NCBI GenBank assembly: GCA_946414825.1
Contig: CAMKQB010000012.1
Location: 1 to 39,390, forward strand
Length of the DNA: 39,390 bases
Reading direction: 5' to 3'
DNA from: an uncultured Lachnospiraceae bacterium
GTDB taxonomy: Bacteria > Bacillota > Clostridia > Lachnospirales > Lachnospiraceae
Part shown: one piece after another, positions 1 to 39,390 of the stretch
Layout: every line of letters begins with the position of its first letter
Position numbering within the stretch: position 1 is the first letter of the stretch
Notes under the pieces: model-generated
The model's input: the letters and a program-made list of their open reading frames with translations, nothing else
Databases searched by the model: none
Told to the model about the DNA's origin: nothing
Program-made: the position numbers and the translations under genes

Positions 1-26
1 GATATAGCAGTGTAATACTTCAGCAT
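1..26 (-). CDS. 5' end of a gene cut by the left edge (8 codons visible)
   Basis: An ATG at the right end of this stretch is preceded on the minus strand by a GGAG ribosome binding site 8 bases upstream, and opens a frame reading MLKYYTAI before the window ends. It lies downstream of the PAS-GGDEF gene on the same strand. Too little is visible to name a function. The call rests only on the ribosome binding site and frame; it could be a chance start. Confidence 0.3.
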
Positions 27-109
27 CTCTTAATCTCCTGATTGATCAATACTCTAATACAAGCCATAATAACTAAATAATTCATATCATTCCCCTGTTT
101 TCCTTCTCT

Positions 110-1444
110 TTATTGCGGAAGCATTATCCCTCCAAAATATTCAGGCACGCCCATGCTGTCATTTAAAATAAACCCTCTTGGCTTAAGCGTTATATATGAA
201 CCATCAGCCTTTCTGGCACGATAGGTTATAGAATAAAGAACCGGTGTTCCTTCTAAAACAGACTCAACGGCTTCAACATATTTGTTTACATCCTCAGGAT
301 GTATGCAATTCTTCCATATATCTTCGACATCATACATATAATCCGTCGGTAATCCAAAATCACTAATCGCAGATAAGGACCATCTGGAAAAATTATATTT
401 GAGGTCAGTTAAAAATATATATCCACCTCCGGCAACAGTGCGCAAAGCTCCATACAGTCTATCAAGCTTTCGCATTCTATCATCAGGAATCATCTGATTT
501 TTCACTTCACGCTTCCTTTTTTCACCCATAGTATTAGCGGCTTTTAATTCGGTCTTGTTTGCATACATGCGGCCATCAGCTCGATTGTATACTTCCTGAA
601 AGCTTCTGTCCACCCCGGGATTATACTTTGCCATACCGCAGGCCACTACAGGTCCGATTCTAAAACGTCCGTTGTCCGCAGATTTTTGTTTCAAAAGCTC
701 AAGTAAGCTTTCACGATTTGAAAAATCGTCGCCACTAAGTATAACAGCGAACTCATCTCCTCCAACCCTGTAAACTGAGCTATCCTCAAATACCTCACAT
801 ATCATACGACATGCCTTTTGTATAGCTTCATCTCCAAAGCTATGTCCTCTTGTATCATTAATTTGTTTAAGATCATTTATATCGCACATTATGACGCCAA
901 ACACCGGATCATAATCACCGCCGTTTATCACACTATCTATTTCTTTTACATGCTCTGAAAATGCATTTTTATTCATTAATCCTGTTAATTCATCGAGTCT
1001 AGCTAGGCGTTCTGCGGATTCAAGTAATTTTTCCTGTTCTTCCCTTTCAATAAACTCAGACTCAATATTTTTGATACAGCCCAGTATATGTTTCTTATCA
1101 TCGCACAAAATGCTGAAATGACAAACATGCATTATCTTCCCATCCAGCACAAACCTGAAAACTATAAGACTTGAATTGTTTTCTTCCAGCTTTTTCAGTA
1201 TTTTTTCCCTGTCTATCAGGTTCAGTACATAATCAAGATCGTCCGGATGTACAGTTCTTTTCGCCTGTTCAGATAAAAACGAAAAGAAATCACTTCCCTG
1301 CTCTGTAAGGTTAAGATCTGATAACATCTCAGAATGGAAAAACTCTATAAAGTTTCCCGTTTCTATTTCAACATAATACATGCTATCAAACTGCTTTGCC
1401 AAAGTATTTGCAACCTGGTCAAACGCTAAATTATCTATATTCAT
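110..1444 (-). CDS. PAS-GGDEF-PAS protein, probable diguanylate cyclase
   Basis: The 444-residue cytosolic protein has an N-terminal PAS-like domain (about 1-130), a short helical linker (about 131-150) and a GGDEF domain (about 151-310) with an intact GGDEF motif at 228-232 and the upstream DELTGLMN signature. A second PAS-3-like domain (about 325-444) contains the typical HPEDV segment. GGDEF domains condense two GTP into cyclic di-GMP. The RxxD inhibitory site usually found five residues before GGDEF is absent (EDSSV there), so product inhibition at that site is unlikely. No membrane segment is seen, so the signal is probably intracellular. The start is supported by an AAGGGGG ribosome binding site. 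Catalytic activity is inferred from the motif only. Confidence 0.9.
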   Translation of the reverse strand: MNIDNLAFDQVANTLAKQFDSMYYVEIETGNFIEFFHSEMLSDLNLTEQGSDFFSFLSEQAKRTVHPDDLDYVLNLIDREKILKKLEENNSSLIVFRFVLDGKIMHVCHFSILCDDKKHILGCIKNIESEFIEREEQEKLLESAERLARLDELTGLMNKNAFSEHVKEIDSVINGGDYDPVFGVIMCDINDLKQINDTRGHSFGDEAIQKACRMICEVFEDSSVYRVGGDEFAVILSGDDFSNRESLLELLKQKSADNGRFRIGPVVACGMAKYNPGVDRSFQEVYNRADGRMYANKTELKAANTMGEKRKREVKNQMIPDDRMRKLDRLYGALRTVAGGGYIFLTDLKYNFSRWSLSAISDFGLPTDYMYDVEDIWKNCIHPEDVNKYVEAVESVLEGTPVLYSITYRARKADGSYITLKPRGFILNDSMGVPEYFGGIMLPQ

Positions 1445-1519
1445 ATGAGCCCCCTTTTTCCTTCACTTTAAGTTTATCCCTTTAAAAAATAGATATTACA
1501 TAATTACGACACAATTATA

Positions 1520-1693
1520 TCATTTTAGGAGGCAGATATAAAGAAATGAATAACCTTTGACTTTGTCATTTTTTACATGAAAACGAGCTTTGCTCTCCGG
1601 CTTGTATTTAAGTGCTTCGTGAAAGAGATTCTCCGACAGGTTTAGTGTTTTTGCCTCTTCTTCTGCTCTTAATGTTTCAATTTAAACATTCAT
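1520..1693 (-). pseudogene. Possible remnant of a small gene
   Basis: On the minus strand an ATG with an AAGGATGG site upstream is followed after three codons by an in-frame TAA. The same frame then stays open for 52 further codons to a TGA, with a composition that looks coding (rich in Glu, Lys and Leu, including ETLRAEEEAKTLNLSE). The family is not recognised. This could be a decayed small gene, or chance in AT-rich DNA. The rest of the 268-bp gap to the GGDEF gene holds nothing else I can support. Confidence 0.22.
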
Positions 1694-1712
1694 ACACACC
1701 ATCCTTAATTTT

Positions 1713-2345
1713 TTACTTATGATTATCCCATTGATATATGCTGAGATTAACCTTATTATCACTAACCTCAACTCCTTCAGCTTCGAGAAGTTTTGCCTGA
1801 ACTTCGGCTCCGCCAAATGCAAAACCCCCGGCCAGAAATCCTTTAGCATCTACAACTCTGTAGCATGGTATAATGTCAGGATCTGGGTTCTTATGGAGCG
1901 CATTTCCCACCGCCCGTGACATTTTACTATTACCAGCAAGTTTCGCTATCTGCGAGTATGTAGCAACCTTTCCATATGGAATCTTCTTTACCGCTTCATA
2001 TATTCTTTTAGTTGGGCTGTCACTAATCAGATTGTAGCTCTCCTCTATCATCAGCTTCACATCCTCATCAGGGATAGAACCATCCAGGATTACCGTATTC
2101 CAGTGGTCCTTGTTCTGATGATAGCCAGGTATAACTGATTCATAAGCCGACCGCCAGAAATACGCCATATCAGGATCAACCTTAATATTCAGATTTATAA
2201 ATCCATCTCTTTCATAAGTCCAGAGAAAGGCCTTCTTATTCCCCTTAAATCTTACAAGTTGCCAGTTATCATCATGAAATGGCGCATCTTGGTAAGTATC
2301 TGGAAATGAAAGGCCAAATTCAAGAGCTTCTTTTCTTGTATCCAG
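1713..2345 (-). CDS. MmcQ/YjbR-like domain fused to an O6-alkylguanine-DNA methyltransferase domain; apparent CTG start
   Basis: The first ATG in frame gives only 151 residues and cuts a domain in half. The frame is open upstream to a CTG directly after an in-frame TAG, giving 210 residues. The added 59 residues (SFPDTY..., WQLVRFKGNKKAF, INLNIK) complete a full MmcQ/YjbR fold (about 1-112). An AAAGGGGG site lies 7 bases before the CTG. The second half (about 113-205) is an Ogt/MGMT DNA-repair domain: IYEAVKKIPYGKVATYSQIA, RAVGNAL, the active-site Cys at about 161, and the closing LLEAEG. The motif reads PCYRVV rather than the usual PCHRV(V/I). MGMT moves alkyl groups from O6-alkylguanine to its own Cys. 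The gene follows the XRE gene by 30 bp, so it is probably co-transcribed and perhaps translationally coupled. A mutated ATG is the main alternative to a true CTG start. Confidence 0.8.
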   Translation of the reverse strand: MDTRKEALEFGLSFPDTYQDAPFHDDNWQLVRFKGNKKAFLWTYERDGFINLNIKVDPDMAYFWRSAYESVIPGYHQNKDHWNTVILDGSIPDEDVKLMIEESYNLISDSPTKRIYEAVKKIPYGKVATYSQIAKLAGNSKMSRAVGNALHKNPDPDIIPCYRVVDAKGFLAGGFAFGGAEVQAKLLEAEGVEVSDNKVNLSIYQWDNHK

Positions 2346-2375
2346 CTACATCGCCCCCTTTGTTGTATGTCAATG

Positions 2376-2771
2376 TCAGTGTGGAAATCCATTCATCAAT
2401 ACATAAATAACAAATGAAATTAAGTCTATCAGGACAATAATTCCCAATACAATTGCAGCTATTTTTAATCCTTTTTTTGCCTTCTTCCTGTTTTCTTCTG
2501 TTAATACATTTTCTTTTATATCACTGTAAAATTCAGATTTAACAACCTGTGCAGAAGTATCTGCTTCTTCAGGTACCTTATTAAGAACAAGTTCATCTAA
2601 AGATATTTCAAAAAGCTCACTTATAGCCACAAGATTTTCCATATCAGGTGTAGATTCGCCAACCTCCCATTTTGAGATTGTCTGTCGCGATACATTTAAC
2701 CGATTAGCAAGTTCTTCCTGAGAAAACCCTTTTTGTTTTCTTAATTCATAAAGTTTATTATTAAACTCCAT
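2376..2771 (-). CDS. XRE-family transcription regulator with C-terminal membrane anchor
   Basis: The 131-residue protein has a Cro/C1-type helix-turn-helix (about 5-60; LRKQKGFSQEELANRLNVSRQ followed by TISKWEVGES), a charged linker, and one hydrophobic segment (about 104-127) ending in a very short tail. The architecture is a membrane-tethered DNA-binding protein. It sits between a CPBP membrane protease (43 bp upstream) and the MmcQ-MGMT gene (30 bp downstream). A role in regulating this operon is plausible but not shown. An extended -10 (TGTTATAAT) just upstream may give it its own promoter. Confidence 0.85.
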   Translation of the reverse strand: MEFNNKLYELRKQKGFSQEELANRLNVSRQTISKWEVGESTPDMENLVAISELFEISLDELVLNKVPEEADTSAQVVKSEFYSDIKENVLTEENRKKAKKGLKIAAIVLGIIVLIDLISFVIYVLMNGFPH

Positions 2772-2794
2772 CTTTATACCACCTTTCCTTTTGT

Positions 2795-2800
2795 ATTATA
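2795..2800 (-). promoter_or_regulatory. Possible extended -10 for the XRE gene
   Basis: On the minus strand TATAAT is preceded by TGT, an extended -10 pattern, in the 43-bp gap before the XRE gene. No good -35 is present, so this is a weak candidate for an internal promoter. Confidence 0.3.
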
Positions 2801-2814
2801 ACAAATAAGTATTT

Positions 2815-3768
2815 TTAGTTCAGCAACTCTTTGTTTTCAACAAACTTCTCTGTATAACGTGAGACAGCGTAGAATAGTATCAATGCAGTAGAAAGTACCA
2901 CTGTAGTAACAGCACTTGCTTCTATGCCATATAAACCTCCATTTAATACATTACTTCCCTCTGAACTCATATTTAAAACTGCTGCCGTTGCCCCATTATT
3001 CCCACTCAGATTGAGTCCAAGAATGTTGTATAGGGTAAAGTTCCAGATAGTATGAAGCCCGCAGGCTGCCCAAATACTATTCATTCGTAGTGTAATAAGT
3101 GAAAAAATAATTGATATAAGGATAAGATTGATTATTGCAATAATAATAATACCTGCACCTTCCTCCGTCATTTTATCAAGATGTGGGATAATAAAAAGAG
3201 CTGTGCTAACACCTACAACAACTGGAATCCTAGTCTTATCCTTAAGAAGCTGCAAAACAATCCCCCTGCAAAGCACCTCTTCCATTGTTCCCTGGCATAT
3301 GAATCCACCCAGCATAAGTAATATGTAGATATAATCTATATCACTAAATAAACCATGATAAGTTAATGCACCTGTAAACCCAACTGACACAACCGATACA
3401 ATTATCAGCACTAGCCCCGCAAATGCACCAACAAAATATGCGCAGGCTTTCTTCGTAAACCCAAGTTCAGCCAGAGTCTTCTTTTGAAACAATTTCCAGT
3501 AAAGGAACATTACTCCAATCATAATGCCATAACCATAATACGTTATCAGCATTATCGTGCCCGGATCAAACATTTCCCCCTTCAGTGGATTCTTACCACA
3601 GATAAAATGTAATCCAATGACAATGGCTTCACCTATTAATTCCGACCCCAATTTTACAAACCAGAATATTATGATGACTTTAATGATATAAAGTATCATC
3701 GGCATTTCCGTCCGATTGTTTAACGGACTGATGTTCTTTAAAAAGTTTTTAATCTTACTCATGATCAA
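2815..3768 (-). CDS. CPBP family intramembrane metalloprotease (Abi/CAAX-protease type)
   Basis: The 317-residue protein has about eight membrane segments and all three CPBP motifs: EEVLCR (E163, E164, R168), the FxxxH motif (FIIPH, H196) and HTIWN (H239, N243). These residues form the metal site of this family, which includes eukaryotic CAAX prenyl proteases and bacterial bacteriocin-immunity proteins. The substrate is unknown. It is the first gene of a likely operon with an XRE regulator and an MmcQ-MGMT protein. A membrane-tethered regulator beside a membrane protease raises the possibility of proteolytic release, but nothing in the sequence proves it. The start may be the ATG two codons in (MSKIKNF). 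Confidence 0.88.
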   Translation of the reverse strand: MIMSKIKNFLKNISPLNNRTEMPMILYIIKVIIIFWFVKLGSELIGEAIVIGLHFICGKNPLKGEMFDPGTIMLITYYGYGIMIGVMFLYWKLFQKKTLAELGFTKKACAYFVGAFAGLVLIIVSVVSVGFTGALTYHGLFSDIDYIYILLMLGGFICQGTMEEVLCRGIVLQLLKDKTRIPVVVGVSTALFIIPHLDKMTEEGAGIIIIAIINLILISIIFSLITLRMNSIWAACGLHTIWNFTLYNILGLNLSGNNGATAAVLNMSSEGSNVLNGGLYGIEASAVTTVVLSTALILFYAVSRYTEKFVENKELLN

Positions 3769-3840
3769 CTTTTCCTCCTTGGTTATTTTTGTTGAATCAA
3801 GAGTAACATTTAGGTGCTTAAAGCTCTACCAAGTAGCCCT

Positions 3841-3886
3841 TGCAATATGACAACAGGTGTTAACATTCCTGTTAACACCCATTGCA
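3841..3886 (-). promoter_or_regulatory. Palindrome in the leader of the CPBP operon
   Basis: A perfect inverted repeat GGTGTTAAC / GTTAACACC with a 6-base spacer is enclosed by a weaker outer pair TGCAAT / ATTGCA. It lies about 75-120 bp before the CPBP start and downstream of the possible promoter at 3966-3971. It could be an operator for a dimeric repressor, for instance the XRE protein of the same operon, or an RNA hairpin in the leader. No run of T follows, so a terminator is less likely. Confidence 0.5.
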
Positions 3887-3965
3887 ACGCCCTATTTTAC
3901 TGCATTTTATATGTGTGATAACAAAACACACTATATCTTGTTTCTAAGTAGAACTATACATATGG

Positions 3966-3971
3966 ATTATA
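3966..3971 (-). promoter_or_regulatory. Possible extended -10 for the CPBP operon
   Basis: TGCTATAAT on the minus strand gives a perfect -10 with TG extension. No strong -35 lies 16-18 bases upstream. It would produce a leader of about 190 nt containing the 3841-3886 palindrome. Confidence 0.35.
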
Positions 3972-4016
3972 GCATTATTGGTTCTAATTGTTTTTTCTTG
4001 ATGCGTAATACGGAAT

Positions 4017-4216
4017 AACTCATCGGATATAACTCATCGGGACTATGGCTAAGCCATAGTCTCGATGTATGTTGTCGCCAAGCTCAGATATATAAACAGT
4101 GTTGCTTCGCAACACTCACGAATAACAAAAGCCATGCCCTTGCAAGCAAGCTTGTGGGCATGGCTTTCATTATTCGCGACCACTACGTGGTAACTGTTTA
4201 TATATCTGAGTTTGGC
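4017..4216 (-). repeat. Large nested inverted repeat with cloverleaf-like folding, directly after guaA
   Basis: Two direct copies of ATAACTCATCGG lead into a hairpin with arms GACTATGGCT / AGCCATAGTC (4035-4067). A second structure then spans 4077-4216. Its outer arms of 24 bp (left GCCAAGCTCAGATATAT..., right ending in CTGAGTTTGGC) differ at one position. Inside are a small hairpin GTTGC-ttc-GCAAC, a long central stem containing AAAGCCATGCCC / GGGCATGGCTTT and CGAATAA / TTATTCG, and a second small hairpin CCAC-tac-GTGG. This makes a four-way junction. It begins 6 bp after the guaA stop. It could be a MITE-like or palindromic repeat, a structured RNA in the guaA 3' UTR, or a terminator-type element. 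Confidence 0.75.
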
Positions 4217-4222
4217 TCGTTA

Positions 4223-5203
4223 TCACTCATATTCCACAGTGGCTGGAGGTTTTGGTGTATAGTCGAACAGGACTCTGTTGATGCCTGGGACTTCTGTGAT
4301 GATACGGTTTACCAGGTGGTCGATGAGTTCATCGGACAGGTGTTCTACAGTAACTTCCATAACGTCTGTTGTGTTGATAGCACGGATGATACATGGCCAG
4401 TCGAAGGTTCTTTTACCGTCTTTTACGCCTGTTGATTTGAAATCAGGAACAACAGTAAAGTACTGCCATACTTTTCCGGCAAGGCCATTCTTCTCGAATT
4501 CTTCTCTGAGGATTGCATCTGACTCACGGACAGCTTCAAGTCTGTCTCTTGTGATAGCTCCCGGACATCTTACTCCAAGTCCCGGTCCTGGGAACGGCTG
4601 ACGATATACCATATTATCAGGAAGGCCAAGGGCTTTTCCTACTACTCTGACTTCGTCCTTAAAGAGTATTCTTACCGGTTCTACCAGTTCGAAGTTCATA
4701 TCTTCAGGAAGTCCGCCTGCGTTGTGGTGTGCCTTGATTCCTGCATCACTCTCCAGAATATCAGGCCAGATAGTACCCTGTGCCAGGAATTCTATTCCAT
4801 CCTGCTTTCTAGCTTCTTCTGCGAAGACTTCTATAAATTCTCCACCTATTATCTTACGCTTCTGCTCTGGATCTGTAACTCCTGCCAGCTTATCCAGGAA
4901 TCTGTCTGTAGCATCTACATATACCAGATTTGCTCCCAGCTCTTTTCCGAATACTTCGATTACCTGCTCCGGCTCACCCTTTCTCAAAAGTCCATGATTT
5001 ACATGAACACATACGAGCTGACGTCCCACAGCCTTAATCAGCAGCGCTGCAACAACTGATGAATCAACTCCACCCGAAAGTGCAAGGAGAACCTTCTTAT
5101 CTCCTATTTGAGCCTGCATTTTCTCTATCTGATCTGAAATAAATGCATTCGCCTGCTCTTCTGTTGTTATACGTTCCATATTATCTGGTCTTGACTCTAA
5201 CAT
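4223..5203 (-). CDS. guaA: GMP synthase, ATP-pyrophosphatase subunit only (no glutaminase domain)
   Basis: The 326-residue protein matches the synthetase half of GMP synthase. It has the PP-loop SGGVDSS (43-49) in the N-type ATP pyrophosphatase domain, the QPFPGPGLGVR segment, and the C-terminal dimerisation domain ending in KPPATVEYE. It adenylates XMP and uses ammonia to form GMP. Most bacterial GuaA proteins are about 510-530 residues, with an N-terminal class I glutaminase. Here that half is missing. The start is fixed by AGAGGAGG upstream, and the divergent ppiB gene follows within 133 bp, so no glutaminase precedes it. A separate amidotransferase subunit (as in archaea) must be encoded elsewhere, or the enzyme uses free ammonia. 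Confidence 0.93.
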   Translation of the reverse strand: MLESRPDNMERITTEEQANAFISDQIEKMQAQIGDKKVLLALSGGVDSSVVAALLIKAVGRQLVCVHVNHGLLRKGEPEQVIEVFGKELGANLVYVDATDRFLDKLAGVTDPEQKRKIIGGEFIEVFAEEARKQDGIEFLAQGTIWPDILESDAGIKAHHNAGGLPEDMNFELVEPVRILFKDEVRVVGKALGLPDNMVYRQPFPGPGLGVRCPGAITRDRLEAVRESDAILREEFEKNGLAGKVWQYFTVVPDFKSTGVKDGKRTFDWPCIIRAINTTDVMEVTVEHLSDELIDHLVNRIITEVPGINRVLFDYTPKPPATVEYE

Positions 5204-5249
5204 TGTAATCCTCCTCTATTATTTATATTCCGAAACAAAACGTATTCCT

Positions 5250-5278
5250 ATTATAACATAAAGTTTTTTTTCTTGAAA
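5250..5278 (-). promoter_or_regulatory. guaA promoter
   Basis: Minus strand: a perfect -10 TATAAT (5250-5255) with a 17-bp spacer to TTTCAA (5273-5278) as a weak -35. The -35 position is the complement of the ppiB -35. Confidence 0.55.
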
Positions 5279-5301
5279 TATAATCAGCCACAGTTTATAG
5301 T
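5273..5301 (+). promoter_or_regulatory. ppiB promoter
   Basis: Plus strand: TTGAAA (5273-5278), a 17-bp spacer and TATAGT (5296-5301), followed by a leader of about 30 nt and a GCGAGGA ribosome binding site. The -35 coincides with that of guaA on the other strand. Confidence 0.6.
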
Positions 5302-5336
5302 CTTTAATATACATTTATGAAAGCGAGGACTTACTA

Positions 5337-5855
5337 ATGGCAAATCCAATAGTAACCATTACAATGGAAGATGGCGGCGTGATAAAAGCGGAGCTTTATC
5401 CAGAAATTGCGCCAAATACTGTAAACAACTTTATTTCTCTTATCAAGAAGGGATTTTATGACGGACTGGTATTCCACAGAGTTATTCCCGGATTCATGAT
5501 TCAGGGTGGAGATCCCGACGGACGTGGAACAGGTGGTCCAGGCTATAGCATCAAGGGAGAGTTTGCTTCTAACGGTTTTGCAAATGACCTTAAGCATTCT
5601 GTTGGAGTCCTGTCTATGGCTCGTTCAATGATGCCTGACAGTGCCGGTTCACAGTTCTTCATTATGCATGCTGATTCTCCTCATCTTGATGGCGACTACG
5701 CTGCCTTCGGAAAGGTGACAGAGGGACAGGATGTAGTAGATAGAATAGCAACAACTAAAACAGGTTGGGCTGACAAGCCTATTACACCACAGGTTATGAA
5801 GACTGTCACTGTAGATACCCAGGGCGTTGATTACCCAGAACCAGAGAAAATGTAA
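5337..5855 (+). CDS. ppiB: Peptidyl-prolyl cis-trans isomerase, cyclophilin type
   Basis: The 172-residue protein is a single cytosolic cyclophilin domain with no signal peptide. Visible family motifs are FHRVIPGFMIQGGDP with the catalytic Arg, GRGTGGPGYSIKGEF, SQFFIMHADSPHLDG and AAFGKV. It catalyses cis-trans isomerisation of X-Pro bonds in protein folding. The length is usual for bacterial PpiB. It is divergent from guaA and followed by a bidirectional terminator. The ATG is preceded by GCGAGGA. Confidence 0.95.
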   Translation: MANPIVTITMEDGGVIKAELYPEIAPNTVNNFISLIKKGFYDGLVFHRVIPGFMIQGGDPDGRGTGGPGYSIKGEFASNGFANDLKHSVGVLSMARSMMPDSAGSQFFIMHADSPHLDGDYAAFGKVTEGQDVVDRIATTKTGWADKPITPQVMKTVTVDTQGVDYPEPEKM

Positions 5856-5882
5856 TCGTCAAACATTTCATAAAAATCAAAA

Positions 5883-5927
5883 AAGGATTATCACTATGCA
5901 TAAGGCGTAGATGATAATCCTTCTTTT
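5883..5927 (+). terminator. Convergent (bidirectional) terminator between ppiB and the antiporter
   Basis: Stem AAGGATTATCA / TGATAATCCTT with a 17-base interior followed by CTTTTATT. The upstream side is A-rich (TCAAAAAAGG), so the hairpin also serves the minus-strand antiporter transcript. Confidence 0.85.
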
Positions 5928-5960
5928 ATTATTCGTTTAAATGTATCTTAGCTTCTAACT

Positions 5961-7151
5961 CTATTCCGCAATAGGCTCTGACTCAGTTTTATTTGAATAC
6001 AGGAGCTTAAGTATAACCGGAGTGAGTATTGAGCTCACAATTATAAGAAGAATAACTGATGTGAAGTATTTACTATCAATCATTCCTACCTCAAGCCCCT
6101 TCTTAGAAACGATAAGCGCCACCTCGCCTCTCGTCATCATTCCGACTCCAATCTTCATGGTGTCTATGCCCTTATAACCACATAGTCTGGACATAAGTCC
6201 GCAACCAATAATCTTAGTCAGAAGCCCCACCAGAACAAAGCCAATGGAGAACAAAAGTATAGACATATCCAAACTCTTTAGATCAGTTTGAAGTCCTATA
6301 CTAACAAAGAATACCGGACCAAATATCATATATGAATTAACATCCATTTTTCTGTCGATATACTTAGAGTCCTTAAGTGAGCTTAGAATAATACCTGCAA
6401 CATATGCACCTGTGATATCAGCTATTCCGAAGAATCTGTCAGCTATATATGAGAGTGCCAGCGCCAGCGCCAGACCAATAATTGGAATTCTCTGTGTGTG
6501 AGGATATCTATTATCAACCCACTCCATTATCTTATAAAGGATTATTCCAACAATAATAGCCAGTATGAAGAATCCAACGGTTCTAAGAACTACATCACCT
6601 ATCTTACTGCTAGGATCTCTGAAGCTTATGACAATCGTTAGAACAAGTATTCCTATAACATCATCTATTATAGCCGCACTCATAATTGTAGTTCCGACTT
6701 CATCTGTAAGCTTACCCAGCTCCTTAAGTGCCTGGACCGTTATGCTAACTGAGGTTGCAGTAAGAATAGTACCTATAAATACAGCCTTGAAGAACTCCTC
6801 TGATCCCACAGGGGCAAAATCATAGAAACAAAAATACAGGAGAGTTCCACCTATGAGAGGAACAAAAACCCCCGAACAAGCTATAAGAGTAGCCTTCGCA
6901 CCGGTCTTCTTAAGCTGGGTCAGATTCGTCTCAAGACCTGCACTGAACATAAGAAGTATTACACCTATCTCTGCAACTCCGGAAATGAAATCGCTTGGCT
7001 CTACCCATTTCAGTAGGCTCGGTCCGAGGATCAGACCTGCTATTATCTCTCCTACAACCTGAGGTGCCTTAAGCTTTCTAGCTATAAGTCCAAAGCCCTT
7101 AGCTGTGATTATTATAATCGCTATGCTCCTCAGAATTTCCAATTTATCCAT
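5961..7151 (-). CDS. CPA2-type cation/proton antiporter
   Basis: The 396-residue membrane protein has about 12 hydrophobic segments and the monovalent cation:proton antiporter-2 pattern. It has an N-terminal APQVVGEIIAGLILGPS segment, then TATSVSITVQAL, and AAIIDDVIGI with two adjacent Asp residues. An Asp-Asp pair at this place is characteristic of electrogenic Na+/H+ exchangers of the NapA kind, rather than of the KefC type. There is no C-terminal TrkA-N domain. It would expel Na+ (or K+) in exchange for H+ at the cytoplasmic membrane. It lies 53 bp after rlmD and may share its transcript. Ion selectivity is inferred. Confidence 0.88.
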   Translation of the reverse strand: MDKLEILRSIAIIIITAKGFGLIARKLKAPQVVGEIIAGLILGPSLLKWVEPSDFISGVAEIGVILLMFSAGLETNLTQLKKTGAKATLIACSGVFVPLIGGTLLYFCFYDFAPVGSEEFFKAVFIGTILTATSVSITVQALKELGKLTDEVGTTIMSAAIIDDVIGILVLTIVISFRDPSSKIGDVVLRTVGFFILAIIVGIILYKIMEWVDNRYPHTQRIPIIGLALALALSYIADRFFGIADITGAYVAGIILSSLKDSKYIDRKMDVNSYMIFGPVFFVSIGLQTDLKSLDMSILLFSIGFVLVGLLTKIIGCGLMSRLCGYKGIDTMKIGVGMMTRGEVALIVSKKGLEVGMIDSKYFTSVILLIIVSSILTPVILKLLYSNKTESEPIAE

Positions 7152-7204
7152 TTATATCGCCTCTAATATTAATTATTCCCCCGAATCATTAATACCTGTA
7201 ACCC

Positions 7205-8683
7205 TTATCTCTTAAGTAACGCAACTGTTTCACAATGCATACTGCGTGAAAACTGGTCATATACAGAGAACTTCTCCAGGTTCATGCCCTTCTCCGTAAG
7301 CCTCTTTATATCTCTTGCAAGAGTTGCCGGGTCGCACGAAACATATACCATCTTTTCCGGCTTCATTTCTATAATAGTATCCAGCAGTTTCTCGTCGCAT
7401 CCCTTACGTGGTGGATCTACTATTACCACATCCACCTGCTTTCGTATTTTTGCTTCATCAGTATCATAGTCTCCGACTCTATTTTCAAACCAGTCCGGAA
7501 CAACCTCTTCAGCCTTTCCAACAAAGAACTCTGCATTCTCTATATCATTTATCTCAGCATTTCGGTGAGCATCCTGAATAGCTCTTCCAACAATCTCAAC
7601 ACCATACACCTTTTTAGCATGCGGCGCAACAAAAAGTGAAATGGTTCCGATACCGCAATACATATCCCAAACTATTTCCTTGCCAGTAAGCGCAGCATAT
7701 TCCAACGCCTTACCATATATCTTTGCCGTTTGCTCAGGATTTACCTGATAGAAGGATTCAGCAGATATATGGAACTTTACATCACCAATAAGATCCGTAA
7801 TATAGTTCTGTCCATTTACAAGTATGGTCTTATCCCCCAGTATTCGATTAGTTCTGTCTCTATTTACATTCATTACAACAGACTTAAGAAGTATCTGAGA
7901 TACATTGTCATCGCAAGAATTGTACTTGTCGACTTCGGACGCCAGCATGCTGACAAGCTTGTCAAGATTATCGACCCTTTGAGTAGATGTAATGATACAT
8001 ACCATCAGCTCTCCAGTTGCAAACCCAACCCTTGTAAGAATATGCCTCAGCGTTCCCTCACCAGTCTCTTCATTATATACACTCACCTGATATTTGTCCG
8101 CCCATCGGCAAACGGCTCTGATGATATTCTTATTAATTGGATGTCCTATATGGCAGTCCTCCACCGGAATCAGAGTATGAGTCCTTCCCGCGTAGAATCC
8201 AAGCACTGTATTTGTGCGACAGCTAAAGGCATCGAAATTATCATTTCTGCCACCATATATATCTGACGTTTTTCTGCTGCCCACAGGGAACTGCATTTTA
8301 TTCCTATATCTATAGGCCTCTCCACCTGAAACCTCATCCAGATAATCTTCCGGCTTCTCTATTCCACCTATTCTCTTTAGGCAATTAATAACTCTATCCT
8401 TCTTGAGTTCCAGTTCTTTCTCATAGGAAATATGCTGTAACGTGCAACCACCGCACTGTCTCGCAACAGGGCATACTGGCTCTATTCTATAAGACGATGG
8501 TGTAAGTATCTGTCTAAGTCTTCCGAAGGCATAGCTCTTCTTAACCTTAACAATCTTAATTTCAGCCTCATCTCCGACCACAGTATCTTTCACAAACACC
8601 GCCATTCCATCGATGTGACCTATCCCCATTCCATCATCTGACATATCTTCGATTTTTATAGTGAAAATGTCATTCTTCTCCAT
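7205..8683 (-). CDS. rlmD: 23S rRNA (uracil-5-)-methyltransferase, RlmD/RumA family
   Basis: The 492-residue protein has an N-terminal TRAM RNA-binding domain (about 1-60) and an iron-sulfur type Cys cluster (C71, C77, C80, with a later Cys in EDCHIGH). The C-terminal SAM-dependent Rossmann domain has MYCGIGTISLF and VDPPRKG, and the catalytic nucleophile is in VSCDPATLARD. Such enzymes make m5U in 23S rRNA (or tRNA for close relatives). Several Firmicutes carry more than one paralogue, so the exact target base is not certain. The start is supported by CGGAG seven bases before ATG. It is separated from carD by a terminator. Confidence 0.9.
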   Translation of the reverse strand: MEKNDIFTIKIEDMSDDGMGIGHIDGMAVFVKDTVVGDEAEIKIVKVKKSYAFGRLRQILTPSSYRIEPVCPVARQCGGCTLQHISYEKELELKKDRVINCLKRIGGIEKPEDYLDEVSGGEAYRYRNKMQFPVGSRKTSDIYGGRNDNFDAFSCRTNTVLGFYAGRTHTLIPVEDCHIGHPINKNIIRAVCRWADKYQVSVYNEETGEGTLRHILTRVGFATGELMVCIITSTQRVDNLDKLVSMLASEVDKYNSCDDNVSQILLKSVVMNVNRDRTNRILGDKTILVNGQNYITDLIGDVKFHISAESFYQVNPEQTAKIYGKALEYAALTGKEIVWDMYCGIGTISLFVAPHAKKVYGVEIVGRAIQDAHRNAEINDIENAEFFVGKAEEVVPDWFENRVGDYDTDEAKIRKQVDVVIVDPPRKGCDEKLLDTIIEMKPEKMVYVSCDPATLARDIKRLTEKGMNLEKFSVYDQFSRSMHCETVALLKR

Positions 8684-8704
8684 ATTAATCTCCGAAAAAG
8701 ATAA

Positions 8705-8732
8705 AAGTCGGCAGTAAAACTACTACCGACTT
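8705..8732 (-). terminator. carD terminator
   Basis: On the minus strand the stem AAGTCGG...CCGACTT, containing an inner AGTA/TACT pairing, is followed by TTATCTTTTTC. It lies between the carD stop and the rlmD start. Confidence 0.75.
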
Positions 8733-8753
8733 CTAATTATAATGCATATAAAC

Positions 8754-9257
8754 TCAACCTGCAATTACCTTGTTCTTAACATAGTCCTTTACTTCGTCCT
8801 TTTCCATATCAAGCGATATAGCAAGCTCTCCATACAGGCTGTCCTCTGCAAGGTGGAAATATTTCGAATCTGAGGAGGTAACCTTCTTGCCCTCTGCTAT
8901 TCTCTCATCCATTCGAATCTGTATAGTCTTGATAAGCTCTACCAAAACCGTAGGATCACATGTCAGAACAGCCTGCTTATATTCCAGCTCCCTCTTCTTC
9001 TCTTCAATTATTTCCAGTTCTCCGATGTCAGGCATGCTGCTTATAAAATCCTCAGCCTCATCCTTTGACATCACCTTTCTCATTACCACTCGTTCATTAT
9101 CTACAGGTGTAAAGATCTCGCTGTCACGTATATAGCAAGGTACCATTGTATAATACATCTTATCCTTTGGGATGCCAGGCATCTTCATAGGACCAACATC
9201 TGTAACTTTGCAGACACCATTACTACCATAGATAATAAAATCGCCTACATCAAACAT
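8754..9257 (-). CDS. CarD/CdnL-family RNA polymerase-binding regulator
   Basis: The 167-residue protein has an N-terminal CarD_CdnL_TRCF (RID) domain, beginning MFDVGDFIIYGSNGVCKV, and a helical C-terminal domain that in CarD contacts promoter DNA. Family members bind the RNA polymerase beta subunit and modulate open-complex stability. An upstream in-frame ATG would add 24 residues, but the chosen ATG has AGAGGAG at proper spacing, and the family begins at this Met. It is monocistronic, with its own -10 and terminator. Confidence 0.9.
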   Translation of the reverse strand: MFDVGDFIIYGSNGVCKVTDVGPMKMPGIPKDKMYYTMVPCYIRDSEIFTPVDNERVVMRKVMSKDEAEDFISSMPDIGELEIIEEKKRELEYKQAVLTCDPTVLVELIKTIQIRMDERIAEGKKVTSSDSKYFHLAEDSLYGELAISLDMEKDEVKDYVKNKVIAG

Positions 9258-9284
9258 TCCAAACACTCCTCTAATCATTTGCAT

Positions 9285-9290
9285 ATTATA
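9285..9290 (-). promoter_or_regulatory. carD extended -10
   Basis: TGTTATAAT on the minus strand, 28 bp before the carD start. The -35 region (AAAGAA, 17 bp further up) is poor, consistent with an extended -10 promoter. The in-frame ATG at 9329 lies upstream of this -10, which supports the shorter start. Confidence 0.5.
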
Positions 9291-9422
9291 ACATTTTCTT
9301 GGCACAATTCTTTGGCCATAACCGTCCACTTCTATCTTAACACACTAGTTTGCATTAAGTAAGGAGCAAAAATATTTTCGTTAAAATTGTTATAAAATCA
9401 GCCGATTAGTTGGGCATTTTTG

Positions 9423-11579
9423 TTAATCACATTCATTGACTAATTCATAATCTGTCGTATCATAGGACTTTATTCCAACTCCAGTAGATACTACGTAGAG
9501 ATAATCGCCAATTACTATACCTCTGACGTCATTCATTCCTACTGAATATATGTCATCATCAAGCTTTTCTAGCATCTTTGTTTCGAAGCCTTCGCCCTCT
9601 TCATAGTCAAATACCATGTAGTAGGATCCGTCCATGTCTTTCTCCAGACTATCAACGAAGTCTTCTCCATAGTATTCTTCAGCCCAGCTTATTTCATCAT
9701 CATCACCAATGAGCCATCCCCAGTCTGAAACTGCTGATATACCAAATGTTCCATCGTTACCATTGAACATAAATGCATTTCTATCCTGAAGAACTGATGC
9801 ATCACTGTAATTATTGAGAAGCATTGTATCCAGTTCCTTAATATTATATGGATCACTTGTATCAAACATTGTAAGCTTGAGTCCCTTTGTCCAGCCATTC
9901 TCCTCATTTGCATCGTAGCCTATTCCGAGAAGTCTGTTCTCTCCATATGGATGAAGATATGCTGAGAAGCCTGGAATCTTCAGATAGTCTGTAACTCTTG
10001 GATTTTCAGGGTCGGAAAGGTCTACTGCAAAGAGTGGATCCCTGTTCTTAAAGGTTACAAAGTATGCTGTCTCACCCATGAATCTTGCTGACTTGATTGA
10101 CTCACCCTCTGCAAGTTTCTTTATTACACTGACCTTGCTGAGTTCATCATCCAGAACATATAGCGCATTGTATCTTTGATAATCCGCATCTCTATATGTA
10201 GTTACAAGTCTGACTTTTCCATCATACTCGTCGATGCTGTAGTCGTCATTCAAGTAGCCCGGAAAATGTCCCTTAGATTCGAATTCCATCTTACCATCAT
10301 CGTATGATATCCTTGCTATAAGAGTCTCATCCTTATATGTGTAGTCAACCCAGTTATAATTCATGTCTGTGAGATAAATATTGTCAGCACTCACATATAC
10401 TACATTGCTTCCGCCAAGCACAGCCATCTTATCTACATACTTCATCTTATCTATGTCAATAGATGTAATGACTACAAATGTAGTATTATATGTATCCTTC
10501 TGAATATATACATCATCATTATCAACCAGCTTGCCATCAACTTCAGGAATATATGTCTCATAATCCTTCTTCTCAATATCATCTACATTGAAAGTCTTCT
10601 TAGAAAATGTATAGAGTTTTCCATCAACCATTCTGGATGTATAATATCCACCTGCCTGTACGAAGGTATCTTCAAGCTCAGGATTTCCCTTATCACTGAT
10701 GTCATATACTGCAACATAGGTTGACGCTTTACTATCATACCAATAATAGGAAGACGATTCTGACTCTGTTCCAACAAGAACGAGTTTGTCACCATATATA
10801 TACATTTCGATGAAGTGATAATCATCCTCCAGAACATTTACTGTTCCTTCCTTCTTTATTTCTCCATTATTTACGCTATAGAAAACCAGATGTTCTGTCA
10901 TTGAATCATATTCATAGATATACTTACCATCTGTCTTAACAATATCTGCCTCTGCAACACCTTCTGTACGAACATTTGTATCTGTGAATTCAACATCTTC
11001 TTCATTAGTTCCTGCAGTAGTCGTACCTGCTAACGTTTGTTTACTACTTGTGCTGTCGCTTTTTGCTGAGTCACCTGCAGGTGCTTCATCAGCCTCAGCA
11101 CTTTCTACCATTTCATAATCAACAACATCCTCATATACGATACTATCCATATGATCCTTATAGGCTTTGAAATAGCTATAAACCTCATCATAGTTTTCAT
11201 CATCGCCACCAAAGATTGATGACAGTCCACCCTTATCCTTGTCCTTGTCTTTATCCTTGTCATTATCTTTCTTGCCAAATATACCTGGAGTGTTATCATC
11301 ATTTGTTTTTCTGTTGCCACTCACACCGAGTGCAACACCTATTCCAAACACTGCCAGAAGTGAAGCTGCAAGCACAAGAGGAATAACAACCTTCCCCTTA
11401 CCCTTCTTAGGTTTAGCAGCTACTTCGTCAGGTATATCTTCACTCTGACTTCTCTTATACCTTTCTTCAATGGTCATACTTGCCAGTTTTTTCTCTATAT
11501 TATCTGATCTAAGAGATTCAGGAATCATTTCATTACTATTCCTCATCTGATCTTCGATGATCTTATCTCTATTATCCAT
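9423..11579 (-). CDS. Membrane-anchored beta-propeller protein, probable anti-sigma factor for the adjacent ECF sigma
   Basis: The 718-residue protein has a short cytosolic part (1-63) containing MIPESLRSDNIEKKLASM, a pattern typical of sigma-binding segments in Firmicutes anti-sigma proteins. One membrane helix follows (about 64-86), then an extracellular linker with a (DK)n run. A large domain of repeated beta-propeller blades comes next (DGKYIYEYDSM, YGDKLVLVG, DGKLYTFSK, DNIYLTD, GDYLYVVSTG). The outer part fits the Beta_propel family (PF09826). It follows the ECF sigma gene by 34 bp. The likely role is to sense an envelope or extracellular signal and hold the sigma factor. That role is inferred from architecture and neighbourhood. 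Confidence 0.8.
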   Translation of the reverse strand: MDNRDKIIEDQMRNSNEMIPESLRSDNIEKKLASMTIEERYKRSQSEDIPDEVAAKPKKGKGKVVIPLVLAASLLAVFGIGVALGVSGNRKTNDDNTPGIFGKKDNDKDKDKDKDKGGLSSIFGGDDENYDEVYSYFKAYKDHMDSIVYEDVVDYEMVESAEADEAPAGDSAKSDSTSSKQTLAGTTTAGTNEEDVEFTDTNVRTEGVAEADIVKTDGKYIYEYDSMTEHLVFYSVNNGEIKKEGTVNVLEDDYHFIEMYIYGDKLVLVGTESESSSYYWYDSKASTYVAVYDISDKGNPELEDTFVQAGGYYTSRMVDGKLYTFSKKTFNVDDIEKKDYETYIPEVDGKLVDNDDVYIQKDTYNTTFVVITSIDIDKMKYVDKMAVLGGSNVVYVSADNIYLTDMNYNWVDYTYKDETLIARISYDDGKMEFESKGHFPGYLNDDYSIDEYDGKVRLVTTYRDADYQRYNALYVLDDELSKVSVIKKLAEGESIKSARFMGETAYFVTFKNRDPLFAVDLSDPENPRVTDYLKIPGFSAYLHPYGENRLLGIGYDANEENGWTKGLKLTMFDTSDPYNIKELDTMLLNNYSDASVLQDRNAFMFNGNDGTFGISAVSDWGWLIGDDDEISWAEEYYGEDFVDSLEKDMDGSYYMVFDYEEGEGFETKMLEKLDDDIYSVGMNDVRGIVIGDYLYVVSTGVGIKSYDTTDYELVNECD

Positions 11580-11613
11580 GATATATCCTCCTTACATTCT
11601 ACAAAAATCAGGT

Positions 11614-12165
11614 CTACGCTTGACCTCCAAGTCTGTTACGCATCTTCAAAAGTGCCCTCGAATATTTCGACCTGACGGTATTTCTGTTAATACCCATCAT
11701 CGTGGCAATTTCGCCACTGTCATACTGACCGTAAACCGTCATGGTTACGATTCTCTTCTCCTCCTCGTTTAGAACCGAAAATGCATCTTGAATCATCGTT
11801 CTATTCTCAGCGCCCTGTATGACATTTCCATTTGTAGGAAGTGTTTCTGCCATGTCCTCTACCGGAACAGCCGACTGAGTCTCCCGTCTCCTTACATAGT
11901 CCTTCAAATATCTCTTACATTTATTATCTAATATTTTGAATATCCAACCACGGAATGCACTATCATCTCTAAGCTTTGTAAGTCCTGAGTAAGCGTCCAT
12001 AACTGTGTCACTTACTACATTTTCTGCATCATCAGGATTGCCTAATGTATAGAGCGCCGCTCTATATAGATCCTGATAAAGCATTTCATATAGTGCAGCA
12101 AAACTATGAGCATCACCCATTCTAGCCTGACTAACTAATGCCTTCATCCTTTCCTTTTCATCCAT
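11614..12165 (-). CDS. ECF-type RNA polymerase sigma factor
   Basis: The 183-residue protein has region 2 (LYEMLYQDLYRAALYTLGNPDDAENVVSD and FRGWIFKILDNKCKRYL) and region 4 (VLNEEEKRIVTMTVYGQYDSGEIATMMGI with helix-turn-helix NRNTVRSKYSRALLKMR), and lacks regions 1 and 3. This is the normal ECF layout. It pairs with the membrane beta-propeller gene immediately downstream. The promoters it recognises are unknown; a candidate self-promoter is noted just upstream. Confidence 0.92.
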   Translation of the reverse strand: MDEKERMKALVSQARMGDAHSFAALYEMLYQDLYRAALYTLGNPDDAENVVSDTVMDAYSGLTKLRDDSAFRGWIFKILDNKCKRYLKDYVRRRETQSAVPVEDMAETLPTNGNVIQGAENRTMIQDAFSVLNEEEKRIVTMTVYGQYDSGEIATMMGINRNTVRSKYSRALLKMRNRLGGQA

Positions 12166-12212
12166 AATACTTCTCCTTCTTGGCCATGATTTATAAGCTT
12201 ATAACTCTATAG

Positions 12213-12238
12213 TGTTCGTTATAGCCCAAACTGTTGCA
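12213..12238 (-). promoter_or_regulatory. Possible ECF-type autoregulatory promoter
   Basis: On the minus strand TGCAACA is followed after 13 bp by CGAACA. An AAC-containing -35 with a CG-starting -10 is the general ECF pattern, and position just upstream of the sigma gene fits autoregulation. The spacing is shorter than for well-studied ECF promoters, so confidence is low. Confidence 0.3.
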
Positions 12239-12270
12239 TGGTTTTTAAAAAAATTTATTTAAAACACAAA

Positions 12271-12297
12271 AAGCCCCCCTAATAATTAAGGGGGCTT
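12271..12297 (-). terminator. Terminator after the degenerate GGDEF gene
   Basis: Stem AAGCCCCC / GGGGGCTT with about 11 bases of loop. On the minus strand it is followed by TTTGTGTTTT. It separates the GGDEF-like gene from the sigma operon. Confidence 0.85.
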
Positions 12298-12301
12298 CTG
12301 A

Positions 12302-12829
12302 TTATTCATCTATTTTCTTATCAAAATAATTATATGGAACGATATTCACTCGACCATAATCACGCTTATCTTCCACTACCTCTTCGACGCTCTTAACAAG
12401 CTCTGCATCAAATCTTATAGTAGTCTTGTCGTAATAATCAGTCTTCTTCCACTCATTTCTGATACGAGCAAATACAGACTCGATATTCTCCTCTGACAAT
12501 TCAGGAAGAAGCAGAAAGAACTGATTTGGTTTACTTTGCATCATCACATCACTTTTTCTTAAAGAGTGATTGATGACTCTTCCAAATTCATCAGATATTC
12601 TAACAAAATCTTCTACTCCAATCGATTCATCCTTTTGATTCAGAGTAACTAATGCTCTATATGCTACACTTCTGTAGCTGCGGATATATCTGAGCATGAA
12701 TCTGTAAGCAACACCAAAGGATTCTTGGTTTAACCATAGTGCCGCATTTGTAGTATCCTTCTCCTCTAATACTTTGCCAATACGACGTAATTCTTCAATA
12801 GATGCCTCTGTTTTCATATCAATCACCAT
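12302..12829 (-). CDS. Stand-alone degenerate GGDEF-like protein
   Basis: The 175-residue protein resembles a GGDEF fold by its pattern. An N-terminal helix with a long amphipathic stretch precedes a beta-strand (YRALVTLNQ) and a helix (DFVRISDEFGRVINHSLRKSD). The region where the GGDEF hairpin should be reads SKPNQFFLLLPELSEENIESVF. PNQFF replaces GGDEF, so catalysis is not expected. Such proteins can serve as nucleotide receptors or partners. The ribosome binding site AAGGGG sits only two bases before the first ATG, so the GTG one codon later may be the true start. It lies 21 bp after the repeat-rich membrane protein gene and ends at a terminator. The family assignment is by eye. Confidence 0.6.
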   Translation of the reverse strand: MVIDMKTEASIEELRRIGKVLEEKDTTNAALWLNQESFGVAYRFMLRYIRSYRSVAYRALVTLNQKDESIGVEDFVRISDEFGRVINHSLRKSDVMMQSKPNQFFLLLPELSEENIESVFARIRNEWKKTDYYDKTTIRFDAELVKSVEEVVEDKRDYGRVNIVPYNYFDKKIDE

Positions 12830-12850
12830 AACCCCTTCTCAAATAATAGT

Positions 12851-13756
12851 CTATTCCCCAATAGATTTTATATTATTTGTTATTATAAGCTTAGCCTTTC
12901 CTTCTGATGTCGAACCAGTAGTAATGGCTGCAGCATAATTCCCCTTAAACATAAAGAACTGAACTATACTTACCTTTGTGCCCATCATTGAACATGTGAT
13001 ATAGAATCCATCACAGGTTTTACCTGCTATAGTCATCTTATCCTGTGTGATGCTTTCGACAGTAAAGCCTTGACTTTCCAGTTGCTCCACATATTGATCC
13101 TTGAAACCACTCATCATCTTTTCGACATTTGCACCAGACTCTTTTACATTATATGGAGTCTGAGTAACTGTAATGTCCATAAGCTCAATACTTGTTTTCT
13201 GACTAGCATACAGTTCGCTAACTGCCTGCTTTTTATTGAGAGTTTCCTTTACTTTCTCAGGATCATCAACCTCACGAGTTATTTCCCAACCAGAACCGAA
13301 CTCAGCCTGAATTCCAAAATACTCATTTGTATATTTAGAGCCTTCAACAGTACCAGGTATATAGTTGGCCTTGCCAAATATCTTCTTGAACTGAGATCCG
13401 GCAACGAAAGCAAATATAACTAAAATAGGAATTATAATAAATAAAGGATTAATTCCCTTCTTGGCTGGAACTGTGGGCTGATATGTAGGTTGCCCGCTCT
13501 GGTATGTAGGTTGTCCACTTTGGTATGGAGGCTGTCCTCCCTGGTATGTAGGTTGTCCACTTTGGTATGGAGGTTGCCCTCCCTGGTATGGGCTTTGTCC
13601 ACCTCGATATGGGGACTGACCGCCCTGATATGTATTCTGAGAAGGCTGTGCGATATTATCATAATATCCGCCACTTCCCGAATAATTTGATTCGGTATTA
13701 TTTGGTACCGATGGATTTACTCCTTCATTTGGTCCGTTATCTGATTTTAATTGCAT
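12851..13756 (-). CDS. Single-pass membrane protein with Gly-Gln-Pro-Tyr repeats
   Basis: The 301-residue protein has an acidic, Asn-rich start, then seven tandem 7-residue repeats of the type GGQPPYQ / SGQPTYQ (45-93), and one membrane helix (about 104-122). An outer domain of about 175 residues follows, containing YFGIQAEFGSGWEI and SIVQFFMFKGNYAAAITT. That outer part looks like the PsbP/DUF1795-like folds of Firmicutes lipoproteins, but I cannot assign it firmly. The repeats are cytosolic if the Lys-rich flank (PAKKG) is inside. It lies 20 bp after the NSS transporter gene and likely shares its transcript. Function unknown. Confidence 0.7.
   Translation of the reverse strand: MQLKSDNGPNEGVNPSVPNNTESNYSGSGGYYDNIAQPSQNTYQGGQSPYRGGQSPYQGGQPPYQSGQPTYQGGQPPYQSGQPTYQSGQPTYQPTVPAKKGINPLFIIIPILVIFAFVAGSQFKKIFGKANYIPGTVEGSKYTNEYFGIQAEFGSGWEITREVDDPEKVKETLNKKQAVSELYASQKTSIELMDITVTQTPYNVKESGANVEKMMSGFKDQYVEQLESQGFTVESITQDKMTIAGKTCDGFYITCSMMGTKVSIVQFFMFKGNYAAAITTGSTSEGKAKLIITNNIKSIGE
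13478..13624 (-). repeat. In-gene tandem repeat, 21-bp unit x 7
   Basis: Seven consecutive 21-bp units encode GGQ(S/P)PY(R/Q) or SGQPTYQ. Units differ mainly at synonymous or single positions, consistent with unit duplication and drift. Confidence 0.8.
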
Positions 13757-13776
13757 ACTTCCTTTTCCTTCACTAA

Positions 13777-15177
13777 TTACTTAAACTTAAGGATTCCTAA
13801 AGAGATTAAGAGCAGAACCAGCAGAAGTATAGGTGATACAAACTTGATCATAACAACGTAGAGTCCTCTACGTCTCATCTTCTCACCATTCTTCTGAGCC
13901 TCATCTATAATAATCTGTGGCTTTAGTACCCAACCGATCAAAATACATGATGCAATAGCAACAACCGGCATAAGAATATTGTTACTGATATAGTCCATAA
14001 TATCTAGAATCTGCGCAATTGAGCCATTTGGCAACTTAACCTCGAAATATAAAATATTGTAACCTAAACAAACAATAATAGCAAGAACAAGCGCTGTTAC
14101 AGTCTCTAGAACAGTACTCTTATGTCTTGACATTTTGAACTTATCTATAAGTCCCGAAACGATAGCTTCTAGAATTGACATAGCACTGGTTACTGCTGCA
14201 AAAAGAACCATTGCGAAGAATAACGCGCCGATTACATTTCCAATCACACCCATCTCAGCAAAGATTTTAGGAAGTGATACAAACATAAGTGAAGGACCTG
14301 CAGACATTCCGTCAGGACCTGTAAAAGCAAAAACTGCCGGAATGATCATAACTCCCGCTAGAAATGCTACCGCTGTATCGAATATTTCTATCTGATTGAT
14401 TGACTTAACCAGATTCGCATCATCCTTAACGTAGGAACCATACGCAACCATGATACCCATGGCAACTGACAAGCTATAGAACAGCTGTCCCATCGCATCA
14501 ATTACTATCATACAGAACTTCTGAAGGGTTACGCCCTTTAAGCTTGGAACAATATATGTCTTCATGCCCTGAAGTCCAGTTCTAACAGTTCCGTCAGCAT
14601 CTGTATGACGGATGGTTAAAGAATAAATCGCTATTCCAATAACAAGGATGAGAAGTACAGGCATGATAATCTTCGAGAACTTCTCTATACCACTTTCTAC
14701 TCCCATATATATAATAACTGCACATATCAGGAGGAAAATGACGAGCATAATGATTGGCTCATACTGACTTGTGATGAATCCAGTAAAGAAGCCATCTTCA
14801 GCTGCCTCAGCGCCGTGACCTGTGGCAAATACTATAAAATATTTCAGAACCCATCCACCAATCACGCAGTAGTAAGGCATTATTATAAATGGAACTATAC
14901 TCGCTATTACGCCAAGCCAACCCCAGCCCTTCTTCATTTCACCATAAGCCGTGAGTGGACTCTGCTTTGTCTTACGACCTATACCAACCTCTGTAGTCAG
15001 CATAGCGTAACCAAAAGTCAGCGCTAGAATCAGATATATTGCAAGAAATAAACCTCCGCCACCTCTTGCTGCCAGATAAGGGAATCTCCATATATTCCCC
15101 AGTCCTACTGCACTTCCTGCAGCAGCAAGAACAAATCCAATTGATCCAGAAAAGGTATTTCGTTGCTTAGTTTCCAT
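13777..15177 (-). CDS. Sodium-dependent transporter, NSS/SNF family
   Basis: The 466-residue protein has about 11-12 membrane segments and opens with the NSS signature GSAVGLGNIWRFPYLAARGG, which in LeuT forms the unwound TM1 and sodium sites (N of GLGN conserved). It imports amino acids or related amines with Na+. The substrate cannot be read from sequence. Downstream at 20 bp lies the repeat-rich membrane protein. A promoter is visible upstream. Confidence 0.92.
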   Translation of the reverse strand: METKQRNTFSGSIGFVLAAAGSAVGLGNIWRFPYLAARGGGGLFLAIYLILALTFGYAMLTTEVGIGRKTKQSPLTAYGEMKKGWGWLGVIASIVPFIIMPYYCVIGGWVLKYFIVFATGHGAEAAEDGFFTGFITSQYEPIIMLVIFLLICAVIIYMGVESGIEKFSKIIMPVLLILVIGIAIYSLTIRHTDADGTVRTGLQGMKTYIVPSLKGVTLQKFCMIVIDAMGQLFYSLSVAMGIMVAYGSYVKDDANLVKSINQIEIFDTAVAFLAGVMIIPAVFAFTGPDGMSAGPSLMFVSLPKIFAEMGVIGNVIGALFFAMVLFAAVTSAMSILEAIVSGLIDKFKMSRHKSTVLETVTALVLAIIVCLGYNILYFEVKLPNGSIAQILDIMDYISNNILMPVVAIASCILIGWVLKPQIIIDEAQKNGEKMRRRGLYVVMIKFVSPILLLVLLLISLGILKFK

Positions 15178-15219
15178 ATTCGTATCCTCGATTCGTTTTA
15201 ATGTACAACATTACCTAGT

Positions 15220-15248
15220 ACGATACCAAAAATATTGTTTTTTTGCAA
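15220..15248 (-). promoter_or_regulatory. NSS transporter promoter
   Basis: Minus strand: TTGCAA (15243-15248), a 17-bp spacer and TATCGT (15220-15225), about 43 bp before the start codon. Confidence 0.5.
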
Positions 15249-15270
15249 GCTGGCAGTAGTAAACAAAAAA

Positions 15271-15371
15271 GAGACGGTTCTAATTTACTCAGGTGAGCAA
15301 AATGGGACGGTTCTAAATTTACTCGTTCTCACAAGAGAATGAGTAAATTAGAACCGTCCCTATTTTTGCTC
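15271..15371 (-). repeat. REP-like repeats: GGGACGGTTCT elements, one solo and one inverted pair
   Basis: GAGACGGTTCTAATTTACTC (15271-15290) is followed by a long hairpin (15295-15371). Its arms are GGGACGGTTCTAAATTTACTCGTTCTC-type and the complement, enclosed by GAGCAAAA / TTTTGCTC. A fourth copy lies at 17126. GGGACGGTTCT sequences recur between genes in many Firmicutes, from memory. The hairpin lies just after the gpmI stop, so it may also end that transcript (the minus-strand side carries AAAAT rather than a U-run, so poorly). Confidence 0.75.
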
Positions 15372-15408
15372 GCCTATTTTAATTGGCTATTTCTACAAGA
15401 ATATCTAT

Positions 15409-17001
15409 CTACTTACGAACCAGGAGTGACTGTCCTGTCATCTCAGCCGGCTGCTCAAGCCCCATTACTTCGAGAAGTGTAGGAACTATATCGCAAAGCT
15501 TTCCGCCTTCTTTAAGAGTATAGTTCTCATCATAGTTGTATAGGATAAATGGAACCGGGTTTGTTGTATGAGCTGTGTGTGGCTCGCCTGTCTCATAATT
15601 CTTCATCTGTTCAGCATTTCCGTGATCAGCACAGATAAAGAGAACTCCGTCCTTTTCTTTAACAGCTTCAACAGCATCTCCCACACATTTATCTACTGTC
15701 TCAACTGCTGCAATTGCAGCCTCGAGAACACCTGTGTGACCAACCATATCCGGGTTAGCAAAATTAATAATGATCACATCATACTCGTCTGACTTAATAG
15801 CAGCTACAAGCTTCTCTCCAACTTCCGGAGCGCTCATCTCAGGCTGAAGATCATATGTTGCAACTGCAGGTGAATTAACGAGTATTCTATCCTCGCCCTT
15901 GTTAGGCTCCTCAAGTCCTCCGTTGAAGAAGAATGTTACGTGAGCATATTTCTCTGTCTCTGCAAGTCTCAGCTGCTTCATTCCAAGTTTAGCAAGATAC
16001 TCACCAAATGTATTTGTGATCTCCTGTTTCTTAAAAGCAACGAACTTGTTAGGAATAGTCTCGTCATAATCCTTGAAACAAACATATGTTATATCCATAT
16101 ATCCATTAGCTCTTTTTAGAGACTTAATAGACTTGCTATCTGATGCATCGCCATCCTGAGCAGCGATATCCTCATCCTTAAAGCAGAATGCCTTAGTTAT
16201 TTCTCTTGCTCTATCAGGACGGAAGTTGAAGAAAATAACTGAATCTCCTTCCTTAACAAGTGAAAGTGGATTACCGGCTTCATCTGTAATAACTGTTGGG
16301 ATTACGAACTCGTCTGTTACTCCTTCATCATAGGAAGCCTGCATAGCAGCTATAGGATCAGTTGCCTTGATACCCTCTCCTGTTACAAGAGAGTCATAAG
16401 CCTTCTGAACTCTATCCCAGTTATTATCTCTATCCATTGCGTAATAACGTCCGCTCATAGAAGCAACCTTACCTACGCCAATCTCAACTGTCTTATCAAC
16501 AAGCTCCTGGAGATAATCCTTTCCTGATGCAGGAGGTGTATCTCTTCCGTCAAAGAATGGGTGAATGTAAACATTCTCAAGTCCTTCTCTCTTGCACATC
16601 TCAAGTATTGCATAGAGATGTGTATTGTGGCTATGAACACCACCATCTGAAAGAAGTCCCCAAAGGTGAAGGTCCGAACCCTTCTCCTTGCAATTATTGA
16701 TAGCTCTAAGAAGCTCATCATTCTTGAAGAATTCTCCATCCTCAATATACTTTGTTATAAGTGTGAGATCCTGATATATGATACGGCCTGAACCAATATT
16801 CATATGTCCTACCTCTGAATTACCCATCTGACCATCAGGAAGGCCAACCGCCAAACCTGAAGCAAAACCCTTCTGGTATGGACACTCTGCCTTCAGCTTA
16901 TCCATAACAGGAGTCTTAGCTAATGCAACTGCATTTGAATCCTGAATATCAGATTCACCGTATCCATCTAGTATCATTAATACTACTGGTTTCTTACTCA
17001 T
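15409..17001 (-). CDS. gpmI: 2,3-bisphosphoglycerate-independent phosphoglycerate mutase
   Basis: The 530-residue protein is slightly longer than the usual 505-515. It has the alkaline-phosphatase fold metal motifs: LMILDGYG at the N-terminus, the phosphoserine site MGNSEVGHMNIG (S62), PFFDGRDTPPASG, YYAMDRDNNWDR, FFNFRPDRAREIT and the late CADHGNAEQM and PHTAHTTNPVPF. It interconverts 3- and 2-phosphoglycerate in glycolysis using Mn2+. It has its own well-formed promoter and AGAAGGAG before the ATG. Confidence 0.97.
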   Translation of the reverse strand: MSKKPVVLMILDGYGESDIQDSNAVALAKTPVMDKLKAECPYQKGFASGLAVGLPDGQMGNSEVGHMNIGSGRIIYQDLTLITKYIEDGEFFKNDELLRAINNCKEKGSDLHLWGLLSDGGVHSHNTHLYAILEMCKREGLENVYIHPFFDGRDTPPASGKDYLQELVDKTVEIGVGKVASMSGRYYAMDRDNNWDRVQKAYDSLVTGEGIKATDPIAAMQASYDEGVTDEFVIPTVITDEAGNPLSLVKEGDSVIFFNFRPDRAREITKAFCFKDEDIAAQDGDASDSKSIKSLKRANGYMDITYVCFKDYDETIPNKFVAFKKQEITNTFGEYLAKLGMKQLRLAETEKYAHVTFFFNGGLEEPNKGEDRILVNSPAVATYDLQPEMSAPEVGEKLVAAIKSDEYDVIIINFANPDMVGHTGVLEAAIAAVETVDKCVGDAVEAVKEKDGVLFICADHGNAEQMKNYETGEPHTAHTTNPVPFILYNYDENYTLKEGGKLCDIVPTLLEVMGLEQPAEMTGQSLLVRK

Positions 17002-17067
17002 TAGATTATATCTCCTTCTATCATATGTATTTAAAGTTAAGGTTAGTTAACTCAAAGTCCAACTGAT

Positions 17068-17096
17068 ACTATAAATGATTTCACACCATTTCGCAA
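17068..17096 (-). promoter_or_regulatory. gpmI promoter
   Basis: Minus strand: TTGCGA (17091-17096), a 17-bp spacer and TATAGT (17068-17073), giving a leader of about 60 nt. Confidence 0.6.
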
Positions 17097-17125
17097 GATA
17101 TTTCCTTTTTACATACGAGTATATA

Positions 17126-17146
17126 GGGACGGTTCTTATTTACTCA
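17126..17146 (+). repeat. Solo GGGACGGTTCT element
   Basis: The sequence GGGACGGTTCTTATTTACTC matches the repeats at 15271-15371 apart from one base. It lies between the DUF4250 stop and the gpmI promoter, so the gpmI gene is flanked by copies on both sides. Confidence 0.7.
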
Positions 17147-17152
17147 CTGGTT

Positions 17153-17332
17153 TTATCTTACGAATTGGTTTCTTTCGACATCGTAGTGATAGCCAGCATT
17201 AGATAGTTTTTCTTCTATTTCTTTTTGATCCAGAGAATTGCTCTTCACCAAATCTTCAAGAGAGCTGTAATTATCTCTCAGCTGGGTATTGAGAAAGCTC
17301 ATCAGCATTATTGGGTCGTTAGGTATATTCAT
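17153..17332 (-). CDS. DUF4250 micro-protein
   Basis: This 59-residue protein begins MNIPNDPIMLMSFLNTQLRD and ends in GYHYDVERNQFV, the typical opening and ending of the DUF4250 family. The ATG follows AGGAGG by five bases, an excellent site. It lies 43 bp after the SbcC-like gene on the same strand and is probably the last gene of that transcript. The family's function is unknown to me. No membrane segment or Cys motif is seen. Confidence 0.88.
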   Translation of the reverse strand: MNIPNDPIMLMSFLNTQLRDNYSSLEDLVKSNSLDQKEIEEKLSNAGYHYDVERNQFVR

Positions 17333-17375
17333 TGTTTTCCTCCTATAGTATTCTCCTTAGAATTAAACATATTAA

Positions 17376-19415
17376 TTAAAGTCTGCTCTTATGACAAGTT
17401 AGATATATAACCTGATATTCCTTGGATATCTCATCTAAGAACCTCTTACCACCATTTATCTTAGCTTCGTCCATGTTGGAGAAAGGATCATCCATAACTA
17501 TAAATGGTTTTTCTTTTGTATACATAGTATCCAGAAGTGCTACCCTGATGCAAAGTCCAAGCATATCGGCCAGGCCCTCGCTCTGTGCTTCTATATCATG
17601 GTACTGTCCTTCTTCCTTCTTAGATATATCCATATTCGCGTCTATAATGAAATCCTTCGCATCCGTACCCACCATAATTTTGTGATACTTTTCGAAGCTT
17701 GTCATGATAGGGCTCATGAATCTTGCCACAAACCTCTCCTTAGATAGACGCAGATACTCGGAAGTTTTCTTGACCAGATCGTAATGCTCCTTCAGTTCAG
17801 CCATTTCTTCCTTCATTGCAGCAAGTCTGTCCTTCTTTTCTTCCTGCTCGTCAAGCTTTTCCATAGCCTCATCCAACTGTCTATCGTAAGCAGCTATATT
17901 TGCCTGAGTCTCAGATATACCTGTAGTAATCTCGTTATGACTAGCGCCATCTCCTGCCAGTTCAGGATGAGCCCCCAGGTATTCATTCAGCTCCACCAAC
18001 GCCTCATTATAAGCCGCCTTCATCTCAGCTATCTTAGAATCATACTCACGCTTCCCCCTCTTTAAGCTTTCGAATTCTTCAGCCTTAGATTTAATACTGT
18101 AGAGAAGCGCCTCAGCATCATTTCCGTATTCCATATCGAATCTGCCAAGAAATGCCGCCACCTGCTCCTGAGACTTAGCTATCTCCGTTTCGTTGGTTTG
18201 TATTTCCTTTTTTATATTATTCAGACGACTCTTATCCACTCCTTCTGTAGGAAGCGAAGACTTTCCAGCCTTCATGCATACTACTATTCCGAAGATAATT
18301 AGTGCCGCACCCAAAACAGGAATAATTATTTTAAGTGCCCCTGACAAGAATAGCACTGTAAGTGCCAAAACTATTCCAGCAACAAGCATGCCTATACCAG
18401 CAAGCTTTTTACTCTTTGTCTTCTTATCATTTTCTATCTGAAATGCCTGTATTCTCGCTTCCTCAGCCTCTATCGCTCTAGTCTCATCAATAAGCATTGT
18501 ATCTAAAGAAGAATTTTTCTGAACAAGACTCTGGACATTATTATTTAGTCCTATATGCTCCTGCACCTCAGACTCCACTGGAACTCCATTTGCAAAAAGC
18601 CTGTCCAGTTCCTCCAGCCTATCATTACCACTTACTGGCATACTGTCAATGGAGCACTTCAGTCCATCAGCATTACTCTTCAGTCTATTATATTCTCCGA
18701 TACTTCTATTTGCCGCCTCAAAGGATTGAAGTTTCTTCTCCTCCTCCTCACGCCTTTCGCGAAGCTCCTGTATCCTTCTGCTGGTGTCCTCTTCAACCGA
18801 CAAATCATATTCCAGCTGTTTGATATCTTCATTTAGTTTTGCGAGCTTACCACTCTTCCTTGTAGGAGAATTCTCATTCAGATATGCAGTAAGCTTATCT
18901 GCAGACCTATCATAATTCTCAAGGTCGCCTCGCTGAGACACAGAGCTAACCTTCGCACTGATAGCACTACTAATCCCCTCATACCTCAGACTAGTATGAT
19001 TCACAAAGGATGTCCTCATAAAAGAAGCACGGTCAACACCGAAGAGTTCCTCTCCGATATTATCAGAATAATCCCTGGACTCAAGCCCAGTGCTGGCATC
19101 TACCAGCTGGAAGGTTGCATCCTTATCCTTCTTACCGAAGTTTCTTCTAATGATATAGGTCTTGCCACTAACTTCAAATGTAATCTCGCCGCCAAAGAAC
19201 CCATCATTCCATGGCTGGTACTGAGCACGTTCGTTTTCTATATATTCCTTCTTCCTACTTCCCATCAGCCCATAGAACATGCACCTTATGAAAGCCGCCA
19301 GGGTAGTTTTACCCCAGCCATTCTCCTCAAGGATAGAATTAACACCCTTATTAAAATCAAAATCCACATTAGAGAGTCTGCCAAAATTCTCTATATGACA
19401 ACTAATCAGATTCAT
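17376..19415 (-). CDS. SbcC/YhaN-like SMC-type ATPase
   Basis: The 679-residue protein has an N-terminal ABC-type head (MNLISCHIENFGRLSNVDFDF; P-loop NGWGKTT), then a long coiled coil interrupted by two hydrophobic helices (about 343-390). A C-terminal head has a signature region (EAQSEGLADMLGL) and Walker B VMDDPFSNMDEAK, the D-loop side. SbcC/Rad50 partners hold DNA ends for the SbcD nuclease. The two membrane helices in the coil are found in the YhaN-like subgroup. The gene overlaps its nuclease partner by 4 bp (ATGA), so the products are likely made together. Confidence 0.88.
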   Translation of the reverse strand: MNLISCHIENFGRLSNVDFDFNKGVNSILEENGWGKTTLAAFIRCMFYGLMGSRKKEYIENERAQYQPWNDGFFGGEITFEVSGKTYIIRRNFGKKDKDATFQLVDASTGLESRDYSDNIGEELFGVDRASFMRTSFVNHTSLRYEGISSAISAKVSSVSQRGDLENYDRSADKLTAYLNENSPTRKSGKLAKLNEDIKQLEYDLSVEEDTSRRIQELRERREEEEKKLQSFEAANRSIGEYNRLKSNADGLKCSIDSMPVSGNDRLEELDRLFANGVPVESEVQEHIGLNNNVQSLVQKNSSLDTMLIDETRAIEAEEARIQAFQIENDKKTKSKKLAGIGMLVAGIVLALTVLFLSGALKIIIPVLGAALIIFGIVVCMKAGKSSLPTEGVDKSRLNNIKKEIQTNETEIAKSQEQVAAFLGRFDMEYGNDAEALLYSIKSKAEEFESLKRGKREYDSKIAEMKAAYNEALVELNEYLGAHPELAGDGASHNEITTGISETQANIAAYDRQLDEAMEKLDEQEEKKDRLAAMKEEMAELKEHYDLVKKTSEYLRLSKERFVARFMSPIMTSFEKYHKIMVGTDAKDFIIDANMDISKKEEGQYHDIEAQSEGLADMLGLCIRVALLDTMYTKEKPFIVMDDPFSNMDEAKINGGKRFLDEISKEYQVIYLTCHKSRL

Positions 19416-20554
19416 TTCAGCACCTCCTCTCCCGAAAGAAGCATTATGCCTGTTTTGATAATCTCCGCCGCCTCATCATCTGTCAGATTACCAGAAGTTT
19501 GCTCCTCCTGAATCATCCTGACAAACTCACCTTTAAGAGTCATATCCGCTGCAAAGCTGGAGAAATCAATAAAGGTTTTAGTCTTATTCTTCACCTGAAC
19601 CAGATAATAATCCTCATCCAGCTTCTTCTTAATATAATCAGCATCGATATCTGCATCGACAGACACCTCTCCCACAAGAAGAATCCTGAGTAAATCATCA
19701 GGAAGCACGGTTCTTTCCTGAACTTCACTCTTTATCTTCTTAACCGCATCATCTGAAGTATCACATTCTGAAACATCTACTCTTATCTCATGCAGCACTC
19801 TGGACGCAAACGGGATAAACTCGACCTCCAGCTTCTCACCGCCCGATTCATTACGTGTGATCGTAAGCAGATTAAAACCACGAGGTCCGCACTCATCAAA
19901 GCCACGTCCCTCCAGACATCCACTGTAGGAATAAACGCCTCTGCTATCCAGCTTCTCTATAGAAGGAGAATGTATGTGGCCCAGTGCCATGTAGTCAATC
20001 CCCCTATTTCTATAATCCTTAATAGGAATAACCTCAGCATCCTTCTTTAACGCGGAATAAGCCTCCTGTCCATGCAGAGTTACGATATTCATCTTATTCT
20101 GATCAAGGACAAGAGATGAAACCAGCTTCATATTGTTGTCAGCACTCAGTTCGGCACCTGTTATTGTTACACTATCTGAACCGTCAGTCAGCTCATATGT
20201 TTTCCAATCATTCCCAAACAGAAGCAGATTATCAGGAAGCGCCCCAAACTTTCTCTCAACATCATCTATGAAGCTTCCTGCATCATGATTTCCCCTTAAA
20301 TAATAAAATGTTATATCCGGATGATCCTGCACTGTCGTTACAACTGCATTTCTCGCAGTCGCGGATATACGCCTGGTGTCAAACAAATCACCTGCAATTA
20401 TAATAGCTGACACGCCCTCGTCCGCCGCGTACTTAACCATTTTTTGAAATGTAACTAGCAGTTCATTTCTTCTTTCCTTCGCCTTCTCATCCCCCAAGTG
20501 ACGAGACAAACTGGAGTCGAGATGCAGATCAGCTGTATGTATTATTTTCATCAC
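19412..20554 (-). CDS. SbcD/YhaO-like Mre11-type DNA exonuclease
   Basis: The 380-residue protein is a calcineurin-like phosphoesterase of the Mre11/SbcD class. It has the metal motifs HTADLHLDS, IIAGDLFD, RGNHD, TLHGQE and MALGHIHSP. The C-terminal part resembles the capping and partner-binding region. It would cut DNA ends in double-strand break processing together with the overlapping ATPase. It is probably the first gene of a three-gene transcript ending in DUF4250. Confidence 0.9.
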   Translation of the reverse strand: MMKIIHTADLHLDSSLSRHLGDEKAKERRNELLVTFQKMVKYAADEGVSAIIIAGDLFDTRRISATARNAVVTTVQDHPDITFYYLRGNHDAGSFIDDVERKFGALPDNLLLFGNDWKTYELTDGSDSVTITGAELSADNNMKLVSSLVLDQNKMNIVTLHGQEAYSALKKDAEVIPIKDYRNRGIDYMALGHIHSPSIEKLDSRGVYSYSGCLEGRGFDECGPRGFNLLTITRNESGGEKLEVEFIPFASRVLHEIRVDVSECDTSDDAVKKIKSEVQERTVLPDDLLRILLVGEVSVDADIDADYIKKKLDEDYYLVQVKNKTKTFIDFSSFAADMTLKGEFVRMIQEEQTSGNLTDDEAAEIIKTGIMLLSGEEVLK

Positions 20555-20629
20555 ATTCTCCTTTTATATAACTCTACTTTCAAAATCACAAAACACTTCA
20601 CCAAATACCATGTACATTATAACATAATA

Positions 20630-20653
20630 GGGTGGTCATTTTATCGACCACCC
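20630..20653 (-). terminator. Hairpin after the EAL gene
   Basis: Perfect stem GGGTGGTC / GACCACCC with an 8-base loop between the EAL stop and the SbcD-like gene. The minus-strand 3' flank (TATTATGTT) is only weakly U-rich, so termination may be partial. Confidence 0.65.
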
Positions 20654-20686
20654 TTTGATTCCCAATAGATTAATTCACACTTTTCA

Positions 20687-22579
20687 TCAGCTAACCATAT
20701 TATGATCATTTATAAATCTAATAAAATCCTTCTCAGACAGTGGTTTTGAATAATAGTATCCCTGAATATAATCTATTTCCAAATCTTTTATTTCTTTAAC
20801 CTGTTCTTCTGTCTCAACACCCTCAGCAACTATCTTAAGTCCAAGTCTCTTGATCATCTTAACTGCTGATGACATAACCACCTTAGCTTTTTCATTTTTG
20901 AAATATTCCTGAACCATGTTTCTGTCGAACTTAACCAGTTTAACCGGCATATCAACTATATAATTCAGATTGGACTCACCAGTACCAAAATCATCCAGTG
21001 AAAAGTTGCATCCATATCTCATTAAATCGTTCATGTTTTTAAGCAGCACATTTCTGCTCTTTAGTGTTGAGCTTTCAGTAATCTCAAGATTTATCTCCGC
21101 TGGAGAAACAGAATGATTACTTATTATCTCTTGAAACTTTGTAGCCAGAAGCGGATTCTCACATTGAGTAACCGATAGATTAATCTCAACATAATCAATG
21201 CCTTTGCTCTTCAGGTTATTCTGTTTTATACATTCACAAGCCTTTTCAAATACTCTCTCGCCTATCTGTTCTATCAGTCCGGTTTCCTCAGCTACAGGAA
21301 TGAATCTCATAGGCATAATCAGCTTGCCATTTTTCTCGACCATTCTAGCAAGCGCCTCAGCCGACACAAACTTTTCAGTTTCAAGAGAGAATATAGGCTG
21401 GTAATAAACCTGAATCCTATCCTCCTCAAGTGCCTTACCAATCTCAACGACCATACTGTTAAACTCTCGGATCTGATTCACTGATTCTTCATCAATAAGT
21501 CTCATATCCTCGCCCTGCTCAAACAGATCTCGATTTCTCAGATATCCCAAAAGGAACTCCTCTGTTGATGATGTAACATGTCCATCCGGCATGTATAGAA
21601 ACTTCGTTCTAGAGAGTTCTGGCCATGAAACCTCGAATCTCTGACGGATTACATCCAGATTTACCGCGCTTTCTATCTCATTCATTTCCTTTTCGTTTTT
21701 ATCATAAACCAGTGCAAAATCATTATTAGCTATCTTGAACAGCTTTGAGTATCCAAAAGAGTTCAGGAATTCAGACATTTCGACAAGTATCCTCTTCTCT
21801 GTTTCGTCGCCGACCTTCCACTCTTTTTCATTACAAATAAAGATTACCGAAAATGGTTTTCTCAGTTCATATTCCTGTGTAATGTATTTCTTAAATGTCT
21901 CCTCAGAGAAGCAGCCTATGGCTCTATCAATATATACCTCAGGATTTTCCAGCTCAGAGTACAGAATGTACATTCCAAGAGCTGAGCCAAAGCCAACAAG
22001 TAGAAGTTCAGGGAAGATAAACTGTATAACTGCCATAACTGACTCAATTATCATCCAGGCTCTAACTGCATTTCTTCTATGTGGATTCATTTGCTTTCCA
22101 TAGAAAAATGTAATCGCAACGGTTGATACGATATATACCATCGTAACTATATAAGTCATTATTGCTGAATAGCCATAGCTATATAAAATGTCTTTTCCAT
22201 CATATAGATAATTGATTGGAAGTACACATATAAAGAGTATTCCTATAAGAGCAGCACCAAGAGTTCCAACCTGGAAGCTGAAGTTTTCTCTAAGTCTTTT
22301 AACATCATTATAGGTATACAGGAAGCCGTAAAAAGCGGAAAGGGCAAGGCTCACAAGATAAGCCTTACAAGATAGGATAACAAGGAATCCAGGGATTCTC
22401 TCGTCATTCATAATTGCAACGCAAGAAAGGATATCTAAAACTATGCATGATGTATAGACAATCACACACTGTTTAAATATCTTCTCACTATATAGTCCTA
22501 CACTTTCATGTCGTAAAACGAAAAAAATAAGAAGCAGATCAAAAATGAGTCCGCATAACTGTATCTGCACGTTGCCCAT
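20687..22579 (-). CDS. Membrane EAL-domain cyclic-di-GMP phosphodiesterase with degenerate GGDEF
   Basis: The 630-residue protein has seven or eight N-terminal membrane segments (about 1-208) forming a sensor-like module. A degenerate GGDEF domain follows (about 215-345; ANND replaces GGDE at 284-287), then a complete EAL domain (about 375-625). EAL is at 408-410. The metal and catalytic pattern is intact: INLS, EITES, DDFGTGESN, LVKFDRN, AEGVET, QGYYYSKP. It would hydrolyse c-di-GMP to pGpG, perhaps activated by GTP binding to the dead GGDEF, as known for some relatives (inferred). It is divergent from the polymerase gene. Confidence 0.92.
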   Translation of the reverse strand: MGNVQIQLCGLIFDLLLIFFVLRHESVGLYSEKIFKQCVIVYTSCIVLDILSCVAIMNDERIPGFLVILSCKAYLVSLALSAFYGFLYTYNDVKRLRENFSFQVGTLGAALIGILFICVLPINYLYDGKDILYSYGYSAIMTYIVTMVYIVSTVAITFFYGKQMNPHRRNAVRAWMIIESVMAVIQFIFPELLLVGFGSALGMYILYSELENPEVYIDRAIGCFSEETFKKYITQEYELRKPFSVIFICNEKEWKVGDETEKRILVEMSEFLNSFGYSKLFKIANNDFALVYDKNEKEMNEIESAVNLDVIRQRFEVSWPELSRTKFLYMPDGHVTSSTEEFLLGYLRNRDLFEQGEDMRLIDEESVNQIREFNSMVVEIGKALEEDRIQVYYQPIFSLETEKFVSAEALARMVEKNGKLIMPMRFIPVAEETGLIEQIGERVFEKACECIKQNNLKSKGIDYVEINLSVTQCENPLLATKFQEIISNHSVSPAEINLEITESSTLKSRNVLLKNMNDLMRYGCNFSLDDFGTGESNLNYIVDMPVKLVKFDRNMVQEYFKNEKAKVVMSSAVKMIKRLGLKIVAEGVETEEQVKEIKDLEIDYIQGYYYSKPLSEKDFIRFINDHNMVS

Positions 22580-22619
22580 GGAATCTCACTCCATCTACCT
22601 TCACATTAAACCCCGGTTA

Positions 22620-22648
22620 ATTATACCACATACATGAAAAACTTGCAC
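22620..22648 (-). promoter_or_regulatory. EAL gene promoter
   Basis: Minus strand: perfect TATAAT (22620-22625), a 17-bp spacer and GTGCAA (22643-22648) as -35. That hexamer is the complement of the -35 used in the other direction. Confidence 0.55.
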
Positions 22649-22671
22649 GTAACAAAGTAAGGATGTACACT
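22643..22671 (+). promoter_or_regulatory. Y-family polymerase promoter
   Basis: Plus strand: TTGCAC (22643-22648), a 17-bp spacer and TACACT (22666-22671), only 17 bp before the start codon. No Gram-positive LexA box (CGAAC-type or GAACNNNNGTTC) is seen. Confidence 0.45.
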
Positions 22672-22688
22672 GAAAAAGCGAGGTGGAA

Positions 22689-24074
22689 ATGAACAAAAAT
22701 AATACTAAACAATTTATCGCAATCGACCTGAAATCCTTCTACGCATCTGTAGAATGCTTTGAGCGTGGTCTGGATCCCCTTACCACAAATCTTGTGGTTG
22801 CCGATGAGTCACGAACAGACAAAACCATTTGTCTCGCCGTTTCGCCTTCCCTTAAGGCTTACGGAATATCTGGCAGAGCCAGGCTCTTTGAGGCTAAGAA
22901 GGTCCTAGATGACTACGAGAAGCGCACGGGTAAACACGTGGATTTTATTATTGCGCCTCCAAGAATGGCTAGATATATTGAGTTTTCCACCGCTATATAT
23001 AACATTTATCTCAATTATATATCCGCCGAGGATATACATGTTTATAGTATTGATGAGGTTTTCATAGACGCAACCAGCTATTTGAAAATCTACGGGCTTA
23101 CCGCCCATGAGCTTGCAATCAAAATGATAAAGGACGTTTTATCGAAGACCGGAATCACAGCCACCGCTGGAATCGGCACAAATATGTATCTGGCCAAGAT
23201 TGCCATGGATATCGTTGCAAAGCACATGGATGCGGACAGCGACGGCGTACGAATAGCCGAACTGGATGAAATGTCCTACCGTCGTCTCCTATGGGGACAT
23301 AAGCCTATCACTGACTTCTGGAGAATCGGCCCTGGCACCGCCAGAAGACTTGCCAAGCTTAACATCCGAACTATGGGGGAACTCGCCAGGGAAAGTCTCT
23401 ACAACGAAGAATATCTCTATAAAATCTTTGGTGTTGATGCGGAGATTCTTATAGACCATGCATGGGGAATAGAGCCAACTGAGATTAAGTACATTAAGAG
23501 CTACAAACCGACAACTAATTCTCTCTCCTCCGGCCAGGTACTTCAGGAACCTTATCCTACTCACAAGGCCAGGATCATAGTTAGTGAAATGACGGACCTT
23601 CTGGTCCTCGATATGGTGAAGAAGGGCTTCGTTTCCGACTCCTTCACACTTACTATTAATTACGACCGCGAATCAGTCGATAACGGAACATACGATGGCG
23701 ACATTGCTATAGATTATTATGGGCGTATGGTCCCTGTCCCTTCACATGGAACAGCAAACTTCGGCGAGCATACCAGTTCAACACAGAAAATAACGCAGGC
23801 AATGCTGGCACTTTTTGACAGGATTATTATGCAAGGAGTTACAGTTCGTAGAGTAACCATCTCCGCCAACAACCTTAAGAAAGAAGTGGAAATGTATCGA
23901 CAACTTGATCTCTTCACAGATATAGAGCAGGAAGAACAGGAGAAAAGTCTTCAAAGAGCTCTTCTCGAAATACAGGATAAATATGGCAAGAATGCCATAC
24001 TGAAAGGAACAAATTATCTCGATGGCGCCACAACCAGAGAGCGTAATTCTCAGATAGGAGGTCACAAGTCATGA
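22689..24074 (+). CDS. Y-family (ImpB/MucB/SamB) translesion DNA polymerase
   Basis: The 461-residue protein has the Y-family palm with FIAIDLKSFYASVECFERGLDP (first catalytic Asp) and YSIDEVFIDAT (Asp-Glu pair). Its helix-hairpin-helix region is LLWGHKPITDFWRIGPGTARRLAKL. A little-finger domain follows. The form is closer to the Gram-positive UmuC-like subgroup than to classic DinB. It copies past damaged bases. A GTG two codons upstream is possible, but GCGAGG is better placed for the ATG chosen here. The end overlaps the next gene by 4 bp. Confidence 0.92.
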   Translation: MNKNNTKQFIAIDLKSFYASVECFERGLDPLTTNLVVADESRTDKTICLAVSPSLKAYGISGRARLFEAKKVLDDYEKRTGKHVDFIIAPPRMARYIEFSTAIYNIYLNYISAEDIHVYSIDEVFIDATSYLKIYGLTAHELAIKMIKDVLSKTGITATAGIGTNMYLAKIAMDIVAKHMDADSDGVRIAELDEMSYRRLLWGHKPITDFWRIGPGTARRLAKLNIRTMGELARESLYNEEYLYKIFGVDAEILIDHAWGIEPTEIKYIKSYKPTTNSLSSGQVLQEPYPTHKARIIVSEMTDLLVLDMVKKGFVSDSFTLTINYDRESVDNGTYDGDIAIDYYGRMVPVPSHGTANFGEHTSSTQKITQAMLALFDRIIMQGVTVRRVTISANNLKKEVEMYRQLDLFTDIEQEEQEKSLQRALLEIQDKYGKNAILKGTNYLDGATTRERNSQIGGHKS

Positions 24075-24256
24075 TAACGGATTATTCTGAAAGCTACAAA
24101 GATATAATAGATAAGCAGCGTCCGATTCATGACGGCGATGAATTCGAGGCGCGCCATCCTAAAATGTCTATCGAAAACAGGGCAAAAATATTCGCCCCAT
24201 TCGCAGCCCTGAAGGGCTACGAAGAGGCGATAGATGAAACCGCTAAGAATCACTGA
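24071..24256 (+). CDS. Small YolD-like partner of the Y-family polymerase
   Basis: The 61-residue protein contains HPKMSIENRAKIFAPFAALK, a pattern like YolD-type proteins, which often accompany UmuC-like polymerases in Firmicutes. It starts inside the end of the polymerase gene (ATGA overlap) behind an AGGAGG site at about 24057. It is translationally coupled and likely acts with the polymerase, though the mechanism is unknown. Its stop overlaps the convergent DUF2339-type gene by 7 bp. Confidence 0.8.
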   Translation: MITDYSESYKDIIDKQRPIHDGDEFEARHPKMSIENRAKIFAPFAALKGYEEAIDETAKNH

Positions 24257-26559
24257 GACATTTTCTTCTCTGCTACACTATACAGTGCACTTATTCCAAA
24301 GCACATCAGTCCGCTTAAGAAGAAGCTCAGTGCATTTCCAAGTATATTGTCATACGCTATATCAAACATAATCAGCTTGATAGCGAAGATCATCGTTGTA
24401 ACGAGTCCATATATTCTGAGACTCTTAATCTGAAGCTTAAATCCAAGCATTATGAATCCAACCGACAAAGCAAATACTGCAATACTCAGCACATAGTTTG
24501 GCGCTCCAAACGATGCCAAAATACATATAAGAAGAATTGTGAATTTAATCCCAACATATATTGATTTGTAGGCCTGTCTATCCTTCAACAGATTGTAGGA
24601 ATTAATTACAAATAGAAGTATTGCCATAAGCACAACCATAACATGCATTACATCATCATCTATAGCGAACATCAGGATTGTCGCCTCTAGCATCAGGCAT
24701 GCATTTATGACATAGGAAACTATTGTCACTGGAAGCTCTTCTTCTTTTGTGAGAACATTTTCCTTAAATGGCGTCTTTACAGAAAGGAAGTTAATTACTC
24801 CTGCCACAAGCATAAGTAGCGGCATTAATATTTCAAAGTCCCATTCAAGCTCCTCTCCCATTAATAGTACGCACATATGAAGTCCTACCATAAAGAAACA
24901 ATATGGCACCAGTTTAAAGACTATATGATACTGTCCTGCCCATTTATAAAGGAACACAAGGAACAGCGCAAATACTGCTATCACGAAGAATAACGCGATT
25001 GGATAATTGATATTGTCCCAAGTGAGTACTCTACATCCATATAAGACTATAGCAGATATTTTTGCTTGTCTCGAATCTACCAAATATCCATATACAAGTA
25101 ATGGAATAACTAAAATAGTAAGTCCAATATATTCATTAAATGTATCTAAGTTAATTATGCATAGGGAAGCTACACTAAGCAGAAGTATCTCCCAGGCTAC
25201 TAGACCTGCCCCCTTCGCAGTCGCACTTATCAGGCTATTTCTTAGCGTTAGTCTATAGTACGCCTCAATTGAAACATATATGATAACCGATATAAGTAGC
25301 GTTATAATTGCATTTGAATCTGGATCTCTAATAATGCTTGCAACTGCGACATACATATTTATTGTATGAAGCAGACAAATAAATGGAAGATATTGATAAT
25401 TCTCTTCGTTAATCATCATCACATTCAGAATAATAATTCCAATACTGAAAATTCCCATTATAGCCGAGGTAAATATTGCATCTTCGTGCATTCCTCCAGC
25501 AATTATTACCAGGACAAATGCCCCCAGCAGGGCTGAAATATTTGTAATGATAAGACTGACATTATCCTTCAGTCTGAGAAGCATAAATGCCAGAACCCCA
25601 ACTATGAAGTAAATTGCAAGTACTCCGAGAAGCATTGAATCATCTGTGTATGCACATTCTATAGCTCCAAAGAATACAGAAATGATTATTCCTGAAAGAC
25701 CTATTATTTCAAACAGCAGCTTCTTGAACTTCGATAGATAAAGAACTCCTGCCGCCCATATTATCAGCAGAATATATAAAGGTATCTGACCGATTATATG
25801 GAAATAAATATTACTTACAAATAGCGATATATATATGGCACCTATACCACAGGCTCCAATCGATAGAAACAGAACGCTTTCCTTCTGTTTGAACCATACA
25901 ACAAGTCCTACTAGAGCCATTATTCCACTTATAATGAACATCATAGCCATCTTGACTGGATCTGGAAGAACAGGCACAAAGATCATTGCAAACAGAATGA
26001 AGCTTATAAAGATAAGCACTGATGCAACTATTCCCATTACCTTGATACCAACAACAGACTCAGCATTTCCACTCTTCTTAGGAGCTGGCTGTGCACCTGG
26101 CCTTGGTCCATTTGGATTGCCCTGTGCCCAGTATCCTTGTTGAGGTTGTCCCTGCCTTGGTGGCATACCCTGAGCCTGTGCTCCTGGATGAGCCTGCATT
26201 CCAGGTTGAACCTGCGCGCCTGGTTGAACCCCCGGCTGTGGAGGCATACCTTGCTGCCCCTGTGGTGGCATTCCTGGTCGTCCCTGTGGTGGAACTCCTG
26301 GTTGGCCCTGTGGCGGCATTCCTGGTTTTCCCTGTGGTGGAACTCCTGGTTGTCCCTGTGGCGGCATACTTGGCTGTCCCTGTGGACGAAGGTTTCTGTA
26401 CGGAGACATAGCACCTTCCGGAGGTTGCTGCGCCGTTACCGGTCCTCCACCCTTGAGGTTGATGAGCTCCATCTGAATTGCATTTATCTCAAATTGAACC
26501 TCTTTTAATTTTTTCTGGCTCTCGGCCAGTCGTACCTCTAACTCACTAATTTCTGACAT
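24250..26559 (-). CDS. DUF2339-type multipass membrane protein with Pro-Gln-Gly repeats
   Basis: The 769-residue protein starts with a coiled coil (about 1-36). A Pro-rich segment follows with six tandem 8-residue units of the PQGQPGMP type (about 59-108) and further Pro/Gln/Gly-rich sequence to about 170. Some twenty hydrophobic helices come next (about 175-765), ending in a short polar tail. This layout fits the predicted membrane protein family DUF2339. No catalytic motif is visible and the function is unknown. The 3' end overlaps the convergent YolD-like gene. Confidence 0.75.
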   Translation of the reverse strand: MSEISELEVRLAESQKKLKEVQFEINAIQMELINLKGGGPVTAQQPPEGAMSPYRNLRPQGQPSMPPQGQPGVPPQGKPGMPPQGQPGVPPQGRPGMPPQGQQGMPPQPGVQPGAQVQPGMQAHPGAQAQGMPPRQGQPQQGYWAQGNPNGPRPGAQPAPKKSGNAESVVGIKVMGIVASVLIFISFILFAMIFVPVLPDPVKMAMMFIISGIMALVGLVVWFKQKESVLFLSIGACGIGAIYISLFVSNIYFHIIGQIPLYILLIIWAAGVLYLSKFKKLLFEIIGLSGIIISVFFGAIECAYTDDSMLLGVLAIYFIVGVLAFMLLRLKDNVSLIITNISALLGAFVLVIIAGGMHEDAIFTSAIMGIFSIGIIILNVMMINEENYQYLPFICLLHTINMYVAVASIIRDPDSNAIITLLISVIIYVSIEAYYRLTLRNSLISATAKGAGLVAWEILLLSVASLCIINLDTFNEYIGLTILVIPLLVYGYLVDSRQAKISAIVLYGCRVLTWDNINYPIALFFVIAVFALFLVFLYKWAGQYHIVFKLVPYCFFMVGLHMCVLLMGEELEWDFEILMPLLMLVAGVINFLSVKTPFKENVLTKEEELPVTIVSYVINACLMLEATILMFAIDDDVMHVMVVLMAILLFVINSYNLLKDRQAYKSIYVGIKFTILLICILASFGAPNYVLSIAVFALSVGFIMLGFKLQIKSLRIYGLVTTMIFAIKLIMFDIAYDNILGNALSFFLSGLMCFGISALYSVAEKKMSQ
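26233..26385 (-). repeat. In-gene tandem repeat, 24-bp unit x 6
   Basis: Six consecutive 24-bp units encode PQG(Q/K/R)PG(M/V)P variants, with near-identical DNA (TGGCATTCCTGG-like segments on the plus strand). They are likely prone to copy-number change. Confidence 0.8.
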
Positions 26560-26577
26560 ATTTTCCCCTTATGATAT

Positions 26578-26616
26578 AAAAAGCAATACAGAAGTCGACA
26601 CTCCTGTATTGCTTTT
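26578..26616 (-). terminator. Terminator after the DUF4190-type gene
   Basis: Stem AAAAGCAATACAG / CTGTATTGCTTTT with an interior of about 13 bases. It has an A-run on one side and a T-run on the other, so it can act in both directions. Confidence 0.85.
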
Positions 26617-26628
26617 ACATTTAATTAT

Positions 26629-27387
26629 TTAATAGCTTTCAGCAATACCAGCTATAATAGCCAGAACATATCCGAGTATTATCAAAATATTAATAACAAG
26701 TCCGATTATACCAACTATCCATCCAGCCTTTGCCTTATCGGTTGTATTTCCTGCATTAATAGCTGACTTACTAAGTATCATTCCTATTGGAGCTAAAATA
26801 ATACCTATCCAACAGCAACAGAATACAATAGAAAGTATAGAACATATAAGACCGCCTGTAGCTTTACCATCTTCAGGCTCTCCTAATGTACTACTTCCGT
26901 TAAAATTATAGTTACCCTGTCCATAATTTGGTGAAGCAGTTGGGTTGTATGGCTGTGTATATGGATCTGCACTTGGTGCAGGACCAGGATTTGCACTATA
27001 CATATTGCCTGTTGGCTGTGTAGGCTGTGCCGGCTGTCCATATGGATCCGAAGGCTGTCCATATGGGTCTACACTTGGTTGTGTAGGCTGCGCTGGTTGT
27101 CCGTATGGATCCGATGGCTGTCCGTATGGATCTGCACTTGGCTGTGCTGGCTGTCCATATGGGTCTGCACTTGGCTGTGCTGGCTGTCCGTATGGATCTG
27201 CACTTGGTTGTGCTGGCTGGCCATATGGATCTGATGGCTGTCCGTATGGGTCCGTAGGCTGTCCATAAGGATCTACGCTTGGCTGTGCTGGCTGTCCATA
27301 AGGATCTACGCTTGGCTGTGGTTCATTTCCAAATGATGGTCCTGTTGGGTCTCCAGCATATGGATTGTTGATCTGATTCTCGTCCAT
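26629..27387 (-). CDS. DUF4190-type membrane protein with ten DPYGQP repeats
   Basis: The 252-residue protein has a long cytosolic N-terminal part with ten copies of DPYGQP spaced by AQPS(A/V), S or T (about 27-125), then Asn/Pro-rich sequence. The C-terminal module of about 75 residues has two or three membrane helices (GLICSILSIVFCCCWIGIIL, IGMILSKSAINAG, GWIVGIIGLVINILIILGY). That module matches the DUF4190/CD225-like small membrane domain. Function unknown. It lies 25 bp after aqpZ and is probably co-transcribed. Confidence 0.78.
   Translation of the reverse strand: MDENQINNPYAGDPTGPSFGNEPQPSVDPYGQPAQPSVDPYGQPTDPYGQPSDPYGQPAQPSADPYGQPAQPSADPYGQPAQPSADPYGQPSDPYGQPAQPTQPSVDPYGQPSDPYGQPAQPTQPTGNMYSANPGPAPSADPYTQPYNPTASPNYGQGNYNFNGSSTLGEPEDGKATGGLICSILSIVFCCCWIGIILAPIGMILSKSAINAGNTTDKAKAGWIVGIIGLVINILIILGYVLAIIAGIAESY
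27010..27312 (-). repeat. In-gene tandem repeats, 33-bp and 21-bp units
   Basis: Ten DPYGQP-encoding units, in 33-bp (DPYGQPAQPSA), 21-bp (DPYGQPS) and longer forms. The plus strand reads as repeated GGCTGTCCATATGGATC-like sequence. The units are coding and lack CRISPR spacers. Confidence 0.8.
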
Positions 27388-27412
27388 TTATTAAAACCTC
27401 CAAAAAATCTAA

Positions 27413-28126
27413 TTACTCCTCGCTTGCTTTAGCACTCTCAAGGAATTTATATACAAATGCTGCCAAAGCTCCACCAATAAGAGGAGCAACTATAAATACC
27501 CAAACAACTCCGATTGGTTCAGTATTGCCCTGAATAGCAGCTACTATTGCAGGTCCAAGGCTTCTAGCAGGATTAACGCTAGTACCTGTAAGTCCAATAC
27601 CTATTATATGAATAGCAACAAGAGTAAGTCCAATGATAAGTCCTCCGAAAGAACCATGACTCTGATTCTTTGAAGTAACTCCCAGTATAAGAATAACAAA
27701 TAGGAATGTTAGAACGATTTCAACTAGAACTCCCGCTCCAGCACTTCCATTCACACCGCCTAAACCGTTTGTTCCAAGACCACCTGTCTTGTCCTCTACA
27801 CCGCCCATGTCGAAGATAGCTGCCAGTAAACCTGAACCAGCAAGTGCTCCAAGAATCTGAGCTACTACATAGCCGCAGAAATCAGCAACTGTCATTCCAC
27901 CACTAATAAGAACTCCGAGTGACACAGCTGGATTTACATGTCCACCTGAAATGTTGCCTACGCCATAAGCTAGTGCAACGATAGCTAGTCCAAATGCAAA
28001 TGCTGTAAGGATATATCCGCATCCATTCGCAGCATCGCAGCCTACTAACATAGCAGTACCACATCCTATAAATACCAGTGTAAATGTACCAATAAATTCT
28101 GCGATATACTTCTTGATACTCTCCAT
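27413..28126 (-). CDS. aqpZ: Aquaporin Z-type water channel
   Basis: The 237-residue protein has six membrane helices and two NPA loops (GGHVNPAVSLG and TSVNPARSLGP). The selectivity-filter positions known from E. coli AqpZ are kept: Phe in AFAFGL, His in AIHIIG, Thr before SVNPA and Arg after NPA. This points to water rather than glycerol. A Gly/Ala-rich extracellular loop with TGGLGTNGLGG is longer than usual. AAAGGAGG precedes the ATG. Confidence 0.93.
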   Translation of the reverse strand: MESIKKYIAEFIGTFTLVFIGCGTAMLVGCDAANGCGYILTAFAFGLAIVALAYGVGNISGGHVNPAVSLGVLISGGMTVADFCGYVVAQILGALAGSGLLAAIFDMGGVEDKTGGLGTNGLGGVNGSAGAGVLVEIVLTFLFVILILGVTSKNQSHGSFGGLIIGLTLVAIHIIGIGLTGTSVNPARSLGPAIVAAIQGNTEPIGVVWVFIVAPLIGGALAAFVYKFLESAKASEE

Positions 28127-28196
28127 ACTTACCTCCTTTATAAACCCCTTTGTGGTTAAATATTAGTTACATATATATATTCAGAAATATCGTAGA

Positions 28197-28586
28197 TTAG
28201 AAACCAAAAATATTTCTGACTATACCAAAAATAACTAGCAGTCCTACCCAAACATACATCACGACAGCATTTTTCTTATTTACTTTCACCTTAGCCTCAT
28301 TAACATAGAATAGATACATTATCTCTCCTATGATAAAAGGCAGTGAAACAAGTATAAAACCATTATACCTAAAAGCGCTTTTAAAATCTAGCTTACTTAA
28401 GGAAATAGCCATTCTAGTCGCGCCACAGGTAGGACACTTAAGTCCTGTCAGCTCGTATACATAGCATTTAATTCCAAAGTCTGTAAATCTTGCTACAAAA
28501 TAATAAACGACACCAAAAAGACCTAGGATAAGGATATTTCTAATGGTCCTCTTCCATACATCATTTGACAAAACATCCGATACCAT
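28197..28586 (-). CDS. DUF2752 membrane protein
   Basis: The 129-residue protein has three hydrophobic helices and the DUF2752 signature CPTCGATRMAISLSKLDFKS, with two Cys that could bind metal or form a disulfide, followed by AFRYNGF. The chosen ATG overlaps the last codons and stop of atpC. An upstream in-frame ATG would add 13 residues inside atpC. It is probably translated from the 3' end of the atp transcript. Function unknown. Confidence 0.75.
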   Translation of the reverse strand: MVSDVLSNDVWKRTIRNILILGLFGVVYYFVARFTDFGIKCYVYELTGLKCPTCGATRMAISLSKLDFKSAFRYNGFILVSLPFIIGEIMYLFYVNEAKVKVNKKNAVVMYVWVGLLVIFGIVRNIFGF

Positions 28587-28587
28587 A

Positions 28588-30389
<1,802 letters not shown>

Positions 30390-31292
30390 TTAAGCCTCCT
30401 CTTTAATACGTTTTTTCTTCTGAGCACGAGCTCCTGCAGCTACCTCGGTTATTTCTTGAGTGATAGCCGCCTGTCTTACTCTGTTATACTCAATTCTTAG
30501 TTCATCTAGAAGTGCTTCTGCATTTTTATTAGCCGAATTCATAGCTGTCATACGTGCATTCTGTTCAGCAGAGAAGCTGTCTACGAGTGCACCATATATA
30601 CATCCAGCTACATATCCCGGAATAACATGATTAAGTACTTCATCCACGGAAGGAGAGAATTCATAATGAACATCCTTCAGATCTCTCTCATCCTTTTTAG
30701 TCCAAAATTCCTTTCGATCAAAAGGAAGAAGTCTCATCATCTTAACTGTAGTCAGGAACTCACTTTCCATATCACTATAGATAACTCTTATCTCATCTAT
30801 ACGTTTACTATCGTATTCTTCAAGAAGTATCGAGCTTATCTCTCTAGCCCTGGAAAAAGTAGGATTCTGTGCGGTATAGAGAAAGGTCTGTTCCATACCA
30901 TAGTCCTTCTTCTTAAAATAACGACGTCCGTAGTCACCTACTACATATAACTTAACCTTCTTATGCTTCGCCATTTCCTGTTCTGCAAGCTTAATAACAT
31001 TATGGTTATATGCGCCGGCTAGTCCCTTATCAGCAGTAATCACCAGATATGCATATGTCTCTGCCGGCTTTCGTCCTGTTTTAGGATAAAAATATCGGCT
31101 CGTGATATCTATCTCAGTCTGGAAAATACGACGAATCTCATTTTCCTGCATTTCAAAATAAGGTCTGGTCTTGTCCAGTTCTTCCTTTGCCTTCCTCATC
31201 TTTGTAGAGGAAATGAGATACATAGCATTAGTGATTTTCTGAGTATTCTGAACACTTCCTATTCTATTTTTTATCTCTTTAGTATTTGGCAT
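30390..31292 (-). CDS. atpG: ATP synthase F1 subunit gamma
   Basis: The 300-residue rotor shaft starts with the N-terminal helix MPNTKEIKNRIGSVQNTQKIT and ends with the C-terminal helix containing RMTAMNSANKNAEALLDEL and ARAQKKKRIKEEA. ITADKGLAGAYN matches the conserved ITSDRGLCGGYN-type motif. The length is normal. It lies 17 bp after atpA. Confidence 0.96.
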   Translation of the reverse strand: MPNTKEIKNRIGSVQNTQKITNAMYLISSTKMRKAKEELDKTRPYFEMQENEIRRIFQTEIDITSRYFYPKTGRKPAETYAYLVITADKGLAGAYNHNVIKLAEQEMAKHKKVKLYVVGDYGRRYFKKKDYGMEQTFLYTAQNPTFSRAREISSILLEEYDSKRIDEIRVIYSDMESEFLTTVKMMRLLPFDRKEFWTKKDERDLKDVHYEFSPSVDEVLNHVIPGYVAGCIYGALVDSFSAEQNARMTAMNSANKNAEALLDELRIEYNRVRQAAITQEITEVAAGARAQKKKRIKEEA

Positions 31293-31309
31293 AATATTTA
31301 ATAGTTAAA

Positions 31310-33067
31310 TTATTTATTGTTTATATATGAATCACGGAATTTATTTGCTGCGTCAATTATCATCTGCTTATCATCATCAGATAGCTGTCCTGTAGAATCA
31401 ATCTGCTTGCAGAGAGCATCCTCTTCCTCATGGAAATATGCAAGAAGCTTTGTTCTAAAATCTGCTATATCGTCAGGATGAATCTCCTGCATAACATGTG
31501 CAGTTGCTGATACAAGAATAATAACCTGTTCATGCAGTTTAAATGGATGGTTCTGAGGCTGTCTCAGCAAATACATAAGTCCTTGTCCATATTGCAACTG
31601 TTTCTTTGTTGTTTCATCCAGATCACTGGAGAACTGTGTGAATATTTCCATCTCACGATACTGTGCCAGATCTAGACGGAGGCTACCCGCAGCCTTCTTC
31701 ATAGCCTTGGTCTGTGCAGCACCACCAACACGGGATACCGAAAGTCCAACATTTACCGCTGGTCTCTGTCCAGCAAAGAACAGATCACTTTCTAGGAATA
31801 TCTGACCATCCGTGATGGAAATGATATTTGTTGGAATATAAGCGGATACATCGCCCGCCTGTGTTTCAACTATTGGTAGAGCTGTAATACTTCCTCCCCC
31901 TAGTTCCTCTGAAAGATGCGCAGATCTCTCAAGAAGTCTTGAATGAAGATAGAATACATCTCCTGGGTATGCCTCACGTCCTGGAGATCTTTCAAGAAGA
32001 AGCGAAAGTGCTCTATACGCTATAGCATGCTTTGACAGGTCATCATATATGATAAGTACATCCTTACCCTTATACATGAAATACTCTGCCAGGGATGTCC
32101 CTGAATATGGTGCTATATACTGAATAGGCGCTGTTTCAGAGGCATTTGCTGCAACTACTATTGTATAGTCCATAGCGTTCTGCTTCTTAAGTGTTCCAAC
32201 AAGCTGTGCAACACTACTTGCCTTCTGTCCTATAGCAACATATATACATATAACATCGTTATCCTTTTGATTTAGTATTGTATCCAGGGCGATAGCAGTT
32301 TTACCTGTCTGTCTATCACCGATAATAAGCTCACGCTGACCTCTACCTATTGGGAACATGGAATCTATAGATAAGATTCCTGTATTCATAGGGGTATCAA
32401 CGGATTGTCTGTCTATAATACCAGGAGCAGCCTCTTCAACTGCTCTATATCCTTCCGCCTCTATTGGTCCCTCTCCGTCGATTGGATTGCCTAGAGGATC
32501 TACTACACGTCCTAGAAATTCGTCACCTACAGGAATACCTGCGGTTTTACCGGTTCTCATAACTCGGCTTCCCTCAGTAACATCTGTGTCATCACCAAAC
32601 AGAATGACACCAATATCGTCAGGTCTTAGCTCCTGTACCATTCCTCTAACGCCGGATTCGAAAATAACTATCTCTCCGTACATAGCAGACTTGAGTCCAT
32701 CTACGAAAACTATACCATCACCCACAGTCTCAACATGTCCCTCTTCTTCAGCGATAACATGTGGTTCCCAGTCGTTAATGCTACTTTTCATAAGAGATAT
32801 AAGCTCATTTCCCGAGGTTACCTTCTCCTCGCGAAGTGATCTAAGCATCTCTTCGAGCTGGTGCAGTCTTCCTGTGTTGGTCCAGTCATATACTTCCTCA
32901 CCAACTACAAGCTTAAAACCAGTTCCAAGCGTTTCGTCCTTTTCCCACTCAAGCTCTATTCCTTCGCCATATCTTTCTGCTATAAAGCTGGCAAACTTGG
33001 CTTTCTGAGATTCGTCAGGTTCCGAAAGGGCATATAAATGAGCGCGGATTTTCTTCTCTTCTGCCAC
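31310..33067 (-). CDS. atpA: ATP synthase F1 subunit alpha with N-terminal delta-subunit C-terminal domain (delta-alpha fusion)
   Basis: The 585-residue protein is about 82 residues longer than the usual 500-505. From about 83 on it is a standard alpha subunit: [24 protein letters not shown]-loop GDRQTGKT, the [19 protein letters not shown] region and [15 protein letters not shown]. Residues 1-78 match the C-terminal domain of subunit delta (AtpH). [19 protein letters not shown] helix is followed by strand [20 protein letters not shown] and the closing [17 protein letters not shown], equivalent to VIDGSVRGRLERLADVL in E. coli delta. No atpH gene exists in the operon. The GTG start directly follows the atpF TAA and has AAAGGAG ten bases upstream, so the extension is really translated. 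The delta N-terminal six-helix domain is absent. Confidence 0.95.
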
Positions 33068-33550
33068 TTAACTACCGCTCCTTTCAGCATTCTTAAGAAA
33101 CATATCATATGCCTCACTAGTGTTTCCTGATAGTACAACCTTACGAGTTGCTTCCTCTACCATCTCAGTAATATCCTTCTTAGCAGACTCGATAATAGCC
33201 TGTTTCTGATTTTCGGCATCCTTCTTAGCCTTATCAATTATCTTGTTGGCAGATTCTTTTGCTTCTGCCTCAGCGTTTGATCTCATTGTAGCTATATCAA
33301 GGGAAGCCTTTCTCTTCTGCTGTGATATCTCACCCTCCAGCTCCTTCAGTCTGTCCTCAGCTTCAGCATTCTTTTCCTCTGCTTCAGCGAGTGCTGCCTG
33401 AGCCTGCTCGTCAAGTTCTTTGTAATGATTTTCTCTGTCCTGCATTATTTTCTTAACAGGAGCATATATGATAACGTACAGACCACCAAAAAGTAATACG
33501 ACATTGAACATATGCAGTAAAATCTGTGTTAAATCTATTCCTAATGGCAT
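33068..33550 (-). CDS. atpF: ATP synthase F0 subunit b
   Basis: The 160-residue protein has one N-terminal membrane helix (about 8-28) and a long charged coiled coil (about 35-140), then a short tail. This is the normal b subunit of the peripheral stalk. Its C-terminal tail is the partner of the delta C-terminal domain, which in this operon is on alpha. It is not fused to delta itself. The stop codon abuts the atpA GTG start. Confidence 0.95.
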   Translation of the reverse strand: MPLGIDLTQILLHMFNVVLLFGGLYVIIYAPVKKIMQDRENHYKELDEQAQAALAEAEEKNAEAEDRLKELEGEISQQKRKASLDIATMRSNAEAEAKESANKIIDKAKKDAENQKQAIIESAKKDITEMVEEATRKVVLSGNTSEAYDMFLKNAERSGS

Positions 33551-33609
33551 TTTCTCACCTCTCTTTTCGTAAACCCAACTATATTCGAAAATATATTTTC
33601 TTTACTTCG

Positions 33610-33981
33610 TTATAAGACGAATATAATCAGAATCGATACAACCAGCGCATACAGAACAGCTGTCTCTATGAATACGATACCAAGGATCATTGTAGTTCTG
33701 ATCTTACCCTCAGCTTCTGGCTGACGAGCGATTCCTTCAGCAGCCTTACCAACGCAGAGACCCATACCTAATGTACCAAGACCTGCTGCAATACCAATTG
33801 AGATAGCTGCTGCAATAGCCTTACCTGCTGTTGAACCATCCTCTGCTTCTTCTGTCTCTTCAACGGCTGTGGTTTCTTCATCTGCTGCATATGATATTGA
33901 TGCAGGATTAACCGCTGAGAATACTCCAAATGCTACAAATAATAATAAAATTGTTATTAATGCTTTCTTCATTAGTTTCAT
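33610..33981 (-). CDS. atpE: ATP synthase F0 subunit c with signal peptide and acidic leader
   Basis: The 123-residue protein is longer than the usual 70-90. Residues 1-32 form a signal peptide (MKLMKKALITILLLFVAFG, with a likely cleavage after SYA). Residues 33-50 are highly acidic, and about 51-123 make the two-helix c subunit. The loop is ARQPEAEGKIR and the ion-carrying carboxylate is E106 in FIETAVLYALV. The Gln found in helix 1 of Na+-type c rings is Met here (M73), so H+ is the more likely ion. The N-terminus of c faces outside, so a cleaved signal peptide is topologically sensible. Confidence 0.94.
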   Translation of the reverse strand: MKLMKKALITILLLFVAFGVFSAVNPASISYAADEETTAVEETEEAEDGSTAGKAIAAAISIGIAAGLGTLGMGLCVGKAAEGIARQPEAEGKIRTTMILGIVFIETAVLYALVVSILIIFVL

Positions 33982-34032
33982 TTTTATACCTCTTTTTCCC
34001 GTATATTTAATATCTATATTTTAATCTGACTA

Positions 34033-34884
34033 TTATGCTTCTACTGCAACTTCAGTTTTCTTCTCTTTCTTTTTCTTTGGCTTCTTCTCATGCACCTCTG
34101 ACACCTCGCCATAGTATATGGATGTCAGCATCGTAAGAACGTAAGCCTGTACTACTGCATGTATCAGCGTAAAGAGAACACCAACCAGTACTGGAAGCAC
34201 AAAGCTGAGCATAATTGTGTAATAAACCAACTCCGTAACAAGCGCTCCGGATAGGAGTGCACAGAATAGACGGAAGCTCATGGATATCGGAAGAGAAAAC
34301 TCCTTTAATGTAAGTCCGATTCCCTTTAATTTATTCTTCCTGATACCACCCGACATGATAAAGCCATATGAGAATACACCCATTGCTATCGCTCCATTAA
34401 TGTCGCAAAGCGGTGCTGGAAGTGCCATTGGATTACCAGCGGTAGTCATCCACTGTATACCAAAAAGCTCAAATATAGTTCCCACGAAGATATATGATCC
34501 TGCCGCAAATATGTATGCGCCAAGAGCACCATTCAAATGTGGACTGTTCGTTTTAGCCAGATTATCAAAATATCCTACCCAGGTCTCAATAACTATCTGG
34601 AACTTACCAGGAACAGTTTTGAAACGAGGTATGGCGAAGATCCTGATCATAAGTGCAATAAACAGAAGTATTGCTGAGACCAGATAACCCGCTATAAGCG
34701 AAGGATTAACCGTAAGTCCAAAGAAGTTCATTTTGTTCTCTTCATGGATAACGGCATCTCGCATCACGGTCTTGATAGATTCGTGATTTCCGCCTCCCTT
34801 ATATGTGATGAAAATACTGACCAGGAGCAGTACCAGAACTATAGCAGTTACTACAAGAAATCTGGTTCTTTTTCCTTTGTCCAA
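34033..34884 (-). CDS. atpB: ATP synthase F0 subunit a
   Basis: The 283-residue membrane protein has about six helices and a Lys-rich C-terminal tail (KKPKKKKEKKTE). The essential stator Arg is R205 in SMSFRLFCALLSG. The usual pattern after this Arg is RLFGN with a Glu nine residues on; here these positions are Ala209 and Ala214, with Glu218 four residues later. Gln246 is kept, and a His (H242) lies four residues before it. The start is TTG, preceded by AAAGGAG. It is the first gene of the operon; no atpI is present. Confidence 0.94.
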   Translation of the reverse strand: MDKGKRTRFLVVTAIVLVLLLVSIFITYKGGGNHESIKTVMRDAVIHEENKMNFFGLTVNPSLIAGYLVSAILLFIALMIRIFAIPRFKTVPGKFQIVIETWVGYFDNLAKTNSPHLNGALGAYIFAAGSYIFVGTIFELFGIQWMTTAGNPMALPAPLCDINGAIAMGVFSYGFIMSGGIRKNKLKGIGLTLKEFSLPISMSFRLFCALLSGALVTELVYYTIMLSFVLPVLVGVLFTLIHAVVQAYVLTMLTSIYYGEVSEVHEKKPKKKKEKKTEVAVEA

Positions 34885-34962
34885 AACCTTTATCTCCTTT
34901 CAACCTCTTTCTCGGAAAACTAGAAATTTCCGTTCACATTTCAGCCTTCCAAACATCTCTTA

Positions 34963-34991
34963 AGTATAAAACAAATAAAGCGCAGTTACAA
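34963..34991 (-). promoter_or_regulatory. atp operon promoter, embedded in the upstream terminator
   Basis: Minus strand: TTGTAA (34986-34991), a 17-bp spacer and TATACT (34963-34968), about 80 bp before atpB. The -35 and half of the spacer are made by the descending arm of the rhomboid terminator. Confidence 0.55.
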
Positions 34992-35016
34992 GTATATATT
35001 ACCCATAACTGCGCTT
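34978..35016 (-). terminator. Terminator after the rhomboid gene
   Basis: Stem AAGCGCAGTTA / TAACTGCGCTT with a 17-base interior, followed on the minus strand by TATTTGTTTT. Confidence 0.85.
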
Positions 35017-35050
35017 AAAATAAGCTTTGTTTTTAAGTTTTTATAAGTAT

Positions 35051-35629
35051 TTATCGGTTCTTTGAAGAATTAAGAAATAGTCCGAATATCGCACCACATA
35101 GACCTCCGACTATGTGTGTCAGTTGAGATATATTATCTCTAACCGTAATCATCTGCCATAACTCTGAACCCATATATATTATGATAACGAGAATCATAGT
35201 TATCGGAATCTCTCCACGTCTCAGATCAGATGCTGAGACGAGAATGATCATCATGAATACAAGCCCGCTTGCACCAAGTAAAGCTGTGCCTGGGAAGAAT
35301 ACTATATTTATAAGCCCCGATATAACTGCAACGAGCCCAAATGCCTCAACAAGCGTCAGTCCTCCATATTTTTCTTCCAGTACAGGTCCCAACAGAAGGA
35401 AAAGTGTCATATTTCCTGCGTAGTGAGCAAGGGATGAATGTCCAAGAACATGTCCAAACAGTCTCACAAACCACGCAATAGATATTTTACTCCTATATAC
35501 TTCAAAGAAAAGTCTTGTACTCTTTCCATGTGTTATCCAGCTTACTATAAGCACGATTATTGAAATAAGCGCAAATGTAAGCGTTACCGGTGCATTATAG
35601 GTAAATGATAATTTTTTTTCACGAGCCAT
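35051..35629 (-). CDS. Rhomboid-family intramembrane serine protease
   Basis: The 192-residue protein has six hydrophobic segments. The catalytic Ser is in GASGLVF, its His partner is in THIVGGLCGAIFG, and the family HxxxN-type segment is LAHYAGNMTLFL. Rhomboids cleave transmembrane helices. The protein is a minimal bacterial rhomboid with no extra domain; the substrate is unknown. The ATG is preceded by GGAGATATAAA. The 210 bp between this gene and lon hold a small GGAATAG/CTATTCC hairpin (35744-35761) and nothing else I can support. Confidence 0.9.
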   Translation of the reverse strand: MAREKKLSFTYNAPVTLTFALISIIVLIVSWITHGKSTRLFFEVYRSKISIAWFVRLFGHVLGHSSLAHYAGNMTLFLLLGPVLEEKYGGLTLVEAFGLVAVISGLINIVFFPGTALLGASGLVFMMIILVSASDLRRGEIPITMILVIIIYMGSELWQMITVRDNISQLTHIVGGLCGAIFGLFLNSSKNR

Positions 35630-35839
35630 TTTATATCTCCATAATCAGGTACTATCTCCAGTTACGACTTTAGTATAGAGATTTCTAATTAACGGGGCTC
35701 TAAACTTGCCTGTTTTCCAGAATAGCACAGCACCAAAAGCCTCGGAATAGCTCACTATTCCTACGTTTTTGATACTGCACTCTCTGAAAAACATTCTGCG
35801 TTTATAGTCCAGTTAATTAAGAAACACTATACTAGTATA

Positions 35840-38107
35840 CTACAGAACCTGACTGATAACATCCTTTATCTTCTTAACAGGAATAATATTCAGTTCCTTC
35901 TTAACCTCTTCTGCTACATCCTCCAGATCTTCCACATTCTTCTCCGGAATGAAAACTGTCTTAACTCCAGCTCTGACTGCGGCCATAAGCTTCTCAGGAA
36001 GCCCACCGATTGGCATGACATTTCCTCGAAGTGATATCTCACCTGTCATAGCAATATTTGGAGCTACCGGTTTTCCTGTCACAAGGGAAGTAAGTGCTGT
36101 TACCAGAGTTATACCAGCAGATGGTCCGTCCTTTGGAACCGCTCCCTCCGGCACATGGATATGAAGGTCCCTCTCAGTCAGAATCCTGGTTTCTTCTGGA
36201 TACATATCCTTTACAAGACTTATAGCTATTTCTACAGACTCCTTCATGACATCGCCCAGCTGTCCAGTGATTATTGTTTTGCCATTTCCATGAACCAGCT
36301 TGGTCTCAATAAAGAGTATCTCACCGCCAGCCATGGTCCAGGCAAGTCCCGTTACGACACCCGGCACAGCCTTCTTATCAATAATGTCATGGGATATTCC
36401 CCTATGGCCTATGTATTCTCTGAGGTTGGCAGGCTTAACTGATAGTTTCTCACCCTGTCCCTTAACCATTCTAACTGCGGCATATCTCATAAGAGTTTCA
36501 ACCTGCTTCTTTAGACCTCTGACACCAGACTCCATGGTGTAGTCTGAAATAAGCTTACGTACTGCAGCGTCAGTGATATTAATATCCTTACGTCGAATTC
36601 CTGTCTGCTTCATAGCCTTAGGTATAAGATGCTTTCTGGCAATATGGAACTTCTCAGTAGCTGTGTAGCCTGGGAACTCTATTATCTCCATACGGTTTAG
36701 CAATGGTTCAGGTATAGTATCTGTTGAGTTTGCAGTACATACAAAGAGTACATTTGACAGATCATATGGAACATTCATGTAATGATCTGTAAAGCTGAAA
36801 TTCTGTTCTGGATCAAGCACCTCGAGAAGCGCTGATGATGGATCACCGCCATAGTCACGAACCAGCTTATCAACCTCATCAAGAACCATAACAGGGTTAG
36901 AGGCACCGCTACGCTTCATACCCTCCATTATTCTACCCGGCATAGCGCCAATATATGTTCTTCTGTGACCTCTTATCTCTGCCTCGTCTCTGACCCCGCC
37001 GAGGGATATTCTTACATATTCTCTTCCAAGCGCCTTAGCGATACTCTGACCTATACTTGTTTTACCAGTTCCGGGAGGTCCAACAAAGAGCAGTATAGAA
37101 CCAGACTGCTTCTTGTTGAGAGCCATAACAGCCAGCTGCTGAATGATTCTCTCCTTTACCTTCTTCAGACCATAATGATCTTTATCCAGAACCTCCTCTG
37201 CATATTCCAGATCAATAGGTTTAAACTCCTCTGGCTTCCAGGACAGGCTCGTCACAAAATCAAGATAGTCATAGAGCATTCCATACTCGTGTCCATCCTG
37301 ACCTTCCTGCTTCATTCTGTTCAGCACCTTACGCGCTTCCTTCTCAGCAGTCTCATTCATTCCTGACTCAGCTATTTCCTTCTCGAAACGTCTAACATCA
37401 GATATATTTTCAGGATGCATCTCATCAAGCTCACGTTGAAGTATCTCAATCTGTTTCTTTATAGCATCCTCTCTATATATGCTTTCATTCCTGGCCTGCT
37501 GCTCCAGCTCTGCTCCTTCTGCAACGTCCGCCATTTCCATAAATTCATATGAGCTGTGCTCTATCAGATCGAATCTCTCTGCCTCACTGTCTGTTTCTAC
37601 TATCGCAAATTTCTCTTCCCATGTAATGCTGAAATATCCCGTCATGGAGCAAGCCAGTTCATTTATATTCTTCCACTGAAGTATAAAGCCTCTGGCCCAT
37701 AGTCCCCACTGATAATTCTGAACAAATTTCAGGAACTTGGAACGCAATCTCTCAAAGCGCTCATTTTTTTCCTTTTCGTCCATATCCTTTATCTCAGGAA
37801 GTCCAACTATCTCCGACTCAGTAGTACCATCATGATCACGAGTGAGCGAAATAAATTTAACTCTCTCGATAGTCCTTACCTTGACATTTCCCTCTGAATC
37901 AATAGATTCAACTCTCGCGGAAACACCAACAGGATAGATATCTTCCATTGTTACTGTTCTGATATCTATATCCTCTTTAAGCATGGCAAAAGCTATGATT
38001 GTACCATTTTCAAATTCATTTATATTCCATCCATCGATGACTTCTTTTTTGAAAAAAAATGTAACTTCCGGGAGAAGAATAGTATCATATATAGGTATTG
38101 TAATCAT
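35840..38107 (-). CDS. lon: ATP-dependent Lon protease (LonA type)
   Basis: The 755-residue protein has an N-terminal substrate-binding domain (about 1-200) and coiled linker. The AAA+ module has P-loop GPPGTGKTS and Walker B PVMVLDEVDKL. The C-terminal Ser-Lys protease has the nucleophile in KDGPSAGIT and the Lys in GGLPEKLMAAVRAG. It degrades misfolded and regulatory proteins. The N-terminal domain is at the short end for LonA. TAAGGAG precedes the ATG. A CIRCE operator lies directly upstream, indicating HrcA heat-shock control. Confidence 0.97.
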   Translation of the reverse strand: MITIPIYDTILLPEVTFFFKKEVIDGWNINEFENGTIIAFAMLKEDIDIRTVTMEDIYPVGVSARVESIDSEGNVKVRTIERVKFISLTRDHDGTTESEIVGLPEIKDMDEKEKNERFERLRSKFLKFVQNYQWGLWARGFILQWKNINELACSMTGYFSITWEEKFAIVETDSEAERFDLIEHSSYEFMEMADVAEGAELEQQARNESIYREDAIKKQIEILQRELDEMHPENISDVRRFEKEIAESGMNETAEKEARKVLNRMKQEGQDGHEYGMLYDYLDFVTSLSWKPEEFKPIDLEYAEEVLDKDHYGLKKVKERIIQQLAVMALNKKQSGSILLFVGPPGTGKTSIGQSIAKALGREYVRISLGGVRDEAEIRGHRRTYIGAMPGRIMEGMKRSGASNPVMVLDEVDKLVRDYGGDPSSALLEVLDPEQNFSFTDHYMNVPYDLSNVLFVCTANSTDTIPEPLLNRMEIIEFPGYTATEKFHIARKHLIPKAMKQTGIRRKDINITDAAVRKLISDYTMESGVRGLKKQVETLMRYAAVRMVKGQGEKLSVKPANLREYIGHRGISHDIIDKKAVPGVVTGLAWTMAGGEILFIETKLVHGNGKTIITGQLGDVMKESVEIAISLVKDMYPEETRILTERDLHIHVPEGAVPKDGPSAGITLVTALTSLVTGKPVAPNIAMTGEISLRGNVMPIGGLPEKLMAAVRAGVKTVFIPEKNVEDLEDVAEEVKKELNIIPVKKIKDVISQVL

Positions 38108-38135
38108 GCAAATCTCCTTAATCTCATTTCGTTTG

Positions 38136-38162
38136 TTAGCACTTCGTTCTATCGAGTGCTAA
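38136..38162 (-). promoter_or_regulatory. CIRCE operator (HrcA-binding) upstream of lon
   Basis: TTAGCACTT-N9-GAGTGCTAA differs from the CIRCE consensus (TTAGCACTC-N9-GAGTGCTAA) in one base. It sits between the lon -10 and start codon, the usual place for repression by HrcA. Confidence 0.92.
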
Positions 38163-38166
38163 TATA

Positions 38167-38194
38167 ATGATACTACATATTTTTTTAATTGCAA
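38167..38194 (-). promoter_or_regulatory. lon promoter
   Basis: Minus strand: TTGCAA (38189-38194), a 16-bp spacer and TATCAT (38167-38172), with the CIRCE beginning 4 bp downstream. Confidence 0.6.
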
Positions 38195-38217
38195 GTATCA
38201 AATTTATACTGTATTAT
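38189..38217 (+). promoter_or_regulatory. HD-GYP gene promoter
   Basis: Plus strand: TTGCAA (38189-38194), a 17-bp spacer and TATTAT (38212-38217). TTGCAA is its own complement, and so is identical to the lon -35. Confidence 0.55.
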
Positions 38218-38259
38218 TATGTGTTGAGAGATGATTAACATAAAGAGGTTATATATAAG

Positions 38260-39390
38260 TTGAAGATAGATCTTAATGAAATCTTATATTCCGTATCTAC
38301 CGGTCTCGACTCCGTCGAGCAGGAGCTGCTCGGAACACGTAATGGGCACTGTAAAAGAATTGCTGCCCTATCAATTATGCTAGGTAAAGCCATGGGTCTC
38401 ACACCTAATGAGCTCACTGACCTGGCCGCTTTTTCTATACTTCATGACAACGCTCTCACACAGGTTAATCAGGAAGAAAATGAATATAAAAAGTACAATA
38501 ATGGACAGGGATATTCTCAAAGAGACTTCAATGTAAGAAGATGTATCCTCGGAGAGACTAATTCCAAGTATGTGCCATTTAGAACAAATAATAGAGACGT
38601 TATTCTTTTACATCATGAGAACGCTGATGGTTCAGGTCCTCAGGGTAGAACCTACGATAGAACTCCTATCAAGGCACAGATCATTCATCTGGCCGACTGT
38701 ATAGATAACAATTTCGATTTTAATCCTGTAAACAAGGATACATATGGTGCCATTATTTACTATGTAAAGTCAAATGCCGGCACACTATTTTCCAGAGAGA
38801 TTGTTGATGCTTTCTGCAAATCCTTTAAATCAAAGCATATGAACAATCTTACATTTGCAAATGTAGATAATTTCCTTAGAAAATCAACAAAACATTTTAA
38901 TGATGAGTACTCTCCTCACGAGGTATATCATCTGGCTTATCTGATTGCTATGATAATTGATTCCAAATCACATTTTTCCTGCAAGCATTCAGTTGGTGTC
39001 GCCATAAATTGTAAGAAGATGGCCGAGTTCTACAAGTTCCCAATTGAAAAGGCTACCAAATTCTACCTGGCCGGCGCGCTTCACGATGTTGGAAAGCTGA
39101 TGATTCCAAATTCAATCTTACAGAAGCCAGACAGACTGGATGATTCCGAGTATGAAATAATGAAGCAGCATGCTTATTATACATATGAAATTCTTAAGAA
39201 TATCAAGAATATGAATGATATAATGATCTGGGCTTCACACCATCACGAGAAGTTAAACGGAACAGGATATCCATTTGGACTTAAGGAAGATAGTCTCACT
39301 ATGGAAGAAAGACTCATGACCTGCTGCGATATATATCAGGCTCTTACAGAGGAGCGTGCATATAAGGAAGGCTTTTCACATGATAAGGCC
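38260..39390 (+). CDS. Tandem HD-GYP protein, 3' end cut by window edge
   Basis: An open frame of 377 codons runs off the window from a TTG with AAGAGG 11 bases upstream. The first half (about 1-150) is a degenerate HD-GYP: His30, HD at 62-63, and HHENADGSGP in place of the GYP motif. The second half is an intact HD-GYP with KHSVGV, ALHDVGKLMIP, KPDRL, EIMKQH, HHEKLNGTGYP and CCDIYQALTEERAY. Intact HD-GYP domains hydrolyse c-di-GMP to GMP or pGpG. It is divergent from lon. The start codon is uncertain; ATG or other starts further in would lose part of the first domain. Confidence 0.85.
   Translation, partial: MKIDLNEILYSVSTGLDSVEQELLGTRNGHCKRIAALSIMLGKAMGLTPNELTDLAAFSILHDNALTQVNQEENEYKKYNNGQGYSQRDFNVRRCILGETNSKYVPFRTNNRDVILLHHENADGSGPQGRTYDRTPIKAQIIHLADCIDNNFDFNPVNKDTYGAIIYYVKSNAGTLFSREIVDAFCKSFKSKHMNNLTFANVDNFLRKSTKHFNDEYSPHEVYHLAYLIAMIIDSKSHFSCKHSVGVAINCKKMAEFYKFPIEKATKFYLAGALHDVGKLMIPNSILQKPDRLDDSEYEIMKQHAYYTYEILKNIKNMNDIMIWASHHHEKLNGTGYPFGLKEDSLTMEERLMTCCDIYQALTEERAYKEGFSHDKA

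Follow-up and report, generated by a model that had tools for sequence, protein, structure and literature searches.

The analysis reveals that the α-subunit gene of the F-type ATP synthase in the window (the whole 39,390-nucleotide stretch of Lachnospiraceae DNA analysed here) starts with the C-terminal domain of subunit δ, referred to below as δC, fused to the α N-terminus. This identity is confirmed. We infer from this anatomy a natural δC-α F-ATPase that may carry more than one peripheral stalk, and put the probability of this reading at about 0.55. The operon reads a-c-b-(δC-α)-γ-β-ε on the minus strand according to its open reading frames and domain profiles, and it contains no δ gene of its own (Table 1); the earlier note on this DNA had described the same order without atpH. 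The α subunit passes the F-type atpA model TIGR00962 (747 bits, cut-off 484.45) and falls below the N-type model TIGR03324 (616.3 bits, cut-off 750.5). Subunit b and the δ domain are encoded in separate genes: b ends at the TAA codon at 33068-33070, and the δ domain belongs to the next gene, whose GTG start at 33065-33067 follows directly. An AAAGGAG motif is located ten bases upstream of this GTG. The start codon, its ribosome binding site and the abutting atpF stop are as the earlier note described them.

Table 1. Coordinates of the ATP synthase genes and fusion elements in the window
Feature	Position	Strand	Basis
atpA, δ C-terminal domain fused to F1 α	31310..33067	-	585 aa, GTG start; PF00213, PF02874, PF00006, PF00306; TIGR00962
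δ (OSCP) C-terminal domain, residues 2-75 of atpA	32843..33064	-	PF00213 98-172; Foldseek and VIA-align to δ/OSCP, 9jc1
α N-terminal helix region, retained, residues about 85-101	32765..32815	-	profile alignment across the junction with 9jc1 chain I; predicted helix 86-98, low confidence
AAAGGAG, ribosome-binding-like, of atpA; within the end of atpF	33078..33084	-	sequence
atpF, subunit b, own gene, 160 aa, TAA end	33068..33550	-	PF00430, 46.6 bits
atpE, subunit c; signal-peptide-like, acidic N-terminal extension	33610..33981	-	PF00137 at residues 56-119 of 123
atpB, subunit a	34033..34884	-	PF00119
atpG, γ	30390..31292	-	PF00231
atpD, β	28995..30383	-	PF00006, PF02874
atpC, ε, both domains present	28588..28998	-	PF02823, PF00401

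Two further features of the window are recorded here. The signal-peptide-like N-terminus of its subunit c is shared by the c subunits of loci L054, L059, L062, L063, L192, L194, L203, L205 and L207, most of this set also having an acidic linker ahead of the hairpin; the c subunits of L130, L110, L138, L144, L198 and L200 have no such N-terminus. The window c includes a Glu-Thr-x-x-x-Tyr pattern, but Met occupies what we take to be the Gln position of the sodium type. Separately, two genes at 24250-27387 encode products with hydrophobic stretches that are preceded, close to the N-terminus, by Pro/Gln-rich repeats of MPPQGQPG-like and DPYGQP-like type.

The first 82 residues of AtpA alone match the δ profile PF00213 over positions 98-172 (residues 2-75, 33.2 bits, E = 6.7e-8). 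The same match scores 28.2 bits in the whole α protein, and the extension lies above the curated cut-off of 22.3 bits. The N-terminal half of PF00213, which covers the δ N-terminal domain, finds no match in the window α. The NCBIfam δ models also match the extension, but below their whole-protein cut-offs, and the end of the N-ATPase b model TIGR03321 is matched weakly (E = 0.004). A single-sequence search of the PDB is likewise weak, with a b-δ chain as its best match (E = 0.0064), and reaches 9jc1, an engineered enzyme described below, only at E = 0.26; in contrast, profile and fold searches yield clear matches. The 9jc1 chain is the best profile match and joint best by fold, with an alignment that spans the δ-α junction. 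The fold of residues 1-82 matches the C-terminal domains of δ and OSCP (Foldseek, VIA-align). The earlier note's assignment of the roughly 82 extra N-terminal residues to this domain is borne out.

The GTG start and upstream AAAGGAG are present in 11 of 11 sequences, one from the window and 10 from other members of its genus, including a nearly identical pair. For the same 11 sequences, median dN/dS is 0.12 over residues 1-78 (30 of the 35 computable pairs, those with dS below 2.5) and 0.12 over residues 79-107 (25 of 28 pairs), with 0.037 for the α core (55 of 55 pairs). Purifying selection acts on the α extension. An improbable alternative holds that an internal start or proteolysis makes plain α as well, so that one δC-α and two α subunits would assemble with the usual single stalk. 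Such a mixture would restore the usual stoichiometry, and all 11 genus sequences have Met in frame at residue 93. Against it, of the 153 in-frame start codons around the native α start 14 have a ribosome-binding-like sequence, as do 195 of the 3092 in other parts of the gene, counted across fusion loci with some genomes entered twice, and no internal start position is widely common across these loci. An internal start yielding plain α is not supported, such sites not being enriched near the native α start. The window atpF and atpA share one frame with a single TAA between them. Read-through of the stop codon from b into α as a conserved device is ruled out by the α frames at 90 loci, which relative to b are 0 in 5, 1 in 9 and 2 in 76.

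The window genome (2.05 Mb in 100 contigs, 91.6% complete) contains no second PF00213 match at E 0.001 or E 0.1. At the genome level the match of the fusion spans profile positions 31-172, because the search continues beyond the TAA of atpF and takes in the helical end of b; its reliable part is 98-172. The single PF00119 match is the F-type a subunit of the window. Five PF00006 matches comprise the window α and β, two V/A-type proteins on contigs C50 and C55, and one on C36. Both C50 and C55 (L004 and L003, respectively) are short contigs of the window genome, G000, with V/A-type ATPase genes.

Across the genus (61 genomes, window included), 57 genomes have a PF00213 match starting no earlier than profile position 28, within frames measuring 252-763 codons; 11 of these were read at the sequence level and the others taken as fusions by frame and profile range. 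A full-length canonical δ, in a frame of 178-188 codons, is found in 23 of 61. The genus thereby divides into 35 genomes with a fusion-type match only, 22 with both, one with a full-length δ only and three with neither. Eighteen of the 35, including the window genome, are at least 90% complete, and one of the 35 (G794) is a single contig at 99% completeness. Each of nine fusion-only genomes, again including the window's, has a single a subunit; two are present in G160, a genome with both a fusion-type match and a full-length δ. Weak PF00213 matches below the cut-off occur in G065 (C21, E 0.06) and G079 (C7, E 0.08). For many species of this genus, the δC-only fusion is the sole F-ATPase found.

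These counts bear on the suggestion that a separate δ lies elsewhere and was missed in an incomplete genome, the extension being a remnant. The 91.6% completeness and the 23 genus genomes with a canonical δ lend it some room. Weighing against it are the 34 further genus genomes with a fusion-type match only (17 with a completeness of 90% or more), the single a subunit in each of the eight checked for it, and the purifying selection on the extension; we regard a hidden δ as very unlikely. The earlier note had taken the enzyme to lack a separate δ subunit, and no other atpH was found in the window genome or in those 34.

The δ-α fusion is not unique to the window. Model A1, which represents the δC-α junction, gives stop-free fusion matches (model position ≤10 to ≥138) for at least 77 of the 397 genomes searched in the family. 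The frames of these matches measure 576-647 codons in 47 cases, 669-758 in 27, which is long enough for a whole δ, and 787 in one; two further matches end at contig ends (192 and 270 codons). A class search of 391 genomes, some of them from the family, adds 23 genomes outside the family with a stop-free match, from 13 other families; six of the 23, all from one family, have 679-codon frames. A scan of named genomes confirmed 80 of 148 loci, including those of Pseudobutyrivibrio ruminis DSM 9787, P. xylanivorans DSM 14809, Butyrivibrio fibrisolvens 16/4, 'Lactobacillus rogosae' ATCC 27753, Eubacterium uniforme ATCC 35992 and Agathobacter ruminis JK623. The order a-c-b-α-γ-β-ε was found again wherever the locus stretch is long enough, with b directly adjoining α, in a scan that did not have δ among its queries.

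All 15 named genomes tested with PF00213 give two matches each, a canonical δ (frame of 180-190 codons) and a δ-α fusion (671-758 codons, profile position 5-23 to 171-172). The fusion in these genomes is therefore part of a second F-ATPase and keeps the δ N-terminal domain. Whole-δ-α fusions in named isolates that also have a canonical δ are seen at L110, L112, L120, L130, L138, L144 and L152, among others. The fusion at L138:5704-7977 (Eubacterium uniforme ATCC 35992) ends in a strongly charged C-terminal tail of about 75 residues.

Other arrangements of the same domains were also observed. G068 encodes a b-δC-α triple fusion in one 787-codon frame (L052:3629-5989; PF00430, PF00213, PF00006), and its genome, 96% complete, has no other PF00430 (b) match. 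G071 combines δC-α with a second b of 324 residues (L056:4468-5439) containing two δC-like repeats, which were assigned by eye and have no PF00213 match at E 0.001. In G065, b-δC (PF00430, PF00213 96-172) is found beside plain α, and no δ N-terminal domain was found there. The earlier note had proposed that the grip of δ on α is replaced by a covalent link, and the fusion fits this idea. In G065, however, the δ N-terminal domain is missing without any link to α, so the covalent link is not the whole story; the whole-δ-α fusions, which keep the N-terminal domain, point the same way.

A different fusion joins the rotor subunit γ to the stator subunit β in one open frame of 767-802 codons, at L053:4814-7114 (G065), L195:6564-8954 (G536) and L196:6591-8996 (G661). 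Both PF00231 and PF00006 are matched in all three, which represent 3 of 108 β frames scanned in the fusion-survey loci (duplicates included). The β-start Met is kept in each, preceded by AAGGAGG (G065) or a weaker AAGGA-like motif, and β could also start by itself, while γ has no stop of its own. A γ-β query in the class matched only itself and G536, the latter through its β part, and says little on how common such frames are. Cross-linking of the γ C-terminus to the stator reportedly does not stop rotation in E. coli.

A quick α tree was built from 80 rows picked from 202 α sequences, L185 and L208 being the same locus. One branch (SH-aLRT 99) splits the tree into 58 rows that are almost all fusions and 22 rows among which are the canonical Lachnospiraceae α subunits. 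Whole-δ and δC-only forms are intermixed within the 58, and the window falls in a δC-only group of 19 rows and 10 family codes with a support of 82. The canonical side also holds L056, L199, L200 and L209 (δC-α) and L053 (b-δC); long branches are seen for L053, L056, L062 and L095; and L085, which has an unfused δ and α and is labelled canonical, lies inside the fusion clade. A single origin of all fusions is rejected (AU p 0.0001, 61 rows versus 19). A single clade of the main-clade δC-only forms is also rejected (p 0.0007, 37 versus 43), with a group that was named after the tree was known and that leaves out L056, L199, L200 and L209. These rejections imply that the δ-α fusion probably arose more than once and that the N-terminal domain was probably lost more than once, the long branches leaving the details unsure.

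Relaxed selection on the δ N-terminal domain was expected in the whole-δ-α fusions, but this domain decays no faster there than in canonical δ subunits. At an α identity of 0.85-0.90, its mean identity is 0.434 in fusions (1288 pairs, 68 sequences) versus 0.352 in canonical δ subunits (580 pairs, 47 sequences); the C-terminal domain gives 0.586 and 0.514, respectively. Fusions have the shorter N-terminal domain, with a median of 93 versus 103 aligned residues.

The preferred reading starts from the loss of the δ N-terminal domain and the joining of δC to the α N-terminus. With δC on α, a docking site for a b2 stalk would be present on each of the three α subunits. In ordinary enzymes the one δ N-terminal domain atop F1, on the threefold axis, would hold the enzyme to one stalk; without that domain up to three b2 stalks could dock, each bringing an a subunit, and the covalent link may stand in for the grip of the lost domain. 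The likely payoff would be more ions moved per ATP, permitting ATP synthesis at low proton-motive force. By this reasoning the natural enzyme would have more than one stalk and a higher ion/ATP ratio.

A man-made enzyme offers the closest test of these ideas. Ueno et al. (2025, PMC12229609) removed δ residues 2-104 in Bacillus PS3 FoF1 and fused the remainder to α (PDB 9jc1). In the product as many as three b2 stalks are attached, at sites reported to be almost identical, and every stalk comes with an a subunit. Gels show a at 2.2 times and b at 1.8 times the wild-type level, and the H+/ATP ratio is 5.8 versus 3.0. By EM, particles with 0, 1, 2 and 3 stalks make up 15, 51, 26 and 8%, respectively (mean 1.26), low counts that the authors ascribe to grid loss (PMC12229609). 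They argue that the δ N-terminal domain, located on the pseudo-threefold axis, restricts the enzyme to one stalk (PMC12229609). The authors also name natural δ(ΔN)-α fusions in Acidaminococcus fermentans and in UniProt entries G4Q3K6 and A0A1I2C5T3, and suggest multi-stalk enzymes there (PMC12229609). The earlier note knew of no characterised δ-α fusion, a statement that this work overturns, with an engineered version solved and natural cases noted in 2025 (PMC12229609). The note had also raised a stoichiometry puzzle, three stalk-binding domains facing one b dimer. The engineered enzyme, as described there, answers it with up to three b2 stalks (PMC12229609). A literature search beyond this paper, with most subscription journals outside its scope, gave no other description of a δ-α fusion and none on Clostridia.

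The natural enzyme might instead have a single stalk and two idle sockets, one δC binding the only b2 dimer and the other two capping the top of F1; the fusion would then be a neutral or assembly-stabilising replacement of the δ-α grip. We consider this doubtful, yet the most serious of the competing explanations. The engineered enzyme itself is 51% single-stalk and 15% stalkless by EM, which puts 66% of its particles on the side against several stalks. Whole-δ-α fusions keep the domain held to limit stalks, and fusion alone need not mean several; in them three N-terminal domains would vie for a single axial position, and the absence of faster decay noted above also speaks against multiple stalks. 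The sole b detected in G068 is joined to α at a ratio of 1:1, which falls short of six b per enzyme. That single-sequence search reaches 9jc1 only at E = 0.26 is a further point against the multi-stalk reading. On the other side, the engineered sites are almost identical, the gel data as well as the H+/ATP ratio suggest roughly two stalks and as many a subunits, and the window is without the N-terminal domain held to impose one stalk. On balance we prefer the reading with more than one stalk.

Extending that preference to the class as a whole is a more tentative step, for which we would put the chances slightly short of even. Natural multi-stalk F-ATP synthases would then be common in Clostridia and, for many species in the genus of the window, the sole F-type ATP synthase, with up to three b2 stalks and three a subunits per c-ring and a raised ion/ATP ratio; the δ N-terminal domain would be a switch for stalk number, lost repeatedly after fusion. 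If true, the one-stalk, one-a rule of F-type enzymes would be broken, with a ratio that suits anaerobes at low proton-motive force. Known F-ATPases possess a single a subunit, and for this reason c-ring size is assumed to set the H+/ATP ratio. The engineered enzyme broke the one-a rule, and on the strength of three natural sequences its authors surmised that the same may happen in nature (PMC12229609). The present survey adds the same architecture in many Clostridia, partly as the only F-ATPase of the cell, and a series of forms: whole δ-α, δC-α, b-δC and b-δC-α. Whether natural enzymes carry several stalks is now directly testable, with cultured whole-δ relatives as a comparison.

Among known systems, N-ATPases resemble the window in having no separate δ gene; δ is described as absent or fused with b (ProAD 2025, PMC11738941). 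Their operon, β-ε-X-X-a-c-(b δ)-α-γ, includes two extra genes and differs in order from that of the window (PMC11738941). Six entries for the Chloroflexus aurantiacus ATP synthase (PDB 9itj and five others) contain 12 δ chains, an average of two per entry. The whole-δ-α fusions of Pseudobutyrivibrio, Lachnospira, Agathobacter and others share the operon order and the δ-to-α junction with the window but keep the δ N-terminal domain (PF00213 11-171 in L130) and have a canonical δ elsewhere. The b-δ fusion of mycobacteria keeps the δ N-terminal domain. It places δ within another stator subunit, as the window does, and its C-terminal domain matches that of the window (PDB 7jg5), whereas δ is joined there to b and here to α. 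The A. fermentans fusion is like the window in that δ is fused to α and lacks its N-terminal domain, as the paper describes it (PMC12229609); A. fermentans belongs to Negativicutes, whereas the window's relatives are found in Lachnospiraceae and Clostridia. The engineered PS3 FoF1 is man-made and has had its ε C-terminal domain removed, a domain that the window keeps (PF00401). Both enzymes are without a δ N-terminal domain and a separate δ, and both present the δ C-terminal domain, a short linker and the α N-terminal helix in the same order.
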